A stretch of 64,000 nucleotides of DNA from Lachnospiraceae bacterium. GTDB lineage: Bacteria > Bacillota > Clostridia > Lachnospirales > Lachnospiraceae. The notes under the pieces were generated by a model, which worked only from the letters and a program-made list of their open reading frames with translations, searched no databases and was not told the DNA's origin. The translations under genes were made by a program, and so were the position numbers. The stretch is from assembly GCA_017525525.1 (NCBI GenBank), contig JAFXSQ010000036.1, positions 1 through 64,000 on the forward strand, read 5' to 3'. Below are positions 1 to 64,000 of the stretch, in pieces; positions within the stretch are counted from its first letter, which is position 1, and the number at the start of each line of letters is the position of its first letter.

Positions 1-156
1 ATCAGTCTTTTTTGCGGACGCGAGGTCCAAGAAAGGAAGCCGACATACCTATTGCTCCATCATTATACAGCTTAAGCAACAAGATGGATAATTCCTTACT
101 GGCTGTAAGGGATATTAACCATAAATATATTGTAGTAGAAAAAGGAGAAAAAAATA

Positions 157-1755
157 ATGACGAAAAGCTCGAAAAAGGCAATCAAAACAGCACTTACCGT
201 AAGCGCGGTATTAATGCTTGGTTTGATTACAGCTTGTGGAGGAAAAGAAGGGACAACCGAAACAACTGCTGCTATAACTGAGGTACAGGATGCGACGGTT
301 GAAAGTACTACAGCAGTTACGGAAGAGATATCCGAAGTGATAATCGATGAAACAACGGAAGTGACAAAATCGGATTATGAAAAGCTCTATGAATACCTGA
401 CCTGCGAGTTAATTCCTATGTACGGAATCTATGATCCGGCACAGCCGGTAGTAGAGGCCGATCCTATGGCAGCTGATAATGCAAAACGCTATTCGTATAC
501 ATACAACAAAGATACGAAAAAACTCGATTTGAACATAGAAGAAAATGTTGCAGATTCAGCAGTAAGACAGCCGAATCTTGAAGGTGTATATTATGCGACG
601 ATAGAGGATCTGGATCAGGATGGAACTGACGAAATGTTTGTGGTGTATGGTTCGGGTGGAATAAACTCAACTGCAAGTATTACTGCGGAAGAAGATAAAA
701 ACAAGGTGACCGCGGCTATATACAGATATCATAGGGAAACAGACCAGGTCTTGCCTGAAGCGGAAAAGAGCATTGCTTATGGTGATAAAAAAATAGGAGA
801 CCTCACATTATTTTATGACAAGTGGATTGTGTACGAGATGTATGTATCCGTTATTGATGGAAAAAAATATCTTATAATAGATAATCCGAGTAGGCATAAT
901 GATATATCCGGAAGAGAGATGATTGTCAAGATATCCATGACGGATTTATCTGATATATCATACTTGTCAAAAGAATGGGACGTTCAAAAGTATAATTCTG
1001 ATGATATATTTATTCGAGAATTAACCTGTTCAGATGGAAGTGTTGCTGAGGAACGACGTCCGTATAATGCAAGCGAAAACTCTCAGTTACTCAGGGATGA
1101 GAAAGGGTATACTAATGAAAGCTCGCAACAGATCTTTTCAGATCTGGGTGGTATTGTGAATGATTTCCAGATTTGGTATCTCTTTGAAAATGATTCGATG
1201 TCAGACCCTGATGCGGATGAGAATTCGCAAGAGAATGGGGTTGAAGGAAAGTCTGATGCAGAAGTACTTGACATGCTAGATGGTAAAAAATATGAGCGTT
1301 GTTTAGGACAGGTGGGATTATCGGAGCTGACTTTTTCAAAGAGCGGATCTGAGTATGTAATCTCTGTTACAAAGGGAGACAGGAACGGTCCAGGGGGTGT
1401 TGATAAGGGTTTAGCTACTGCAAGTATAACCGGACTGAAGCAGATAGATGAATATACATATTCATTTGACACTAAGGATACCAAGGATGAATACTCAGCT
1501 CACGATGAATTAACAGAAAACGGGTTGACAATCCATTATCTCGAGATAGCCGACTGGATAGATGGAACGTGGAACATATATGTGCCCGGAACACCGGTAT
1601 CGATGATTCCTGCGCCGCTTTGGACCGGATGGCACAAGGATGATGCCGGTACTGCTCGTATGCTTGAACAATGGCAGGAAAACGGGGTGACGAAATGCTA
1701 TGTATTGTATCACCCGGATGAATGGGAAGAGGCTGCCTATGTGGAGTCGGAGTAG
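157..1755 (+). CDS. Secreted lipoprotein of unknown function (532 aa)
   Basis: The N-terminus is a classic lipoprotein signal: lysines at residues 3-10, a hydrophobic stretch, then a LITAC lipobox with Cys27. The protein should therefore be lipidated and held on the outer face of the membrane. Residues about 30-70 are Thr/Glu-rich and look like a linker. Near residue 150 an acidic DLDQDGTDE stretch resembles the Ca-binding loops seen in many clostridial surface proteins. I recognise no catalytic domain. The start is supported by an AAAAAGGAG site just upstream. The gene stands alone and is followed by a bidirectional terminator. Substrate binding or cell-surface stress sensing would be guesses; the function is unknown. 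Confidence 0.8.
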   Translation: MTKSSKKAIKTALTVSAVLMLGLITACGGKEGTTETTAAITEVQDATVESTTAVTEEISEVIIDETTEVTKSDYEKLYEYLTCELIPMYGIYDPAQPVVEADPMAADNAKRYSYTYNKDTKKLDLNIEENVADSAVRQPNLEGVYYATIEDLDQDGTDEMFVVYGSGGINSTASITAEEDKNKVTAAIYRYHRETDQVLPEAEKSIAYGDKKIGDLTLFYDKWIVYEMYVSVIDGKKYLIIDNPSRHNDISGREMIVKISMTDLSDISYLSKEWDVQKYNSDDIFIRELTCSDGSVAEERRPYNASENSQLLRDEKGYTNESSQQIFSDLGGIVNDFQIWYLFENDSMSDPDADENSQENGVEGKSDAEVLDMLDGKKYERCLGQVGLSELTFSKSGSEYVISVTKGDRNGPGGVDKGLATASITGLKQIDEYTYSFDTKDTKDEYSAHDELTENGLTIHYLEIADWIDGTWNIYVPGTPVSMIPAPLWTGWHKDDAGTARMLEQWQENGVTKCYVLYHPDEWEEAAYVESE

Positions 1756-1824
1756 TCAATTTATACTGAAAAAGAAGCAGACGGCGGAGATGATCGAGTC
1801 TGTTAAGATAAGCTGATGACAACG

Positions 1825-1880
1825 AAAAAACACTTCCGGATACCCTCTATTTTGCAGAGGATATCAAGAAGTGTTTTTTG
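1825..1880. terminator. Bidirectional intrinsic terminator
   Basis: An A-run precedes and a T-run follows a long stem: CACTTC...GGATA pairs with TATC...GAAGTG around a loop near 1850. It sits between the convergent lipoprotein gene (+) and the SprT-like gene (-), so it can serve both. Confidence 0.8.
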
Positions 1881-1942
1881 TTACTCTATGCTATTCGGGC
1901 TGTGCGGCCACTGCGTGAGTTCTTTGCGATACGGCAGGAGTC

Positions 1943-2518
1943 TTATGCTGCCTGCTTCTTGCAGTTTTTTTCTACCCAGTCAAGGGTCAGCTCTTTTTTG
2001 CCGACGTCGGGGAAGTTAACCGTTATTCTGCGGTTAATAGACTCTCCCGTGATAGCTTCGATTGTTCCGATTCCGAACCGGGGGTGCTTGATGCAGTCTC
2101 CTGTGCGATATGCGTCGAAACGCTCTGAGAGTTCTGCTTCCTGAGAGTGCTTTTCCTGATAATACTTGGCCCTTATTCCGCTGTTGCACCTCACCGGGAT
2201 GGCTCCGACGCAGCGGCAGCAGTATTTCCATGTGATTCCGTGGCTCTGGCGAGGTCCGTGCAGACCGTAAAGCATATGATCCATGTAGTGAGCGTATTCG
2301 TGCCGAATTGTTTCAAGAGCTTCTTCTGCGGGCCATTCCGGATCTGAGAAATAGTGGGTTGAAAAAACAAAGCACTCTCTTGAAGGAGAATAGGCTCCGA
2401 GCCTACGAATGCTGTTGTCGAATGTAATGCGCAGATCAGCGCCGTTGAGTTCAGTCTTCTCGTCGAGCTTTGCGAGTTCCTTGCGGATTGATTCTTCGTT
2501 CCATATAATATTACCCAT
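1943..2518 (-). CDS. SprT-like zinc metalloprotease with a PcrA/UvrD-type C-terminal tail
   Basis: Residues 73-77 are HEYAH, a zinc-protease HExxH motif, with a likely third ligand His94 and Cys100, Cys103 and Cys111 nearby, as in the SprT/Spartan fold. That family acts on DNA-protein crosslinks or chromatin-associated proteins. From about residue 137 the sequence changes to a GDCIKHPRFGIGTI...F.DVGKKELTL pattern. This matches the small C-terminal (Tudor-like) domain of PcrA/UvrD helicases, which binds RNA polymerase. I chose the ATG at 2518: the GTG at 2527 lies only two bases from the AAAGGA site, while the ATG is about 11 away. The domain match is by eye; the protease call is firm and the tail call is good. 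Confidence 0.8.
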   Translation of the reverse strand: MGNIIWNEESIRKELAKLDEKTELNGADLRITFDNSIRRLGAYSPSRECFVFSTHYFSDPEWPAEEALETIRHEYAHYMDHMLYGLHGPRQSHGITWKYCCRCVGAIPVRCNSGIRAKYYQEKHSQEAELSERFDAYRTGDCIKHPRFGIGTIEAITGESINRRITVNFPDVGKKELTLDWVEKNCKKQAA

Positions 2519-2791
2519 AGTACGCACCGTCCTTTCTCATGAAAAAACACTTTGTCTCTGAGTTGAGGCTTCATTATAAAAAAATGCGCAAGAATTGTAA
2601 ATAGAATTTTCCGACAAAATGAAGTTTTTTTACCGACTGATAGTTTATTTACAGCTTTGCCCGAATTGCATTTGCCTTTATAAGATTTATATACGAAAAA
2701 AGGGCTGTGAAAGCAATATTTGAAAAGGTTCGACAGATAGTATTGTATGTAAATGTTGAAGAAGTAGTGTAAAAGAAATGGAGGGATTAAT

Positions 2792-3364
2792 ATGCTTAAT
2801 TCTATTTTTTGCACCATGTTCGATATGACAAGAGGGGATAGTGTACTCTTTATCCCGTCCTGGCCACACGGCGATGAGGGCTTAAGGGATGATACCGTGT
2901 ATAAGTGCGTTATGAATTACGACAATTTGCTGGCAGAGGGCCTCGAGTATGATTTTGACATGCTCCTCGCAGGACTTAATTTTCTCGGAAAGTACTATAA
3001 GGATCACGAGTTCGGAATCAGACCCTCCGATGAGTATATCGAGGGCCAGGGGCTAATTTATGATGAAGAAGAATCGCTTCTCTGGATTTGGGAGACTTTC
3101 ATCAATGATTTCGTGAATGATGAGAATGACATTGAGGGAACATACAGGGCCGCAGAGAAGAAGGTCGGAGAGGGCGTGGCTGCGTACCAGGTTTTGATAC
3201 GCGCAAGAAGGCTTTGCAGGCTCATTTCACTCGGTGCTCCCGAGATAATCCTGAAGGCGGAGCGCGATATACTTACTCAGGCGTACTTCCTCCATGAGTT
3301 CGCCGAGTCGATGGAGGAGCTTCCACGTACTGAGGTGGATGAGAAGGATATTGTAGTTTTTTGA
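2792..3364 (+). CDS. Conserved-looking hypothetical protein (190 aa)
   Basis: I do not recognise this protein. It is acidic, lacks a signal peptide or membrane segment, and is mostly predicted-helical in the C-terminal half (residues about 115-175). It carries many Trp/Tyr/Phe residues in the N-terminal half. An AATGGAGGG ribosome site lies seven bases before the ATG. A TTGAAA with TTGTAT 17 bases later (2720-2748) could be its promoter. It is a single-gene unit: the upstream SprT-like gene is divergent and a hairpin terminator follows. Confidence 0.75.
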   Translation: MLNSIFCTMFDMTRGDSVLFIPSWPHGDEGLRDDTVYKCVMNYDNLLAEGLEYDFDMLLAGLNFLGKYYKDHEFGIRPSDEYIEGQGLIYDEEESLLWIWETFINDFVNDENDIEGTYRAAEKKVGEGVAAYQVLIRARRLCRLISLGAPEIILKAERDILTQAYFLHEFAESMEELPRTEVDEKDIVVF

Positions 3365-3376
3365 TCTTCGAACAAT

Positions 3377-3424
3377 ACCGTCTGTAGGCAGGGTGTTGTA
3401 TATTCGGTCTGCAGGCGGTTTTTG
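3377..3424 (+). terminator. Intrinsic terminator
   Basis: ACCGTCTGTAG pairs (with G-U pairs) with CTGCAGGCGGT, followed by a short T-run. It lies 13 bases after the stop of the 190-residue gene. Confidence 0.65.
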
Positions 3425-3446
3425 TGTATAAAAAAGGAGGTATTCT

Positions 3447-4250
3447 ATGTTTAACCGGTTAAGGTCATCGTGTAATTATATAAAGAAGCACCTCACAGAG
3501 GACTTTAGGGATAATACGTATCATTCGATAGGTGTAGCTACATCTGTTATCAGTCTCGTAACCACTATAATATCCGGATTAACCGGGATTATTTTGTATT
3601 ACGTCCAGGAAGCAGGTAACAAGGACAGCATGTGGACGAATATAAAGAATGACGGGCTTTTACTTGGATTTACAGAATCCTTTGAAGCCGGTTCGGTAAC
3701 TTACATGCGAGAAGGACTGCTGATGATCCTTGTCCTTGCTCTTGCATTTGTGCAAATAGTTATGTCTGTTCTGTCTAAAAAGAATGCTGAAGCAAAAGCG
3801 ATAAAAATAACAAAAGCGATGTTTAATTCGCTGTTGCTTGTATTGGCTCAATGGGCTGTCATGCCGCTTGCGATGATAATCATAGAGAATGTGCTCAGCA
3901 TACTTCAAGGGCTCCTACTGATTATTGTTATACATTTTGTGGTTTATATTATCACCGATGCCGATTATTCAACTTCCAGTTCAGGGGCAAGCTCACATTC
4001 GCATTCAGGTTTTAGTATTGGATCACACTCCGGTGGTTCGCATGATCCTGCTAAGGAACGGGAAATGAAGGAAAGGCAGAAGAGAGAGAAAAAGATAAAT
4101 CAGTTAGAGGATGAATTGAAAGAAAAGAAAATTGCCTTGGCAGCGTACAACAGAGGTGAAACCGCTAATTATTTGGGAGTTGATCCGAAATCGATGTCTA
4201 TCAAGATACAGGATATAGAAAGTAAAATTGAAAACTTGAAAAATAGTTAA
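3447..4250 (+). CDS. Membrane protein with Ser/His-rich linker and C-terminal coiled coil (267 aa)
   Basis: Three or four hydrophobic segments are visible: residues about 30-55, 90-112, 125-145 and 150-168. A low-complexity Ser/His/Gly stretch follows at about 178-200. The final 60 residues are highly charged, with heptad-like Leu/Ile spacing expected for a coiled coil. The His-rich linker might bind metal, but that is inference. An AAAAAGGAGG site lies six bases before the start. No family is recognised. It is followed by a palindromic element and then the three-gene cassette. Confidence 0.75.
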   Translation: MFNRLRSSCNYIKKHLTEDFRDNTYHSIGVATSVISLVTTIISGLTGIILYYVQEAGNKDSMWTNIKNDGLLLGFTESFEAGSVTYMREGLLMILVLALAFVQIVMSVLSKKNAEAKAIKITKAMFNSLLLVLAQWAVMPLAMIIIENVLSILQGLLLIIVIHFVVYIITDADYSTSSSGASSHSHSGFSIGSHSGGSHDPAKEREMKERQKREKKINQLEDELKEKKIALAAYNRGETANYLGVDPKSMSIKIQDIESKIENLKNS

Positions 4251-4307
4251 TAAAACAAAAAGAAAGAGACATCGTAGATAATCGAGGCTATTATGATTTG
4301 AAATAAC

Positions 4308-4356
4308 ATTTGCGCTACCTGCATATGAAGTGTTAAAATGCGGGTAGTGCATTTTT
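4308..4356. promoter_or_regulatory. Palindromic element with embedded promoter-like motifs, copy 1
   Basis: The arms GCGCTACCTGCA (4312-4323) and TGCGGGTAGTGC (4339-4350) flank a 15-base centre containing TGTTAAAAT, an extended -10 match. A TTGCGC hexamer lies 18 bases upstream in the left arm. A T-run follows, so it could also act as a terminator for the upstream gene. Related copies are at 6605-6652 and 14393-14438. Each lies 35-55 bases before a start codon. Confidence 0.55.
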
Positions 4357-4403
4357 GTTGGTAGTGTTAAAAAAACATATTTGTCAAATATGGGGCTTAT
4401 GGA

Positions 4404-4856
4404 ATGATAAATATAATTACCAAAAGTGAACAGCAAACAACAATCGGAGATGTTGAGTCCTTCTTTGATTATAAGATATCTGCGGAAACGCTTGATGAGT
4501 ACGACATTGAGATAATGAAGAAGGTTGACAATGCCGAACTGATTGACAAGAAACTCGGGACGATAAAGACACCGTTTGGAGTAACGGACATTACTCATTT
4601 GTCTACGGGCTGTAAGACCGTGCTTTGCTACAGTTATCTTTTCAAGGAAGGGCAGAAGGACATCATAATAGATGTAACCGAGTGCGGATACAACGCGTTG
4701 GATGTGCTGTTTGAGTATGTGGACAGAATGAAGGACGATAAATCAGTTTTTCTGTTAAGGCATAAACAGGGACTTACAAAGTGTAAGGACAGAGACTATA
4801 AGATTAATGGAACACCGGAACGCAATCTTAACAAAGGGGTAGTTTTATATGGTTAG
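4404..4856 (+). CDS. DUF4869-like protein, first gene of a three-gene cassette
   Basis: This 150-residue soluble protein has a layout I associate with DUF4869: an early FFDY stretch, a central KKVDNAEL segment, a STGCKTVL turn, an Asp/Cys segment (VTECGYN) and a late LLRH. Function of that family is not known. The next gene starts inside its last codons (8-base overlap), so the two are almost certainly co-translated. The palindromic promoter-like element ends about 48 bases upstream. The family assignment is from memory of the pattern and needs a profile search. Confidence 0.55.
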   Translation: MINIITKSEQQTTIGDVESFFDYKISAETLDEYDIEIMKKVDNAELIDKKLGTIKTPFGVTDITHLSTGCKTVLCYSYLFKEGQKDIIIDVTECGYNALDVLFEYVDRMKDDKSVFLLRHKQGLTKCKDRDYKINGTPERNLNKGVVLYG

Positions 4857-5301
4857 TGCATACTCGGCGAATGTGCTTGATATTGTATTTCAAAACAGAA
4901 TACATTTTCATCTGGAGCTTCGCGGAAGGATTACGCAGGTTTACGGTGAAAGCGCAACAGGGAAAAGCCTGTTGGGGTATGTGATAAGGGCAACCGAAAA
5001 GTATAACAGAGGAAACCCTGATGTGGAGTATGATGTATCCAAAGTTCTATATATAGATTCTCTGGAAGAAATGAACAAAATAAAGAATCGTTCCGGAGAT
5101 TTGATCATCATTGACAGAGGGGACGCTTTCCTGACTGATGAACAGGTAAACATGATACGAGAAGATAAGAACAACACATATTTGGTTATATCGAGGAGAA
5201 TTTTAGATCTTGGGATATCCCCAAACTATTATGCGGAATTCGTTGAGTGTGACGGTAGAGTAGAGCTAAGGTATAAATACAGCGTGGAGGGTTGGAATTA
5301 G
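4849..5301 (+). CDS. Small P-loop protein, second gene of the cassette
   Basis: Residues about 32-42 (GESATGKSLL) form a Walker A motif, and LIIIDRGDAF near residue 85 looks like Walker B with its Asp. At 150 residues it is too short for a full AAA+ or ABC ATPase: the sensor and lid regions are absent. It resembles only the nucleotide-binding core. It overlaps the first gene by 8 bases and the third gene's GTG by one, so the three form one translational unit. ATP or GTP binding is well supported; what it does is unknown. Confidence 0.7.
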   Translation: MVSAYSANVLDIVFQNRIHFHLELRGRITQVYGESATGKSLLGYVIRATEKYNRGNPDVEYDVSKVLYIDSLEEMNKIKNRSGDLIIIDRGDAFLTDEQVNMIREDKNNTYLVISRRILDLGISPNYYAEFVECDGRVELRYKYSVEGWN

Positions 5302-5996
5302 TGACATACATTATCTGTGAAGGGCCTGAAAATAGTGCGGAAGGACAGTTTGTAAAAGCATATATTACCGAGAGAGTATTAGGTGAGGTAAGTTGCATAT
5401 TTTCGGGTGGCAACAGGAATATTATGAAAAGTGTCTATAGTATTCCGAAAGATTTGAATGAACATGATAGTGTAATCCTGTTTTTTGACAGTGTTGAGAC
5501 CATAGGCGGAAGAGCAGTAATAGATATACTTGATGACATATCTGAGATATGCAATGCGAGCGGGATCAACTTTCGATATACAACTTATTACTGCTTTGAG
5601 GAAATATTCTTATCATACGCAGGCGTTGTTGATCTACTTTCGCTTGACGAAGAGTTACATAGGGAACTCCTGCGCATTCAGGATTTGCTTCGTTCCGGAA
5701 AGAACTACTATGATGTCTTGGCAAGAGAAATATGGAGCAATCTCATCGAAGATGAGAACTGTTATTGCAACAGAGAGCACTTTTCATTTGTCTTGATCAA
5801 TCAGCTGATGAAACCGTTCAGGCACAGATTTCAAATTGAAAAAGGTAGTATGGGAAAATGCTGGACATGTGGATGTGCAGAATTAGAGGCAGAGAATACC
5901 TACTATTGTCCGACATGCAGATACCGGATGAAGGATTGTGAGTTTGGCGATAAGCTTAGAGATATAGAGGAAAACTCGGTGTTTGCAATTGCATAA
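5301..5996 (+). CDS. Zinc-ribbon protein of unknown function, third gene of the cassette
   Basis: The last 50 residues hold CWTCGC and YYCPTC, two CxxC knuckles of a zinc ribbon. The N-terminus has CEGPENSAEGQF and, near residue 55, an FFDSVE segment; this loosely recalls Toprim or DUF4435-type folds (E-G then D), but too weakly to assign. I place the start at GTG 5301, ten bases from a GGAGG. The TTG at 5292 is only two bases from it. The GTG overlaps the previous stop (TAGTG), typical of translational coupling. Confidence 0.65.
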   Translation: MTYIICEGPENSAEGQFVKAYITERVLGEVSCIFSGGNRNIMKSVYSIPKDLNEHDSVILFFDSVETIGGRAVIDILDDISEICNASGINFRYTTYYCFEEIFLSYAGVVDLLSLDEELHRELLRIQDLLRSGKNYYDVLAREIWSNLIEDENCYCNREHFSFVLINQLMKPFRHRFQIEKGSMGKCWTCGCAELEAENTYYCPTCRYRMKDCEFGDKLRDIEENSVFAIA

Positions 5997-6235
5997 TCCG
6001 GTAAAAAGAAGTGTTTGAAGGTAGACGTGAAGGTGCTTTTTGAGGGGATGGTGTGAAAAATTATATTTTTCTCATTTTCCTGAATTGTAAATGTAAATTC
6101 GGTATGTAAGTTTAAATTCTACATCCCCCTTAAAAACACTGTTATTTTATAATATGTAGTGTCTTTATTTGAAAATGTGTGGTAGAATGAACCCATATTT
6201 GCGGTAAACTTTCATTTTCAGGGTATGGCAAACAA

Positions 6236-6547
6236 GCCTATAGAAATTGGGTGTGAAAAGGTAAACGCTGGCTTGATTATGTGAAGAACAACGCTATAAC
6301 CGGAAAGCCTGCGAATGGCTACAGGATGGAGGCTGTGCGCATTAAGCTTACAGGTGATGTGTCCAAGACTTACAATGTGTACTACCAGACCTATGTTCAG
6401 AAGTTCGGTTGGCTCGGCTGGGCGAAGAACGATGCGATATCAGGCTCACTTGGCTACGGCTACAGAGTGGAAGGAATCAAGATTAAGCTTGTTAAGAAAA
6501 CAGCAACTCAGCCCACAAGCTCAAAGCCTGCATATAAGAAGAAGTAA
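6236..6547 (+). pseudogene. Remnant of a ChW-repeat surface protein
   Basis: Read in one frame the stretch encodes YRNWV, a TGA stop at 6254-6256, then KGKRWLDYVKNN and two ChW-type units (YRMEAVRIKL, YQTYVQKFGWLGW, YRVEGIKIKL). ChW repeats have conserved Gly-Trp pairs and occur in secreted clostridial proteins. There is no signal peptide and no good ribosome site before the first in-frame GTG (6281). It looks like the 3' end of a decayed relative of the large ChW gene just downstream. The Ser/Lys tail may be the original C-terminus. Confidence 0.7.
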
Positions 6548-6561
6548 GGGATAATATGTGA

Positions 6562-6596
6562 AGGCTCCTCTGTCAAAAGGCAGGGGAGTCCTTTTT
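6562..6596 (+). terminator. Intrinsic terminator after the ChW remnant
   Basis: GGCTCCTCTG pairs with CAGGGGAGTCC, followed by TTTTT. It lies 15 bases past the remnant's stop, showing that the upstream gene once formed its own unit. Confidence 0.75.
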
Positions 6597-6604
6597 ACGA
6601 AACT

Positions 6605-6652
6605 GTTTGTGCTACCCGCAGTAAAGGTGCTAAAATGCGGGTAGTGCTTTTT
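6605..6652. promoter_or_regulatory. Palindromic element with embedded promoter-like motifs, copy 2
   Basis: GCTACCCGCA (6611-6620) and TGCGGGTAGTGC (6636-6647) flank a centre holding TGCTAAAAT, with TTGTGC 18 bases upstream of the TAAAAT. An ordinary terminator already lies at 6562-6596, so a second terminator here would be redundant. That favours a promoter or operator role for the ChW gene starting at 6690. Confidence 0.55.
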
Positions 6653-6689
6653 TATCCATTTTGCCGTTTGGAACGAAAGGATGACACTC

Positions 6690-9600
6690 ATGAAGAATAA
6701 CCAAAGCTTAAAAAGAATAATAGTAATGGCGGTCCTGTTTGTATTTGTGCTTAACGAGGTGTTATCCGGAACCGGACGGATTGCTTTGGCTGATGGATAT
6801 GTCAGTACGGTATTCACGGTAGAACTAAGAGATGGAGACGGGAAAAATACCAGCAGAAAGATTTGGTTGAGTGATGCTTATGACAGATATCCTATTGGCG
6901 CATATAACAACTTTTTTATGGTTACTGACGGATGTTTGGTGAATGGGTATGTAATTCCGCACATCATTATCGTAAAGCATAATGAGTACAGGTCTGATGG
7001 AGAAGAGGTATTCTATGACTGTATCAAAGATGAGAAGTTTATAAAGGAGAATTTTACGATTACCGGCGATTTGAAGGTGAATAAGCGCGGAGAAGACTAT
7101 CATATTATCGTCGAAGGAAAGAATTCTTTCAAGGGAGAAAAATCTGATGAGTTCTATGATGTGTATGGTTATGATTTGCCGGTTACGGCGAAGATAAATA
7201 CAGCGTCATTATACAAAAATAAGGATTCGGCGGGTAAAGTTACCTGGTATGACACGGATAACATAAGCGGATTAAATCCGCAGATTACAGTTACAAAAAA
7301 AGATTCCGGTTATAGCTTTGACGCTCAAAAAGATGTCATTTGGTACTATATAAAGAAAGGTACGACAGGCTATAATCAATTATCGGAAAAATACAGTGAA
7401 TTAGGGAACTATATTAAAAAATATGGCTTTGACAGACTGACTTATAAACCGGAGGATGAATTAAAGAGTATAACAACCACCAAAAAACCCACAGCAGTGG
7501 GAGAATACTGGGCTATTGCTGTCTTAAAAGGCGACAACACCCATGAGCCTAAGATTCTCACGGCGGAATTCAAGATAGTCAAGCCGGTGGTGAAGGAGCA
7601 GGTCTACATTGTTCCGGATGCAGGGCAGGGGAAGACCTACGGAACGCCGGATACGGACATAACCTACAAGGTGTATAAGGATGCAAACCTGACGACACTA
7701 AATAAGAGCAGGACCTGGAAGAATGACAGGCTGCTTTCAAGAGAGGGCTACGGTACCGTAAAGGGGGAAAATGCCGGAGAAAAGAAGATCATACTTAATC
7801 CGGACATATCTAAGGAGCTTACCGATAAGTATGTGTTCAATCTCGTGAAGCCAAAAAGCGACGATATGCCTACTTATGAGATAAGGAAGAAGGAAATCAA
7901 TTTTAGCTCCATGGTTAAGTTCTTTGAGACGGACGACCCTGAGACTGATCCGGCGAAGAAGAAGGTCAAAACCAATACGGGTGGAATGATTCCCTTTGAC
8001 TATGAGTGCAATAAGGCGGATTTCGACAGTTTTACACCACCGTTTATGGTCGAAGATACCATATCTGTGCTGAAGCTGAAGTCTGACGGAACACCGGTTG
8101 ATAAGGTGGACGGTCGTGCGGTATATGTAAAGGAAAAGTGCATCTTAGGCGCGTTCGGTACCGGTGTTAAGGGCAGCAGCAAGGAGATTACATTAACCAA
8201 AAATGAACATGATAAGTCGGCGCAGCAGATAGCCTTAGGTTTTAAGGCTGCGTCGAGCGGAAACTATAAAGGGGAACACTGGTTTAATGTCGGAGTGTAT
8301 TTCTCGGACGGTGATCTCTACAATATGAGCAATGCTGAAGTTACTTTGAAGGAGTCTTCATTCGAGTACGATGGAAGCCTCTTTGTTCCGCAGGTAGAAA
8401 ATGTAACGCTTGGCGAAAAGAAGCTGACCTTTGAAGATTATAAGACTTATGTTGAGGCAGGGACAGCGGCCTGGAAATATGCCATACGTCTTGTCGGGCG
8501 CGGAGATTATACCGGGGAAAAGAAGATCTATTATACCGTTGAGAGAAGAGATATATACTTGTGTGCAGTTGACACGATAGGCATAAAAGCATGGACCGGT
8601 TCGCCTGTTGAACCGGATCTGACGATAAAGGACGGTGATAAGCTTCTGTACGAGGGTACGGATTACACGCTTTCGTACAGTGATAATGTCGAGCCGGGCA
8701 AGGCTACGGTTATCGTAACGGGCAAGGGCAATTACAAAGGTTCATTTACGAGAACGTTTGAGATAAAGAAAGCTACACTGAAGTACAGAGCATATGTTCA
8801 GAAGCATAACTGGATGGACTGGTCGACTGCGGCAATCGGGACTGCGGTGAATACCACCGACTTTGCGGGTACCACCGACAACCTCCGTATGGAGACAATA
8901 CAGATGCAGTTGTCAGGCGTAAAGGGAGCTGTCAAGTACCGTGCGTATTGCGCAAAGAAGGGCTGGACACAGTGGGCGACTACGGCGGACACGAGTACAT
9001 ATGCGGGAACCAAGGGCGAGTCCCGGAGGGTGGAGATGATCCAGCTTTCAGCAAAGGGAGAGGTTGCGGATCTCTATGATATGTACTACAGGACGTATTG
9101 CGAGAAGTTCGGCTGGCTCGGATGGGCGGCAAATAACCAAAAGTCGGGTTCGGCAGGTTACGCAAGAAAGCTCGAAGCCTTCCAGGTGCAGTTCGTGGCT
9201 AAGGGGGAGGAGTTCGACACAGGGGCGCAGAAAGCATTCTATGACAGGACGAGAGACGGGGATGTGCAGATTCAGGCCCGGGCTGAAAATGTGGCTGCTA
9301 AACAACCGTATGAACTCTATTATTTAGGCATAGCTGAGATAATCCTTAAGGAGGCTTCACCGGTGTTTGACGGCCGTGTGTTTGTGCCGGAGGTAGACAG
9401 GGTGCTTTATAACGGACAGACCGTGCCGGAGAACGACTATGAATACACTGTCAAGACCGGCAATTACCCGGGACAATACAGTGTGACTATTGACGGATGC
9501 GGCAGGTATATAGGGCAAAAGACAGTAAGCTTTACGATAGAACAGCGTCCGGTAACGGCAGATATGTTCTCGGTTAAGGATATCGAGTATAACGGTAATA

Positions 9601-10502
9601 AGAGAGGGCCGGCGGTCAGCGGTACATTTGCGGGAGTGAAATTAAAGAAGAATCTGGACTACGCCGTGACTTATAAGAACAATGTGAATGTGGGAACGGC
9701 GACTTCGACGGTTACCGGGCTTGACGGATTCTCGGGTTCGGTTGACCTGAATTTCAAGATTACAAGCAGGAGCATAACCAAGTGTACGGTTGCGGATATT
9801 ACGGCAAAGGCGTGGACCGGTTCGGCCGTGAAGCCGGAGGCGGTTGTTAAGGACGGAACAAAGAAGCTTGTGAAGGGAACGGACTACACCCTTTCTTACA
9901 AGAACAATACCGCTGCGGGAACGGCGACTGTTACTGTAACGGGCAAGGGCAATTATACCGGCACGGTTACGAAAGAGTTCGAGATCAAGAAGGTGAACCT
10001 AAAGTACAGGGCTTATGTGCAGAAGAATTCGTGGACGGACTGGCAGACAGCACCCATTGGAGCTGCTCCGAAGTCAACCGAGTATGCCGGCACTAAGGAG
10101 GCTCTTCTCCTGCAGGTCGTACAGCTTAAGATGAGCGGAATCGATGGAGAGATCAAGTACAGGGCGTGCTTTGCAAAGAAAGGCTGGACAGACTGGTCAA
10201 CCACGGCGGATACCTCGGTTCCTGCGGGAACGAGAGGCGAGACGAACAAGATGGCCATGATACAGCTTAAAAGTGTCGGGCAGGTGGCAACGCTTTACGA
10301 CCTGTACTACAGAACTTATTGTGAGAAGTTCGGCTGGCTGGCATGGGCAAAGAATACCGAGAAGGCAGGAACTTCCGGCTACGGGTACATGATAGAGGCG
10401 TATCAGATCTGCTTTGCTCCGAAGGGAGCACAGATTAAGCTTTCTTCAACGAAGCAGAAGTGCCTGTATGTCAAGGCGGACGATGGGGATAATCCAAAGT
10501 AG
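6690..10502 (+). CDS. Large secreted ChW-repeat/MBG-like surface protein (about 1270 aa)
   Basis: A signal peptide covers the first 35 residues (basic start, hydrophobic core, cleavage near ALADG). The middle has MBG/Ig-like modules, including two near-copies of the WTGS...KDG..L..GTDYTLSY pattern ending in GKGNY.G. Two blocks of three ChW units (about residues 690-840 and 1100-1250) carry KYRAYVQ, KKGWT.W and YYRTYCEKFGW motifs. Such proteins are exported and bind the wall, partner proteins or polysaccharide; no enzyme domain is seen. The ATG at 6690 is preferred because the one at 6681 abuts the AAAGG site. Internal duplication is strong at DNA level (8800-9240 against 10010-10430). Confidence 0.85.
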   Translation: MKNNQSLKRIIVMAVLFVFVLNEVLSGTGRIALADGYVSTVFTVELRDGDGKNTSRKIWLSDAYDRYPIGAYNNFFMVTDGCLVNGYVIPHIIIVKHNEYRSDGEEVFYDCIKDEKFIKENFTITGDLKVNKRGEDYHIIVEGKNSFKGEKSDEFYDVYGYDLPVTAKINTASLYKNKDSAGKVTWYDTDNISGLNPQITVTKKDSGYSFDAQKDVIWYYIKKGTTGYNQLSEKYSELGNYIKKYGFDRLTYKPEDELKSITTTKKPTAVGEYWAIAVLKGDNTHEPKILTAEFKIVKPVVKEQVYIVPDAGQGKTYGTPDTDITYKVYKDANLTTLNKSRTWKNDRLLSREGYGTVKGENAGEKKIILNPDISKELTDKYVFNLVKPKSDDMPTYEIRKKEINFSSMVKFFETDDPETDPAKKKVKTNTGGMIPFDYECNKADFDSFTPPFMVEDTISVLKLKSDGTPVDKVDGRAVYVKEKCILGAFGTGVKGSSKEITLTKNEHDKSAQQIALGFKAASSGNYKGEHWFNVGVYFSDGDLYNMSNAEVTLKESSFEYDGSLFVPQVENVTLGEKKLTFEDYKTYVEAGTAAWKYAIRLVGRGDYTGEKKIYYTVERRDIYLCAVDTIGIKAWTGSPVEPDLTIKDGDKLLYEGTDYTLSYSDNVEPGKATVIVTGKGNYKGSFTRTFEIKKATLKYRAYVQKHNWMDWSTAAIGTAVNTTDFAGTTDNLRMETIQMQLSGVKGAVKYRAYCAKKGWTQWATTADTSTYAGTKGESRRVEMIQLSAKGEVADLYDMYYRTYCEKFGWLGWAANNQKSGSAGYARKLEAFQVQFVAKGEEFDTGAQKAFYDRTRDGDVQIQARAENVAAKQPYELYYLGIAEIILKEASPVFDGRVFVPEVDRVLYNGQTVPENDYEYTVKTGNYPGQYSVTIDGCGRYIGQKTVSFTIEQRPVTADMFSVKDIEYNGNKRGPAVSGTFAGVKLKKNLDYAVTYKNNVNVGTATSTVTGLDGFSGSVDLNFKITSRSITKCTVADITAKAWTGSAVKPEAVVKDGTKKLVKGTDYTLSYKNNTAAGTATVTVTGKGNYTGTVTKEFEIKKVNLKYRAYVQKNSWTDWQTAPIGAAPKSTEYAGTKEALLLQVVQLKMSGIDGEIKYRACFAKKGWTDWSTTADTSVPAGTRGETNKMAMIQLKSVGQVATLYDLYYRTYCEKFGWLAWAKNTEKAGTSGYGYMIEAYQICFAPKGAQIKLSSTKQKCLYVKADDGDNPK

Positions 10503-10573
10503 AACCTGTCTTGAGAGTAGTTTGGCAAGTAAATGGGGATTTGCGTGGGAATTGGAATCAAACGAACGGGGAT

Positions 10574-11920
10574 TTGCGCAGAAAAAGTATTTCACGTCTG
10601 TGGAAAAGGTATTGATGTAAACATATTTTTCTATTTGGAAAGCCTTTGCTTGTTACCGGAGTCCGCCAATGTGGCAAGACCTATCTGATAAAATATTTCG
10701 GTGAGACGGAATTTGAAGAGATGGCGTACTTCAATTTCGATGGCAACGCCGGGCTTAAGTCTGTATTTGATTATGATTTTGATACGAAAAGAATAATCGA
10801 TGAGCTTGGAAGCATTATATTCGGAAAGGCTATTGAGCCGGGGAAGACACTGGTTGTATTTGATGAGATACAGGATTGTTCCAGAGCAATCCAATCATTA
10901 AAATACTTTTGTGAGGAAATGCCGGAGTTGCATATCATAGCAGCGGGCTCGCTCCTTGGTGTTGCTTTGAAAGACGAAGGGATATCTTTCCCTGTGGGAA
11001 AGGTGGACAGGATTGATATGTATCCCATGAGCTTTGAAGAGTTTGTGAGGGCTGACGGCGGTGGGAAATATATCGACGGCATTAAGAAGATGCCGCTTGA
11101 CCGAGAAATCCCGGAACTTTATACGGTTCCTTTTGAGAAGTACCTGAAGAATTATTATATTGTCGGAGGGATGCCGGAAGCGGTTAAGACTTGGGCGGAG
11201 ACACATGATTACAAAGAAGTTGAGGTTGTTCAGGACAATATCCTAAGAGATTATGCGGATGATTTTTCAAAGCATACCACACCGGAGACTGCCGTGAAGA
11301 TCAAGTTAATCTGGGACTCAATCCCGTCACAGATAGCAAGGGAAAACAACAAGTTTGTTTTCTCACATGTGAAGCAGGGAGCGAGATCGAAGGATCTTGA
11401 AGATGCATTGAGATGGCTGGTAAATTCGGGGATTGTCGGTAAGCTTTGTATGGTATCTACTCCTGAGTTGCCACTATCGGGTGAGGCTGACTATACCTAC
11501 TTTAAGGTATACATGTCAGATGTGGGACTCCTTAGGAGAAAGTCAAACCTGAACTACAGAACAGTTCTTGAAGGAAACGAGGCTTTTATTCATTATAAAG
11601 GCGCAATCGCTGAGAATTACGTTTATACTCAGCTTAAATATATGGGTGTCGAAAGTTATTTCTGGAGAACCAAGTCTGATGCGAAGCTTGATTTCATCAC
11701 TGACTATGAAGGAGTACTTGTGCCTGTTGAGACAAAATCGGCGGATAATACCAAGGCCAAGAGTCTGCGGCTGTTCTGTAGCAGGTACAGTCCCAAAATG
11801 GCGATAAAGACTTCACTAAAGAATGTAGGTGACAATATGGATGGAGCGACTCATGTGTGGTCGATCCCGTTATATACGCTGTTCAGATTTAAAGAGTATC
11901 TGTACAAAGAGATGCGATGA
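10574..11920 (+). pseudogene. DUF4143-type AAA ATPase with an interrupted N-terminus
   Basis: The long frame matches the DUF4143 AAA family of clostridia: P-loop GVRQCGKTYL, Walker B VVFDEIQD, an AAGSLLG sensor, then the C-terminal nuclease-like part with LDFI...PVETKS (D-ExK). The family normally has about 25 residues before LLVTGVRQ. Here that region is present in frame (RRKSISRLWKRY) but carries a TGA at 10613-10615. The only downstream start is a TTG right at the first beta strand (10646). Either a shortened protein is made or the gene is dead. Its stop touches a ChW fragment read in another frame, suggesting insertion into an older ChW gene. Confidence 0.75.
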
Positions 11921-12053
11921 GTCCGGTTCCGCGGGATACGGAAGAAAGCTTACCGCATTTCAGGTTCAGTTTGTCTATGCCTGCGAGGGATTTGATACAG
12001 GCGACAAGAAGAGCTTCTACGACAAGACAAAGGACGGAGCTAACTCGAAGTAG
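11919..12053 (+). pseudogene. 3' fragment of a third ChW-repeat gene
   Basis: The frame reads ESGSAGYGRKLTAFQVQF and then FDTG.KKSFYDKTKDG, ending at a stop. It is closely similar to residues encoded at about 9135-9255 of the large ChW protein, and its last residues match the end of that protein (DGxNxK). Nothing upstream in this frame belongs to a ChW gene, because the ATPase occupies that DNA. It is the surviving tail of a paralogue. Confidence 0.75.
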
Positions 12054-12068
12054 ATATGGATTTCCTTA

Positions 12069-12099
12069 AAAAGCAGGGATTTTTTCTCTGCTTTTTTTG
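12069..12099 (+). terminator. Intrinsic terminator
   Basis: AAAAAGCAG pairs with CTGCTTTTT across an 11-base loop, ending in a T-run. It lies 16 bases after the ChW fragment and is probably that lost gene's original terminator. From here to 12230 I see only the leader of the next gene. Confidence 0.75.
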
Positions 12100-12230
12100 T
12101 TTTGAGGCAATATTTACGTAAAAATAGCGATTATATAGTTGTAGGCGTTAATTTGAAGTTGAAATTAAAAAGCTCCTTCGGACTAAACTGTCGTGTAGCG
12201 AAGGAACTTAATGAAAAGGAGGAAATCATA

Positions 12231-13115
12231 ATGAGTGTATTCGGACAGACAAATATGGATATTACAAACAAAAATATTGAGAAGTACCTTGCAAATGATG
12301 AGGCGATACACAGATATTATTACGCTCCTACGAGCGGTAAGAGAGGGGGCTGGGTAACTGCCTTCGGTTATCCGGACAGAACCTACAATGTGCAGTTTGT
12401 TGTGGATGAGGTGCCGGAGGTAGTCTACATTGAGATGATGATCGGAATCACCTGTCCCAAGCCTTACAGGGGCATGCTTTGTGAGAGGATATGCGAGATC
12501 AATGCTTACTTAAAGAGCGGTAATATCAGACTCGAGAAGAACGGCTCCGTGTATATCCATATATCTCAGTTTTTTAAGGACAACCCTATCGAGATAGAAA
12601 CCATAAGGGAGATGGAGCACTGTTGTATAGGTATAGCGCAGGAGTACGCGGATGATCTTCAGGCTATAGCCGGGGGCAGATTTCCGGAGGAAAAGGAGGA
12701 GAATGAATCACTTAAGGAGCTGCTTAGGAAGATGAAGAGAAGCGGGAAGCCGGATGAGGTCGGTGATGACAGCTTGCCCTTTAGAGGCGAAGACGCTCGA
12801 TTGCCGTTCCCGGAGAGAAGAGATGAAGCTCAGTTGCCGTTTGGAAGTGAAGGAGCTCAGCTTCCGTTCCACGAGGTGGGTACCCATGTTCCGTTTCCTT
12901 TGGAAGATGAGGGAGAGAGAGTTCCCTTTCCACCGACTGAGTCTGCTGCCGGCAGTGACTCTGCTGTAATTGAGGTTCCGGATCCGGAGCTTACCATGAC
13001 GGACTTGATGAATCAGATTAAGAGGAGCAGGGAACAGCTTGCGACAGAAGCGTCTTCGGGAACTGAGAACGAGGCAAAAGCCAAAGATGAAACGGATTCC
13101 GAGGACGACGAGTAG
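12231..13115 (+). CDS. YbjN-like protein with a six-fold LPF/VPF motif tail
   Basis: Residues 1-150 resemble the YbjN / type III chaperone-like fold: a strand-rich half, then EINAYLKSGNIRLEKNGSVYI and a long helix ending in an Ala/Gly turn. From about residue 170 the protein becomes acidic and disordered-looking. It carries six short motifs at 10-15 residue spacing: SLPF, RLPFP, QLPF, QLPF, HVPFP and RVPFP. A final helix and an acidic tail (ending DSEDDE) follow. The ATG is set by AAAAGGAGG eight bases upstream; earlier in-frame codons have no site. The ClpX-like gene follows 113 bases on, so this may be a substrate or adaptor for it. Confidence 0.7.
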   Translation: MSVFGQTNMDITNKNIEKYLANDEAIHRYYYAPTSGKRGGWVTAFGYPDRTYNVQFVVDEVPEVVYIEMMIGITCPKPYRGMLCERICEINAYLKSGNIRLEKNGSVYIHISQFFKDNPIEIETIREMEHCCIGIAQEYADDLQAIAGGRFPEEKEENESLKELLRKMKRSGKPDEVGDDSLPFRGEDARLPFPERRDEAQLPFGSEGAQLPFHEVGTHVPFPLEDEGERVPFPPTESAAGSDSAVIEVPDPELTMTDLMNQIKRSREQLATEASSGTENEAKAKDETDSEDDE

Positions 13116-13144
13116 TGAAGCGTGCATATAGTGTATAAAATAGA

Positions 13145-13203
13145 AGATTCTTCGGGCTAAAGCCCTCAGAATGACACTTAAGTGTCATTCTGAGGCAAAG
13201 CAA
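13145..13203. repeat. Interspersed TTCTTCG/CAGAATGACA repeat, folded palindrome
   Basis: The core (13164-13195) is a perfect 32-bp palindrome with 16-base arms (AAGTGTCATTCTGAGG), preceded by AGATTCTTCGGGCT. Relatives of this sequence lie at 20885-20914, 22008-22110 and 55946-55978, always between genes. It sits between the LPF gene and the ClpX-like gene and could form a hairpin in a shared transcript. Confidence 0.75.
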
Positions 13204-13228
13204 AGGATTTAAAGAGAGGTGATGTCGA

Positions 13229-14344
13229 GTGAACAATAATATGAATAGTAACTCCGTAAACTTAGCATCTAACAAGTATCCCGTGTACTTGAAGCATTCT
13301 CTTGACAAGTTTGTGGTCGGGCAGGAGAGATATAAGGAAAAGATTGCTATGTCGGTATATAAGCATATCTGTCACAAGGTGAGGAATCCGATTCTTGTGA
13401 TAGGGCCTTCGGGCTGCGGAAAGACGCATTTGATGATGACGCTTAAGAACAGCAATCTTCTGCCGGAGGATTATAGCGTGATGATCTATGATTACAGCAG
13501 GCAGACACCGGCCGGTATAACCGGTGATGACATATCAAGCATGCTTCAGCAGTGGAAAACACAGTGTCGTGCTGAGCACAATACCCGCATGAGAGGCGTA
13601 ATCTTTATAGATGAGGTAGATAAGATAATCATGCCAAACATTGTGAATGGCGGAGAGAACATGAATGCAGCCACGCAGTATCAGCTGATGAATGCGATAG
13701 CCGGAACGGAAATCTGCGGTGTAGATACCTCTGAAATCCTGTTCGTCCTTGGAGGCGCCTTTGTCGCGCTCGACGAGTACGAGGGAAAGAAGCATAACCC
13801 TATCGGGTTTATCGATACCGGTGTCGACAACGAGGCAAATGAAACCGAGAGCCTGCGTGACAAGCTTATAGAGATAGGAGCCGTGCGCGAATTGATGGGA
13901 AGGATAACCTCCATAGTCCGCATAGAAGCCTTGAATGAGTATGAGCTTATGGCACTGCTGCTTCATCCGGTGAACGGAGTGATAGCTCAGAAGAAAAAGG
14001 AGTTTGAGAAGGAGGGGCTTATGCTTGAGGTTGAGAGTGATACCTATGATATTCTTATAAACAGGGTGCTCAAGGAAAACCTCGGTGCAAGGTCGTTGAT
14101 GAACATCCTTGACTCAACCCTTGACGGAAGCGAGTTTTACGCCCTTGAGCATGATTATCAAAAGATACGCATAACCAAGGATACGCTTAACGGCAAAATG
14201 CCGGTGTATGAGCGTCTGAATAATGAGTATACCGATAAGTCGGTGAGTAATATTAGCGCTCTGAAGAAGGAGGGTGGCGATTCAACACCCTCGAAGCAGA
14301 AAAATGAAAAAAGCAGATTAGCCCCGGAGCGCAAGAGCGCCTGA
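13229..14344 (+). CDS. ClpX-like AAA+ unfoldase lacking the zinc-binding domain
   Basis: The protein has LDKFVVGQERYK, Walker A GPSGCGKT (59-66), Walker B VIFIDEVDK (124-132), the GGAF sensor, the GRI arginine-finger region (224-226) and a sensor-2 GAR (286-288), all in ClpX order. An IGF tripeptide at 192-194 sits where ClpX carries the loop that docks on ClpP. The N-terminal zinc domain that dimerises ClpX and binds substrates is missing. The C-terminal 50 residues are a basic, disordered extension. It is best read as a ClpX paralogue. The GTG start is backed by AGAGG nine bases upstream. Confidence 0.8.
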   Translation: MNNNMNSNSVNLASNKYPVYLKHSLDKFVVGQERYKEKIAMSVYKHICHKVRNPILVIGPSGCGKTHLMMTLKNSNLLPEDYSVMIYDYSRQTPAGITGDDISSMLQQWKTQCRAEHNTRMRGVIFIDEVDKIIMPNIVNGGENMNAATQYQLMNAIAGTEICGVDTSEILFVLGGAFVALDEYEGKKHNPIGFIDTGVDNEANETESLRDKLIEIGAVRELMGRITSIVRIEALNEYELMALLLHPVNGVIAQKKKEFEKEGLMLEVESDTYDILINRVLKENLGARSLMNILDSTLDGSEFYALEHDYQKIRITKDTLNGKMPVYERLNNEYTDKSVSNISALKKEGGDSTPSKQKNEKSRLAPERKSA

Positions 14345-14392
14345 ATGTATGCTCTAAATTGCAGGCCTGAATTGTATGAGGCCATAAAATAA

Positions 14393-14438
14393 TTGCACTA
14401 TCCGCATGAAAAGTGTTAAAATGCGGGTAGTGTTTTTG
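14393..14438. promoter_or_regulatory. Palindromic element with embedded promoter-like motifs, copy 3
   Basis: GCACTATCCGCA (14395-14406) and TGCGGGTAGTG (14422-14432) flank a centre with TGTTAAAAT. TTGCAC lies 17 bases before TAAAAT, a consensus spacing. A T-run follows. The element lies 32 bases before the HAD gene and 49 after the ClpX-like gene's stop, so terminator and promoter readings are both possible. Confidence 0.55.
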
Positions 14439-14469
14439 CGTATTCAAAAGAGGGTTAGGGGGTAGAACG

Positions 14470-15330
14470 ATGGAATACAAGGCTTCGGACACCGTATTGG
14501 CGGTGTGCTATGATTTTGACAAGACGCTGTCGCCTACGGATATGCAGGCGCAGGGTTACATACAGTCTGTAGGATATGATGTGGGAGCGTTCTGGGATAA
14601 GACCAACAAGCTTGCTTTGGAGAATGATATGGATGGCAACCTTGCCTATATGCTTGTTATGAAGAACGAGGCGAGGGGAAAGTTTGTGTTTAACCGTAAG
14701 GAGCTTGAGGCCTACGGCAGCAGGGTTGAGCTTTTTCCGGGAGTTGCGGAATGGTTTGACAGGCTCAATGCCTATGGCAAGGAGAAGGGGATAACGGTTG
14801 AGCACTATATCATTTCCTCGGGACTTAAAGAGATGATTGAGGGAACCGAGATAGCGAAGAAGGGCGTGTTCAGGAAGGTCTACGCCAGCAGCTTTTATTA
14901 CAATGAATACGGCGAGGCCGAGTGGCCTGCGCAGGTCATCAACTACACTAACAAGACGCAGTTTTTGTTCCGCATAGAGAAGGGCGTGTTGGATATAAAT
15001 GACGACGGGGTAAATGAATATTTTGCGCCGGAGAACATGCGCGTTCCCTTCAGGAACATGGTGTACATCGGCGACAGCGACACGGATATCCCGTGTATGA
15101 AGCTCGTGAATATAAACGGAGGGCATTCGATAGGGGTTTACAATCCTGAGACGCAGAACAAGGAGAAGGTCTACAAGATGCTTAAGAATAACCGCATACG
15201 ATATTTTGCGCCTGCGGATTACAGGGACGGCTCCGAGTTGGACACTCTTCTCAAGGCGATAATCGACAAGACAGCGGCGTATGAGGTGCTTGAGACAAAG
15301 CATGTAAGGGATACCTACGAGACAAGATGA
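14470..15330 (+). CDS. HAD-superfamily phosphatase (phosphoserine-phosphatase-like, 286 aa)
   Basis: All HAD motifs are visible: I = YDFDKTLS (residues 13-20, nucleophile Asp and acid Asp), II = IISSG (about 115-119) and IV = GDSDTDIPCM (about 200). The helical cap after motif I is large, as in class IB enzymes such as phosphoserine phosphatase. Residues 130-190 form an extra insertion. The substrate is not identifiable. Its stop overlaps the GNAT gene start (ATGA), and truA follows, so the three likely form an operon from the palindromic element. Confidence 0.8.
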   Translation: MEYKASDTVLAVCYDFDKTLSPTDMQAQGYIQSVGYDVGAFWDKTNKLALENDMDGNLAYMLVMKNEARGKFVFNRKELEAYGSRVELFPGVAEWFDRLNAYGKEKGITVEHYIISSGLKEMIEGTEIAKKGVFRKVYASSFYYNEYGEAEWPAQVINYTNKTQFLFRIEKGVLDINDDGVNEYFAPENMRVPFRNMVYIGDSDTDIPCMKLVNINGGHSIGVYNPETQNKEKVYKMLKNNRIRYFAPADYRDGSELDTLLKAIIDKTAAYEVLETKHVRDTYETR

Positions 15331-15857
15331 AGAAATTATTTACCGAGATACCGTATATTCAGGGCGAAAGGGTGACCTTAAAGCAGATTACCGGAAAGGA
15401 TAAAGAGGCCTTGCATGAGCTTGTCTCCACGAGCGAGGTGTACAAGCATGAGCCGACATTTCTGTTCGAGAAGAGATATGAGGATATCGATTATGTGATT
15501 GAGCGCCTGTATGACGAGGGCTTTAAGGAGTCGATTATCCTGGGTGTATTCGTAAAGGATGAATTCTGCGGGATTGCCGAGATGTACGGTTTCAGGGATC
15601 ATATCCATAAGATTAGCATAGGGTATCGCCTGCTTAAAAGGTACTGGGGGATGGGCATAGCCACGGAGGTGGTAAAGCTTTTGGTAGATTTTCTGTATAA
15701 CGAGACAGACATAGAGATAATTACCGCCAGCACCCTGCCGGACAATGCGGCCTCGGCCCGTGTCCTTGAGAAATGCGGCTTTGACCTGGTCGTAAAGGAT
15801 TCGGATGAGGACTGGGGTTACGAGAGTCCTCTGCCAACATATAAGTGGATTAGATAA
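15327..15857 (+). CDS. GNAT N-acetyltransferase of the RimJ/RimL type
   Basis: At 176 residues it has the normal length for Acetyltransf_3 enzymes. It shows LKQITGKDKEAL at the start, an IGYRLLKRYWGMGIATEVV acetyl-CoA loop (residues about 90-110) and a late NAASARVLEKCGF motif. Such proteins acetylate an amino-terminal or amino group of a protein or small molecule; which one is unknown. The start overlaps the HAD stop by four bases, showing translational coupling. Confidence 0.85.
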   Translation: MKKLFTEIPYIQGERVTLKQITGKDKEALHELVSTSEVYKHEPTFLFEKRYEDIDYVIERLYDEGFKESIILGVFVKDEFCGIAEMYGFRDHIHKISIGYRLLKRYWGMGIATEVVKLLVDFLYNETDIEIITASTLPDNAASARVLEKCGFDLVVKDSDEDWGYESPLPTYKWIR

Positions 15858-15882
15858 ATAAATCGAATAACGGAGATAAGTA

Positions 15883-16617
15883 TTGAGAGTTAAAATGATA
15901 GTTGCCTACGACGGTACGAATTACTGCGGGTGGCAGATACAGAACAACGGAATAAGTGTGGAGGAGGTTATGAACCGGGAGCTGACAAGGCTGCTCGGTG
16001 AGGAGATCAAGGTGATAGGCGCAAGCCGGACCGATTCGGGAGTGCATTCACTGGGAAATGTAGCGGTGTTCGACACACAGACTCGGATACCTGCGGAAAA
16101 GCTTTCTTTTGCGTTAAACCAAAGACTGCCTGAGGATATAAGGATAACCGATTCCTGTGAGGTGGCGCCGGACTTTCATCCGAGGCACTGCGATTCGATC
16201 AAGACCTATGAGTATAAGATATGGAATAATCGGTTTCCGAACCCGGTGGTAAGGCTCTACTCGAAGTTCATGTATTACCGCATAGATGTGGATAAGATGC
16301 GGCAGGCCGCGGAGTGCCTTGTGGGCGAGCATGACTTTAAGTCCTTTTGCACCCCTAGAACTCAGGTGGAAACTACGGTTCGCCGTGTCACGGAGATAAG
16401 CTTCACACAGGAGGGAAGTATGATCTCCATGACCATAAAAGGTTATGGGTTCCTTTATAATATGGTTCGTATTATAATGGGTACATTACTAAAGGTCGGA
16501 ACCGGACTTATGGAGCCGGAGAAGGTCAAGGAGATACTTGAGGCGTGTGACAGGGCTAAGGCAGGACCGACAGCTGAGGCCTGCGGCCTTACCCTGGTAA
16601 GTATCGAATTTCTTTGA
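15883..16617 (+). CDS. truA: tRNA pseudouridine synthase A
   Basis: The enzyme converts U38-U40 of the tRNA anticodon arm to pseudouridine. The N-terminus YDGTNYCGWQIQ, the catalytic motif GASRTDSGVH (Asp near residue 52), the HPR..C.SIKTYEYKIW segment and the C-terminal GYGFLYNMVRIIMGTL are all diagnostic. The length (244 residues) is standard. I use the TTG at 15883 because CGGAGA lies seven bases upstream and the sequence fits the family from residue 2. It is the last gene of the HAD-GNAT-truA set. Confidence 0.95.
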   Translation: MRVKMIVAYDGTNYCGWQIQNNGISVEEVMNRELTRLLGEEIKVIGASRTDSGVHSLGNVAVFDTQTRIPAEKLSFALNQRLPEDIRITDSCEVAPDFHPRHCDSIKTYEYKIWNNRFPNPVVRLYSKFMYYRIDVDKMRQAAECLVGEHDFKSFCTPRTQVETTVRRVTEISFTQEGSMISMTIKGYGFLYNMVRIIMGTLLKVGTGLMEPEKVKEILEACDRAKAGPTAEACGLTLVSIEFL

Positions 16618-16668
16618 CAATACAGCAACGGATTTCTGTGAATTATCGGTGTTTTCGGTGCATTATCC

Positions 16669-16697
16669 TTGACAAAATACAGTGTATGGTATATCAT
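16669..16697 (+). promoter_or_regulatory. Sigma-A type promoter of lon
   Basis: A perfect TTGACA at 16669-16674 is followed, 17 bases later, by TATCAT (16692-16697). The predicted start point falls just before or at the CIRCE element. Confidence 0.8.
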
Positions 16698-16707
16698 CAA
16701 TATATCT

Positions 16708-16734
16708 TTAGCACTCAACAAAGAAGAGTGCTAA
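16708..16734. promoter_or_regulatory. CIRCE operator (HrcA site) in front of lon
   Basis: The sequence TTAGCACTC, nine bases, GAGTGCTAA is a perfect match to the CIRCE consensus bound by the heat-shock repressor HrcA. It lies at about +4 from the lon promoter, where bound HrcA would block transcription. This predicts heat induction of lon together with groESL and dnaK. Confidence 0.95.
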
Positions 16735-16819
16735 CAATAACGGAAACGCAGTTGATGTTTGACTAAAAACCGGATTCCCGTATGTAAATATCGGGGATGA
16801 CGCGGACAGAGGTGACGAT

Positions 16820-19087
16820 ATGACGGTAGTACCATTTTATAACATTTTGATCGTTCCCGGAGTGAAGCTCTACTTCCAGAACGATTATTTCGAGGAGCTT
16901 GCGGGCAAGGAGGCCGAGGTGGGCGATGATATAGTCTTTGCCATGCTCAAGGATGACAAGCAGCGCGAGGAGGTCAAGCCTGACGACCTGTATCCGATAG
17001 GTCTCTCGGGAAAGGTTGAGAGTATAGATGACGACGGAAATGTGGGCATCAGGACTTTAGAGCGCATGGATCTGTTCAACATAGCGGTCAAGGGACATGA
17101 CATAACTCTTGAGGCTGTTACGCGCCCGGATGTCGAGGATATATCGGAGAAGGAGATCGGCAAGATATTAAATGACATGCGCGGTGCGATGGTAAACTAT
17201 ATCCAGGGCACGCAGTGGGGCATGATGGCCAGAGGCTACGTGATGCATTGGAAGTCTATCGGCGAGATGATGGTTTCGCTTTCGCAGCAGCTTATGCTGT
17301 CCAATGATGAGCGCTACGAGATACTTGCGACCGATTCGGTGAGGGAGCGCTCCGAGCTGATGGAGAAGGCGTTTTACGAGATGCTTGCCCTGATTAAGGT
17401 CGAGAGTGAGGCGCAGAACGAGCAGGCAGAGCGTCACGAGCAGATCTATCGTGAGGATGCCATAAAGAAGCAGATAGAGATATTAGAGAGAAAGCTTGAC
17501 GAGCTCCACCCCGAGAATGTAACGGACATCAGGAAATTCGAGCAGCTTATCCGGGACTCGGGCATGAATAAGGAAGCGCGTGATGAGGCGGAGAAGGTCC
17601 TTAACCGCATGAAGCAGGAGGGCAAGGACAGTCATGAGTATGGCATGCTCTATGATTACCTGGACTTTGTAACCTCGCTTTGCTGGAAGAAGGCAGATGT
17701 ATCCGAGATAGATCTTAAGAAGGCCGAGGAGATCTTAGACGAGAATCACTACGGCATGAAGAAGGTCAAGAAGAGGATCATAGAGCAGATGGCCGTGATG
17801 GCGTTAAACAAGCGTCAGTCCGGTTCGATACTTCTCTTTGTCGGAGCTCCCGGAACGGGCAAGACCAGTATAGGACAGAGCATAGCGAAGGCTTTGGGGC
17901 GAGAGTACGTGAGAGTGAGCTTAGGAGGCGTCAGGGACGAGGCCGAGATCAGAGGTCACAGGAGAACATATATAGGTGCCATGCCGGGACGTATCATGGA
18001 CGGCATAAAGAGGAGCGGAAGCTCGAATCCCGTTATGGTGCTCGATGAGGTGGACAAGCTTACGAGGGATATGAGCGGCGATCCGTCCTCCGCTTTGCTT
18101 GAGGTGCTTGACCCCGAGCAGAACGATACATTTACGGATCACTATGTAAATGTACCCTACGACCTCTCGGATGTGCTCTTTGTCTGCACAGCTAATTCAA
18201 TAGACACTATACCGGAGCCGCTTTTGAACCGTATGGAGATGATCGAGTTCAAGAGCTATACGGCCACCGAGAAGCGGGAGATAGCAAAGCGGCACCTGAT
18301 TCCTAAGGCCATGAAGGCCATGGGCTTGAAGAAGACAAAGTTCTCCATAACCGACAAGGCTTTGGATAAGATAATCTCGGACTATACCATGGAGGCCGGA
18401 GTTCGCGGTTTGAAGAAGAGGATTGACACCCTTTGCCGTGTGGCCGCGGTAAAGCTTGTGAAGGGCGAGGAGAAGAAGGTATCGGTAATACCGAAGAAGC
18501 TTAAGGAGTATCTCGACAGGAAGCCTATTCGACATGATAAGATGATGAACCGCGGAAAGGCAGGCGTGGTCACGGGACTTGCGTGGACATCCGCAGGCGG
18601 AGATATACTCTTTATAGAAACCATGCTCGTGAAGGGCAAGGGTGAGATAATCATAACCGGTCAGCTCGGAGATGTGATGCGTGAATCTGCGCAGATAGCG
18701 GTAAGCTTAGTGAAGCATATGTATCCTGAGAAGGCAAAGCTTTTCGAGGACCACGATCTGCACATCCATGTACCGGAGGGCGCTGTTCCCAAGGACGGTC
18801 CCTCGGCAGGTATAACCTTGGTAACTGCATTGACTTCGCTTGTTACCGGTAAGGCGGTCGATCCCGATTATGCAATGACCGGAGAGGTAAGTCTCCGCGG
18901 TGGTGTGATGCCCATAGGCGGTTTGCCCGAGAAGCTTATGGCAGCCGACCGCGCCGGCATAAAGAAGGTCTTCATCCCGAAGGACAATGTGGAGGATCTG
19001 GAAGATGTAGCCGAAGAAGTCAAGGAAAGATTAACTATAATTCCGGTAAAGAAAATCAAAGATGTATTAGATGAAGTCCTAAAATAA
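16820..19087 (+). CDS. lon: ATP-dependent protease Lon
   Basis: Lon unfolds and degrades misfolded and some regulatory proteins in the cytoplasm. The N-terminal substrate-binding part spans residues 1-200, followed by a coiled helix (200-310). The AAA+ module has Walker A GAPGTGKT (342-349) and Walker B VMVLDEVDK (405-413). The protease part has the Ser-Lys dyad: Ser662 in KDGPSAG and Lys705 in GGLPEKLMAADRAG. The length (755) is normal. An AGAGGTGAC site precedes the ATG. A single gene between its CIRCE-controlled promoter and a strong terminator, it appears to be regulated by HrcA. Confidence 0.97.
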   Translation: MTVVPFYNILIVPGVKLYFQNDYFEELAGKEAEVGDDIVFAMLKDDKQREEVKPDDLYPIGLSGKVESIDDDGNVGIRTLERMDLFNIAVKGHDITLEAVTRPDVEDISEKEIGKILNDMRGAMVNYIQGTQWGMMARGYVMHWKSIGEMMVSLSQQLMLSNDERYEILATDSVRERSELMEKAFYEMLALIKVESEAQNEQAERHEQIYREDAIKKQIEILERKLDELHPENVTDIRKFEQLIRDSGMNKEARDEAEKVLNRMKQEGKDSHEYGMLYDYLDFVTSLCWKKADVSEIDLKKAEEILDENHYGMKKVKKRIIEQMAVMALNKRQSGSILLFVGAPGTGKTSIGQSIAKALGREYVRVSLGGVRDEAEIRGHRRTYIGAMPGRIMDGIKRSGSSNPVMVLDEVDKLTRDMSGDPSSALLEVLDPEQNDTFTDHYVNVPYDLSDVLFVCTANSIDTIPEPLLNRMEMIEFKSYTATEKREIAKRHLIPKAMKAMGLKKTKFSITDKALDKIISDYTMEAGVRGLKKRIDTLCRVAAVKLVKGEEKKVSVIPKKLKEYLDRKPIRHDKMMNRGKAGVVTGLAWTSAGGDILFIETMLVKGKGEIIITGQLGDVMRESAQIAVSLVKHMYPEKAKLFEDHDLHIHVPEGAVPKDGPSAGITLVTALTSLVTGKAVDPDYAMTGEVSLRGGVMPIGGLPEKLMAADRAGIKKVFIPKDNVEDLEDVAEEVKERLTIIPVKKIKDVLDEVLK

Positions 19088-19136
19088 CCCATTACGAGCT
19101 AAGTCGCCAATAAACTCCTTTCTCGGCGCGAGCAAC

Positions 19137-19177
19137 AAAAAAATCAAGGTGCCTTTCACAGCACCTTGATTTTTTTG
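19137..19177. terminator. Bidirectional intrinsic terminator
   Basis: AAATCAAGGTGC pairs with GCACCTTGATTT around CTTTCACA, with an A-run before and a T-run after. It separates lon (+) from the AraC-family gene (-). Confidence 0.85.
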
Positions 19178-19284
19178 TAGCGGGATAAGTGAGACCTTAG
19201 CGAGCTTGCGAGCTTAGTTCGAACTTATGCAAAGCTCCGAGCCAATAACCTAAAGCTGCGGCTTAGCTACTTTATTATGTCTTT

Positions 19285-20043
19285 TTATACCATCTTCTTC
19301 GCCGAATGCAAATCGCGATACTTCTTCGGAGTCAGCTTAAAGTACTCCTGGAATGTCGACGTAAAGTGACTTTGTGACGAGAACTCAAAGTAGTCGGCGA
19401 TCTCCGCAATGGAGTAATCGGAAAACTCAAGCATCTCCGCAGCTGCCTTTAATCTCTGCTCTCTTATATAATTGGAAAGAGGCATCCCTATCTCCTTGGA
19501 GAAGAGCTTGGAAAGGTACGCCGGCGTCATCTCTAAGTATTCCGCTATGTCGTTGATCCTGAGTTTTTTGTTCAGGTTGTCGTAGATGTAATCTATGCAG
19601 CGGCTTATCTGCTTGGAATATACATTTTGCTTTCTTGCGCTCTTCATGCGCTCGGTAAAGTCCTCAACCATCTTCCAGCGAAGCTCGTCTAACTTCTCGA
19701 TTGAGTCCAGGCGGTCGGCGCGGTCAATATAGACATCCGTCATATTGTAAGCAACCTCTCGCTCCAATCCGGCTTCCACGCAGTAGCGTGATATCATGGC
19801 GGCAAGAATTACAAAATGGTACATGCGGTTTCGTAAAGGATCCTTGGATAAAACTCCGTTCTTTTCGCTTGAATTCTCATCGGTTTCTATTGTTGTAAAC
19901 TTTTTTGCGAGCTCTTTTACAAGCTCAAGGTTTCCGGAAGCTATAGCTTTGTACATGCCAAACTCGGCGGTATAACTGGTATGTCGAACATTCTCCTCGC
20001 GTTGCAAAAACAGCTTGTGATTTATCTCGTGCTTTATATCCAT
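19285..20043 (-). CDS. AraC-family transcriptional regulator
   Basis: The C-terminal 100 residues hold the two helix-turn-helix units of AraC proteins: LRINDIAEYLEMTPAYLSKL, then SIAEIADYFEFSSQSHFTSTF and FKLTPKKYR. The N-terminal 140 residues are helical and lack a cupin-like sugar pocket, so the effector is unknown. A GAGGAGGTG site precedes the ATG. The gene is transcribed away from the non-coding region at 20.1-20.9 kb. The mannoside operon is the closest metabolic neighbour but nothing ties them together. Confidence 0.9.
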   Translation of the reverse strand: MDIKHEINHKLFLQREENVRHTSYTAEFGMYKAIASGNLELVKELAKKFTTIETDENSSEKNGVLSKDPLRNRMYHFVILAAMISRYCVEAGLEREVAYNMTDVYIDRADRLDSIEKLDELRWKMVEDFTERMKSARKQNVYSKQISRCIDYIYDNLNKKLRINDIAEYLEMTPAYLSKLFSKEIGMPLSNYIREQRLKAAAEMLEFSDYSIAEIADYFEFSSQSHFTSTFQEYFKLTPKKYRDLHSAKKMV

Positions 20044-20105
20044 CGGTACACCTCCTCGTAAATATGTAATGCCGGGATTCGCTTGCGAATCCGGCCCAAT
20101 CTAAT

Positions 20106-20144
20106 GTCATAAGGAATCCACCGCTTCGCGGTACCCCTTATGAC
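20106..20144. repeat. Interspersed hairpin repeat, copy 1
   Basis: GTCATAAGG and CCTTATGAC enclose AATCCACCGC-TTCG-CGGTACC, giving a nested hairpin. A second copy at 22138-22175 keeps the core and shows compensating changes in the arms (GTCCTAAGG / CCTTAGGAC), which implies selection on the paired structure. Confidence 0.75.
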
Positions 20145-20301
20145 GAAAGTCGGGGCGATGCGAATTATGACTTAGTCATAATCACAGCGCAGTAACGACT
20201 CCCCCCCCAGGTCGTAAGCTGTCAAAAATACAGTGTGTTATCGTTAAAAAAAATACATATTATTGATATACTTATCTTCTGCGTTTTGCTATTATTCTAC
20301 A

Positions 20302-20482
20302 CAAGTTGAGGCACTCGTAAGAGCCCTCACGTAAAGTAAGAGTCGACTCCGCTTATGCGGTTTCGATATATGGAATCCCCCCAAGATTCATATAGTACAG
20401 AGAAATCTGTACGACATTTCTCCTTCGCGTTAGAGATAACGCAAGAGAACCCGCTTTCCCCAGGCGGGTTCTTTCTTTTTTT
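20302..20482 (+). ncRNA. Candidate structured small RNA with GNRA tetraloops
   Basis: An extended -10 (TGCTATTAT, 20287-20295) precedes about 180 bases that contain six consecutive hairpins and no reading frame. The hairpins are TGAGG...CTC-GTAA-GAG...CCTCA (20307-20329), CCGC-TTAT-GCGG (20349-20360), an ATAT/GAATC stem (20368-20393), GTACAGA-GAAA-TCTGTAC (20395-20412), GCGTTA-GAGA-TAACGC (20427-20442) and a terminator. Three loops are GNRA tetraloops. I cannot match it to 6S, SRP, tmRNA, RNase P or a known riboswitch. No gene follows within 500 bases, so a trans-acting RNA is more likely than a leader. Confidence 0.55.
20447..20482 (+). terminator. Intrinsic terminator ending the candidate RNA
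   Basis: GAACCCGC (20447-20454) and GCGGGTTC (20464-20471) form a GC-rich stem followed by TTTCTTTTTTT. No protein gene precedes it on this strand for more than 1 kb, so it must end a non-coding transcript. Confidence 0.85.
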
Positions 20483-20672
20483 ATGCGCACTCACGCGTAA
20501 GGAAAATAGTCACTTCGTGACACGCGTTCGGCGCGGCGAACAAAGTAAAAAGCAACTTTGTTCGAAATAATGCGCACTCACGCGTAAGGAAAATAGTCAC
20601 TTCGTGACACGCGTTCGGCGCGGCGAACAAAGTAAAAAACAACTTTGTTCGAAATAATGCACACTCACGCAT
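20483..20672. repeat. 87-bp tandem repeat, 2.2 copies
   Basis: Units begin at 20483, 20570 and 20657 (partial), exactly 87 bases apart, and differ at only one or two bases. Each unit carries three stems: GTCAC-TTC-GTGAC, CGCG-TTCGG-CGCG and GAACAAAGT...ACTTTGTTC. There is no spacer variation and no coding content. Such arrays can be protein-binding sites, structured RNA or recombination products. Confidence 0.9.
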
Positions 20673-20826
20673 TATAAAAAAATCAACCCACTAGTAGTTT
20701 ATCATGATATTCATGTGTGTGTCAATCAACAAAACTGTGCAAAGAAGGTTTGTTTTTCTGTGATTCTAACAAGTATTCCTTGAAATGTCAACTTATAGTA
20801 TAACAATTCAAAAAAAGAAAAGTAAA

Positions 20827-20870
20827 TTTAAGTAAATGAAATTGACATTTACTTAAACGAGTGATAAACT
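20827..20870 (+). promoter_or_regulatory. Promoter with overlapping perfect dyad upstream of the lacI-type gene
   Basis: TTGACA (20842-20847) and TAAACT (20865-20870, with an upstream TG) are 17 bases apart. A perfect 11-base inverted repeat, TTTAAGTAAAT / ATTTACTTAAA (20827-20837, 20847-20857), covers the -35. It is a likely operator but lacks the central CG typical of LacI-family sites, so the binding protein may be something else. A leader of about 110 bases follows. Confidence 0.65.
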
Positions 20871-20982
20871 TGCCCTATGAATAAAAGATTCTTCGTTTCG
20901 ATCAGAATGACACGATGCTCAATATGATGCGGGTTGTCAGTTCTTACACGTAGAGAAGAGTCTTAATAACAAGGGGTGGGTT

Positions 20983-22005
20983 ATGAAGAAAGTAACAATG
21001 AGCGATATCGCCGAAGAGCTGGGCCTAAGCACCGTATCAGTCTCTAAAGCTCTGTCAGGCAAGGAAGGCGTGAGCGACGCAATAAGAGAGCAAATCAAGG
21101 TCAAGGCCTTTGAGATGGGCTATAAGTATAATTCAGGCTCGAAGGGCTTGAAGTTTGAGCAGGGGCTGAGCATAGGGGTGCTGGTATCCGAGACATTTAT
21201 CGCAGACAATACCTACTACACCATGCTCTATCAGAAGCTCGTCAAATGTTTCGCCAAGCATGAGGTGTTCTGCATTTTGGAGATAGTGACCAGAGCCGAC
21301 GAGAAGAAGCTTAGAACTCCGTCGATGATAGACAACAAGAAGGTCGACGGCGTGATCATTATGGGTAAGATGAGCAGGGAGTACACCGGCATGCTTGCCG
21401 AGATAGGTGTTCCCTTCGTGTTCATGGACTCTTATGATGAGGCTTTTATGACGGATTCCATAGTCTCGGACGGAGTATACGGTACATATATGCTGACAAG
21501 GTATCTGCTCAAGAAGGGGCACAGGGATATACGCTTCGTCGGGGATGTGCACGCGACGAATTCTATCATGGACAGGTATCTGGGATATACCAAGGCACTG
21601 CTCGAGTCCGGCTTTACGGAGTGTCCGAAGCCGATAGTAGACAGGAACGCCGACGATCTGCTGGTGGATATCGTCCTTCCGGATCCGCTTCCGGAGGCCT
21701 TTGTGTGCAACTGTGACGAGGAGGGCTTTATGCTCGTGAACCAGCTCAAGGAGAATGGGTTCAATGTGCCCGATGACTGCTCGGTCGTGGTGTTTGATGA
21801 CTTTGTATATGCGAAGCTTTCGAGTCCGGCGTTGACCGCATTTGCGGTGGATGTGGATATGATGTGCGATGCGGCGGCTAACTCTATGCTGAGGAAGCTG
21901 GACGACAGTGAATACAAGACCGGAATCCGGATAGTCGGCGGAGAACTCGTCGAGAGAGATTCGGTCAGAGACAGAACGGGAAATAATAATAAGGAGAATG
22001 TATAA
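20983..22005 (+). CDS. LacI-family transcriptional regulator of the mannoside operon
   Basis: The N-terminal helix-turn-helix is clear: VTMSDIAEELGLSTVSVSKALSGK, then the hinge helix region. The rest (residues 60-330) has the periplasmic-binding-protein fold seen in LacI effector domains, with GVIIMGKMS, FVFMDSYDE and VVVFDDFVYAKLSSPALTAF motifs. An AAGGGGTGGGTT site precedes the ATG. Its position directly ahead of the GH130 gene suggests that it senses a mannoside-derived sugar and represses the operon; the effector is inferred only from context. Confidence 0.9.
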   Translation: MKKVTMSDIAEELGLSTVSVSKALSGKEGVSDAIREQIKVKAFEMGYKYNSGSKGLKFEQGLSIGVLVSETFIADNTYYTMLYQKLVKCFAKHEVFCILEIVTRADEKKLRTPSMIDNKKVDGVIIMGKMSREYTGMLAEIGVPFVFMDSYDEAFMTDSIVSDGVYGTYMLTRYLLKKGHRDIRFVGDVHATNSIMDRYLGYTKALLESGFTECPKPIVDRNADDLLVDIVLPDPLPEAFVCNCDEEGFMLVNQLKENGFNVPDDCSVVVFDDFVYAKLSSPALTAFAVDVDMMCDAAANSMLRKLDDSEYKTGIRIVGGELVERDSVRDRTGNNNKENV

Positions 22006-22007
22006 AG

Positions 22008-22175
22008 ACTCTTCGCTACGCTCAGAGTGACACGTAAGAACAGCGTGTCATCGCGGACATGCGGTAAGAAAGAGCGTGTCATCCTGAGCGAAGCGACGCA
22101 GACCTCAATGCGGAGCGTTGAGGTGCCGGCCTTCAATGTCCTAAGGAATCCACCGCAAGCGGTACCCCTTAGGAC
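22008..22175. repeat. Inverted pair of interspersed repeats plus hairpin repeat copy 2
   Basis: ACTCTTCGCTACGCTCAGAG near 22012 and, in opposite orientation, TCATCCTGAGCGAAGCGACG near 22080 are two members of the interspersed repeat family and can pair with each other. They are followed by the second copy of the AATCCACCGC hairpin (22138-22175). The 222-base gap between the lacI-type gene and the GH130 gene is almost wholly made of these elements. Confidence 0.7.
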
Positions 22176-22227
22176 CAAATGCGAGGGCTTGCGAAGCAAC
22201 AGGAAGGATCTTAAAAAGGAGGATAAG

Positions 22228-23400
22228 ATGTTACACGAGAGATATTACATTGAGAAGGACAAGTACGAGAGACTCATCGCAAGGAAGAACGAGAAGACAG
22301 CATTTTATAACGGTATCTATGACAGGTATCGTTACCCGGTTTTGACGAGGGAACACATACCCATTTTCTGGAAGTACGATCTTAACACCGAGACGAATCC
22401 CTACTTTATGGAAAGACTCGGAGTGAACGCAGTGTTCAACTCGGGAGCGCTTTACAAGGACGGAAAGTATTATCTGGTTTTAAGAGTTGAGGGAAATGAC
22501 CGAAAGAGCTTCTTTGCGGTTGCGGAGAGTGAAAGCGGTGTGGACGGATTTAGATTTCATGATTATCCAATCCTGCTTCCGGACACGGAAAAGAACGAGA
22601 CAAATGTATACGATATGCGCTTGACGGAGCACGAGGACGGTTATATATACGGAGTTTTCTGTTCCGAGAGCAAGGACGAGAGCGTGAATGATCTTTCGGC
22701 GGCAGTTGCGGCAGCCGGCATAGTGAGAACAAAGGATATGGTAAACTGGGAGCGACTTCCGAACTTGAAGACTCTTCGCTCTCCCCAGCAGAGAAATGTT
22801 GTGCTGCATCCCGAGTTTGTGGATGGCAAGTACGCCTTCTACACCAGGCCGATGGATGATTTTATCGATACAGGTTCGGGCGGAGGAATCGGTTTCGGGC
22901 TTTGTGACGACATCACAAATCCTGTCATAGACGAGGAGATCATAACCAGCAGGAGAAAGTATCATACAATAACAGAGGCTAAAAACGGCGCGGGCGCGCC
23001 GCCTATCAAGACTGACAGAGGCTTTATCCATATTGCGCATGGAGTCAGGAATACAGCTGCCGGACTTCGCTACGTGCTCTATGCATTTGCGACTGCGTTA
23101 GACGATCCTACGAAGGTTATCGCGGAGCCGGGCGGATTCTTTTTGGCACCTCTTGGTCGTGAGCGCGTGGGAGATGTGTCAAATGTAGTCTTTACCAACG
23201 GAGCCGTGGTCAATGACGATAATGAAGTCTTTATCTATTATGCTTCGAGTGATACCAGACTTCATGTGGCGACTACTACGTTAGACAAACTTATCGATTA
23301 TGTGTTCAACACACCGGAGGATCCGCTTCGCTCGGTTCTCTGTGTGAAGCAGAGATGTGAGTTTATCGACAGAAACCTTGAAATACTAAAATCAGAATAA
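22228..23400 (+). CDS. GH130 phosphorylase, 4-O-beta-mannosyl-glucose phosphorylase type
   Basis: The N-terminus ([54 protein letters not shown]) and [18 protein letters not shown]-like segment are typical of GH130 subfamily 1. Those enzymes use phosphate to split beta-1,4-mannosyl-glucose into mannose-1-phosphate and glucose. Length (390) fits. Later landmarks are [17 protein letters not shown] and [20 protein letters not shown]. The ATG has AAAAAGGAGG seven bases upstream; earlier in-frame codons lie in repeat DNA. The next two genes take mannose-1-phosphate onward, which supports the substrate. Confidence 0.88.
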
Positions 23401-23466
23401 TACGGCGGCACTAAGGTAACAGGCAGCCGGGAATATAGTTTGGTTTTGGGATGCCGCCTTAGATTA

Positions 23467-23493
23467 TGGCAGGATTACGAAGTAATCATGCCA
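23467..23493. repeat. Short intergenic hairpin
   Basis: TGGCA-GGATTAC-GAA-GTAATC-ATGCCA forms a 12-13 bp stem with a three-base loop in front of the phosphohexomutase gene. The core TTACGAAGTAA recurs at about 35361-35373. It lacks a T-run, so it is not an ordinary terminator and may instead stabilise or process the transcript. Confidence 0.55.
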
Positions 23494-23519
23494 TTACATA
23501 TTATACAGGAGGAATATAG

Positions 23520-25292
23520 ATGGGTTACAGAGAAACGTACGAAGAGTGGCTTAACTCTCCCGTGTTTGATGAGGCAACGAAGGAAGAGTTAAGATCTATA
23601 AAAGGCGATGAAAAAGAAATCGAGGACAGGTTCTACCGTTCCTTAAAATTTGGAACCGGAGGGCTCCGCGGGGAGATCGGAGCGGGTACGAACCGCATGA
23701 ATGTCTACACGGTTACGCTTGCGACTCAGGGACTTGCAAACTACATAAAGGAGCTTGGGGAAGAGAAAATGGCGCAGGGCGTGTGCATCGCCTATGACTC
23801 AAGACGCATGTCTCCGGAGTTCTCGCAGGCTGCGGCGCTTACACTAAATGCCAACGGGATAAAGACCTACATCTTCCCTTCATTAAGACCGACGCCGGAG
23901 CTGTCCTTTGCGTTAAGACAGCTTCGCTGTGTTGCGGGCATAGTCATAACCGCAAGCCACAATCCTGCCGAGTACAATGGCTATAAGGTATACTGGGAGG
24001 ATGGAGCGCAAATAACCCCACCACATGATAAGAACATTATGGACCATGTGTCGAAGGTGACCGATTACGCGGACATCAAAACTATGTCCTTAAAAGAGGC
24101 TGAAGACAAGGGGTTGTTCAACATAATTTCCGAGGATATGGACGAGCACTACTATCAGGCTCTGATGGCGCAGCTCATACACACGGATGTGCTTGACAAG
24201 GCAGCGGGAGATATAACGGTGGTTTATTCTCCTCTTCACGGAACGGGAAATGTGCCGGTTCAGGAGGTATTAAAGCGCCTCGGATTTACAAAGGTTCATG
24301 TTGTTCCCGAACAGGAGAAGCCGGATGGCAACTTCCCAACGGTCAAGTCACCGAACCCTGAGAGCAGGGATGCCTTTAAGCTTGCATTGGAGCTTGCACG
24401 CAAAGTAGATGCTGATCTGGTGCTTGCCTCGGATCCGGATGCCGACAGGCTCGGAGCTTACATAAAGGATATGAACGGAGCATTTATGGGAACGGAGCTT
24501 GATGAGGAGGGAGTTTACCCCTATGTGTGCCTTTCCGGAAATATGACCGGTGCAATAATGGAGGAGTACATCCTTAAAGAAAGAAAGGCTATGGGAACTC
24601 TGCCGTCTAACGGAGTAGTCTGCAGCACCATCGTTTCTACAAATCTTGCAAGGGTGATAGCGGAAAGCTACGGTATGGCTTACAGGGAGACGCTGACCGG
24701 CTTTAAGTACATAGGCGAGCAGATAAAGCTTATCGATGATGCGGGCAACAAGGAGATATTCCTCTACGGTATGGAGGAAAGCTTCGGCTGCCTGGTAGGT
24801 GATTATACAAGGGACAAGGATGCATGTTCGGCGGTTGTAATGCTCTGCGAGGCTGCGGCCTACTACAAGCTTGAAGGCCGCACACTCTGCGATGCATTAA
24901 AGGATATATTTGAAAAATACGGCTACTATCTTGAGGTGCTTGATTTTATAGTATTAAAGGGCTCTGACGGTGCAGCAAAGATACAGGACATGATGAGGGA
25001 GCAGAGAGAGAACCCGGCACAGGAGATAGGCGGACTTAAGGTTGAAGCAGTGAGGGATTACTTAACGGATACAAGAACCGTGATTGCGACGGGAGAAAAG
25101 GGCTCAACCGGCCTGCCTCAGTCGGATGTACTTTACTATGAGCTCGAGAATAATGCATGGCTTGCGGTACGCCCGTCGGGAACGGAACCGAAGATTAAGT
25201 TCTACTATGGCGTAAATGAACCGGATATAGAGCAGTCGATGAAGAGGCTTGCAGCGATAAAGGAGTATCTGAAAAAATATGGAAATGATTAA
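23520..25292 (+). CDS. Phosphohexomutase (phosphomannomutase/phosphoglucomutase)
   Basis: The enzyme shifts phosphate between C1 and C6 of hexoses. The active serine is Ser146 in the ITASHNPAEYNGYK loop. The metal loop is DPDADRLG (residues about 305-312), the sugar loop GMEESFG (about 420-426), and the phosphate loop RPSGTEPKIKFY lies near the C-terminus. At 590 residues it belongs to the long PgcA-like branch, which acts on both glucose and mannose phosphates. The context suggests mannose-1-phosphate to mannose-6-phosphate. GGAGGAATATAG precedes the ATG; manA overlaps the 3' end. Confidence 0.92.
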   Translation: MGYRETYEEWLNSPVFDEATKEELRSIKGDEKEIEDRFYRSLKFGTGGLRGEIGAGTNRMNVYTVTLATQGLANYIKELGEEKMAQGVCIAYDSRRMSPEFSQAAALTLNANGIKTYIFPSLRPTPELSFALRQLRCVAGIVITASHNPAEYNGYKVYWEDGAQITPPHDKNIMDHVSKVTDYADIKTMSLKEAEDKGLFNIISEDMDEHYYQALMAQLIHTDVLDKAAGDITVVYSPLHGTGNVPVQEVLKRLGFTKVHVVPEQEKPDGNFPTVKSPNPESRDAFKLALELARKVDADLVLASDPDADRLGAYIKDMNGAFMGTELDEEGVYPYVCLSGNMTGAIMEEYILKERKAMGTLPSNGVVCSTIVSTNLARVIAESYGMAYRETLTGFKYIGEQIKLIDDAGNKEIFLYGMEESFGCLVGDYTRDKDACSAVVMLCEAAAYYKLEGRTLCDALKDIFEKYGYYLEVLDFIVLKGSDGAAKIQDMMREQRENPAQEIGGLKVEAVRDYLTDTRTVIATGEKGSTGLPQSDVLYYELENNAWLAVRPSGTEPKIKFYYGVNEPDIEQSMKRLAAIKEYLKKYGND

Positions 25293-26214
25293 GCTTAAAC
25301 CTGTATTCAAACAGATGATATGGGGCGGAAATAAACTAAGGGATGAGTTTAATTATCCCGTTGATTTTGATAACTGCGGCGAGTGCTGGGGTATCAGCGC
25401 GCATCAAAACGGCGACTGTACCGTAGCCGGAACGGAGTATGACGGAATGAAGCTGTCCGAGCTTTATGCCGCGCACGGAGAACTTTTCGGAAGCTTAAAG
25501 AGCGAGCGTTTTCCCTTGTTGACTAAGATAATAGATGCTAGGGCCGACTTAAGCATTCAGGTTCACCCGGATGATGAATATGCTTTCGAGCACGAGAACG
25601 GTTCGTACGGCAAGAGCGAGTGCTGGTATGTAATAGATGCCGAGCCTGGCTCTACCATAGTTATCGGGCACAATGCCAAGGACAGTGCCGAAGTAAAGGA
25701 TATGATAGAGGGCAGAAGATGGAGTGAGTTCATCCGCGAGATACCTGTCAAGGCAGGCGATTTTTTCATGATAAATCCCGGTACGGTGCACGCCATAAAG
25801 GGCGGCACACTTATCCTGGAGAGCCAGCAAAACAGCGACATCACATATAGGGTATATGACTACGACAGGTTACAAAACGGTAAGCCGCGTGACCTGCATG
25901 TGAAGCAGAGTATAGATGTGATAAAGGCGCCCTTTGTCGATGAAAAGCCCTTTATAGATCCGGATGTAACAAAGAATACCTGCATGGAGCAGCTTGTGAC
26001 CTGTGAGTATTTTTCGGTATGGAAGCTGGATGTGGACGGTGAGAAAACCGTACTTCAGGATCAGGCCTGCATGCTGATGTCGGTGATAGACGGTGAGGGA
26101 ACCGTAAACGGCGAAAAGCTCGTCAAAGGAGATCACTTCATCCTTCCCTTTGGATATGGTGAAGCAAAGCTTGAGGGTAAGATGAACATCATAGTGTCAT
26201 CACCGCGACGATAG
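25279..26214 (+). CDS. manA: Mannose-6-phosphate isomerase, class I
   Basis: This enzyme interconverts mannose-6-phosphate and fructose-6-phosphate. It begins KLKPVFKQMIWGGNKL and carries the zinc-site segments SIQVHPDD (near residue 95), GKSECWYV and NPGTVHAI.GGTLILESQQNSDITYRVYDYDR, all diagnostic of short class I ManA enzymes. The length (about 310) is normal. Its start lies inside the end of the mutase gene (ATG at 25279 or 25285), so translation is coupled. It completes the route from mannosyl-glucose to glycolysis and is followed by a terminator. Confidence 0.95.
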   Translation: MEMIKLKPVFKQMIWGGNKLRDEFNYPVDFDNCGECWGISAHQNGDCTVAGTEYDGMKLSELYAAHGELFGSLKSERFPLLTKIIDARADLSIQVHPDDEYAFEHENGSYGKSECWYVIDAEPGSTIVIGHNAKDSAEVKDMIEGRRWSEFIREIPVKAGDFFMINPGTVHAIKGGTLILESQQNSDITYRVYDYDRLQNGKPRDLHVKQSIDVIKAPFVDEKPFIDPDVTKNTCMEQLVTCEYFSVWKLDVDGEKTVLQDQACMLMSVIDGEGTVNGEKLVKGDHFILPFGYGEAKLEGKMNIIVSSPRR

Positions 26215-26234
26215 ATTATAATAAAATAAGAACA

Positions 26235-26272
26235 CAAAAAAGAGGACGGTCTTTGATGACTGTCCTCTTTTT
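26235..26272. terminator. Bidirectional intrinsic terminator
   Basis: AAAAAGAGGAC pairs with GTCCTCTTTTT around an internal loop (GGTCTTTGATGACT). It lies between convergent manA (+) and potCD (-). Confidence 0.85.
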
Positions 26273-26296
26273 GGTTCGCGCGCCCGCGTAATCGAA

Positions 26297-28153
26297 TCAG
26301 TATGCCTTAACCTTTGTCCAAAGGTCTGCTATATACTGCTTTAATTTAAGCTCCTGATATCTGAATACTTCGTTCTTTGCGCCGCCAAAGACCGGAACAT
26401 AGGCGCTTATGCCCTCGAATTCAGTCTCGGCAAGCTCGTCTGCTACTGCCTTTACCGGAGAGGTGTAGCCGACGAAGATAGAGTTTCGTGACGCAACATC
26501 CGGTTCGAGCATATAGTTCATAAAGCACTCGGCAAGCTCCTCGTCATTGCAGTTTGTGGTCATGACCATACCGTCGCACCATTCGTTGGTTCCCTGCTGA
26601 GGATCTATGTAATCCATATTTTCGTTTTCGCACATAATGTACGCGCCGTCGCCTGAGTAAACCACAGCGAGAGCCTTGTTGCCGGATATCATATTGTCGA
26701 TCACATCATCACCGGCGTACACCACATCCATGGTATTTCTCTGGTCTATCAGCCACTCGTAAGCCTTCTGGTATTCTTCGGTGCTTTCGGTATTCATGGA
26801 ATAACCGCATGCCTTGAGTGCGATCATGAAGGAATCACGCTCCGAATCATACATATACACGTTGCCGGCGTATTTGGGGTTCCTGAGCACCTCCCAGCCC
26901 TCTTTAAGGTCTTCCTCGTCCACAACAGTCGTGTCGTAGAGGATTCCGACGGTACCGACGAAGTAAGGAACAGAGTATACATTTCCGGGGTCATAGGCGA
27001 GGTTCATGATGTCGGGATTGAGCCCCTTTGCGTTCGGGATGTTGTCCCAGTTTATGGGCTGGAGCATCTCCTCCCTGATAAGCCTCTCTATCATGTAGTC
27101 GCTCGGAACGAGTATGTCGTACTCCGCGCCGCTCTTTAGCTTGGTGTACATGCTTTCGTTTGAATCAAATGTCTCGTAGACCACCTTACAGTTATACTCA
27201 CTTTCAAACTCGGCAAGTATCTCGGGATCTATGTACTCACCTGCGTTGTAGACGCGAAGAGTCCTTCCGCCGGAGCGGACGCCTGCAAAAATCGCAAGTG
27301 CGATCACAAGTATGCCTCCCGTGATAAGCAGCTTTTTGGCGTGCGTCTTGATGAGATGAGGCATGAGCCTAGAGCATATTATGAGGATGACGATCACCAG
27401 TATAACTATGGTGGACAGAGCATTTATGGTCGGGTTGGTCCTCTTGGTCATGTTGTAGACGATGATGGAGATATTTTCCACACCGTTGCCCGTGACGAAG
27501 TAGGATATGACGAAATCGTCAAAGGACATGGTGAACGCAAGCAGGACGCCGGCATATATTCCGTCCTTGAGCATGGGGATGATAACCTTGGTCAAAGCCT
27601 CAAAGGGTGTTGCGCCTAAGTCCATGGCTGCGTCAGCTATCGAAGGATCGAGCTGTCTGACCTTCGGGTATACGCTTGTTATAACATAAGGCGTACAGAA
27701 GGCGATATGAGAGAGCAGCATGGTAAAGTAGCCCTTTGAAATCATGACCGATGAAAAGAGTATCATCAAGCCGATAGCTGTTACGATATCCGGGCTCATA
27801 ATCGTTATGTTGTTGATGTTGTGAACGACATCCTTTACTATCTTCCTGTTCTTGGAAAGGCTGATAGCGGTTATGGTGCCGAGCACGGTTGATATAACGG
27901 TTGCAAATATGGCTATCGTCAGCGATACATATACGGCCTTCATAATCGAGCCGTCGTTGATAAGTCTTTCGTACCATCTGAAGGAGAAGCCGGTCATTCT
28001 CGTTAAGCTCTTTGAGGAGTTGAAGGAGAAGACCATCGTCACCACGATGGGAAGGTAGAAGAAGACAAATATGCAGGCGATGTAGATGATATATAAAGCC
28101 TTGCTGTTTTTCTTTCTGTACTTCCTGTCTTGCTTATTACTTCTTTGCGCCAT
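26297..28153 (-). CDS. potCD: Spermidine/putrescine ABC transporter, fused PotC permease and PotD binding protein
   Basis: Residues 1-270 are a PotC-type permease: six hydrophobic segments and the EAA loop (DAAMDLGATPFEALTKVIIPML). A further membrane segment (about 272-292) leads to a PotD-like solute-binding domain (300-618) beginning LRVYNAGEYIDPEILAEFE, with DILVPSDYMIERL, GTVGILYD and VYSGDGAYI segments. The binding protein is therefore tethered to the outer face through the permease instead of being a free lipoprotein. It overlaps potB by 17 bases. It imports polyamines with PotA and PotB. Confidence 0.92.
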   Translation of the reverse strand: MAQRSNKQDRKYRKKNSKALYIIYIACIFVFFYLPIVVTMVFSFNSSKSLTRMTGFSFRWYERLINDGSIMKAVYVSLTIAIFATVISTVLGTITAISLSKNRKIVKDVVHNINNITIMSPDIVTAIGLMILFSSVMISKGYFTMLLSHIAFCTPYVITSVYPKVRQLDPSIADAAMDLGATPFEALTKVIIPMLKDGIYAGVLLAFTMSFDDFVISYFVTGNGVENISIIVYNMTKRTNPTINALSTIVILVIVILIICSRLMPHLIKTHAKKLLITGGILVIALAIFAGVRSGGRTLRVYNAGEYIDPEILAEFESEYNCKVVYETFDSNESMYTKLKSGAEYDILVPSDYMIERLIREEMLQPINWDNIPNAKGLNPDIMNLAYDPGNVYSVPYFVGTVGILYDTTVVDEEDLKEGWEVLRNPKYAGNVYMYDSERDSFMIALKACGYSMNTESTEEYQKAYEWLIDQRNTMDVVYAGDDVIDNMISGNKALAVVYSGDGAYIMCENENMDYIDPQQGTNEWCDGMVMTTNCNDEELAECFMNYMLEPDVASRNSIFVGYTSPVKAVADELAETEFEGISAYVPVFGGAKNEVFRYQELKLKQYIADLWTKVKAY

Positions 28154-28982
28154 CGACAGCTTCCTCCTTTTCCTCCCTGTCGAAGCGCTTCATGAGCGTA
28201 AGTCCGATAAGGATAATAAGTGTAAGAATGATCGAAAGCGCGCTTCCGAAGTTCCAGTCACCTACAGAGATGAACTGATTCTCTATCAGGTTACCGACAA
28301 GCATATATTGACCACCGCCGAGCAGCTTCGGTATGACGAAGGTTGATATTGAAAGAAGGAAGGTCATCATTACGCCGTTTATAACTCCGGGGATGGACAT
28401 CTTCAGAATTACCTTCCTGAAGGTCATGAACTTGTCCGCGCCAAGATCGTGAGCCGCCTCGATGAGAGAGGGGTCTATCTTCCTTATGGAGGTGTGAATC
28501 GGTATGACCATGAAAGGAAGTATGTCCGACACAAGGCCTATGATAACTGCAAAGTCCGTGTACATAAAGGTGTGCGCATCCAGCCCGAACAGACCTAAGA
28601 ATGAGTTGATAAGTCCGTTGTCGGAAAGCAGGCTTATCCACGCATAGGTTCTAAGAAGGGTGTTGATCCACATGGGGATGGTGACCAACAGGATAAGCAG
28701 ATCCTGCACGGAATCCGAAAAGCGCGTTATAAAGTATGCGAGGATATAGCCTATCACAAGACATATGCTCACGGATATAAGTCCGAGGATAAGGGACTTC
28801 TTTAAGACCTCAAGATAGATGGGCTCGCCTATCCTCGTAAAGTTCTTTAAGGTAAAGCTGATGTTCACCAGGGCGTTTCCACCGGTGGTGAATGAATAAA
28901 GTATGATCATAATGATCGGGACCAGTATGATCAAGACGGACCATATAAGATACGGTCTCACAAGCTTATTATAATGCTTCAT
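28137..28982 (-). CDS. potB: Spermidine/putrescine ABC transporter permease PotB
   Basis: This is a six-segment integral membrane protein of 281 residues with the ABC-permease EAA motif EAAHDLGADKFMTFRKVILKMSIPG near residue 190. It begins YLIWSVLIILVPIIMIILYSF, typical of PotB/PotH. It pairs with the PotC half of the fused downstream gene to form the membrane channel. It lies six bases after potA and overlaps potCD, all in one minus-strand operon. Confidence 0.92.
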   Translation of the reverse strand: MKHYNKLVRPYLIWSVLIILVPIIMIILYSFTTGGNALVNISFTLKNFTRIGEPIYLEVLKKSLILGLISVSICLVIGYILAYFITRFSDSVQDLLILLVTIPMWINTLLRTYAWISLLSDNGLINSFLGLFGLDAHTFMYTDFAVIIGLVSDILPFMVIPIHTSIRKIDPSLIEAAHDLGADKFMTFRKVILKMSIPGVINGVMMTFLLSISTFVIPKLLGGGQYMLVGNLIENQFISVGDWNFGSALSIILTLIILIGLTLMKRFDREEKEEAVDGAKK

Positions 28983-28988
28983 AATCTT

Positions 28989-30035
28989 CTACTCCCAATC
29001 CATTCTGTACATAACATGTATATCATCAGGTCCGAAGGTCAGTCCGACCTCAAGTCCGGTCTCGAAGTAATCAGTCGTGTGTATGAGGTAATCTCTCTTC
29101 GGAGTCTCGACGATTATCTCGTAGTGAACTCCCTTGAACACTATAGACTTTACAACACCGTGGAGCTTCGCGTTCTTCGGCTTCACTATATCTATATCCT
29201 CGGGGCGGATGACAACCTCTACATCCTCGTTGTTCTTAAAGCCCTTGTCCACGCAGTCGAAGTCATAGCCGTCGAAGGACACGAGAAGATCCTTCTTCAT
29301 CACGGCTTCTATGATGTTCGACTCGCCGATGAACGACGCCACGAACCTGTTCTCCGGCTCATTGTAGATGTCCGTAGGACTTCCCACCTGCTGTATTATA
29401 CCTTCGTTCATAACAACCACGGTATCGGACATGGAAAGCGCCTCCTCCTGATCGTGTGTGACAAAGATAAATGTAATGCCGACCTCTCTCTGTATCTTCT
29501 TAAGCTCGGTCTGCATGCCCTTTCTGAGCTTGGCGTCAAGAGCGCCGAGAGGCTCGTCGAGCAAGAGAACCTTCGGTTCATTTACAAGAGCTCTTGCTAT
29601 GGCAACTCTCTGCTGCTGACCGCCCGAAAGAGAGCTTACATCCCTCTTGGCGAAGTCCGGAAGACCTATAAGCTCGAGCATGTTCATAACCTTGTGGTCG
29701 ATGATGGTCTCGTCCATCTTCTTCAGCTTGAGCCCAAAGGCTACATTGTCATACACATTCATAAAAGGAAAAAGGGCGTACTTCTGGAACACGGTATTGA
29801 CCTCCCTCTTATGGGACGGAATACGCGTGATGTCCACGCCGTCGAAGAGAACCTCGCCCGCAGACGGATCCTCAAAGCCTGCTATGATACGCAGTGTGGT
29901 GGTCTTGCCACAGCCTGATGGTCCAAGCAGGGTAAGAAACTCATTCTTCTGAATGGTAAGGTCTATGCCTTTTAATACCTGCTGGTCTCCGTAGTTCTTC
30001 GCAAGACCCTTAAGTTCTATAAGCGCGTCGCTCAT
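28989..30035 (-). CDS. potA: Spermidine/putrescine ABC transporter ATPase PotA
   Basis: The ATPase energises polyamine import. Walker A is [12 protein letters not shown] (residues about 37-48), the signature is [18 protein letters not shown] (about 133-150) and Walker B is [12 protein letters not shown], followed by the H-loop THDQEEA. The C-terminal 110 residues are the TOBE regulatory domain of the PotA/MalK group. AAAGGAGG lies before the ATG. The nth gene is 26 bases upstream on the same strand, so a shared transcript is likely. Confidence 0.95.
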
Positions 30036-30061
30036 TTATCTACCTCCTTTGGTTTAACCTT

Positions 30062-30694
30062 TCATATTTTCTTCTTACATATATCTTTAAGGCAGCACTC
30101 CTCGCACCTCGGAGTCGTCCTTGCGGTGCACACCGCTCTGCCGTGATCCACTAAGCGGTGACAGAAATCGTTCGTTTCCTCCGGCGGCAGCAGCTTCCAT
30201 AAAGCCATCTCCACCTTCTTCGGATCCCTGACTCCGTCCACAAGCCCGATCCTGTTGCACAGCCTGATGCAGTGTGTGTCCGTCACCACGGCGGGCTTCT
30301 TAAATATATCGCCCATGATCAGATTGGCGCTCTTTCGCCCGACTCCGGGCAGCTTCAGCAGCTCATCGAAGTCCTCGGGGACTTTGTCCCCGTACTCCTC
30401 ATGAAGCACGGTCATGCATGCCTTTATGTCTCTTGCCTTGCTCCTGCCTAAGCCGCAGGGCCTGACTATCGCCTCAATCGCATCCTCATCCGCTGCCGCT
30501 AAGCTTGCCACATCGGGATACTTTGAAAAGAGGTCCTTCACGACCACATTTACCCGCGCGTCCGTACACTGCGCCGCAAGCCTTACCGAGACGAGCAGCT
30601 TCCAGGCATCGTCGTAGTCAAGGGTACACTCCGTAGCCGGATACGCGGCCTTGAGTAATTCTATACATGTTACAGCCAGTTGCTTTTTTGTCAT
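30062..30694 (-). CDS. nth: Endonuclease III (DNA glycosylase/AP lyase)
   Basis: The enzyme removes oxidised pyrimidines and nicks the abasic site. It has the helix-hairpin-helix LPGVGRKSANLI with the catalytic Lys, the catalytic Asp in VTDTHCIRLCNRIGL, and a C-terminal [4Fe-4S] cluster with Cys spacing C-x6-C-x2-C-x5-C (CTARTTPRC, ECCLKDIC). I start at the ATG 30694, giving 210 residues, the family norm. The frame stays open for another 84 codons upstream, but that part is inverted-repeat DNA and shows no family similarity. The ribosome site is weak (AGAAG). Confidence 0.93.
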   Translation of the reverse strand: MTKKQLAVTCIELLKAAYPATECTLDYDDAWKLLVSVRLAAQCTDARVNVVVKDLFSKYPDVASLAAADEDAIEAIVRPCGLGRSKARDIKACMTVLHEEYGDKVPEDFDELLKLPGVGRKSANLIMGDIFKKPAVVTDTHCIRLCNRIGLVDGVRDPKKVEMALWKLLPPEETNDFCHRLVDHGRAVCTARTTPRCEECCLKDICKKKI

Positions 30695-30705
30695 TCTTCT
30701 ATACC

Positions 30706-30943
30706 CAGCAGGGCGAATGCAGTGTATGTAAGTTAAGAGGGCTATAGAGCGACGTCCCTTCTTAGCGAGGTTTTTCACGAGCTTAGAAGGGTTGGAGCGT
30801 GTATCCGATGAACGAAGTGAGTCGTTGATACCGCCCATGCGACAGGGCTCCGACGAGCTTGCGAGGAGGCTAAGCCCGAACCGCAAGTCGTGAAATAGAG
30901 CGCGAGCGTCCCTAGTACTTACATACCTGCGTTTGTCCTGCGT
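30706..30943. repeat. Nested inverted-repeat element of about 238 bp with imperfect terminal repeats
   Basis: The ends are inverted copies: GCAGTGTATGTAAGT (30719-30733) against ACTTACATACCTGC (30918-30931), with weaker pairing extending about 12 bases outward. Inside lie CCCTTCTTAGC/GCTTAGAAGGG (30756-30766, 30781-30791), GTATC..AACGA/TCGTT..GATAC and CTCC..CG/CG..GGAG. The whole can fold into a branched structure, like a small non-autonomous element or structured RNA. It lies directly upstream of nth. Confidence 0.7.
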
Positions 30944-30973
30944 CATCTAAAACCACAATACCCTGTGTTGATT

Positions 30974-31001
30974 AAAAAAGCGCCGGAGTTATCCGGCGCT
31001 A
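30974..31001 (-). terminator. Intrinsic terminator of the HD-domain gene
   Basis: AGCGCCGGA and TCCGGCGCT form a perfect 9-bp stem around GTTA. On the minus strand it is followed by a run of six T, five bases after the stop of the HD gene. Confidence 0.9.
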
Positions 31002-31005
31002 AATG

Positions 31006-31434
31006 TCAGCTTTCAAGTATCTTTTTTGCGGCCGCGTACTTCTTGAGCAGCCGGTCATTGTACTTATCATCTCCGGGTAGCCTGGTTACATCACTGTTAT
31101 GCACTATATCCGCTTCCTTAACTGCTCGTGCGAGCGCATTCTGTTTAAGTCTTCTGATGTAATCCATGTAATCCTCTCCCGGAAGCTTGGTGATCGCTAC
31201 GACAGCGTCAACTATCTCGGCATCAAAACCAAGCTTTCTTATATCCTCTTCGGTATAATCGGTATCCTCTATCACATCATGAAGAAGAGCAACGCAAACC
31301 TCAGCCTCGGTATGCATCTGCTCGGCTACATGAAAAGGATGGAAGATGTAGGGGACTCCACCCTTGTCCACCTGTCCTTCGTGTGCCTTGTATGCAAATG
31401 CCATAGCCTTCTTGGTAAGCTCAGTGTAAAGCAT
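31006..31434 (-). CDS. HD-domain hydrolase, small (p)ppGpp-hydrolase-like
   Basis: This 142-residue protein shows the HD phosphohydrolase signature: GQVDKGGVPYIFHPFHVAEQ, VALLHDVIEDTDYTEEDI and a late ADIVHN. This is the arrangement of the hydrolase half of RelA/SpoT and of stand-alone MESH1/SAH enzymes, which remove pyrophosphate from (p)ppGpp. No synthetase domain is present. The substrate is inferred from the family. The ATG at 31434 has GAAAGGA eight bases upstream, better than the in-frame TTG at 31455. Confidence 0.85.
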   Translation of the reverse strand: MLYTELTKKAMAFAYKAHEGQVDKGGVPYIFHPFHVAEQMHTEAEVCVALLHDVIEDTDYTEEDIRKLGFDAEIVDAVVAITKLPGEDYMDYIRRLKQNALARAVKEADIVHNSDVTRLPGDDKYNDRLLKKYAAAKKILES

Positions 31435-31543
31435 CGCGGTTTCCTTTCGTGACAAAAAGAATACAAGCGCTATACTACCACATTTATATACAGTCTTTCA
31501 ACATTTTTTTGCTAAAACTATAAAGTATAAAGAATAAAACGCC

Positions 31544-31573
31544 TTGTTTTGTGAATGTATTATATGGTAAAAT
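31544..31573 (+). promoter_or_regulatory. Promoter of the ChW/C39 gene
   Basis: TTGTTT (31544-31549) and TAAAAT (31568-31573) are 18 bases apart, with an extended TG at -14. The start point would lie about 50 bases before the GTG start. Confidence 0.6.
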
Positions 31574-31631
31574 ACTGATAGTTGCGTGGGTTTCGGACAT
31601 AATTTCATATTATACAACAGGAGGTATTAGG

Positions 31632-33254
31632 GTGAAGCTGAAGAAATTAAAGAGGTTTACGGCGCTGCTGGTTGCACTGGCTTTTATTGCGGGCGCGGTC
31701 TTCGGGTTTGATATTGATGCTCTGGCTGCGGGGGACGGGAATATAACAATAACGGTGCATCAGCAGACCTACGGTAATCTGACCGGCATCAAGAGCGGAG
31801 GGACTGCGGGCAAGGTCAGGACAGGCAAGAGGATAGAGGGCTTCTCGGTAAAGAAGGCGAGCGGCATGCCTGCGGGTTCGATAGTTTACCGGTCTTACGT
31901 GCAGAATAAGGGCTGGATGCCCTGGGTTCGTGACGGTCAGTACTCGGGAACCAAGGGGCAGGCTTTAAGGCTTGAGGCTTTTCAGGTAAAGCTTACAGGC
32001 AATCTTGCCAAGGCATATGATGTGTATTACAGGGCGTATGTTACGGGGCTTGGCTGGCTTGCGTGGACAAAAAACTCCGGCACGGTCGGAACCAAGCAGT
32101 GCGGACTTTCCATAGAAGGCTTTCAGTTGAGGCTTGTGAGAAAGGCTGCGAAGAAGCCGGTGGAGAACGGCAGAGCATTTATTCAGTCTTCTGACATGAA
32201 TGCGGTTGCCTACAATGCGATATCCATATCCGGCGATGAGCTTGCCGATGCAAGGAACGGCGCGGTGCTCGGAGACCTCGGGCATGAGAGAGGCTTTGAC
32301 AGGATAAGGCTCAGGCTTTCGCATAATGAAGGCAAGTTCGACGGAGGGATAAACTATCAGGTTTACCGTCGAGGTAAGGGATGGACCTGGATAATAGGCG
32401 AGAATACATATTCCGATCTCGGAGACGCGAGCGGAGATAATCACATAGAAGCAGTCAGGATATGGCTTACGGGTGAAGCGGACAAGTACTGTGACGTGTA
32501 CTACAGGGTGCACATAAAGAACGGTACCTGGCTCGGCTGGGCCAAGAATACCGAGATGACCGGCTGGACAAACGGCTGGAAATATATTGACGGGCTTCAG
32601 GTTCAGATCAAGCTTAAGAGCAAGCCGGCTCCGGAGAACGATGGCATGCAGGAGGTATTTATAGAGGACGGGCTTAAGCGTTCCAACAGCCTGGCGTCGG
32701 GTATGACTCACATGTACCAGAAACCGGAGCTTCGATCGGGATGTGAGACAGTTGCGCTGACCATGGCTCTCAATTACTGGGGCTTTGGGCTTTCCAAGAC
32801 TACCATAGCGGACAATTATCTTGTATACAGCAGCAGCTATGTGACGGGCTTCCAGGGCTCGCCTTACGGCTATCCGGGCGGAGGTATATATACCCCGGGA
32901 CTTCAGAGAACAGCCAATAACTTCCTTATAGAAAGAGGAAGCAACTTAAGAGCCTATGACTACACGGGCACAGACTTAGGTGACTTGTATCAGTTTGTAT
33001 CCGCAGGATATCCCGTGCTGGTATGGCACACCTGCGAATGGGAGTGGCCGAAGTATGACGGCTACACTACCTATTATAACGGCAGGGCGTACCAGTGGGT
33101 TACCAATGAGCACTGCCTCGTGCTGACCGGCTATGACCTGGACGCCAACACGGTGACCGTATATGACTCGATAGACGGTATCCTGACTCATGACAGGGAT
33201 TATTTCGAGGATGTGTACGACAATGTATTTAAGCAGGCCATGGTCATTATGTAG
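31632..33254 (+). CDS. Secreted ChW-repeat protein with a C39-like cysteine peptidase domain
   Basis: A signal peptide (residues 1-32, ending DALAA) is followed by two blocks of ChW repeats (about 60-200 and 225-335), with YRSYVQNKGWMPW and YYRVHIKNGTWLGW units. The C-terminal 190 residues match the peptidase_C39-like fold: Cys in RSGCETVALTM, His in TNEHCLVLTGYD and Asp in VTVYDSIDG. It is probably an exported wall-attached peptidase. The GTG at 31632 is chosen because AGGAGG lies seven bases upstream and the signal peptide starts there. It shares the ChW architecture of the 6.7-10.5 kb gene. Confidence 0.85.
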   Translation: MKLKKLKRFTALLVALAFIAGAVFGFDIDALAAGDGNITITVHQQTYGNLTGIKSGGTAGKVRTGKRIEGFSVKKASGMPAGSIVYRSYVQNKGWMPWVRDGQYSGTKGQALRLEAFQVKLTGNLAKAYDVYYRAYVTGLGWLAWTKNSGTVGTKQCGLSIEGFQLRLVRKAAKKPVENGRAFIQSSDMNAVAYNAISISGDELADARNGAVLGDLGHERGFDRIRLRLSHNEGKFDGGINYQVYRRGKGWTWIIGENTYSDLGDASGDNHIEAVRIWLTGEADKYCDVYYRVHIKNGTWLGWAKNTEMTGWTNGWKYIDGLQVQIKLKSKPAPENDGMQEVFIEDGLKRSNSLASGMTHMYQKPELRSGCETVALTMALNYWGFGLSKTTIADNYLVYSSSYVTGFQGSPYGYPGGGIYTPGLQRTANNFLIERGSNLRAYDYTGTDLGDLYQFVSAGYPVLVWHTCEWEWPKYDGYTTYYNGRAYQWVTNEHCLVLTGYDLDANTVTVYDSIDGILTHDRDYFEDVYDNVFKQAMVIM

Positions 33255-33293
33255 TATTGCGTATTATATAGTAAAACCTGTCACCGTGTCCCC

Positions 33294-33322
33294 TTGTGTT
33301 TAGGGCGTAAAAATAGTATAAT
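33294..33322 (+). promoter_or_regulatory. Promoter of the partner-switching operon
   Basis: TTGTGT (33294-33299) and a perfect TATAAT (33317-33322) are exactly 17 bases apart. The start point would lie about 45 bases before the first gene. Confidence 0.7.
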
Positions 33323-33372
33323 AAAGTGATTTTTTGCATCGATTTTTTTAGCAGTGTGAGGTGATAAATTTC

Positions 33373-34146
33373 ATGGATCAGGAAAAACGAATCAACGAAT
33401 TGACGGAAGAAGTAGAAAGCCTAAAACGCCAGCTGGCCATCACGGCATCCCTAAAATATCACCTGATGCCGGATGCCTACCCTTTTTTTTCGGATATTTC
33501 GGAAATCGATATATATGCCGATCAGATCAGCCTGGCTAAGGTGGGCGGAGATTTCTTCGATTTCTTTCGTATCGACCATGATCATATCGGTATTGTGGTG
33601 GCGGATATTTTTGACGGCGGGGATGCGGCAGCCCTCTATATGATCGCCTTTAAACTTTATCTGATGGCTGAGCTTTCCACGGGCTTTACGCCTGCGGAGC
33701 TCATCGAGGCGGTCAACAACCGACTGGCGGCGTCCAATGAAAGCAATTTATGCCTTTCGGCTTGGTTCGGTGTATACGAGCTTTCTACAGGAACCATCAC
33801 GGCGGTGAATGCGGGACATGAGTCTCCGATTCTTGCTACATCAAAGGGGATACATGATTGCGAAAATGAAGAGGTCTCGTATCTGATGGCGGTGATCGAG
33901 AATATAACCTACGAAAGCTATGAGATCCGCATGGAACCCGGGGATACGCTGTTGCTTTACACCGACGGCGCGATCAAAGCCGGATTCACAAGAGAAAAAA
34001 TGGGAGAGGTGCTCCTGCAAAATCCCGACCAAAACGCAGAGGAGCTTGTGGGCGCTTTGCAGGATGCCATGATGGAAACGATCGGAGACGACAGATTGAC
34101 GGACGACGCGACATTTTTGTGCTTTCGCAAGGAGGTGACAGCATGA
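33373..34146 (+). CDS. SpoIIE-type PP2C serine phosphatase, soluble
   Basis: A short coiled N-terminus (about 20 residues) leads to a complete PP2C/SpoIIE domain. Metal-binding Asp residues are in GGDFFDFF, VVADIF and LTDDATF. The usual SGKG loop after the second Asp is replaced by FDGGDA, so activity or specificity may differ from the membrane phosphatase later in the operon. Such enzymes dephosphorylate STAS-domain antagonists. The ATG at 33373 follows AGGTGAT by seven bases. The next gene overlaps its stop (ATGA). Confidence 0.85.
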   Translation: MDQEKRINELTEEVESLKRQLAITASLKYHLMPDAYPFFSDISEIDIYADQISLAKVGGDFFDFFRIDHDHIGIVVADIFDGGDAAALYMIAFKLYLMAELSTGFTPAELIEAVNNRLAASNESNLCLSAWFGVYELSTGTITAVNAGHESPILATSKGIHDCENEEVSYLMAVIENITYESYEIRMEPGDTLLLYTDGAIKAGFTREKMGEVLLQNPDQNAEELVGALQDAMMETIGDDRLTDDATFLCFRKEVTA

Positions 34147-35039
34147 GCTTTTTAAAATCGGTGTCTTCAAACGGTGAAATCTGTCTTTTTGATCATAACG
34201 GCAATTCAGTATGGCTTTCCGTAAACGACGAGGATGCAAGGCTGCTTGACTTTTCAATCCCGCCCGAGCATCGTGAAGAAGGTACGTATGCAGCGCTTAT
34301 CTCGGTGGCGGAATCGGAGGCCTTTATAAACGGAAAGACAAGGATGATCTGTGATTTCCCGGACAGTGAAAAAGGATTACGCACTGCGCTCTCCGATGCG
34401 GAATATGCCATGGAAGAGTCTGACAAAGTGATCTTCGTAAAAACAAGAGATCTGCTTTCCTCCGCCGGAGTGGAAAAGTCACTGCGCATGAAATTCCCGC
34501 AGGTCGAGGCGGTCAGTTTTTCGGATCTCGTCTCTTTTCAGCGGGAAGAGGTTGCCATGTTTCTGAACAAAGCCCGCTTCAGCGCGGATAAGGAAAGACT
34601 GAAAACAATCGACCCGGATATCAGCGCGGTTGCCTACGACGACAACTACGAAGCCCGTGCGATTTTGCTTGCTTCAAAAGAAGAGGACGAGATCCTCGTG
34701 GAGCTTTTGCTCGGTTTCTCGGCAAAGAAACCGCAGTATATCCTGGCGGTCTGTCAGAAATTTGCCGAGAGTTTGATTGAACAAAAACTGCAGGATCAAT
34801 ACCCGCGGATTTCCATGCTCACATTAAATGCAAATGTGGTTCCGCTACTGAAACGTTTGTTGGATAAGCAGTGCGTGCTGGAAACCGAAGCGCAGATTCT
34901 GCACGCCGAGAAAAAACTGACCGGAGGAGACTCCGCACCGGAGGAAACATCGGAGGCTGTGAAAGAAACGCATCCCTTGTCTCCGTATCAGAAAAATATA
35001 ACAGAAAAATACATCTGGGCATCAAAAAGGAAGGGGTAA
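34143..35039 (+). CDS. Protein with two degenerate GNAT-like domains (298 aa)
   Basis: The first half (residues 1-105) has IPPEHREEGTYAALISVAESEAFINGKTRMICD. This resembles the acetyl-CoA loop and helix of GNAT enzymes, though the R/Q-x-x-G-x-G/A signature is blurred. The second half (130-250) repeats a strand-helix pattern of similar kind. The last 50 residues are disordered. It may bind acyl-CoA or only keep the fold. The gene at 39685 has a similar tandem layout. Start and stop overlap or nearly touch the neighbours, so co-expression is certain on sequence grounds. Confidence 0.55.
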   Translation: MSFLKSVSSNGEICLFDHNGNSVWLSVNDEDARLLDFSIPPEHREEGTYAALISVAESEAFINGKTRMICDFPDSEKGLRTALSDAEYAMEESDKVIFVKTRDLLSSAGVEKSLRMKFPQVEAVSFSDLVSFQREEVAMFLNKARFSADKERLKTIDPDISAVAYDDNYEARAILLASKEEDEILVELLLGFSAKKPQYILAVCQKFAESLIEQKLQDQYPRISMLTLNANVVPLLKRLLDKQCVLETEAQILHAEKKLTGGDSAPEETSEAVKETHPLSPYQKNITEKYIWASKRKG

Positions 35040-35042
35040 CAC

Positions 35043-35351
35043 ATGAAGGATTTGGAAACAAAGATTATTGAAAACGGAACGGAAGCCGAAATCGTAATGA
35101 ACGGGAGATTGGACACTTCAACCGCAAAGGATGCCAGGACATTGTTCGAGGATGTTGCCGGTCGCTTTGACAAGGTGACGCTGAACATGGAAGGGCTTAC
35201 CTATTGCTCGAGTGCGGGAATCCGCTCCATTCGTCATATCTATAAGCTGATTAAGGAAAAGAAAGGAAAACTCGAAACAATTAATGTGTCTGATTCGGTG
35301 ATGCAGATTTTTGAGATTACGGGAGTTACCGCCATTCTTTCCGTTGGCTAG
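35043..35351 (+). CDS. STAS-domain anti-sigma factor antagonist
   Basis: At 102 residues with LNMEGLTYCSSAGIRSI it is a SpoIIAA/RsbV-type STAS protein. The phosphorylatable serine is Ser56 or Ser57; the Asp that usually precedes it is Cys55 here. The family cycles between a phosphorylated form (made by an RsbW-type kinase) and a free form (made by a PP2C phosphatase), and binds the kinase when free. All three partners are in this operon. The ATG follows GGAAGGGGTAAC. Confidence 0.9.
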   Translation: MKDLETKIIENGTEAEIVMNGRLDTSTAKDARTLFEDVAGRFDKVTLNMEGLTYCSSAGIRSIRHIYKLIKEKKGKLETINVSDSVMQIFEITGVTAILSVG

Positions 35352-35402
35352 GAAGCGATAGGTTACGAAGTAATCGAGTCATTTTTACGAGGAGGAATAG
35401 GC

Positions 35403-35810
35403 ATGAACAGTATGACTGTTACCGCAGAAGAAGACAAATTGGATGAAGTGATCGATTTTGTCATGGACGAGCTTTCCGAATATGAGTTGGATGAAGATAT
35501 TCAAATGCAACTTGAACTTGCCATAGAGGAGATATTCGTGAATATTGTAAGCTATGCATATAATCCGAATGTGGGAGATGCGGAGGTGCATGTAGAGGTT
35601 AAGGAGAATCCGCTTTCGGTAGAGATCGGTTTTCTTGATTCCGGCGTGCCTTTTAACCCCCTTGAACAGGATGCGGATACCTCGAAGGAAGCGCTTGAAG
35701 ACCATGAAGGCGGGTTGGGTATTCACATGGTAAAAAAGCTAATGGATTCCGTGGCCTATACCTATGAAGACGGAAAGAATATATTATGGATAAAGAAAAG
35801 AATGGAATAA
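35403..35810 (+). CDS. RsbW-like anti-sigma factor / serine kinase
   Basis: This is a GHKL ATPase of the HATPase_c_2 type, 135 residues. The N box is ELAIEEIFVNIVSYAYNP, G1 is FLDSGVPFNP and G2 is GGLGIHMVKKLMD. Proteins of this type phosphorylate STAS antagonists and hold a sigma factor or another output protein. No sigma factor gene lies in the operon, so the target is unknown. A GAGGAATAG site precedes the ATG; the next gene starts inside its 3' end. Confidence 0.9.
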   Translation: MNSMTVTAEEDKLDEVIDFVMDELSEYELDEDIQMQLELAIEEIFVNIVSYAYNPNVGDAEVHVEVKENPLSVEIGFLDSGVPFNPLEQDADTSKEALEDHEGGLGIHMVKKLMDSVAYTYEDGKNILWIKKRME

Positions 35811-37249
35811 GTGAAAATGTCTTATGGGAAAACGAAGTTACGGCAAACAGAGTTCTTACAATCATCCTGTTTCTTACGATCCTTTTAGTCGGAATTCTTT
35901 GGGCTATGCTCGAACTCGGCATATTCTATGTTGAGAAGACGGATTACAGGATCGTAAATGTTTTTAACGTTGCCCTATTGATCATCACAGGAATTATTTC
36001 CGTGCGCAACAAGTACGAAAAGCGATGGATCAAATATGCGTTGATATCTGTGCTGATCTATGTATATGCTACTAACTTTGCTATTTTTACTTACAATGCC
36101 GTACTGCTGATGGCAATTCCGACGGTCATTTCGTGCCGTTATTATTCAAAAAAGCTAACGATCATCGTTGCCTGTGTTACCGTGGGACTGTTCCTGATTG
36201 CTACGGTTTACGGTTCGGTAAACGGTGTATTGGATCTGAACTATCTGGAACTTTCAAAGGGGACAGTAATCGATTTCGGGGAGAATACCTGGTTAAGTGA
36301 CGCCTTGGAGGGAGTATCCTATGACAGGGAGCTTATGGTGAAAAACTCTCTGGGTTACGGTTACTTTATCCGATTCTTATGGTTTCTTATTATCATGGTA
36401 GTCTGTGCACGTATTTCCAATCAGGGAAGAAAGTTGATTCTGCGGCAGCAGGAGCTTTCGGATCATAAGGCACGCGTGAGCGCGGAACTCGATGTTGCAA
36501 CCAACATTCAAGCAAGCATGTTGCCGAACCGTTTTCCGGCGTTTCCCGACAGGAAAGAGTTGGATATCTATGCTACCATGGAGCCGGCAAGGGAGGTCGG
36601 TGGCGATTTTTATGATTTTTATTTGCTTGATCCGGACCATCTTGCACTGGTCGTAGCGGACGTATCAGGGAAGGGCGTTCCCGCAGCATTCTTTATGATG
36701 CAGGCAAAAACGATGATCAAAATCAGTATTCAAAATGACCCGGATCCGGCGGCCACATTGTACGCGGTCAATACTATGTTATGTGATAACAATGATGAAG
36801 ATATGTTTGTTACCGCATGGCTCGGTATTTTGGAGCTTTCTACGGGTAGGCTTACTTATTCGGATGCAGGGCATGAGAAACTGATCATACGCAAAAAAGG
36901 GGAATGGGAAATGCTTCCGAAAAAAGGAAAGAGTGCTCCCCTTGCCATGTTTGATGAGGAGGATATGGAAGATATGCCGGAGCTGGCATTTCTAAATAAC
37001 ACCGTATATTTAAACCCGCAGGATATTATACTGCAGTATACGGACGGCGTGACGGAGGCTCAGACTGTGGATGAGGAAATGTTTGGTGAGGAGAGGCTTT
37101 TGGAGGCAGTTTCGGGACTTGATACGGATGATCCGCGAGAAATTCTTTCCTGTGTACGTGCAAGGATGAACGAGTTTGTGAAAGATGCACCGCAATTTGA
37201 CGATATTACAATGCTTTCGGTTGTATATAAAGGCTTATTTTTGAATTAA
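35786..37249 (+). CDS. Membrane-anchored SpoIIE-type PP2C phosphatase
   Basis: Five or six membrane segments fill residues about 25-215 (TIILFLTILLVGILW, VALLIITGIISV, and one ending FLWFLIIMVVCA). A short coiled linker and a full PP2C domain (250-487) follow, with NIQASMLPN, VGGDFYDFY, VVADVSGKGVPAAFF and FDDITML, all canonical. It is expected to link an envelope signal to dephosphorylation of the STAS protein. It overlaps the kinase gene by 25 bases. The ligand is unknown. Confidence 0.9.
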   Translation: MDKEKNGISENVLWENEVTANRVLTIILFLTILLVGILWAMLELGIFYVEKTDYRIVNVFNVALLIITGIISVRNKYEKRWIKYALISVLIYVYATNFAIFTYNAVLLMAIPTVISCRYYSKKLTIIVACVTVGLFLIATVYGSVNGVLDLNYLELSKGTVIDFGENTWLSDALEGVSYDRELMVKNSLGYGYFIRFLWFLIIMVVCARISNQGRKLILRQQELSDHKARVSAELDVATNIQASMLPNRFPAFPDRKELDIYATMEPAREVGGDFYDFYLLDPDHLALVVADVSGKGVPAAFFMMQAKTMIKISIQNDPDPAATLYAVNTMLCDNNDEDMFVTAWLGILELSTGRLTYSDAGHEKLIIRKKGEWEMLPKKGKSAPLAMFDEEDMEDMPELAFLNNTVYLNPQDIILQYTDGVTEAQTVDEEMFGEERLLEAVSGLDTDDPREILSCVRARMNEFVKDAPQFDDITMLSVVYKGLFLN

Positions 37250-37261
37250 AGGAGGATGTGT

Positions 37262-39670
37262 ATGGGACAATTTGAAGAGTACCTTGAAAAGAAAAGACAA
37301 CAGCAGGAGTCGGTGGAAGGGACCATGGTGGATCTTGAACGCGATCTGGTCGAAAACCAAAAACTTCTGGGACTTGGAATGAATCCGGAAATAGAGGAGG
37401 ATTCGGCCAACTTTGTAGAGGAAAACCTTCGTATGCGGAATGCGAAGAGCACCTTTGCCGAGCGTACCGATTATTATTTTAAAAATTCGGAATATATGGA
37501 TGCGAAGACCGAACGATATCTCGGTTTGGCAGACGGAAAAGAACTGGATGCGTATGCCGAGAAGCATACAAATCGAAGTGCAAAAAAAAGGAAGGAAAAT
37601 GCCCAAAAGGCTGCAATAAGCTTTGACAAGGCAAGAAGACTGGAAGAAAAGGCAAGAAGTCGAGAAGAAAACCCGGACGCGGCACCGCAGAAGCCCCTTG
37701 AGGTTTATCGCGAAAGGGAGGAGATCATGCGCGCCCGCATGGAAGGTATGATCAGCGCCGCGAAGGTAAAAAGTACAAGCGCGTCAAATGAGGAGTACCG
37801 TATCGCCAAGGCAAAGCTTTCCTGCCTTACCCTTCTGCTGGATCAGGCGGGGAACCTCCGTGAAAGAGAATCCAAGGATTTTGACAAGATCGAAAGAAAT
37901 CTGAAAAAAGAAATCCTGGATGCGAGAAAGACCCTGAAAAAGTATGCATCCGATGCGGACGCCAAGTGGAAGGAATCTCTGGGGGCAAACGATACCGAAA
38001 AGCTTGACAAGATGGTAAAGGATTCCGGAAATCCCTATGCCAAAAGGGAGCACGCGGAATTATCCCTGTTGATGAAAAGCATGGCTGTCGAGTATATGAG
38101 ACCGGAGTATAAGGAGGCACAGAAATACGGAGAAGAGGTGTTTGGCAAAACCGTAGACTCCAGACGGGATCCTCTGGTTGCCGTCACTTATACGATCCGA
38201 AGGGACAAGAACGGGAAGCCCATCAACCGCGAGGAATTAAAGAAGGAGCAATGGAACAACAATTGGCTGGAGGCTTGTAAGAATCCGAAGATGAAGTATG
38301 AGCGGCAGCGCATGATCATAGAGGCCTATCAAAGAATGACGCGCGTTGAGCTTCCCACACCGCAGGATCTGAAAAAACATGGCGCCCTCTATTATTTGAA
38401 AAAAAATCCGGTAGAGATTTGGGACCTTTACAAGATGACCCTGCGTATCGATAACCTGGCAGACTATGAGCCCATTTGCAGGGAGTACTGCTTAAATGAC
38501 AAGCAGTTTAAATCACGCATGGAAACCGTTATGTATTTTACGCAAGTTTTAGACTTCGAGCTGAAGGAAAACTACAATCTGTATGAAAGCAAAAATTTTG
38601 AAATCTATCCGGGAGATCAGCATGAGGGGGAAACGGAAGAGGAAAAAGCGGAAGTCATAAGACAAAAACGAGATAATATGGAGCGTTCTTTAAAGGCCTA
38701 TGAAGATACCTATGACAGGATCAAGGTGGCGGATGATTTAAGGGCCGCGGAAGATGAGGAATACAGATACAATAAAACACTTAGCTATGTAGAAATAAAG
38801 GAAAAAGCGGACAGTCTCGGAAATAGACAGTTTAACAAGGAGTCCTATGAGAAATACAAGCAAATTAAGGAATCCAACAAAGCGCTGGAAAACCCGCAGT
38901 ACAGAGCGCTGTATGCGCCGATCCATAAAAAGCTGGGATCGGATCGGGATATTTCCCGTGTGTGCGGCGCCATGCTTCGCTCGGTAAAATTTGATCAAAA
39001 CTGGATGCCTGTTTCCGAGGAAGATATGAAGGCACATGAGTGGAACATGAAGTATTTGAACAATCTTTCCACCTACACGCTGGGATTTGAGTTAGATGCG
39101 ATGGACCTGCGTGAAAAAAAAGAGCTTGAAGAAGAAGGAAGGACGACGGCGGAAAACAATAAGATCATACGAAAACTGGAAGAAAAAAAGGCAAAAAGTG
39201 AAGCAATCCTAAAAGAGATGGTAATGGAGGAGTTTACGAGGTCCTTCTCCGGCGCAGGGTCCTATCCGCTGCCTACACCGGAGCAGCTGAAAAAAGAACT
39301 GTATGAACCGTTAAAAAACGGTCAGCCGCTTGACGCACCGTGCATGGAAAACGTCATGAAGAATATTTCGAAATATTCGACCATGGCACAAAAGTCACTT
39401 TGTATGGAGGGAACGACCAAGAATCTGCCCTTTGTACAGGAGTTTGTAGACAGCCACCCGGAATTCCTTGCACTTCAAAAGGCACAGAGTACTTTTTCGA
39501 TGATCGTGGATTCCTATTACAACAGTAAATACCATGTATCACCGAATACCGGCTCGAATGTAAAGGTGGATTTAGCTATGCCGCTTGTTCCGGAAACACT
39601 AGAGTTTTTTATCACACAGTTTGAAGAAGCATATAACAAATTCCGTGAATTGACAGGCAGCGGACAGTAG
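37262..39670 (+). CDS. Large coiled-coil protein of unknown function (802 aa)
   Basis: I recognise no family. The protein has no signal peptide or membrane segment and is nearly all charged helix: long Lys/Glu/Arg-rich stretches at about 90-160, 195-260, 445-520 and 610-660. A few denser parts (270-420 and 700-800) contain Trp/Tyr/Pro and may be folded. The ATG at 37262 is used because AAAGGAGG is six bases upstream; the one at 37256 touches the site. It sits between a phosphatase and a GNAT-like gene, so it may be the output or scaffold of the partner switch. The Lys codon bias to AAA stands out. Confidence 0.75.
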   Translation: MGQFEEYLEKKRQQQESVEGTMVDLERDLVENQKLLGLGMNPEIEEDSANFVEENLRMRNAKSTFAERTDYYFKNSEYMDAKTERYLGLADGKELDAYAEKHTNRSAKKRKENAQKAAISFDKARRLEEKARSREENPDAAPQKPLEVYREREEIMRARMEGMISAAKVKSTSASNEEYRIAKAKLSCLTLLLDQAGNLRERESKDFDKIERNLKKEILDARKTLKKYASDADAKWKESLGANDTEKLDKMVKDSGNPYAKREHAELSLLMKSMAVEYMRPEYKEAQKYGEEVFGKTVDSRRDPLVAVTYTIRRDKNGKPINREELKKEQWNNNWLEACKNPKMKYERQRMIIEAYQRMTRVELPTPQDLKKHGALYYLKKNPVEIWDLYKMTLRIDNLADYEPICREYCLNDKQFKSRMETVMYFTQVLDFELKENYNLYESKNFEIYPGDQHEGETEEEKAEVIRQKRDNMERSLKAYEDTYDRIKVADDLRAAEDEEYRYNKTLSYVEIKEKADSLGNRQFNKESYEKYKQIKESNKALENPQYRALYAPIHKKLGSDRDISRVCGAMLRSVKFDQNWMPVSEEDMKAHEWNMKYLNNLSTYTLGFELDAMDLREKKELEEEGRTTAENNKIIRKLEEKKAKSEAILKEMVMEEFTRSFSGAGSYPLPTPEQLKKELYEPLKNGQPLDAPCMENVMKNISKYSTMAQKSLCMEGTTKNLPFVQEFVDSHPEFLALQKAQSTFSMIVDSYYNSKYHVSPNTGSNVKVDLAMPLVPETLEFFITQFEEAYNKFRELTGSGQ

Positions 39671-39684
39671 GAGGATAAGATCGA

Positions 39685-40497
39685 ATGAATTATATAAGAA
39701 TTGATGCGACAAATTTAGACGGTTTCACCTCGGTCCTTCCGGCAAGCTATTTTGACGGAGCGGGTATCTGCCTGGGTGCTTACGAGGAAGACGGAAGCGT
39801 GTGTGGCGCCATTGCTCTGTCTTATGACGGCGTGCAATATGATATCGACTGGCTGTATGTGGTCGGAGAAAAGCGTCTTGCCGGCGTGGGAACCGGACTT
39901 ATAAGGGAGGTAAAGCACATTGTTGCGGAACTGGGCGTTGCACCGATTCGTGCGCAATTTGATATCGAAGAGGATACCGGACTGTACGCCTTCTTTCTGT
40001 CCATGGATGATCCGGATTTCACGGTAGATGTGGCGTATTCCCATAATCGTTATTTTTCAAATACAGAGGATTTTATAGAGAGCTTTGGCGGAGGAGATTT
40101 CTTGAAGCTTCCCCGGCCGCGCCTGTTCTGGAGCCTGAAGGAGGAGCTGAAAGATCAGGCACTGAGTCTGGCGATGGAGCATCTGGAGATCACGGACGCC
40201 GAACGGTTTGAAAGCTCCTGCGAGAAGACCCTTTGTCTTGCGGTAAGTGACGGGGAGATCGTAAACAGCTTTATGATGGTGCAGCACACACCCTCCGGAG
40301 ATCTGTCCCTTTCGTACCTTTACGCAAAGGATCAAAAGGCGCTGGTAGGCATGCTGAAGGCAGCGGCCATCGAGGCGCAGGAAAACTTTCACGACAAAAA
40401 CATCTTCTTTGATGCCGTCACCGATGAAGCGGAGGCTTTGGCAGATAAGATTTTGCCCGGTGCAATAAGGCATGCGGTCTATGAGGTCGAATTATAG
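39685..40497 (+). CDS. Tandem GNAT-like acetyltransferase protein (270 aa)
   Basis: The N-terminal half has the GNAT order: a strand with GAICLGAYEEDG-like start, IDWLYVVGEKRLAGVGTGLIREVKHIVAELG (acetyl-CoA loop VAGVGTG-like at about residues 65-75), then a late strand. The C-terminal half (140-270) repeats the fold without a clear loop. At least the first domain could bind acetyl-CoA. The gene ends the partner-switching operon and resembles the 34143 gene in layout. A GGAGGATAAG site precedes the ATG. Confidence 0.7.
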   Translation: MNYIRIDATNLDGFTSVLPASYFDGAGICLGAYEEDGSVCGAIALSYDGVQYDIDWLYVVGEKRLAGVGTGLIREVKHIVAELGVAPIRAQFDIEEDTGLYAFFLSMDDPDFTVDVAYSHNRYFSNTEDFIESFGGGDFLKLPRPRLFWSLKEELKDQALSLAMEHLEITDAERFESSCEKTLCLAVSDGEIVNSFMMVQHTPSGDLSLSYLYAKDQKALVGMLKAAAIEAQENFHDKNIFFDAVTDEAEALADKILPGAIRHAVYEVEL

Positions 40498-40552
40498 TCT
40501 GAAAGCTATGATCATAAACAGCGGCATTTGCCGCAAAAGAAAGTAGAACCAT

Positions 40553-40738
40553 ATGGAAAGACAAAGAAGATGATACATCCTTCCAATCCTGTTTTTGATC
40601 GCCGGTTTCTTCCTGCTTGGAGGATCATTGACCGTGCGGGCGGAAGACACAACGGAAACATACGTTTGGCAAGAACGGGTATGTAAAATAACAGACACGG
40701 GGACGGGGACACCGTGTCCCCGTCTATGTCTTTTTTAA
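40553..40738 (+). pseudogene. Decayed secreted-protein gene fragment
   Basis: The frame reads MERQRR, a TGA stop, then YILPILFLIAGFFLLGG...VRAEDTT, a clear signal peptide followed by the start of a mature protein, and ends at a TAA after a hairpin. No intact product can be made. It looks like the 5' end of a lost secreted-protein gene, the rest replaced by terminator DNA. Confidence 0.55.
40703..40736 (+). terminator. Intrinsic terminator
   Basis: ACGGGGACA and TGTCCCCGT form a 9-bp stem around CCG, followed after seven bases by a run of six T. It ends the transcript ahead of the rpmG promoter. Confidence 0.75.
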
Positions 40739-40763
40739 ATATATAGTAAAAACTTAAAAATCG

Positions 40764-40793
40764 CTTGACTTTAAGGGCATTTTCTGTTATTGT
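40764..40793 (+). promoter_or_regulatory. Promoter of the rpmG-secE-nusG-rplK-rplA operon
   Basis: TTGACT (40764-40769) and TATTGT (40788-40793) are 18 bases apart with a TG three bases before the -10. No other promoter is evident until after rplA. Confidence 0.65.
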
Positions 40794-40866
40794 GTTCTTC
40801 GCGTGGCAGAAATGCCCTTTTTTTGGTGTGTTTGTCATGCAATTAAATAAAACGGAGGTGGAGGAA

Positions 40867-41016
40867 GTGCGTGTTAAGATAACATTGGCATGTCAGGATT
40901 GTAAACAGCGTAACTACAATATGACAAAGGATAAGAGAAAGCACCCGGACAGAATGGAAACCAAGAAGTATTGCAGATTCTGTAAGGCGCATACCATGCA
41001 CAAGGAAACAAAGTAG
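40867..41016 (+). CDS. rpmG: 50S ribosomal protein L33
   Basis: This is a 49-residue zinc-type L33: [17 protein letters not shown], then CRFC, giving the two CxxC pairs. The GTG at 40867 is chosen because GGTGGAGG precedes it and because L33 starts with R-V-K-I; the frame is open upstream but not conserved. It is the first gene of the classic rpmG-secE-nusG order. Confidence 0.95.
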
Positions 41017-41030
41017 TAAAGGAGTTAGCT

Positions 41031-41243
41031 ATGGCAAAGAAGGAAGAGACATCGTCTTCACCTGCTCTTAAGCGCAGCTGGTTTCAGGAGCTTAAGGGTG
41101 AGTTCAACAAGATTACATGGCCGACGAAGGAAAGACTCAAGAAGGAGTCGGTACTCGTGATCGTGGCATCGGTTGTACTCGGATTTCTGATAGCAGGCGT
41201 TGATTTCCTGCTTAAGATCGGTTTAACCTACATAATTCAGTAA
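41031..41243 (+). CDS. secE: Preprotein translocase subunit SecE
   Basis: This 70-residue protein has FQELKGEFNKITWPTKERLKKES, the conserved amphipathic helix of SecE, followed by one membrane segment (about 42-66). It clamps the two halves of SecY in the translocon. AAAGGAG precedes the ATG. It lies 14 bases after rpmG and 15 before nusG, a common arrangement. Confidence 0.95.
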   Translation: MAKKEETSSSPALKRSWFQELKGEFNKITWPTKERLKKESVLVIVASVVLGFLIAGVDFLLKIGLTYIIQ

Positions 41244-41258
41244 TAGGCAGGTGGGCAT

Positions 41259-41846
41259 ATGTCAGAATTATTTGAAGAAGGCCTTGATACCATGATGGAT
41301 CCAGAGGAGGATTCTTCGGCGAACGGAGCTAAGTGGTATGTGGCCCATACCTACTCGGGTTACGAGAACAAGGTAAAGAAGGATATCGAGAAGACCATAG
41401 AGAACAGAAAACTCCAGGACCAGATCTTAAGGGTTGAGGTTCCTGTGCAGCAGGTTGTCGAGGTGTCAAAGACCACAGGCAAGAAGAAGACGGTTGAGAG
41501 AAAGCTCTTCCCCGGCTATGTTCTTGTTAATATGTACATGAATGATGTGACATGGTATGTGGTAAGAAACACCAGAGGCGTGACCGGTTTCGTGGGTCCG
41601 GAATCAAAGCCGGTACCGCTTACCGAGAAGGAGATGATCAATCTCGGTATCAAGTCGGGTGATTCTGCGCCGAAGATCGAGCTCGACGTAAAGGTCGGAG
41701 ACATGATAAAGGTTATAAACGGTGCCTGGGAGGGTAGCGGCGGTCCTGTTATCAGCGTCGGCAAGCAGAGCGTGACTATCGAGGTAGACATTTTCGGAAG
41801 AGCTACATCGGTAGAAATCGGTTTTGCAGATATCCAGAAAGTATAA
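41259..41846 (+). CDS. nusG: Transcription termination/antitermination protein NusG
   Basis: The N-terminal NGN domain starts at KWYVAHTYSGYENKVKKDIE (about residue 25) and runs through LFPGYVLVNMYMND and VRNTRGVTGFVG. The C-terminal KOW domain has VGDMIKVINGAWEG and VTIEVDIFGR. At 195 residues it is a standard NusG, with a short acidic N-terminal extension (residues 1-22) that is common in clostridia. It binds RNA polymerase and links it to ribosomes or Rho. Confidence 0.96.
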   Translation: MSELFEEGLDTMMDPEEDSSANGAKWYVAHTYSGYENKVKKDIEKTIENRKLQDQILRVEVPVQQVVEVSKTTGKKKTVERKLFPGYVLVNMYMNDVTWYVVRNTRGVTGFVGPESKPVPLTEKEMINLGIKSGDSAPKIELDVKVGDMIKVINGAWEGSGGPVISVGKQSVTIEVDIFGRATSVEIGFADIQKV

Positions 41847-41856
41847 GAGTTATGCA

Positions 41857-41888
41857 GAGTGGAAGGGTATCCCCCGTTATTACCACAA
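41857..41888 (+). promoter_or_regulatory. L1-type leader motif upstream of rplK
   Basis: GTGGAAGGG...CCC.GTTA..CCAC forms a GTGG/CCAC stem with an internal loop and a GGG/CCC stem. A near-identical motif lies before rplA (42344-42375). The pair fits ribosomal protein L1 binding its own mRNA to repress rplK-rplA translation. Confidence 0.6.
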
Positions 41889-41909
41889 TATTTTTAGGAG
41901 GTAGCTATA

Positions 41910-42335
41910 ATGGCTAAGAAAGTAGAAGGTTATATCAAATTACAGATCCCCGCAGGTAAGGCAACACCGGCTCCTCCGGTTGGTCCCGCTTTGGGTCAGC
42001 ACGGTGTGAACATCGTTGCATTTACCAAGGAGTTTAATGCACGTACAGCAGATCAGGGAGACACAATCATACCGGTAGTTATCACGGTTTACGCTGATAA
42101 GAGCTTCAGCTTCATAACCAAGACTCCGCCGGCAGCAGTTCTCCTCAAGAAGGCAGCAAACATCAAGTCAGGTTCGGGTGTTCCGAACAAGACAAAGGTA
42201 GCTAAGATCTCCAAGGATAAGGTTAGAGAAATCGCGGAGTTAAAGATGCCTGATCTTAATGCTGCAAGCATTGAAGCTGCTATGAGCATGATCGCAGGAA
42301 CTGCCCGTTCAATGGGAATAGAGGTAGTTGACTAA
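41910..42335 (+). CDS. rplK: 50S ribosomal protein L11
   Basis: At 141 residues it begins [35 protein letters not shown], the invariant L11 N-terminus, and continues with the RNA-binding C-terminal domain ([25 protein letters not shown]). It forms the base of the ribosomal stalk where elongation factors bind. TTAGGAGGTAGC precedes the ATG. It is followed by rplA after a second L1-type motif. Confidence 0.98.
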
Positions 42336-42343
42336 TTATAAAT

Positions 42344-42375
42344 AGGTGGGAGGGTCGCTCCCGATAATACCACAG
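42344..42375 (+). promoter_or_regulatory. L1-type leader motif upstream of rplA
   Basis: GTGGGAGGG...TCCC.GATAA..CCAC repeats the structure seen before rplK and ends just before the rplA AGGAGG site, so binding of L1 would mask it. Confidence 0.6.
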
Positions 42376-42388
42376 GAGGAATATTAAA

Positions 42389-43081
42389 ATGAAAAAAGGT
42401 AAGAGATATCTTGAGGCTGCAAAGCTTATAGAAAAAGCAAATACCTATGACTTAGGCGAGGCTGTAGCTTTAGTAAAGAAGTCAGCAAGCGCAAAGTTCG
42501 ATGAGACCGTAGAGGCACACTTCAGACTGGGTGTAGACGGTCGTCATGCAGACCAGCAGGTAAGAGGCGCGGTAGTGCTTCCGCACGGAACAGGTAAGAC
42601 CGTTCGTGTTCTTGTATTCGCAAAGGGTGATAAGGTTGACGAGGCGCTTAACGCAGGCGCTGATTACGCAGGCGGCGATGAGCTCGTTCCGAAGATCCAG
42701 AACGATGGCTGGTTAGACTTTGACGTAGTTGTTGCAACACCGGACATGATGGGCGTTGTTGGTCGTCTCGGTAGAGTCCTTGGACCTAAGGGCTTGATGC
42801 CGAACCCGAAGGCCGGTACAGTAACCATGGATGTTGCAAAGGCTATCACTGATATTAAAGCAGGTAAGATTGAGTACAGACTTGACAAGTCAAACATAAT
42901 CCACGTGCCGATTGGAAAGGCTTCTTTCACAGAGGAGCAGTTATCTGACAACTTCCAGACTTTAATAGATGCAATTATCAAGGCAAGACCTTCAGCTGCT
43001 AAGGGCCAGTACTTAAAGAGCGTTGTAATCGCTTCTACCATGGGCCCGGGCGTGAAGCTCAACACCACGAAGTTTGCATAA
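42389..43081 (+). CDS. rplA: 50S ribosomal protein L1
   Basis: At 230 residues it has all L1 landmarks: [67 protein letters not shown] and a C-terminal S(T)MGPGVKL. It builds the mobile stalk near the E site and in many bacteria represses its own operon. An AGGAGGAAT site precedes the ATG. rplJ-rplL, which usually follow, are absent here; a terminator comes next. Confidence 0.98.
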
Positions 43082-43182
43082 ATAGATTACTTTTCACAGG
43101 TATCGCGAAGCCGCGACGGACGCGTAGCGGACGGGACGTGGGTTGCGTGGCTGTGAATAGTAACGTATATATAAAGTTTATT

Positions 43183-43219
43183 CAGAGGGAACCGTTTGGA
43201 GACGGTTCCCTCTTTTCTT
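43183..43219 (+). terminator. Intrinsic terminator after rplA
   Basis: AGAGGGAACCGT and ACGGTTCCCTCT form a perfect 12-bp stem around TTGGAG, followed by TTTCTTTT. It closes the ribosomal operon. Confidence 0.9.
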
Positions 43220-43275
43220 TTACTTTAAGAAATGTTAGAATAAAGGATAACTATTTAATGTAAGAGGGTACCTTG

Positions 43276-45762
43276 ATGAATAACAAAAGAAAACACGGCT
43301 TCACGGTGCAGCTTGCAATCGCAATTTCTGTCATGCTGCTCGTGGCGAACATGCTTCTGGGCCTTGTTCTTATGAACAATTCCAAGACGGCTATGAAAAC
43401 CCTTATACACAACAGAATGTTCGACATATCCAACACCGCGGCAGACATGCTTGACGGTGATGCTTTGCGTGACTTAAAGGCTGAGGACAAGGGCACGGAG
43501 AAGTATCAGCTTATTAACGATACCTTGAAGGTCTTTCAGGACAATATTGACTTGAAGTACATCTATTGTGTTCGCGACATGGGTAACGGGAGCTTTACAT
43601 TTACGGTGGATCCGGCCATAGAGGACCCAGGTGAATTCGGAGCTCCGGTTGAGTACACGGAGGCCTTGGCTACTGCAGCAAAGGGAACGTCTGCCGTTGA
43701 CGAGGAGCCGTACACGGATGCCTGGGGCAGGTTCTACAGCGCTTATTCTCCGGTCTTTGATTCTGACGGAAAAGTAGCCGGAATAGTTGCGGTTGACTTC
43801 TCAGCGGAGTGGTACGATGCTCAGATTACCAAGCAGACACGGGCCATACTTTTCAACAGTCTTATCGCCGTTGTGGTTGGTATAGCCATGGTTATTTTCG
43901 CAACCATGAGGATGAGCAAGCGATTGAATACCATGACTGACGAGATAACAGAGCTTAGTCGTGATGTGGACGAGCTTACCAGTGAGATTAATCAGGAGAT
44001 TTCCGTGACCGAAGATGAGAGTGAGGGGGTGGATGAGATAATGAAGCTCGGCAACCGTCTGCATCGTATAAGGAACGGACTGCGCGAGTATACGGCCAAT
44101 CTGCATTCACAGGCCAACAGCATGATCACGGCTCTTTCTTCGGAGTACAGAAGCGTGTACTACATCGACTTGGATAAGAACCAGGGTATATGCTATCAGG
44201 AACACACCGAGCTTGAAAGCGGCTTAAAGCAGGGAGAGGAATTCCCTTATGTTGAGACCATGAAGGCCTATGCGAACAATTTCGTAACTGAGAAATACAG
44301 GGAAGAATTCCTGAAGTTTATAGAGCCGGATGCGGTGAGAAAGGGGCTTGAGAAGGAACGCATAATTACCTTGAGATATATGGTAAAGCGGTTTGGAACC
44401 GAGTCCTACGAGATGCTTCGCATGGCAGGCGTGCGCCGCCCGGAGGACAGAGATGACCATATAGTTCATGCTGTCGGAATGGGCTTTACGGATGTGGATG
44501 CGGAGACAAGGAAGACTCTGAGCCAAAGCCAGGCCTTAAGTGATGCGCTTGCCGTCGCGGAGAGCGCGAACAGGGCGAAGACGGCCTTCCTTTCGAGCAT
44601 GAGCCATGAGATTCGTACTCCGATGAACGCTATAATCGGATTGGACAGGATCGCCTTAAATGATCCGGCTATTCCGGAAACAACAAGGGACCAGCTCCAA
44701 AAGATCGGAAGCTCTGCAGACCATCTGCTGTCGATAATCAACGACATACTTGACATGTCCCGTATCGAGGCCGGTCGTATGGTTATAAAGAATGAGGTTT
44801 TCTCCTTAAACGAATTGCTTGATCAGATCAATGTGATGATCGGCGGGCAGTGCAGGGAGAAGGATATAGCTTATACACAGGAGTTAAAGGGTGGACCTGA
44901 TGAGTTTTATGTCGGAGATGATATGAAGCTGAAGCAGGTACTGATCAATATCCTCGGCAATTCGGTCAAATTCACTCCGGAGGGTGGCAGCGTGAATTTC
45001 ATTGTTGAGAAGGTCGCTCATTATGATGATAAGACTACTCTGGAGTTTGTGATATCCGATACCGGCGTGGGCATGAGTGAGGAATACCTACCGAAGCTCT
45101 TTGAGCCTTTCTCGCAGGAGGATGCGACAACCAAGACCAAGTACGGCAGCACAGGTTTGGGAATGTCCATAACCAAGAGTATAGTCGAGCAGATGAACGG
45201 TGAGATAAAGGTTAAGAGTAAGAAGGGAGAGGGAACCACCTTCACAGTGGCCGTAACTCTTGCCGACTATAAGCAGGAGATTTCCGCTGCCGAGGCGCTT
45301 GAGAAGGTCAAGGCGGAGCATGCCAAGAGCGGAAGCTTTGTACCCGAGCAGACCGAGGATAAGGAGGTTGCGGATCTTACCGGAAGGCATGTACTCCTTG
45401 CGGAGGATGTGGATGTAAATGCCGAGATTATAGAGGCTATACTTGAACTTAAAGAGATTACGGCTGACAGGGCGGAGAACGGAAGGATAGCAGTCGAGAC
45501 ATTTGCGGCTCATGAGGCAGGCTTTTATGATGCGATACTTATGGATATGCGAATGCCGGAAATGGACGGCCTCGAGGCAGCGAGAGCCATAAGGGCTATG
45601 GAAAGAGACGACGCCAAGACCATACCCATCATAGCGCTTACCGCAAATGCTTTTGACGAGGATGTGCAGCGAAGCCTGCAGGCCGGACTTAACGCCCATT
45701 TGTCCAAGCCGATAGACCCGGACAGCCTGTATGAGACACTGGAGAGTTTGATAAAACCTTAA
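43276..45762 (+). CDS. Membrane hybrid histidine kinase with receiver domain
   Basis: Domain order: membrane segment (about 10-32), an extracellular Cache-like sensor (35-185), second segment (192-215), a coiled linker, and a PAS-like region (about 280-400). Then come HisKA with FLSSMSHEIRTPMNAI, an ATPase domain (NILGNSVKFTPEGG, DTGVGMS, STGLGMSI), and a receiver (710-828) with VLLAEDVDVN and the phospho-Asp in ILMDMRMPEMDG. There is no output domain or partner gene beside it, so the phosphate may pass to a distant phosphotransfer protein. The ATG at 43276 is preferred to the TTG just before it. Confidence 0.9.
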   Translation: MNNKRKHGFTVQLAIAISVMLLVANMLLGLVLMNNSKTAMKTLIHNRMFDISNTAADMLDGDALRDLKAEDKGTEKYQLINDTLKVFQDNIDLKYIYCVRDMGNGSFTFTVDPAIEDPGEFGAPVEYTEALATAAKGTSAVDEEPYTDAWGRFYSAYSPVFDSDGKVAGIVAVDFSAEWYDAQITKQTRAILFNSLIAVVVGIAMVIFATMRMSKRLNTMTDEITELSRDVDELTSEINQEISVTEDESEGVDEIMKLGNRLHRIRNGLREYTANLHSQANSMITALSSEYRSVYYIDLDKNQGICYQEHTELESGLKQGEEFPYVETMKAYANNFVTEKYREEFLKFIEPDAVRKGLEKERIITLRYMVKRFGTESYEMLRMAGVRRPEDRDDHIVHAVGMGFTDVDAETRKTLSQSQALSDALAVAESANRAKTAFLSSMSHEIRTPMNAIIGLDRIALNDPAIPETTRDQLQKIGSSADHLLSIINDILDMSRIEAGRMVIKNEVFSLNELLDQINVMIGGQCREKDIAYTQELKGGPDEFYVGDDMKLKQVLINILGNSVKFTPEGGSVNFIVEKVAHYDDKTTLEFVISDTGVGMSEEYLPKLFEPFSQEDATTKTKYGSTGLGMSITKSIVEQMNGEIKVKSKKGEGTTFTVAVTLADYKQEISAAEALEKVKAEHAKSGSFVPEQTEDKEVADLTGRHVLLAEDVDVNAEIIEAILELKEITADRAENGRIAVETFAAHEAGFYDAILMDMRMPEMDGLEAARAIRAMERDDAKTIPIIALTANAFDEDVQRSLQAGLNAHLSKPIDPDSLYETLESLIKP

Positions 45763-45777
45763 TATCAGGAGGAAAAA

Positions 45778-47364
45778 ATGTAATACAAAAACCCCATAAT
45801 CAGCGGTTTCTACCCCGATCCTAGCGTGGTGAAGGCCGGCGACAAATTCTATCTTGTAACAAGCTCCTTTCAGTATTTTCCGGGAGTTCCGCTCTTTGAG
45901 AGCGAGGACTTAGTCAACTGGAAGCAGATAGGTCATGTTCTGACAAGAAAGAGTCAGGTTATGCTTGAGGGAGTGAGAAGCTCAGGCGGAGTATTTGCTC
46001 CGACTATAAGGTACAACAACGGTCGCTTCTATATGGTCACGAACAACAACTCGACCAATAAGAATTTCTATGTGTACACGGATGACATATACGGGGAGTG
46101 GTCCGATCCCATAGAGGTTGAGAGGGACGGCATAGATCCGTCGCTGCTTTTCGACGGAGACAAATGCTATTTTGTGTCTAACGGAGTAGACGAAATCGAC
46201 GGTGTGAAAAGAAACGGAGTATTTCAGGTTGAGATAGATATAGAGACCGGCGCGTGCATAGGCGAGGCGGTATGTATTTGGCACGGATCGGGCGGTAGGT
46301 ACATAGAGAGTCCGCATGTGTATAAGATAGGCGATTATTATTACATCATGGTTGCTGAGGGCGGAACCGAGTACGGCCATATGGTTACCTACGCGAGGTC
46401 GAAAAATGTGATGGGGCCTTATGAGGACTATTGCCAAAACCCCGTGCTCACAAACCGCAACAAGGCGCCCTTTGAAATCCAGGCAATAGGCCACGGCGAC
46501 CTTATAGAGAAGGCGCCGGGCGAGTGGTACATGGTCACCTTAGGCTTTAGGCAGATAGGCACCTGGGAGCCCTTTCACCACTTAGGAAGAGAGGTTTACC
46601 TCACGCCCGTTAAGTTTGATGAAGAGGGTTGGTTTACCTGCGGTAAGGATGGAACGACGGATGAGTATTATGAGATACCCGGCGACTTTGAACAGGAAAT
46701 AAAAACAGAGTACACCTTTGAGAATACCGATTATAATCTGGACTGGGCTTATATGCGTCATCCGGATGAGACGAAGTATGAGTTTGACAGCGGTAAGGTT
46801 GTGCTTTACGGAAGCGATAAAACCCTTGATGATGTGGCTTCACCGACATTTTTCGCCTTAAGACAGAAGGACTTTGACATGGAGTGCACGGTTAGGGTTT
46901 CGCTTGAGGGAATTAAAGCGGCTGAGGACGAAGGAGACGTTAAAGCCGGTGAGGCTGACAACCGGACGTCGGGTAGCGCAAAGCCTGCGAATAAGATTTC
47001 AGATGAAGCGGGCGTGACGCTTTACATGTGCGAGAATGAACACTATGAGATAGCGATAAAGAAGGTAGGCTTCTTGAGATTTGCGGTTTTAAGACTCAAC
47101 ATAGGCGGGATAAAGCATGTGCAGCAGGAGGTGCTCTTAGCGGGCAAGGAAGCGGTGCTTAAGGTGACCGCGGATCATATGAATTATAATTTCTACGTGG
47201 CAAACAGCGGCACGCCCGATATGTTCTTAAAGCTCGGAAGCGCCATGACAAAGTATCTTTCGAGTGAGGTTTCAAGCGGCTTTACCGGTACGATGATTGG
47301 GCTTTATGCAACCGGAGCTGTGAAGAGTACATTTACGGAGTTTGACTTAAAGTATGAAAGCTAA
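45778..47364 (+). pseudogene. GH43 beta-xylosidase/arabinofuranosidase gene with a stop at codon 2
   Basis: Behind a perfect AGGAGG site, ATG (45778) is followed at once by TAA (45781). The frame then continues YKNPIISGFYPDPSVVKAGDKF, the conserved N-terminus of GH43 enzymes, whose catalytic base is the Asp in YPDPS. The first usable start after the stop is GTG 45826, which would remove that Asp. The rest is intact: five-blade propeller (DGIDPSLLFD, IESPHVYKIGDYYYIM), then a C-terminal beta-sandwich of the xylosidase group (330-512). A silenced or very recently mutated xylan-debranching enzyme is the likely reading. It overlaps acylphosphatase by 11 bases. Confidence 0.8.
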
Positions 47365-47662
47365 GATTGAGGAAAAAGGCACGACAAACAGTAATAAGAT
47401 AAGACGGCACTATGTGGTAAGGGGCCGCGTGCAGGGCGTGGGATTTCGATACACGGCTTACTATACCGCGCGGGCCTACGGCGTAACCGGCTATGCGAAA
47501 AACTGCTATGACGGCAGTGTTGAGCTTGAACTGCAGGGCAACCCCGAGACGGTGAATAAGTTTTTCTCGCTTATGGATACAAGCAGGTACATAAGCATCA
47601 ACGATATAGAGGAGCGCGATATGCCGGTGGATCCGGATGAGCACTACTTTAGGACTTATTAG
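47354..47662 (+). CDS. Acylphosphatase
   Basis: This small enzyme hydrolyses acyl phosphates. The active-site Arg lies in [15 protein letters not shown] and the catalytic Asn in [17 protein letters not shown], both in the standard positions. The N-terminal 15 residues (charged, [12 protein letters not shown]) are extra; the conserved part starts at HYVVRGR. The gene overlaps the 3' end of the GH43 frame by 11 bases and is followed nine bases on by the LytTR gene. Confidence 0.9.
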
Positions 47663-47670
47663 GAGCAGGT

Positions 47671-48159
47671 ATGAAGAACAAACCGAATATCCGTATAGAG
47701 ATTGATCCGGGATGCACCGTGCCGGAAATTGTGATAAGGACGGATAAGAAAACAGCAGACATAGAGAGGCTGATTGAAGCGATAGAGGCCGAGAACGAAA
47801 ATGATCTGCCGAAGATAAAGGGCTATAACGGCAGTATCATGACGCTTATCAACCAGAAGGACCTTGTTCGCGCTTATACCGAACACCGTAAGGTTCTGAT
47901 ATGCACTCTCTCGGAAAGCTATGAGGCGAGATACACCTTAAGGGAGCTTGAAGAGCTGCTCGACGAGGATCATTTTGTGCGCATAAGCAGGTTTGAGATT
48001 GTTAACCTGGACAAGGTTTCGGGCTTTGATTTCAGCCTTGCGGGTACGATAAAGGTTAATTTCGAGAATGGCGACTCCACCTGGGTTGCAAGGAGATATG
48101 TGAAGGCTATCGAGGAAAGGCTCGAAAGACTTCAGGCAGGAAGGGGGGCGGCGCTTTGA
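47671..48159 (+). CDS. LytTR-domain DNA-binding regulator
   Basis: The C-terminal 100 residues form a LytTR domain: YTLRELEELLDEDHFVRISRFEIVNLDKVSGFD, then NGDSTWVARRYVKAIEERL. These domains bind DNA as direct repeats through beta strands. No receiver domain precedes it; the N-terminal 60 residues are a short strand-rich extension. It overlaps the next gene (DUF3021) by four bases. This pair is a recurring two-gene unit in Firmicutes, where the membrane protein usually restrains the regulator. Confidence 0.9.
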   Translation: MKNKPNIRIEIDPGCTVPEIVIRTDKKTADIERLIEAIEAENENDLPKIKGYNGSIMTLINQKDLVRAYTEHRKVLICTLSESYEARYTLRELEELLDEDHFVRISRFEIVNLDKVSGFDFSLAGTIKVNFENGDSTWVARRYVKAIEERLERLQAGRGAAL

Positions 48160-48596
48160 AGAGTAATTTAAAGAAGATCATCATTCGCTCTCTGATAGGA
48201 TTCGCTTTGGGACTTGCCGTGGGCGCGTTCTTCTGGTTCCTGCCGGGAAACAGTGACACAGACGAGATTTCGGTCCGGTTTGTGGTAAGGCATTTTCTGG
48301 TGAGCGGGCTTTTCGGGGCTTACGCTATGGGCTCGACTTTCTTTTATGAGGTGGAGCATTGGAGCATAACCAGAGCAACGCTGACACACTTTATCCCGCT
48401 GTTTGTCCTGTACTTTACCGTCGGATTGTTGCAGAGGTGGTTTACCTTAGGCAGTTTGATGTTCTGGATTATGCTTGCTATGTGGCTTGCTATGTATGCT
48501 GTTATATGGCTTATCTGCTATACAAGCTATCGCAGGGAGATTAGGAAGATAAACCGGCAGCTTGAAAGCTGGAAGGCAGGTTCAAAGGATAAATAA
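48156..48596 (+). CDS. DUF3021 membrane protein
   Basis: This 146-residue protein has four hydrophobic segments (about 8-28, 45-65, 76-95 and 104-125), charged ends and the arrangement of DUF3021. Such proteins are encoded next to LytTR regulators and are thought to control them at the membrane. The start overlaps the LytTR stop (GAAGAGT region), showing coupled translation. Confidence 0.8.
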   Translation: MKSNLKKIIIRSLIGFALGLAVGAFFWFLPGNSDTDEISVRFVVRHFLVSGLFGAYAMGSTFFYEVEHWSITRATLTHFIPLFVLYFTVGLLQRWFTLGSLMFWIMLAMWLAMYAVIWLICYTSYRREIRKINRQLESWKAGSKDK

Positions 48597-48635
48597 TATT
48601 CTATCAGGGAAGACGCAGTCGAACCCTGATTGCGC

Positions 48636-48725
48636 GCGGGGCGCCGGTCAGCTTTGCTGACATATACTTTACGGCGCCCCGGTGCATAAACATGAGCAGA
48701 GCGCGGCTTGGTCACGCCCTGCTCA
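48636..48725 (+). terminator. Two tandem hairpins after the DUF3021 gene
   Basis: CGGGGCGCCG and CGGCGCCCCG form a 10-bp stem around an inner GTCAGC...GCTGAC hairpin. ATGAGCAG and CTGCTCAT then form a second stem near 48690-48725. Neither has a strong T-run, so termination is likely but not certain. Confidence 0.55.
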
Positions 48726-48755
48726 TTATTTATATACAAATATTTAATTTCCATC

Positions 48756-48804
48756 TTGAAAAAAATCGGATATGTCGTTATAATACTTTTTGAAAACGTT
48801 TACA
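48756..48804 (+). promoter_or_regulatory. Promoter and LacI/cre-type operator of the amylosucrase-lacI operon
   Basis: TTGAAA (48756-48761) and a perfect TATAAT (48779-48784) are 17 bases apart. TGAAAACGTTTACA (48791-48804) lies at the start point and matches the cre/LacI-family consensus. The same 14-mer in reverse orientation is at 52630-52643, before the PTS gene, so one repressor probably controls both. Confidence 0.85.
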
Positions 48805-48840
48805 CAACTATTTCAAGCGATGTGATACGGAGATATGCTT

Positions 48841-50688
48841 ATGGAAAAGAAAAATCGGGACAAAACCTTTACCGACAGATTGTCGGTTTATTATGACGAG
48901 CTTAAGTGGCTCTACTGTGAGCTTTATAACAATGATATGCGGGCGTTTGATTATTTTACGGATATGCTCTATGAGTATTACTGCGCAAGAAGCAAAGAGC
49001 TGAAGATGTGGGACGAGGCACGTGATGTGGTAAAGGACTGGTTCACGGGCAACGAGATGCTCGGTATGCTAATGTACACCAATTGCTTTGCAGGTAACCT
49101 GAAGGGCGTAAAAAAGCATCTTGATTATCTTCAGGAGTGTGGAATAAATTACGTTCATCTGATGCCACTTTTGGAAAGTCCTGCCGGAAGGAGTGATGGC
49201 GGCTATGCGGTTGCTGACTTCAGGAAGGTTCAGCCGGAGCTTGGTACCATGGTGGATCTCGCTAAGCTTGCCATGGACTGCCACGGCAGAGGCATGAGCC
49301 TGTGTCTGGACTTTGTCATGAACCATACAAGCGAAGAACATGAGTGGGCAAGACGCGCAAGGGCCGGTGAGAAGGAGTATCAGGACAGGTATTTCTTTTA
49401 TGATAATTGGGATGAGCCGAATGAATATGAGAAGACGGTTCCCCAGGTATTTCCACAGACGGCGCCGGGAAACTTCTCCTGGTGTCCCGAGGCGGGCAAG
49501 GTAGTGATGACTACATTCTATCCGTATCAGTGGGATCTTAATTACCACAATCCTACAGTGTTTAACGATATGACCGCAAATATGCTCTTCCTGTGCAATC
49601 AGGGCGTCGACATCATCAGACTTGACGCAGTGCCCTATGTATGGAAGGAGCTTCACACGACCTGTCGAAATCTTCCTCAGGTGCACACCCTGGTGAGGAT
49701 AATGAGAATAGCGGCCGAGATAGTGTGTCCCGGTACTCTGCTGCTCGGAGAGGTTGTAATGGAGCCGTCGAAGGTGGTTCCGTACTTCGGTTCGGTCGAG
49801 AAGCCCGAGTGCCATATGCTCTATAATGTAACTACCATGGCAAGTACCTGGCATACGGTTGCGACTAAGGATGTGCGGCTGATGAAACACCAGCTCGGCA
49901 CCGTATTTGCGCTTCCTAAGGAGTATGTATTCCTGAATTATCTGAGGTGTCATGATGATATAGGCTGGGGCCTTGATTATGAGTATTTAAAGCAGTTCGG
50001 AATGGAGGAAGCGGCGCACAAGAAGTTTCTTAACGACTGTCTGGCCGGCAAAATATACGGTTGCGACGGGCGCGGAGAGCTTTACAATGACGATCCGAAG
50101 CTCAAAGATGCCAGACTGTGCGGGACAACCGCATCTCTCTGTGGTATAGAGGCTGCAGAATATGAAGCGGATGCAGCGAAGCTTGAGCGTTCAATCAGGC
50201 TTGATATCATGCTCCATGCGTTTTTGCTGACACAGAGCGGCATACCGGTCTTGTACAGTGGTGATGAGATCGGACAACTTAATGACTACACTTATCATGC
50301 GGATCGTCACAAGAAGGATGACAGCAGGTATCTTCATCGCGGTAACTTGAGCTGGAAGAGTGTAGGGAACAGAAAGAAGAAGGATACCAGGGAGAATAAG
50401 ATATTTACGGCATTGGGACAGTTAACCAAGCTTCGCGCAAAGCACAGGGTGTTCGAGAATGCTGCCGATACCTGGATAATTGAAGCGTGGAATGACCATA
50501 TTCTGGGCATAGGCCGTTATTACAGGGGACAGAAGCTTATAGCTCTGTTTAACTTCAATGATGCACCCGAGACAGCCTGGATAGATGAGAAGGAGGAGTT
50601 CATCAATCTTGTGACCGGTGAGCTTGAGGATGTGAAGGATGTTGTTATACCGGGATACGGTTTTAAATGGCTTTTGACAGAGTTTTAA
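48841..50688 (+). CDS. GH13_4 amylosucrase-like sucrose enzyme
   Basis: It follows the amylosucrase pattern: an N-terminal helical domain (1-75), a (beta/alpha)8 barrel with YVHLMPLLESP..RSDGGYAVADF, nucleophile Asp about 262 in IIRLDAVPYVWK, acid Glu about 304 in LLLGEVVM and stabilising Asp in YLRCHDDIGW, and a C-terminal beta domain. Such enzymes act on sucrose, building alpha-glucan or hydrolysing it. The ATG at 48841 is used because CGGAGAT lies eight bases upstream; the one at 48835 is too close. It is first in an operon with a LacI regulator and lies beside a sucrose PTS, supporting the substrate. Confidence 0.85.
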   Translation: MEKKNRDKTFTDRLSVYYDELKWLYCELYNNDMRAFDYFTDMLYEYYCARSKELKMWDEARDVVKDWFTGNEMLGMLMYTNCFAGNLKGVKKHLDYLQECGINYVHLMPLLESPAGRSDGGYAVADFRKVQPELGTMVDLAKLAMDCHGRGMSLCLDFVMNHTSEEHEWARRARAGEKEYQDRYFFYDNWDEPNEYEKTVPQVFPQTAPGNFSWCPEAGKVVMTTFYPYQWDLNYHNPTVFNDMTANMLFLCNQGVDIIRLDAVPYVWKELHTTCRNLPQVHTLVRIMRIAAEIVCPGTLLLGEVVMEPSKVVPYFGSVEKPECHMLYNVTTMASTWHTVATKDVRLMKHQLGTVFALPKEYVFLNYLRCHDDIGWGLDYEYLKQFGMEEAAHKKFLNDCLAGKIYGCDGRGELYNDDPKLKDARLCGTTASLCGIEAAEYEADAAKLERSIRLDIMLHAFLLTQSGIPVLYSGDEIGQLNDYTYHADRHKKDDSRYLHRGNLSWKSVGNRKKKDTRENKIFTALGQLTKLRAKHRVFENAADTWIIEAWNDHILGIGRYYRGQKLIALFNFNDAPETAWIDEKEEFINLVTGELEDVKDVVIPGYGFKWLLTEF

Positions 50689-50726
50689 TCTGATTTGAAA
50701 TACAATAATTAACCAACGGAGGCGAA

Positions 50727-51716
50727 ATGGCAATGACCATAAAAGATATAGCGAAGGAGGCGGGAGTCTCGCCTGCTGCTGTGAGCAGATATTTCAATGG
50801 AGGTTCCCTCTCGGAGGAAAAGAAGTCAGCGATAAGCGAGGTTGTGGAAAGGCATCATTTTGTACCGAATCAGACCGCATCAAGCATGCGCACGGGCAAG
50901 ACGGGACATATAGGCGTGATAGTTCCGAAGATTCACTCGGACTCACTTTCACATCTGATGCATGGAATATCGACGGGCCTTAAGAAGTCGGATCGTACCA
51001 TGATAGTCGGTTGCGCGGACGGTAACACTGAGCTTGAAGTGCGTTACATCCGGGCCATGGAAAGCGGCGGCATGGAAGGAATTATCCTTATGGGCACGGT
51101 GATGACACCGTATCTGAGTAATACTATAGACAAATGCGGCATCCCGCTTGTGGTTACCGGTCAGTCATTTCCGGGGATACCCTGTGTGTATTATGATGAT
51201 TTCAACGCCATGCGTGAGCTTGCGGGTCTCATGCTGAAGAAGAGAAAGCACATAGCTTACATAGGCGCAATCGAGGAGGATGCGGCCGTGGGCAAGACAC
51301 GTCGCCTCGGTGCATTGAAGGCTATGGAGGAGGCGGGGCTTGATCCGAAGAAGATGCTTTGCACTGTCTCAGGCTTTGATATAGAAAACGGATATGAGGC
51401 TATGAATAAGCTTCTGAAAAAGAGAAGTAAGATAGACGGAGTTCTGTGTGCAACAGACTCAATGGCTTTGGGCGCTATGCTTGCGTTAAGAGAAGCCGGC
51501 ATGAGCATCCCTGAGGATGTGTCCGTTGCGGGTATCGGCAACAGTATCTCCGGAAGAGTGACCATTCCGCAGCTTACTACGGTCAGGCTGTTTTTTGAGC
51601 AGTGCGGTGAGACTGCGGTACGGCTGATAGAGGAGATGATCGCGGACGGTGACAGGAGCATGGCCATAAGCCAGATAAGACTCGGCTACGAGATTATAGA
51701 AAGGGGTTCGATATAG
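50727..51716 (+). CDS. LacI-family repressor of the sucrose regulon
   Basis: The N-terminus MTIKDIAKEAGVSPAAVSRYFNGG is a standard LacI helix-turn-helix, followed by the hinge and a two-lobed sugar-binding domain (60-325) with GHIGVIVPKIHSD, GIPLVVTGQSFPGIPCVYYDD and DGVLCATDSMALGAM. It sits between the amylosucrase-like gene and a HAD phosphatase and two matching operators flank this operon, so it very likely recognises TGAAAACGTTTACA. The effector is probably sucrose-derived; that is inference. GGAGG precedes the ATG. Confidence 0.9.
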   Translation: MAMTIKDIAKEAGVSPAAVSRYFNGGSLSEEKKSAISEVVERHHFVPNQTASSMRTGKTGHIGVIVPKIHSDSLSHLMHGISTGLKKSDRTMIVGCADGNTELEVRYIRAMESGGMEGIILMGTVMTPYLSNTIDKCGIPLVVTGQSFPGIPCVYYDDFNAMRELAGLMLKKRKHIAYIGAIEEDAAVGKTRRLGALKAMEEAGLDPKKMLCTVSGFDIENGYEAMNKLLKKRSKIDGVLCATDSMALGAMLALREAGMSIPEDVSVAGIGNSISGRVTIPQLTTVRLFFEQCGETAVRLIEEMIADGDRSMAISQIRLGYEIIERGSI

Positions 51717-51718
51717 TC

Positions 51719-52534
51719 ATGAAGCTGATATTTCTTGATATAGACGGCACTCTTACCCGTGCCGGTGAAAATGTACCGCCGGACAGCGCGCTTTACGCCA
51801 TCAAGATGACTCAGGCGAAGGGCAACAAGGTATTCTTATGTACAGGGCGAAACTTAGATATGCTCAAACCGCTTTTGAAATACGGCTTTGACGGTGTCGT
51901 GGGAAGCAGCGGCGGTTATGTGACGGTTGGCGACGAAGTGCTCTTTGACTGTCCGATGACTGACGAGCAAAGGGACACGGCTTTAGATGTGCTTCACAGA
52001 AACGGAGTTTTCTGTACCATAGAGGCCAAGGGCGGCTCCTGGGGCGATGACAATATGGATGAGTTTCTTAAGGAGCAGCCGGAGGGAAACAGCGAGATAG
52101 AGCGCTGGAGAAAGGCGCTTTCGGAAAACTTAGGTATTAAACCCATGAGTGAGTATGACGGAAGTCCTATCTACAAGGTTGTTGTGATGTGCACAAAGCC
52201 CGAGCAGCTTGACGAGGCAAAAGAGCTTCTTGAAAAGGACTTTTCCTTTGTGGTTCAGGAGGTGAAGGCTCACAGTTGTATAAACGGTGAGCTTGTGAAC
52301 AGGGCCTTTGACAAAGGAAAGGGCGTGCAGCTTGTGAGAGATCATTTCGGTCTTACGGATGAGGACACCATAGGCTTCGGCGACAGTATGAACGACCTTG
52401 AGATGATGCAGACGGTCGGAACCTCGGTCTGCATGGCGAACGGAGCCGAGGCGCTAAAGGAGATAGCAGATATGGTATGTCCGTCGGTGGAGGAGGACGG
52501 ACTTGCGAAGGCTTTCAGTGAACTCGGATTATAA
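51719..52534 (+). CDS. Cof-type HAD sugar phosphatase
   Basis: This is a class IIB HAD enzyme. Motif I is FLDIDGTLTR, motif II FLCTGRN, and motif IV FGDSMNDLEMMQTVGTSVCMANG near the C-terminus. A large cap lies between residues 80 and 190. Members dephosphorylate sugar phosphates. In a sucrose operon it may relieve sugar-phosphate stress, but no specific substrate can be assigned. It begins two bases after the lacI-type stop and ends before a terminator. Confidence 0.88.
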   Translation: MKLIFLDIDGTLTRAGENVPPDSALYAIKMTQAKGNKVFLCTGRNLDMLKPLLKYGFDGVVGSSGGYVTVGDEVLFDCPMTDEQRDTALDVLHRNGVFCTIEAKGGSWGDDNMDEFLKEQPEGNSEIERWRKALSENLGIKPMSEYDGSPIYKVVVMCTKPEQLDEAKELLEKDFSFVVQEVKAHSCINGELVNRAFDKGKGVQLVRDHFGLTDEDTIGFGDSMNDLEMMQTVGTSVCMANGAEALKEIADMVCPSVEEDGLAKAFSELGL

Positions 52535-52548
52535 ATATGATTATTTCG

Positions 52549-52580
52549 GGCAGGGGACAAAAAAGTCCCTTGCCTTTTTT
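52549..52580 (+). terminator. Intrinsic terminator
   Basis: GGCAGGGGAC and GTCCCTTGCC form a 10-bp stem (one G-T pair) around AAAAAA, followed by TTTTTT. It separates the amylosucrase-lacI-HAD unit from the PTS unit. Confidence 0.85.
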
Positions 52581-52590
52581 GTTTTTTCTG

Positions 52591-52643
52591 TTGACAATGG
52601 CAGATAAGTATGATAGTATGAAAATACATTGTAAACGTTTTCA
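52591..52643 (+). promoter_or_regulatory. Promoter and operator of the PTS operon
   Basis: TTGACA (52591-52596) and TAGTAT (52614-52619) are 17 bases apart. TGTAAACGTTTTCA (52630-52643) follows just downstream of the start point and is the exact reverse complement of the operator at 48791-48804. A repressor bound here would block elongation or initiation. Confidence 0.85.
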
Positions 52644-52717
52644 ATAAGAATTCAAAAAAATAACCAAGGAGGAATTCGAAATTAAGGTGCGGTGAATAAA
52701 AGAGAGGAGTGATCTTA

Positions 52718-54679
52718 ATGGCACTGGATTACAGAAAATGTGCAGAAGAGATAGTATCCCATATCGGCGGAAGGGATAATGTCGCTCAGGCTGCGCATTG
52801 TGCTACAAGGCTTCGACTTGTCATAAAAGATAACGGAAAGATAGACAAGAAGGCGCTTGAGAATGTTGACGGAGTGAAGGGTATGTTCGAGAACAGCGGA
52901 CAGCTCCAGCTCATAATAGGAACGGGAACCGTAAACAAGGTTTACGACGAGTTCCTTTCGGTTACGGGAATGACCGCAGCCACGAAGGATGATGTTAAGG
53001 CCGCTGCGGCAGCACAGCAGCCGGCATGGAAGAGAGCTTTAAAGTCGGTCGGAGATGTGTTTGTTCCGATACTTCCGGCTATCGTGGCATCCGGTCTTAT
53101 GATGGGTGTCGTTGAGGCGCTCGGTAAAGCAATCCCTTCTTTCGCGGAGACTGACTGGTATTCATTCCTGGATATGGTTGCCAATACGGCGTTTGCCTTC
53201 CTGCCGGTTATAGTAGCGGTTTCGGCGGCGAGAGTATTCGGCGGCAACATATTCTTAGCGGCGGTTATAGGACTTATGATGGTTCACACCGGTCTCTTAA
53301 ACGGTTGGAATGTGGGCAGTGAAGATGCGATTAACAGCTTCTTCGGAATAACATCGGGCAAGATACCGACCTGGAATCTGTTCGGTAATCTGCAGATAGG
53401 TGATTATGTGGTCGGCTCGATATCACGGCACGGTTATCAGGGACACGTAATCCCGGTAATGATTGCGGTATGGTTCATGAGCAAGCTTGAGAAATGGCTT
53501 CACAAGCATGTAAACGAGATGATTGATCTCTTCGTGGTTCCGATAACCACGGTATTTGTAACGGCGCTCTTCACATTTGTAGTGATCGGACCTATCTTTG
53601 CTACACTTGAGAATTATGTATTAAAGGGAGCGGAGTGGCTCGTACAGTTCCCGCCGGGAGCTATGATAATGGGTGCTCTCTACCCGGCAACGGTAGTTAT
53701 GGGACTTCACCATATGTACAACGTTATCGAGGCGGGGATGCTCTCATCGGTAGGACTTAATACCTGGATGCCTATTGCATCCGCGGCAAACTTCGCTCAG
53801 TTCGGTGCCTGCCTTGCGGTAGGTATCAAGTGCAGACAGGCTAAGCTTAAGACAGTTGCCATTCCTTCTTCGATGTCGGCTGCACTCGGCATCACGGAGC
53901 CTGCGATATTCGGTGTAAATTTCAGATTTATGAAGCCGTTCATCTGTGGTATGATAGGTGGTGCGGCAGGTGCGATCTTCGGTGCCATAACTAAGATAGG
54001 CGCAACCGCTTACGGTGTAACCGGTATTCCGGGTTACCTGACCATAGACAACCCGGCAATCTATACCATACTTCTTCTGATATCCGGCGGTGTTGCGTTC
54101 GGACTTACCATGCTGGTATGGAAGGAGGAGGCAGATGAAGAGCCGGTGGCTGTTGCGGCAGGTGCTGCGGCAGCAGGAAGTGCGACCTCGTCAGCTTCAG
54201 AAACGCCAAAGGCAGTATCTTCGGCGGACAAGGCCGGTGAGGCGATAGTTGCCAAGACGGTTATCAGCTGTTCAGCTGGAGAGATCGGACAGCCTACAAA
54301 GGGCAAGATTATTCCTTACACGGAGATAAGCGATGAGACATTTGCCTCGGGAGTTCTCGGACAGGGCGTAGGAATTGAGCCTGATGAGGGTATAGTATAT
54401 GCGCCGATGGATGGTGAGATTAGTTCGGTAGCCGAGAGTAAGCATGCAATCGGTATAACAGGAGCAGGAGATATGGAGCTTCTGATCCATGTGGGTGTTG
54501 ACACTGTTGAGATGAAGGGCGACGGCTTCGTTGATCTTGTTGCCGAGGGTGACAAGGTAGTCAAGGGCCAGAAGATTATGGAGTTCGACAGAGCCAAGAT
54601 TAAGGCGGCAGGAAAGGCTGAGACGGTAGTAGTATTACTTACGAACAGTGACGATTATGATGACTTTAAGGTATCATAG
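52718..54679 (+). CDS. PTS system EIIBCA, sucrose-type
   Basis: The three PTS parts are in one chain. EIIB has phospho-Cys28 in AAHCATRLRLV. The EIIC membrane channel (about 105-470) has ten or so segments with TGLLNGWNVGS, AMIMGALYPATVVMGLHHMYN and LGITEPAIFGVNFRF. EIIA (about 520-653) has phospho-His in LLIHVGVDTVEMKG. An Ala/Ser-rich linker (480-520) joins C and A. It imports and phosphorylates a disaccharide; sucrose is inferred from the GH32, fructokinase and GH13_4 genes alongside. The ATG at 52718 has GAGGAG eight bases upstream. Confidence 0.93.
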   Translation: MALDYRKCAEEIVSHIGGRDNVAQAAHCATRLRLVIKDNGKIDKKALENVDGVKGMFENSGQLQLIIGTGTVNKVYDEFLSVTGMTAATKDDVKAAAAAQQPAWKRALKSVGDVFVPILPAIVASGLMMGVVEALGKAIPSFAETDWYSFLDMVANTAFAFLPVIVAVSAARVFGGNIFLAAVIGLMMVHTGLLNGWNVGSEDAINSFFGITSGKIPTWNLFGNLQIGDYVVGSISRHGYQGHVIPVMIAVWFMSKLEKWLHKHVNEMIDLFVVPITTVFVTALFTFVVIGPIFATLENYVLKGAEWLVQFPPGAMIMGALYPATVVMGLHHMYNVIEAGMLSSVGLNTWMPIASAANFAQFGACLAVGIKCRQAKLKTVAIPSSMSAALGITEPAIFGVNFRFMKPFICGMIGGAAGAIFGAITKIGATAYGVTGIPGYLTIDNPAIYTILLLISGGVAFGLTMLVWKEEADEEPVAVAAGAAAAGSATSSASETPKAVSSADKAGEAIVAKTVISCSAGEIGQPTKGKIIPYTEISDETFASGVLGQGVGIEPDEGIVYAPMDGEISSVAESKHAIGITGAGDMELLIHVGVDTVEMKGDGFVDLVAEGDKVVKGQKIMEFDRAKIKAAGKAETVVVLLTNSDDYDDFKVS

Positions 54680-54716
54680 TCGGGAATATATAATATAATA
54701 CAGGAGGGTTATAGCC

Positions 54717-54974
54717 ATGAAGGAATTTAAGTATGTTATCACAGACGAGGTAGGTATCCACGCAAGACCGGCAGGACTTTTGGTTCAGGAGGCCAAGAAG
54801 TACAGCAGTACCATCATGTTCAACAAGGGTGAGAAGAGCGCGAAAGCGACTGCCCTGATGAAGCTTATGGGAATGGGAATAGTAAAGGGTGACGAGGTTA
54901 CCGTTACCGTAGAGGGTGATGACGAGGAAGCGGCAGCAGCGGCTATCGAGGCTTTCATGAAGGAGCATTTCTAA
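54717..54974 (+). CDS. ptsH: HPr phosphocarrier protein lacking the Ser46 site
   Basis: HPr carries phosphate from enzyme I to EIIA. His15 lies in EVGIHARPAGLLVQ, as required. The protein aligns without gaps to the Bacillus subtilis HPr through residue 55, and there Lys45-Ser46 is replaced by Thr45-Ala46 (in KATALMKLMGMGI). The HprK regulatory phosphorylation site is therefore missing, so this copy should not act as a CcpA corepressor. It lies 37 bases after EIIBCA and is followed by a terminator-like hairpin. Confidence 0.9.
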   Translation: MKEFKYVITDEVGIHARPAGLLVQEAKKYSSTIMFNKGEKSAKATALMKLMGMGIVKGDEVTVTVEGDDEEAAAAAIEAFMKEHF

Positions 54975-54986
54975 GACTAAATGCCG

Positions 54987-55028
54987 ATCGGAGCTTTCCC
55001 TTACGGGAGGGCTCCGATTGCTGTTTTT
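54987..55028 (+). terminator. Intrinsic terminator after ptsH
   Basis: ATCGGAGC and GCTCCGAT, with TTTCCC/GGGAGG inside and a TTAC loop, are followed by TTTTTG. Some read-through must occur if the fructokinase, EI and GH32 genes share the upstream promoter. Confidence 0.75.
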
Positions 55029-55056
55029 GTGTAACATTTTTGGTGGAGGGACGCAT

Positions 55057-55923
55057 ATGATATACGGTGCTTTGGAAGCCGGCGGGACCAAGATGGTCTG
55101 TGCGATAGGGGATGAGAACGGGAAGATATTCGATCAGATATCTGTTCCGACGAAGGATCCCGGGGATACAATGCCGGCGATAATCGATTATTTCAGGGAT
55201 AAGGATATAGCAGCTCTCGGTATAGCCTGTTTCGGACCGATAGAGCTGGATAAGTCGTCTCCGGACTACGGACATATACAGAAAACCCCGAAGCTCTTGT
55301 GGGCAGGCTATGATATAGTGGGCGTGATGAAGGAGAGCCTTAAGGTTCCTGTCGGCTTTGATACAGATGTGAACGGTTCGCTGCTCGGAGAGGTTACCTG
55401 GGGAGCGGCAAAGGGCTTGTCCGATGTGCTCTACATTACCATCGGAACCGGAGTCGGAGGAGGCATACTTTCCGGCGGAAATGTGGTACATGGCATGCTT
55501 CATCCCGAGCTTGGGCATATGAGACTCGTGAAGGCAGAAAATGATCCGTACGAAGGAAAGTGCCCGTTCCACGGCACCTGTCTTGAGGGACTTGCAGCAG
55601 GACCTGCCATAGAGGCAAGATGGGGCGCGCCCGCAAGAGAGCTGGTTGATAAGGAAGAAGTATGGGAGCTTGAAAGCTATTACATAGCCCAGGCGCTTGC
55701 GACACTGATTCTTACCATAAGCCCGAAGAAGATCATTTTGGGTGGAGGCGTAATGCATGTGGAGAAGCTCTTCCCGATGATCAGGAAGAAGGTGCTCGAG
55801 AACCTGAACGGGTATCTGGACACAGCGGAATTAAATGATATAGATAATTACATTATCCCTGCAGGGTTAAACGACGACCAGGGAATAATGGGAGCGATAA
55901 AACTTGCTATAGATGCGGAATAG
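55057..55923 (+). CDS. ROK-family fructokinase
   Basis: This 289-residue kinase begins YGALEAGGTKMVCAIG (ATP loop) and has the ROK zinc site: HPELGHMRL then CPFHGTCLEGLAAGPAIEARWG. TIGTGVGGGI and VGFDTDVNGSLLGE complete the active site (catalytic Asp in DTDVN). It matches the bacterial fructokinases (BsFrk type) that phosphorylate the fructose released by GH32. The ATG at 55057 is chosen for the GGTGGAGGG site five bases upstream; the frame is open earlier without support. Confidence 0.92.
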   Translation: MIYGALEAGGTKMVCAIGDENGKIFDQISVPTKDPGDTMPAIIDYFRDKDIAALGIACFGPIELDKSSPDYGHIQKTPKLLWAGYDIVGVMKESLKVPVGFDTDVNGSLLGEVTWGAAKGLSDVLYITIGTGVGGGILSGGNVVHGMLHPELGHMRLVKAENDPYEGKCPFHGTCLEGLAAGPAIEARWGAPARELVDKEEVWELESYYIAQALATLILTISPKKIILGGGVMHVEKLFPMIRKKVLENLNGYLDTAELNDIDNYIIPAGLNDDQGIMGAIKLAIDAE

Positions 55924-55945
55924 CGTGTGAAAACGATAGATTGAA

Positions 55946-55978
55946 AAGATTCTTCGCGTCGCTCAGAATGACACGAAG
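55946..55978. repeat. Interspersed TTCTTCG/CAGAATGACA repeat copy
   Basis: AGATTCTTCGCGTCGCTCAG then AATGACACGAAGG is the same family as the copies at 13145, 20885 and 22008. It lies between the fructokinase stop and the ptsI ribosome site. Confidence 0.75.
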
Positions 55979-56003
55979 GATCTTAAACGGGGGTGAATAT
56001 TAT

Positions 56004-57656
56004 ATGACGATATACGAAGGTAAAGCGGTATTCGAGGGTGTTGCCATAGGCAAGCTCAGCGTGTACAAGAAGCAGGAGCAATCGGTAAAGCGTGTGAAGA
56101 TTGAGGATACCGATGCGGAGAAGAAGCGTTATGAGGACGCGAGAAACACGGCTATCGAACAGCTTAAAGGTCTGTACGAGAAGGCTGTGAAGGAAGTGGG
56201 AGAGTCCGGAGCGGAGATCTTCGAGGCACACCAGCTTATGGTGGATGATGAGGATTTCATCGAGTCCGTTGAGAATATAATAGAGACAGAGAATGTGAAT
56301 GCGGAGTACGCGGTTGCCCAGACCGGAGATAATTTCTATAAAATGTTCTCCGAGATGGAGGAGGAGTATTTCCGTGGAAGAGCAGCAGATATAAAGGATA
56401 TAACCGAGAGATTGCTGAATGCGTTGTCGGGAGCAGGTGCGGGCGGCATACAGTCCGCTGAACCCGTCATTGTGGTTGCGGATGACCTTGCTCCGTCGGA
56501 GACTGTGCAGATGGACAAGGATATGATCCTTTCCTTCGTTACCGTTCACGGTTCGGCTAATTCCCACACATCGATTTTGGCAAAGACCATGAGCATACCG
56601 GCGCTGATTGGCTGTCCGGTTCCGCTTGACGAAAGCTGTGACGGAAAGCTTGCGGTTGTGGACGGTTATGAGGGCAAGCTTTATGTGGAGCCCGATGAAG
56701 ATGTGCTTGCCTTAAAGAAGAAATTACTGGCTGAAGAGGAGGAGAAGAAGAATCTCTTGGATCAGCTTAAAGGAAAAGAGAATGTTACTCTTGACGGGCA
56801 GAAGATAAACCTTTATGCAAATATCGGCAACACGAAGGACCTGGCACTTGTCCTGAAGAATGATGCAGGTGGCATAGGACTTTTCAGGTCGGAGTTCATT
56901 TATCTGGGATCCGATGACTATCCGACGGAGGAGGAGCAGTTTGCTATCTACAAGCAGGTTGCCCAGACACTTGCCGGCAAGAAGGTCATTATCAGAACCC
57001 TCGATATAGGAGCAGACAAGCAGGCGGATTATTTCAAGCTTCCCAAAGAGGAAAACCCGGCCATGGGACTCCGTGCCATAAGGATATGCTTAACCAGACC
57101 TGAGGTGTTCAAGACACAGCTCAGAGCGATACTTCGCGCCAGTGCCTTTGGTAAGATCTCGATCATGTTCCCGATGATCATCTCCGTAGATGAGGTAAAG
57201 AAGATCAAGGAGATCGTGGCGGAGATCAAACAGGAGCTTGACGCCGACGGACTTGCTTACGATAAGGATATAGAACTCGGTATCATGATAGAGACGCCGG
57301 CTGCGGTTATGATGGCGGATGAGCTGGCCGAAGAGGTGGATTTCTTCAGCGTGGGAACCAATGACCTTACACAGTACACGCTCGCCATAGACCGCCAGAA
57401 CCAGTCCTTAGACGAGTTCTACGATTCGCATCACCCGGCCATCATGCGCATGCTTAAGATGATTGCAGATGCGGCTCACAGACACGGCGCATGGGCAGGC
57501 ATATGCGGAGAGCTCGGCGCAGATCTCTCGCTTACGAAGGAATTCCTTGCCATGGGCTACGATGAGCTTTCGGTATCACCGGGCAGGATACTTCCCATAA
57601 GAAAGACTGTGCTCGAAACCAATGTGGCGGAGTACAAAAAAGAGAAAGGTCTGTGA
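56004..57656 (+). CDS. ptsI: PTS enzyme I
   Basis: Enzyme I takes phosphate from PEP and passes it to HPr. The N-terminal helical HPr-binding part (25-145) is followed by the phospho-His domain with His188 in VHGSANSHTSILAK, and the PEP-binding barrel with GIGLFRSEFIYL, IIRTLDIGADKQ, RAIRICLTRPEVFKTQLRAILRAS and SVGTNDLTQYTLAIDRQN. Length (550) is slightly short of the usual 570. The ATG at 56004 is preceded by GGGGGTG; upstream sequence is repeat DNA. Having ptsI inside a sugar operon is unusual; it is usually paired with ptsH elsewhere. Confidence 0.95.
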   Translation: MTIYEGKAVFEGVAIGKLSVYKKQEQSVKRVKIEDTDAEKKRYEDARNTAIEQLKGLYEKAVKEVGESGAEIFEAHQLMVDDEDFIESVENIIETENVNAEYAVAQTGDNFYKMFSEMEEEYFRGRAADIKDITERLLNALSGAGAGGIQSAEPVIVVADDLAPSETVQMDKDMILSFVTVHGSANSHTSILAKTMSIPALIGCPVPLDESCDGKLAVVDGYEGKLYVEPDEDVLALKKKLLAEEEEKKNLLDQLKGKENVTLDGQKINLYANIGNTKDLALVLKNDAGGIGLFRSEFIYLGSDDYPTEEEQFAIYKQVAQTLAGKKVIIRTLDIGADKQADYFKLPKEENPAMGLRAIRICLTRPEVFKTQLRAILRASAFGKISIMFPMIISVDEVKKIKEIVAEIKQELDADGLAYDKDIELGIMIETPAAVMMADELAEEVDFFSVGTNDLTQYTLAIDRQNQSLDEFYDSHHPAIMRMLKMIADAAHRHGAWAGICGELGADLSLTKEFLAMGYDELSVSPGRILPIRKTVLETNVAEYKKEKGL

Positions 57657-57660
57657 TCTT

Positions 57661-59145
57661 ATGCGTGAATGGACAAGAGAAGAAAAGTACAGATACTTGA
57701 AGGATCCGCAGGAGGTAAAGGAACTCTACGACCGCATCAGCAGGTCACGCTATCGCCAGACCTTTCACAACCAGGCGGTGACGGGACTGATGAACGATCC
57801 CAACGGCTTTGTGTGGTTTGACAACCGCTGGCACCTGTTTTATCAGTGGTGTCCCTGGGGAGCGGTGCACGGACTTAAATACTGGTATCATATTGTGTCT
57901 AAGGACTTAGTCACATGGAAGAACTTAGGAGTGTGCCTTCTTCCGGATGAGGCTGACGGCTATGACAACAAGGGTGCTTATTCCGGCTCGGCCATGCCCA
58001 TAGGCGACAAGATGTACCTGTACTATACGGGAAATCACAGGGATGAGGACTATGTCCGTCATGCCTATACCTGCCTTGCGAGACTCGGCCCGGACGGCTG
58101 GCCCGAGAAGTATCCCTTACCGCTCTTCGGAGCGCATCCGGATTATACTGAGCATCAGAGAGATCCGAAGATAATCGCGAGGCCTGACAGGGATTGTTAT
58201 TATATAATTATAGGAGCGCAGAGCAAGGACAAACGGGGCGTGGTGCTGGTGTATCAGTCAGATGATCTGCAGCACGGCTGGACATTTGCCGGAGAGCTTA
58301 AGGTGCCCGGGTTTGAACATTTGGGTGACATGTGGGAGTGTCCTTCGATAGAGCATATAGGCGGACATGATGTGCTGATGTTTTGTCCGCAGCACATAAC
58401 CCTTCCCGGGCGCGGAGGCAGCAGAAACCACAACGGCTACATCATGGGCAGTATGGACTGGGATACCCTGACCTTTACACCGGACGGACAGTTCCATGTG
58501 CTCGACTTCGGCTTTGATTCCTATGCAGCGGCCTGCGCGAACAATATCGAGGATGTGGATAAGGCGATACTTATAGCCTGGATGGGACTTCCGGATGTAT
58601 CTTATCCGACGGATTTTGAAGACTGGTCGGGCTGCCTTACGCTTCCGAGGGAGCTTACGGTCAGGGGAAGAAGACTAATCCAGCGTCCGCTGCCCGAGCT
58701 AAAGAAATTAAGAGACGAAAAGCTTGAATTAAAGGCCAATGATGCAGGGTGCTTTACTCTGCCTGAGGCATGTGAGGTGGAGCTTGACATAAGACCGGGC
58801 GACTGTGAGCTTGATTTGTTCACTGACGTACACGGTGAGGGAGGCGTATCCATAAGCTATGACGACGGCGAAAAAGAGATTACTATAGACAGAAGCGGAA
58901 TGGAGATACAGTTCAACGAATCCGAAGGCTTAAGCCGCAAGAGGCCTCTTGAGAACGGACTGTCGCACCTAAGGATATTTGTTGACAGAAGCTCGGTTGA
59001 AATCTTTGTCAATGACGGCGACGCGGTGTTTACCTCAAGAGTTTTTCCGACAGATGATGAGCATTATATGAGAGTGAAGACAGGCGATGCATTTACAAGA
59101 ATATGGACACTGAAGCCGGCGGTAAAGGAGCAGTTTCTGATCTGA
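57661..59145 (+). CDS. GH32 sucrose-6-phosphate hydrolase
   Basis: It cleaves the fructose unit of sucrose-6-phosphate (or of related beta-fructosides). The three GH32 residues are visible: nucleophile Asp46 in LMNDPNGF, Asp168 in QRDPKII and acid Glu226 in MWECPSI. A five-bladed propeller (30-345) is followed by a beta-sandwich (355-494) ending SSVEIFVNDGD. The ATG at 57661 follows AAAGGTCTG. It lies five bases after ptsI. Together with EIIBCA and the fructokinase it makes glucose-6-phosphate and fructose-6-phosphate from sucrose. Confidence 0.93.
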   Translation: MREWTREEKYRYLKDPQEVKELYDRISRSRYRQTFHNQAVTGLMNDPNGFVWFDNRWHLFYQWCPWGAVHGLKYWYHIVSKDLVTWKNLGVCLLPDEADGYDNKGAYSGSAMPIGDKMYLYYTGNHRDEDYVRHAYTCLARLGPDGWPEKYPLPLFGAHPDYTEHQRDPKIIARPDRDCYYIIIGAQSKDKRGVVLVYQSDDLQHGWTFAGELKVPGFEHLGDMWECPSIEHIGGHDVLMFCPQHITLPGRGGSRNHNGYIMGSMDWDTLTFTPDGQFHVLDFGFDSYAAACANNIEDVDKAILIAWMGLPDVSYPTDFEDWSGCLTLPRELTVRGRRLIQRPLPELKKLRDEKLELKANDAGCFTLPEACEVELDIRPGDCELDLFTDVHGEGGVSISYDDGEKEITIDRSGMEIQFNESEGLSRKRPLENGLSHLRIFVDRSSVEIFVNDGDAVFTSRVFPTDDEHYMRVKTGDAFTRIWTLKPAVKEQFLI

Positions 59146-59161
59146 CCGGACAGGCATGACG

Positions 59162-59197
59162 ACACCCTGCGGATTTTCGCCGGGTGTTGTTTTTTTG
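59162..59197 (+). terminator. Intrinsic terminator after the GH32 gene
   Basis: ACACCC-GCG and CGC-GGGTGT form the stem around GATTTT, followed by TGTTTTTTT. It ends the sucrose operon. Confidence 0.85.
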
Positions 59198-59232
59198 CGT
59201 GCATTATAGTAAAATAACATAATACACTTTGT

Positions 59233-61317
59233 ATGATATATGCGCTTCGAAATGGGAAAATATACGGGGAAATGTACGACAATAATGACGGAGTATCAAA
59301 AGTTCATAACAGCGCCATTATGATAATAACGGTGACGTGTATGGTTGCGATCGTCGAGAGCCTGCTGCACGGCTGGGAATTCTGGGTTCCGCCTCTTATA
59401 GCAGGTGGTCTTATTGCGTCATGGTGGTTCCACCTGACGCAGTATTCAAGGCCGGCCTTCAGGGAGAATTTCTACCTGACGCTGTCAACGATGGTTGCTT
59501 TTTTTCATGGCGTTCACGAGACCAGCTTTTTTGAAATCATTGTTATTTCCGTGCTTCTTATGTCCGCAGCTACTCTTATGAGGCGTAAGGAGTTTCTGCT
59601 TATCATACTTATCGAATTCTATGTGCTCATGACCATACAGGTTATTCTTGTGGAATACACGGGCAATACCGTGTTTGATTCTTATTCCATTTCGAGGATA
59701 GTTCTTCACTGCGTTGCGGAATTCTGCGTATACAGAGCTCTTAAAAGTGTACTGACCGGATGGAACAGAACCGAGGCTACTCTGGAGAAAAAGAAGCTTG
59801 AAGAGGATGCGGAGAAAACCGGCATGGAGGATTTCCTTGTGAACATATCCCATGAGCTTCGTACACCTGTCAATGTAATTAACGGTATGACTGCGCTGAT
59901 CCTTAAGAAGGAGGATCGAGAGGATGTGCTTTCAATCAAGAACGCCGGCATCAGGCTTTCACACCAGATAGAGGATATACAGGATTACAGTGAGATACAG
60001 AGAGGTGAGGTGGTACTTACAAATGATAAGTACATGATTACCTCGCTCTTAAACGACATAACTGCCGGTTACAACCTGTTTTCAAACGTTGAGCGTCCTG
60101 AACTTGTGGTCGATCTTGATCCCACGCTTCCGGCTATGCTTAAGGGTGATGCGAAGAAGATAGCCAAGATCATTACCCTGCTTTTGGACAATGCATTTAA
60201 GTTCACGAGAAAAGGCGGAGTGTACCTTCACATTACGGGATATAAAAAGGACTATGGCCTTAACCTTGTGATAGAGGTTACGGATACAGGTATCGGTATG
60301 ACGAAGGCGGATATAGAGAGGCTTTCCAAGGGGCGTTACCAGGCAAACCGCAAGAGGAACAGAAGCACAGGTGGTATAGGGCTTGGACTTTCCATAGTGT
60401 ACGGCTTTGTAAGAGTGATGAAGGGCTTTGTGTCCGTGGAGAGCGTGAAGGGAAGCGGTACTACGGTTAGAGTAAGTATAGTTCAGGAGGTTATCAATCC
60501 GTCACCGTGTCTTTATGTTCCGGAGAGAAGCTCCATGAATACCGCATTTTATGTAATGCCCGAGAAGTATAAGGCGCCTGCGCTGAAAGAGTTCTATAAC
60601 CTTATGGCTATCAATATGGCCACCGGTTTGAAGATAAAGCTTAACTCGGCAACCAGCCTGCCGGAACTTAAGAAACTCATCACCAGAGAGGCAATCACTC
60701 ATGTGTTCATGGGTATTGAGGAGTATGAGCAGGATCCCGAATATTTTGAGAAAGTAAGCCGTGAGGGTGTAACAGTTACGGTTTCGGCTCCCGTAGGTTA
60801 TAGCGTGCGAAGGGGCAGCAGCGTGGTCGTTATGCCCAAACCACTTTACGGATACCAGGTCGCAAAGGTGTTAAACGGCGATACCGACGCCTCGGAGCTT
60901 CTGCCGGGTGCGGGTGAACAAAAGCCGGAGCTTGACGGTCTTCGCGCCCTCGTTGTGGATGACGAGATGCTGAACCTTGTGGTTGCAAAGGGACTGTTCA
61001 AGGACTACAACATGATAGTCGATACCGCGGAAAGCGGCATGGAAGCCATAAGCAAATGTGACAGTAACGATTATGATGTTGTATTCATGGATCATATGAT
61101 GCCCGAGATGGACGGTGTTGAAGCTATGAAGCGGATTCGTATGGCCATGGAGCAGAGCGGAAAGAATATTATAATAATTGCGCTTACCGCCAATGCATTA
61201 AGCGGGGCGCGTGAGATGTTCATGAAGGAAGGCTTTGACGGCTTCATAAGTAAACCGATAATCATAAGAGATTTCGAACATGTTATGAACAGGTTATTCC
61301 CTAACGGAAAAACTTGA
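59233..61317 (+). CDS. Membrane hybrid histidine kinase with pseudo-receiver and receiver
   Basis: Five or six membrane segments lie in residues about 28-180. HisKA follows with FLVNISHELRTPVNVI (about 200), then the ATPase domain (LLLDNAFKFTRKGG, DTGIGMT, GGIGLGLSIVYG). Residues 420-560 look like a degenerate receiver without the phospho-Asp. The true receiver (570-690) has ALVVDDEMLN and the phospho-Asp in VVFMDHMMPEMDG. The start is uncertain: a possible promoter (59195-59223) would put the start point near 59230, so ATG 59272 or 59320 could be used. The next kinase gene follows after 20 bases and shares the receiver style. Confidence 0.85.
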   Translation: MIYALRNGKIYGEMYDNNDGVSKVHNSAIMIITVTCMVAIVESLLHGWEFWVPPLIAGGLIASWWFHLTQYSRPAFRENFYLTLSTMVAFFHGVHETSFFEIIVISVLLMSAATLMRRKEFLLIILIEFYVLMTIQVILVEYTGNTVFDSYSISRIVLHCVAEFCVYRALKSVLTGWNRTEATLEKKKLEEDAEKTGMEDFLVNISHELRTPVNVINGMTALILKKEDREDVLSIKNAGIRLSHQIEDIQDYSEIQRGEVVLTNDKYMITSLLNDITAGYNLFSNVERPELVVDLDPTLPAMLKGDAKKIAKIITLLLDNAFKFTRKGGVYLHITGYKKDYGLNLVIEVTDTGIGMTKADIERLSKGRYQANRKRNRSTGGIGLGLSIVYGFVRVMKGFVSVESVKGSGTTVRVSIVQEVINPSPCLYVPERSSMNTAFYVMPEKYKAPALKEFYNLMAINMATGLKIKLNSATSLPELKKLITREAITHVFMGIEEYEQDPEYFEKVSREGVTVTVSAPVGYSVRRGSSVVVMPKPLYGYQVAKVLNGDTDASELLPGAGEQKPELDGLRALVVDDEMLNLVVAKGLFKDYNMIVDTAESGMEAISKCDSNDYDVVFMDHMMPEMDGVEAMKRIRMAMEQSGKNIIIIALTANALSGAREMFMKEGFDGFISKPIIIRDFEHVMNRLFPNGKT

Positions 61318-61337
61318 TCTGCGGAGGTATGTAAGGC

Positions 61338-64000
61338 ATGCTCAAGCCTGTAAACAGAATTAAAGAGAGGCTTACCGACTCCACGCGAAGCTTTAAGGAG
61401 AGAGTGTTTATTCTGCTGACGCTCGTCACTGATTTTGTGGCTGTTCTGGCTCTTGTCGGAGATATTGCGTTAGGTGAAAACATAGTAGAGATAATAGCAC
61501 TGGCTATTACTATTATTTTAGTTCCTATAGTAACGCTTGTGTCGGTCAGACTGAAAAAGGTGTCTGCGGCGGCGATGATAGTCGTGTTCGGGCTTGTGTT
61601 TGTGCTGCTTCCTATTCTCTTCTACTTCGGCGGAGGAGTAGAGGGCGGAGGAGTTCTGTGGATCATATTCTCGTACCTTTATGCCGGACTGGTTTTGACC
61701 GGAAAGTGGAAGGTCTTCTTCCTGATAGTGTTATCTATAGAGTCATGCGGATTTTATCTGCATGCTTATTTTAATCCTTATCTGATCAAACAGCACTCAA
61801 GAAGGGAATTCTATACGGACTCTCTTATCTCCATAATCATGGTGGGTGTGATATGCTGCATGATGGTTTGGTTTGAGGAATGGATGTACGCTGAGGAAAA
61901 CAAGCGCGCAAAGGAGGAGACGGATAAGGTCGACGAGATGAGAAGAGCACAGAGCCGTTTCTTCTCTAGCATGAGCCACGAGATCAGAACTCCGATCAAT
62001 TCCATTTTAGGCTTAAACGAGATCATACTCCGGCAGGAGGATGCATCCGAAGAGATTGTTAAGGATGCGGAAAATATACAGGGCGCAGGCAGGATGCTTC
62101 TTGCTCTTGTAAATGATATCTTAGACCTGTCCAAAATCGAGGCCGACAAGATGGAGATAGTTCCCGTAAGCTATAATCTAGGAAATGTCATCTCGGAGAT
62201 AGTCAGCATGATATGGCTCCTTGCCGAGCAAAAGGGACTCGAACTCAAGGTTGAGGTGGATCCCGACACGCCATCCGCCCTTTTCGGAGATGAGGTGCGT
62301 ATCAAGCAGATACTGGTTAATCTCCTTAACAACGCTATAAAGTACACCAAGGAAGGAACGGTTACACTTCATATTCAGACTGAGGAGACAACAAGCGAAC
62401 GTACGCATCTGCTGTTCTCGGTAACGGACACCGGAATGGGTATTAAGCAGGATGCCATTCCTTATCTCTTCGATGCATTTAAGAGAACGGATGAGGAGAA
62501 GAATACCGGTATAGAGGGAACGGGACTCGGGCTTTCGATAGTCAAGCAGCTTGTCGAACTGATGGGCGGTGAGATTACGGTTAACAGTGTATATACCCAG
62601 GGCTCGAGCTTTGTTGTCTCACTGTGGCAGGAGGTTACGAGTGAGGAAAAGATTGGCGATATCAACATCAACAGCTATGGCAGCAGAAGGAGTGTGTCGG
62701 GGTATGTTCCTGCCTTTACCGCTCCCGATGCAAGGATACTGATTGTCGATGATAACCGGATGAATCTCGATGTTGAGAGCAAGCTACTCACCGAAACTGA
62801 GATAAATATAGACACGGCGGTAAGCGGTGAGGAAGCCCTTGCCAAAACTCTTAATGAACAATACGACCTGATATTCATGGATCATCTCATGCCGGAGATG
62901 GACGGAATAGAATGTCTCCAGAACATACGGAGACAGATTGGCGGACTTAATACCAGAGTTCCGGTTATAGCACTTACCGCAAATGCGGGCGGGGAGAACA
63001 GGGAGCTTTACGAAAAGAGCGGTTTTGACGGTTATCTCGTAAAGCCGGTAACCGGACAGAGGATGGAGGAGTGCCTGCTTTCGCATCTTCCGGAAACAAA
63101 GGTATTTAAGAATGAGGGTGCGGACGAGCTGATTGCAAGAATGAACACCTCTGACACCTACAGCAAGAAGCTTTCGGTGGTGGTTGCGACAAACAGTATG
63201 TGTGACCTTCCGGAGAGTGTCATAAAGAATTGCGGAATAGATGTGATCCCCTTCAGGCTTTCCTCTGACGGGAAGACTTACTTCGACAGGGTTGAGGCGA
63301 ATACAGACGAGCTGGTTCGTTATGTGCGCGAGGGAGATGAATTCGACATCTCGCCTCCGTCGGTAAAGGATTTCGAGGAGTTCTTTGCAAGAGAGATTAA
63401 AAAGGCACATCATGTGATCTACATCTCTCTTGCGGGAAGTGTGAGCCACGAGTATACGAATGCGCTTGAGGCAGCACGGGAATACGGCAATGTTACGATC
63501 TTCCAATCGGGTCTTAATTCAAGCGCAATGGGTATGCTGTCTCTGTATGCATATAAGCTTTCGACTCAGGGACGTACTACGAAGCAGATTATTAACGCCC
63601 TGGAGATTATGAGAAGAAGCTTAAGGTGTACGTTTATGACGGATGATGTCATATTCTTTTCGAGAAGACGTATGTTCAGCAAAGGCATATACAGCTTTTT
63701 GCACCTCTTTTCATTTAAACCGGTCATTAGTCTGAATGACAACAAGCTGGCCGTTAAGAGGTTTTTCGTGGGAGAGTTGAGTGCCTGTCACGAAAGGTAT
63801 ATCTCTGTGGCGCTTCCTAAAAGAGCAAACCCGGATTTGGATGTGTGTTTCGTGTCCTATGCCAGCCTTTCTGAGGAGGAGAGGGAGAGAATTGAAAAGG
63901 CGATAAGAAAGCATCACAATTTTAACAGGATTGTGTTCCAGAAGATTTCCGGTGCAAATGCTTTAAGCTGCGGAACAGAGGCTTACGGTATCTCCTACAT
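61338..64000 (+). CDS. Hybrid histidine kinase with C-terminal DegV domain (runs off the window)
   Basis: Reading from ATG 61338 (CGGAGGTATGTAAGGC upstream) the frame stays open to the window end, 887 codons. Residues 25-190 hold about six membrane segments. HisKA has His214 in FFSSMSHEIRTPINSI. The ATPase domain has LLNNAIKYTKEG, DTGMGI and GTGLGLSIVKQL. The receiver (about 465-590) has ILIVDDNRMN and Asp515 in IFMDHLMPEMDG. From about 610 the sequence becomes a DegV (fatty-acid-binding) fold: LSVVVATNSMCDLPESV, FDISPPSVKDFEEFF, VIYISLAGSVSHEYTNALEAA and a final CGTEAYGISY. Only the last few residues are likely missing. Confidence 0.88.
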   Translation, partial: MLKPVNRIKERLTDSTRSFKERVFILLTLVTDFVAVLALVGDIALGENIVEIIALAITIILVPIVTLVSVRLKKVSAAAMIVVFGLVFVLLPILFYFGGGVEGGGVLWIIFSYLYAGLVLTGKWKVFFLIVLSIESCGFYLHAYFNPYLIKQHSRREFYTDSLISIIMVGVICCMMVWFEEWMYAEENKRAKEETDKVDEMRRAQSRFFSSMSHEIRTPINSILGLNEIILRQEDASEEIVKDAENIQGAGRMLLALVNDILDLSKIEADKMEIVPVSYNLGNVISEIVSMIWLLAEQKGLELKVEVDPDTPSALFGDEVRIKQILVNLLNNAIKYTKEGTVTLHIQTEETTSERTHLLFSVTDTGMGIKQDAIPYLFDAFKRTDEEKNTGIEGTGLGLSIVKQLVELMGGEITVNSVYTQGSSFVVSLWQEVTSEEKIGDININSYGSRRSVSGYVPAFTAPDARILIVDDNRMNLDVESKLLTETEINIDTAVSGEEALAKTLNEQYDLIFMDHLMPEMDGIECLQNIRRQIGGLNTRVPVIALTANAGGENRELYEKSGFDGYLVKPVTGQRMEECLLSHLPETKVFKNEGADELIARMNTSDTYSKKLSVVVATNSMCDLPESVIKNCGIDVIPFRLSSDGKTYFDRVEANTDELVRYVREGDEFDISPPSVKDFEEFFAREIKKAHHVIYISLAGSVSHEYTNALEAAREYGNVTIFQSGLNSSAMGMLSLYAYKLSTQGRTTKQIINALEIMRRSLRCTFMTDDVIFFSRRRMFSKGIYSFLHLFSFKPVISLNDNKLAVKRFFVGELSACHERYISVALPKRANPDLDVCFVSYASLSEEERERIEKAIRKHHNFNRIVFQKISGANALSCGTEAYGISY

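What the first reader, a model, noticed from the sequence alone, without database searches (positions are those of the whole stretch)
33294..40497. Seven-gene partner-switching operon with an 802-residue unknown protein and two tandem GNAT-like proteins
A soluble PP2C phosphatase, an STAS antagonist, an RsbW-like kinase and a membrane PP2C phosphatase are the full set of a partner switch, yet no sigma factor is encoded. In their place are a large coiled-coil protein and two tandem GNAT-fold proteins, one near each end. Overlaps and short gaps show one transcript from a good promoter (33294-33322). The unknown protein or the acetyltransferases may be the output that the kinase holds. The block's Lys codons are visibly richer in AAA than those of lon or the pot genes, hinting at transfer.
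Basis: partly seen in the sequence, partly recalled or inferred. Interest (0 to 1): 0.85.

Follow-up and report, generated by a model that had tools for sequence, protein, structure and literature searches.

The report
Injection-machine cargo operon with GNAT partner
This seven-gene operon, from a gut bacterium of the Lachnospiraceae, looks like one of about ten scattered gene sets that each pair a very large, possibly injected protein with a small acetyltransferase-like partner, tied to a phage-tail-like injection machine encoded elsewhere in the same genome.

Summary
The seven genes are there as described. The 802-aa protein (P0006) matches no Pfam or NCBIfam family, but it is not a lone unknown. 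The genome encodes a contractile injection system (CIS) and about ten loci that hold a large protein and a GNAT-like protein. The P0007 (GNAT) family aligns over its full length with GNAT-like proteins at the head of the CIS locus. A STAS protein like P0003 sits in the CIS locus, and a relative has homologues of P0002, P0004 and P0005 beside its CIS locus. In 397 family genomes, 44 with this sheath, P0007-type hits fall in sheath-positive genomes in 11 of 13, CIS-type GNAT-like hits in 9 of 9, P0006-profile hits in 5 of 6 (the four solid ones all). GNAT-linked large proteins include two Ntox11 toxin-domain proteins and calpain-like proteases; one P0006-type protein has a PI3/PI4-kinase match. 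Best reading: P0006 is CIS cargo, P0007 its adaptor or modifier, and the partner switch couples them to the CIS.

The parts
33294..33322 (+). promoter-like site TTGTGT-N17-TATAAT (perfect -10, weak -35)
   Evidence: sequence
33373..34146 (+). P0001, soluble PP2C/SpoIIE-type phosphatase, 257 aa
   Evidence: Pfam SpoIIE 1.4e-32; homologues beside P0006 relatives in G012 and G018
34143..35039 (+). P0002, 298 aa, probably a divergent GNAT-fold protein
   Evidence: no Pfam or NCBIfam match; homologues in G012, G018 and, 228 aa, beside the CIS locus of G366 (6e-25); bridge to GNAT by a 277-aa protein
35043..35351 (+). P0003, STAS antagonist, 102 aa
   Evidence: Pfam STAS 2.7e-11; related STAS genes follow the last baseplate gene in CIS loci
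35403..35810 (+). P0004, RsbW-like HATPase kinase, 135 aa
   Evidence: Pfam HATPase_c_2 2.5e-23; four further matches in the genome, one (50% identity) in the CIS locus as part of a PP2C-HATPase fusion
35786..37249 (+). P0005, membrane PP2C phosphatase, 487 aa
   Evidence: Pfam SpoIIE 7e-45; 481-aa homologue beside the CIS locus of G366 (2e-125)
37262..39670 (+). P0006, 802-aa large protein, candidate CIS cargo; N-terminal module plus two copies of a repeat of about 50 residues
   Evidence: family and repeats; no named family, no solved relative
39685..40497 (+). P0007, 270-aa GNAT-fold protein with acetyl-CoA-loop motif, candidate adaptor or modifier of P0006
   Evidence: Pfam GNAT 5e-4; loop RLAGVG; family matches CIS-locus GNAT-like proteins at 98.5% probability
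40701..40725 (+). terminator-like stem-loop after the operon

Best explanation
The operon is a detached cargo module of a contractile injection system (CIS) encoded elsewhere in the same genome. P0006 is a large cargo (effector) protein that enters the machine through its polar, probably unfolded N-terminus with the help of the CIS AAA+ ATPase. P0007 (and perhaps P0002) is a GNAT-fold partner that binds it as adaptor or chaperone, or modifies it. The PP2C-STAS-RsbW set is a partner switch that ties the module to the signal that controls the CIS, whose loci carry the same kinds of parts. Supported by sequence: the CIS locus, the homology between module and CIS-locus proteins, the pairing, and the co-occurrence. 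Inferred: that P0006 is injected, that the GNAT is an adaptor, and what the switch controls.
For: CIS in the own genome: sheath, tube, CIS_tube, spike, gp25, Pvc16_N, DUF4280, AAA+ ATPase on contig C50 beside a 2181-aa protein, a second AAA+ protein and a GNAT-like protein. The CIS locus head encodes a 1006-aa protein, a GNAT and two GNAT-like proteins whose family recurs beside P0006 relatives (E 1e-29 to 1e-107) and matches the P0007 family over 257 columns. A P0006-superfamily protein directly follows a CIS-type AAA+ gene in G018. Pairing: 14 of 19 P0006-superfamily loci have an adjacent GNAT-like protein by a non-self match. Co-occurrence with the sheath in 397 genomes: P0007-type 11 of 13, CIS-type GNAT-like 9 of 9, P0006-profile 5 of 6. 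Toxin or enzyme domains in GNAT-linked large proteins: Ntox11 in C62 and in the CIS locus of G424, calpain, PI3/PI4 kinase in a P0006-type protein, ABC1 kinase beside the C9 paralogue. Gln-rich polar N-termini in 28 hand-picked large proteins against 284 controls (Q 0.092 vs 0.023 in the first 40 residues, p 7e-12). Partner-switch parts in CIS loci.
Against: P0006 itself has no recognised catalytic or toxin domain. Many sheath-positive genomes (39 of 44) give no P0006-profile hit, and 31 of 44 give neither P0007-type nor CIS-type GNAT-like hits at E <= 1e-8, so this is one cargo lineage, not a core part. Two of 13 P0007-type genomes (G139, G083) show neither the sheath nor the CIS baseplate protein. 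Two of the six P0006-profile hits are weak: G343 lies in a SecA-like gene, and G027 (E 1.6e-4) lies in a large protein that the tighter P0006 model does not find. The N-terminal composition test uses related, hand-picked proteins. Several large proteins (up to 2818 aa) are far bigger than usual CIS cargo (recalled). No physical, structural or expression evidence.
Confidence: 0.58

Rival explanations
1. CIS module as above, but the GNAT is an active enzyme that acetylates or acylates its paired large protein to activate or silence it, in the manner of toxin-activating acyltransferases (HlyC type, recalled).
For: P0007 and 17 others of 37 GNAT-like proteins show a loose acetyl-CoA-loop pattern in the expected region; P0007 passes the Pfam GNAT cut-off.
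Against: The pattern is missing in 19 of 37, among them all eight members of the CIS-type GNAT-like family that I listed, the three P0002-type proteins and the close P0007 relatives of L013 and L016.
Confidence: 0.2
2. P0006 and its relatives are structural or accessory parts of the CIS (for example scaffold, tape-measure or anchoring proteins) and are not injected.
For: Helix-rich repeat architecture without a known enzyme domain in P0006; large proteins stand next to AAA+ and baseplate genes.
Against: Several copies per genome at scattered places, and toxin or enzyme domains in GNAT-linked large proteins. Most sheath-positive genomes have no P0006.
Confidence: 0.12
3. One reading: the RsbW-like kinase directly holds P0006 or a GNAT protein as the output of an ordinary partner switch that has nothing to do with the CIS.
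For: One operon without a sigma factor; six of seven genes recur together in G012.
Against: Large-plus-GNAT loci mostly occur without an adjacent kinase gene; co-occurrence with the CIS sheath; partner-switch parts within CIS loci.
Confidence: 0.06
4. Toxin-immunity pairs: the GNAT-like protein protects the producer from its large toxic neighbour.
For: One small gene lies tightly next to a large one in most P0006-type loci.
Against: The same fold accompanies unrelated large proteins with different enzyme domains, while immunity proteins are as a rule specific to the toxin domain (recalled).
Confidence: 0.04

Closest known systems
Extracellular contractile injection systems (Afp, PVC type; eCIS)
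   Same: The own-genome locus encodes sheath, tube, CIS_tube, Pvc16_N, spike, gp25, DUF4280 and AAA+ proteins. PVC cargo is loaded through disordered N-terminal signals by an AAA+ ATPase (PMC11495950, abstract and passages). Toxins near eCIS loci, also in Firmicutes, are in print (PMC8213781, two passages).
   Different: Giant candidate cargo with GNAT-like neighbours, many sets far from the CIS locus, and partner-switch genes; none of the words acetyltransferase, SpoIIE or Lachnospir occur in PMC8213781, nor GNAT, acetyltransferase or Lachnospir in PMC11297309.
Effector adaptors and chaperones (T6SS adaptors; DUF4157 near eCIS toxins as proposed in PMC11297309, passage)
   Same: A small protein encoded next to a large effector-like protein.
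   Different: GNAT fold, often without the cofactor loop; no DUF4157 match was reported for the large proteins given to Pfam.
RsbU-RsbV-RsbW / SpoIIE-SpoIIAA-SpoIIAB partner switches
   Same: PP2C, STAS and HATPase kinase in one operon.
   Different: No sigma factor in the operon; the proteins fall far below the NCBIfam equivalog cut-offs for RsbW, SpoIIAB, SpoIIAA and SpoIIE.
GNAT acetyltransferases
   Same: P0007 matches Pfam GNAT and has the loop motif.
   Different: About 270 aa with a long C-terminal half and constant pairing with large proteins; many relatives lack the loop.

Membership tests
eCIS (own-genome locus on C30/C50) | contractile sheath and gp19-type tube | tested here: met
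   PF04984 2.3e-18, PF17482 1.4e-15, PF06841 4.5e-32
eCIS (own-genome locus on C30/C50) | CIS_tube/LysM, Pvc16, spike, gp25 and PAAR-type proteins | tested here: met
   PF19266 4.9e-14, PF14065 7.8e-29, PF04717 3.9e-20, PF04965 7.9e-16, PF14107 1.5e-33
eCIS (own-genome locus on C30/C50) | AAA+ ATPase of the locus | tested here: met
   87% match to the G018 AAA+ protein, on contig C50. The step from C30 to C50 is inferred from gene order in G018; in G027, G140, G416, G424 and G366 the AAA+ gene lies on the same contig as the sheath
eCIS (own-genome locus on C30/C50) | no phage head genes; particle released or functional | not tested
   no head-gene search was made; needs the bench
eCIS cargo (P0006) | encoded in or linked to a CIS locus | tested here: inconclusive
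   P0006 lies on another contig than the CIS; a superfamily member follows the CIS-type AAA+ gene in G018; co-occurrence
eCIS cargo (P0006) | disordered N-terminal loading signal | tested here: inconclusive
   composition only; structure prediction switched off
eCIS cargo (P0006) | toxin or enzyme domain | tested here: not met
   none in P0006; present in one longer relative and in other GNAT-linked large proteins. P0006 is therefore called candidate cargo, not a member
GNAT family (P0007) | profile match and acetyl-CoA loop | tested here: met
   PF00583 5e-4 at the cut-off; RLAGVG
GNAT family (P0002) | profile match and acetyl-CoA loop | tested here: not met
   no Pfam match, no loop; fold kinship only by a bridge
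RsbW-type partner switch | PP2C, STAS antagonist and HATPase kinase together | tested here: met
RsbW-type partner switch | cognate sigma factor in the operon | tested here: not met
   none of the seven proteins; elsewhere in the genome not searched

The most novel reading that the evidence does not exclude
A CIS of gut Lachnospiraceae draws on a genome-wide arsenal of giant cargo proteins, each delivered with its own GNAT-fold adaptor (a new class of effector chaperone made from an acetyltransferase, often without the cofactor loop), and partner-switch modules like this one arm part of the arsenal on signal.
Probability: 0.4. Interest if true: 0.85.

Novelty: new variant of a known kind. Interest (0 to 1): 0.74.

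Why it matters
If true, a hidden set of injected proteins in gut and rumen bacteria becomes recognisable through one handle, the GNAT-like neighbour. It would add a new adaptor fold to contractile injection systems, link their control to partner switching, and make it possible to ask which cells (rumen protozoa, fungi, other bacteria or the animal host) are the targets.

Tried and rejected
P0006 and P0002 against Pfam and NCBIfam, and P0006 against solved structures, gave nothing usable. The PI3/PI4-kinase match of the 1785-aa relative rests on one Pfam match of 27.8 bits over a cut-off of 27.1 and a DRHTGN loop (its likeness to known kinases is recalled); phmmer found no kinase among solved structures. 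The G343 hit of the P0006 profile lies in a SecA-like gene (name read from the sequence), and the G027 hit is not confirmed by the tighter model; both stay in the counts. No common promoter was seen by eye in ten upstream stretches besides the window's. P0002 does not match the P0007 family directly. An island of foreign DNA is left open: codon use differs, GC does not. The 287-aa neighbour of a 1075-aa protein in G140 has no Pfam match and only a weak match to one GNAT-like protein (1.5e-5), and the 288-aa and 303-aa neighbours in G416 and G366 have none; I do not count these. Papers: searches found none; one search listed the eCIS papers; (CIS with rumen, GNAT, partner-switching) found 3, 1 and 1 papers, judged unrelated from titles and abstract starts; none of the 10 rows shown (of 7,049) holds the CIS term, so it tells nothing; none of the 12 rows shown (of 94) joins CIS and partner-switch terms. 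Of PMC8213781, PMC11297309, PMC12210884 and PMC11495950 I saw only found passages (and, of the last, parts of the abstract).
Full report
Observation. The seven genes exist at the stated place, strand and order, with overlaps or short gaps. Pfam names two PP2C phosphatases, one STAS protein, one HATPase kinase-like protein and one GNAT protein; the 298-aa and the 802-aa proteins match nothing over a cut-off in Pfam and nothing in NCBIfam. The proposed promoter has a perfect -10 and a poor -35. The Lys codon bias is real for the block as a whole (85 of 173 AAA versus 254 of 1151) but not for each gene, and GC is the same as in the window.

The 802-aa protein is a family. The own genome holds a paralogue of almost full length (43% identity, contig C9), a copy cut by a contig end (C1) and a short remnant (C57). 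Hits are rare: 3 of 61 genomes in a relatives sample; 6 of 397 in a family sample, of which G343 lies in a SecA-like gene and G027 is weak and not confirmed by a tighter model, leaving G000, G366, G410 and G424; and 10 loci from four metagenome-assembled Lachnospiraceae or Clostridiales genomes in the named collection, one of them from roe deer rumen by its title. P0006 has an N-terminal module and two copies of a repeat of about 50 residues, 262 residues apart. Longer members (1636 to 1924 aa) have one to three copies plus long extensions; that of 1785 aa has a PI3/PI4-kinase Pfam match near its end.

It comes with a GNAT. I examined the window and 18 fetched loci with a P0006-superfamily hit, duplicates left out. 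In 14 of these 19 the neighbouring protein matches a GNAT-like protein of another locus. A 15th (L045, G410) is known, and a 16th (L042) shows only the loop motif. The other three are L041 (neighbours are a 942-aa calpain-like and a 732-aa protein; two GNAT-like proteins lie beyond the 942-aa one), the C57 remnant (L015), and L020, which follows a CIS-type AAA+ gene and is cut by the contig end.

The genome carries a contractile injection system. Contig C30 encodes sheath, tube, CIS_tube, spike, gp25, Pvc16_N and DUF4280 proteins. The AAA+ ATPase lies on contig C50 with a 2181-aa protein, a second AAA+ protein and a 283-aa GNAT-like protein; that C50 continues C30 is inferred from gene order in relatives. 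The head of the C30 locus encodes a 179-aa protein, a 1006-aa large protein, a 272-aa GNAT (Pfam 2.3e-10), two GNAT-like proteins of 286 and 288 aa, and membrane proteins. The 286/288-aa family recurs beside P0006 relatives in L013, L016 and L040, and its alignment matches that of the P0007 family over 257 columns at 98.5% probability. A 714-aa PP2C-HATPase protein related to P0004 and P0005 lies in the same locus, and a STAS protein like P0003 follows the last baseplate gene (2.5e-15).

CIS loci of relatives show the same parts. I fetched stretches round the sheath of 12 further genomes and printed 11 (G209 was analysed but not printed). A STAS gene follows the last baseplate gene in all seven printed stretches that reach that far (G014, G016, G027, G140, G366, G416, G424); G012, G023, G052 and G234 do not reach it. 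In G366 homologues of P0005 (481 aa, 2e-125) and P0002 (228 aa, 6e-25) lie 32-37 kb from the sheath, past the locus head, and a HATPase-bearing protein (P0004, 4e-27) stands next to the STAS gene. Large proteins with GNAT-like neighbours lie in the loci of G012, G027, G366, G416 and G424. In G140 the candidate neighbour is only weakly GNAT-like (1.5e-5). None was seen in the stretches of G014, G016, G023, G052 and G234, several of which are short. In G424 a 664-aa Ntox11 protein (1.1e-46) lies two genes from the AAA+ gene, after a PP2C gene and before a GNAT-like gene.

Co-occurrence. In the 397-genome sample the own sheath finds 44 genomes (E <= 1e-20). P0006-profile hits are in sheath-positive genomes in 5 of 6, P0007-profile hits in 11 of 13, CIS-type GNAT-like hits in 9 of 9 (hypergeometric p 7e-5, 6e-10 and 1e-9; without the own genome 4 of 5, 10 of 12 and 8 of 8). 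The genomes are related, so the p values overstate independence. The converse does not hold: 31 of the 44 sheath-positive genomes have neither P0007-type nor CIS-type hits. In the relatives sample the sheath is in 8 of 61; G018 has P0006 relatives without a sheath hit, but it has the CIS baseplate protein (68% identity) and an AAA+ gene (L020). G139 and G083 have P0007-type hits with neither sheath nor baseplate protein.

The arsenal in the own genome. Besides the window and the CIS locus: C9 (1336-aa ABC1-kinase protein, 806-aa paralogue, GNAT, GNAT-like); C1 (GNAT and P0006-type protein); C62 at 65.7-71.5 kb (517-aa Ntox11 protein, 605-aa GNAT, 803-aa protein), 1.7 kb past the window end; C25 (2818 aa and GNAT); C26 (1164 aa, a 166-aa protein, GNAT-like); C37 (1876 aa or more and a 500-aa GNAT-like protein). 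Looser: C44 (1028-aa calpain protein, 388-aa GNAT-like protein three genes away on the same strand) and C33 (1107 aa or more and a GNAT-like protein, six genes apart). None of the fetched stretches round C25, C26, C33, C37, C44 or C62 at 65.7 kb shows an RsbW-like or STAS match in the rows printed.

Does the block recur? In G012 (named RUG655: equal contig lengths) homologues of P0001, P0003, P0004, P0006 and P0007 stand in the same order; P0002 lies upstream, with a 283-aa and a 990-aa gene between; P0005 is missing from the block. In G018 homologues of P0006 (cut by the contig end), P0007 (distant), P0001 and P0002 lie together.

Mechanism. PVC cargo is loaded through 50-70-residue disordered N-terminal signals with help of the AAA+ ATPase Pvc15 (PMC11495950, abstract and passages). 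The large proteins here have polar, Gln-rich starts (28 hand-picked, partly related proteins against 284 controls), and AAA+ genes stand beside large proteins in CIS loci. I therefore propose cargo for P0006. The GNAT-like partner shows the loop pattern in P0007 and 17 others of 37, but in none of the eight listed members of the CIS-type family, nor in P0002-type proteins, nor in the P0007 relatives of L013 and L016. So a binding role is the common denominator and catalysis an option. The partner switch probably sets expression or readiness; its sigma factor, if any, was not sought. Calpain-like and PI3/PI4-kinase-like domains hint at eukaryotic targets, which is inference only.

Novelty. Contractile injection systems and toxins near them are known, also in Firmicutes (PMC8213781, passages). 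GNAT-fold partners of giant candidate cargo, their scattered modules and their partner switch did not turn up in the papers searched, which is a limited open-access library. I rate it a new variant of a known kind.

Noticed in passing
G000:C62:65733-71519 (L121:3734-9520), 1.7 kb past the window end: A 517-aa protein with an Ntox11 domain (5.5e-42), a 605-aa GNAT protein and an 803-aa large protein in a row.
   Followed up: partly
L041:6263-11620 (G366): A 1785-aa protein with the P0006 N-terminal module and a C-terminal PI3/PI4-kinase Pfam match with a DRHTGN loop; a calpain-like 942-aa protein lies beside it.
   Followed up: partly
L048:209-748, L123:8882-9382, L016:12-719, L063:1284-1931 and 2805-3497: Small proteins (166-235 aa) without Pfam match (three of the five tested) beside large proteins; C30 and C26 copies match each other (2e-11). 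Possible chaperones.
   Followed up: no
L015:13501-13929 (G000:C57): A remnant of a P0006-type gene with most of the middle missing.
   Followed up: no
L133:3432-9977 (G000:C50): A 2181-aa protein with a long polar start between the two AAA+ genes of the CIS locus.
   Followed up: no
L048:1-190 (G000:C30): A repeated stretch of roughly 100 bases stands upstream of the CIS locus head, at the contig start.
   Followed up: no
window 33283-33296 and 40701-40725: The word CACCGTGTCCCC occurs just upstream of the operon promoter and inside the terminator-like stem after the operon.
   Followed up: no
window 31551-33254: A 567-aa secreted-looking protein upstream of the operon whose C-terminal part resembles a 263-aa protein on C57 (L015:945-1736), judged by eye.
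   Followed up: no
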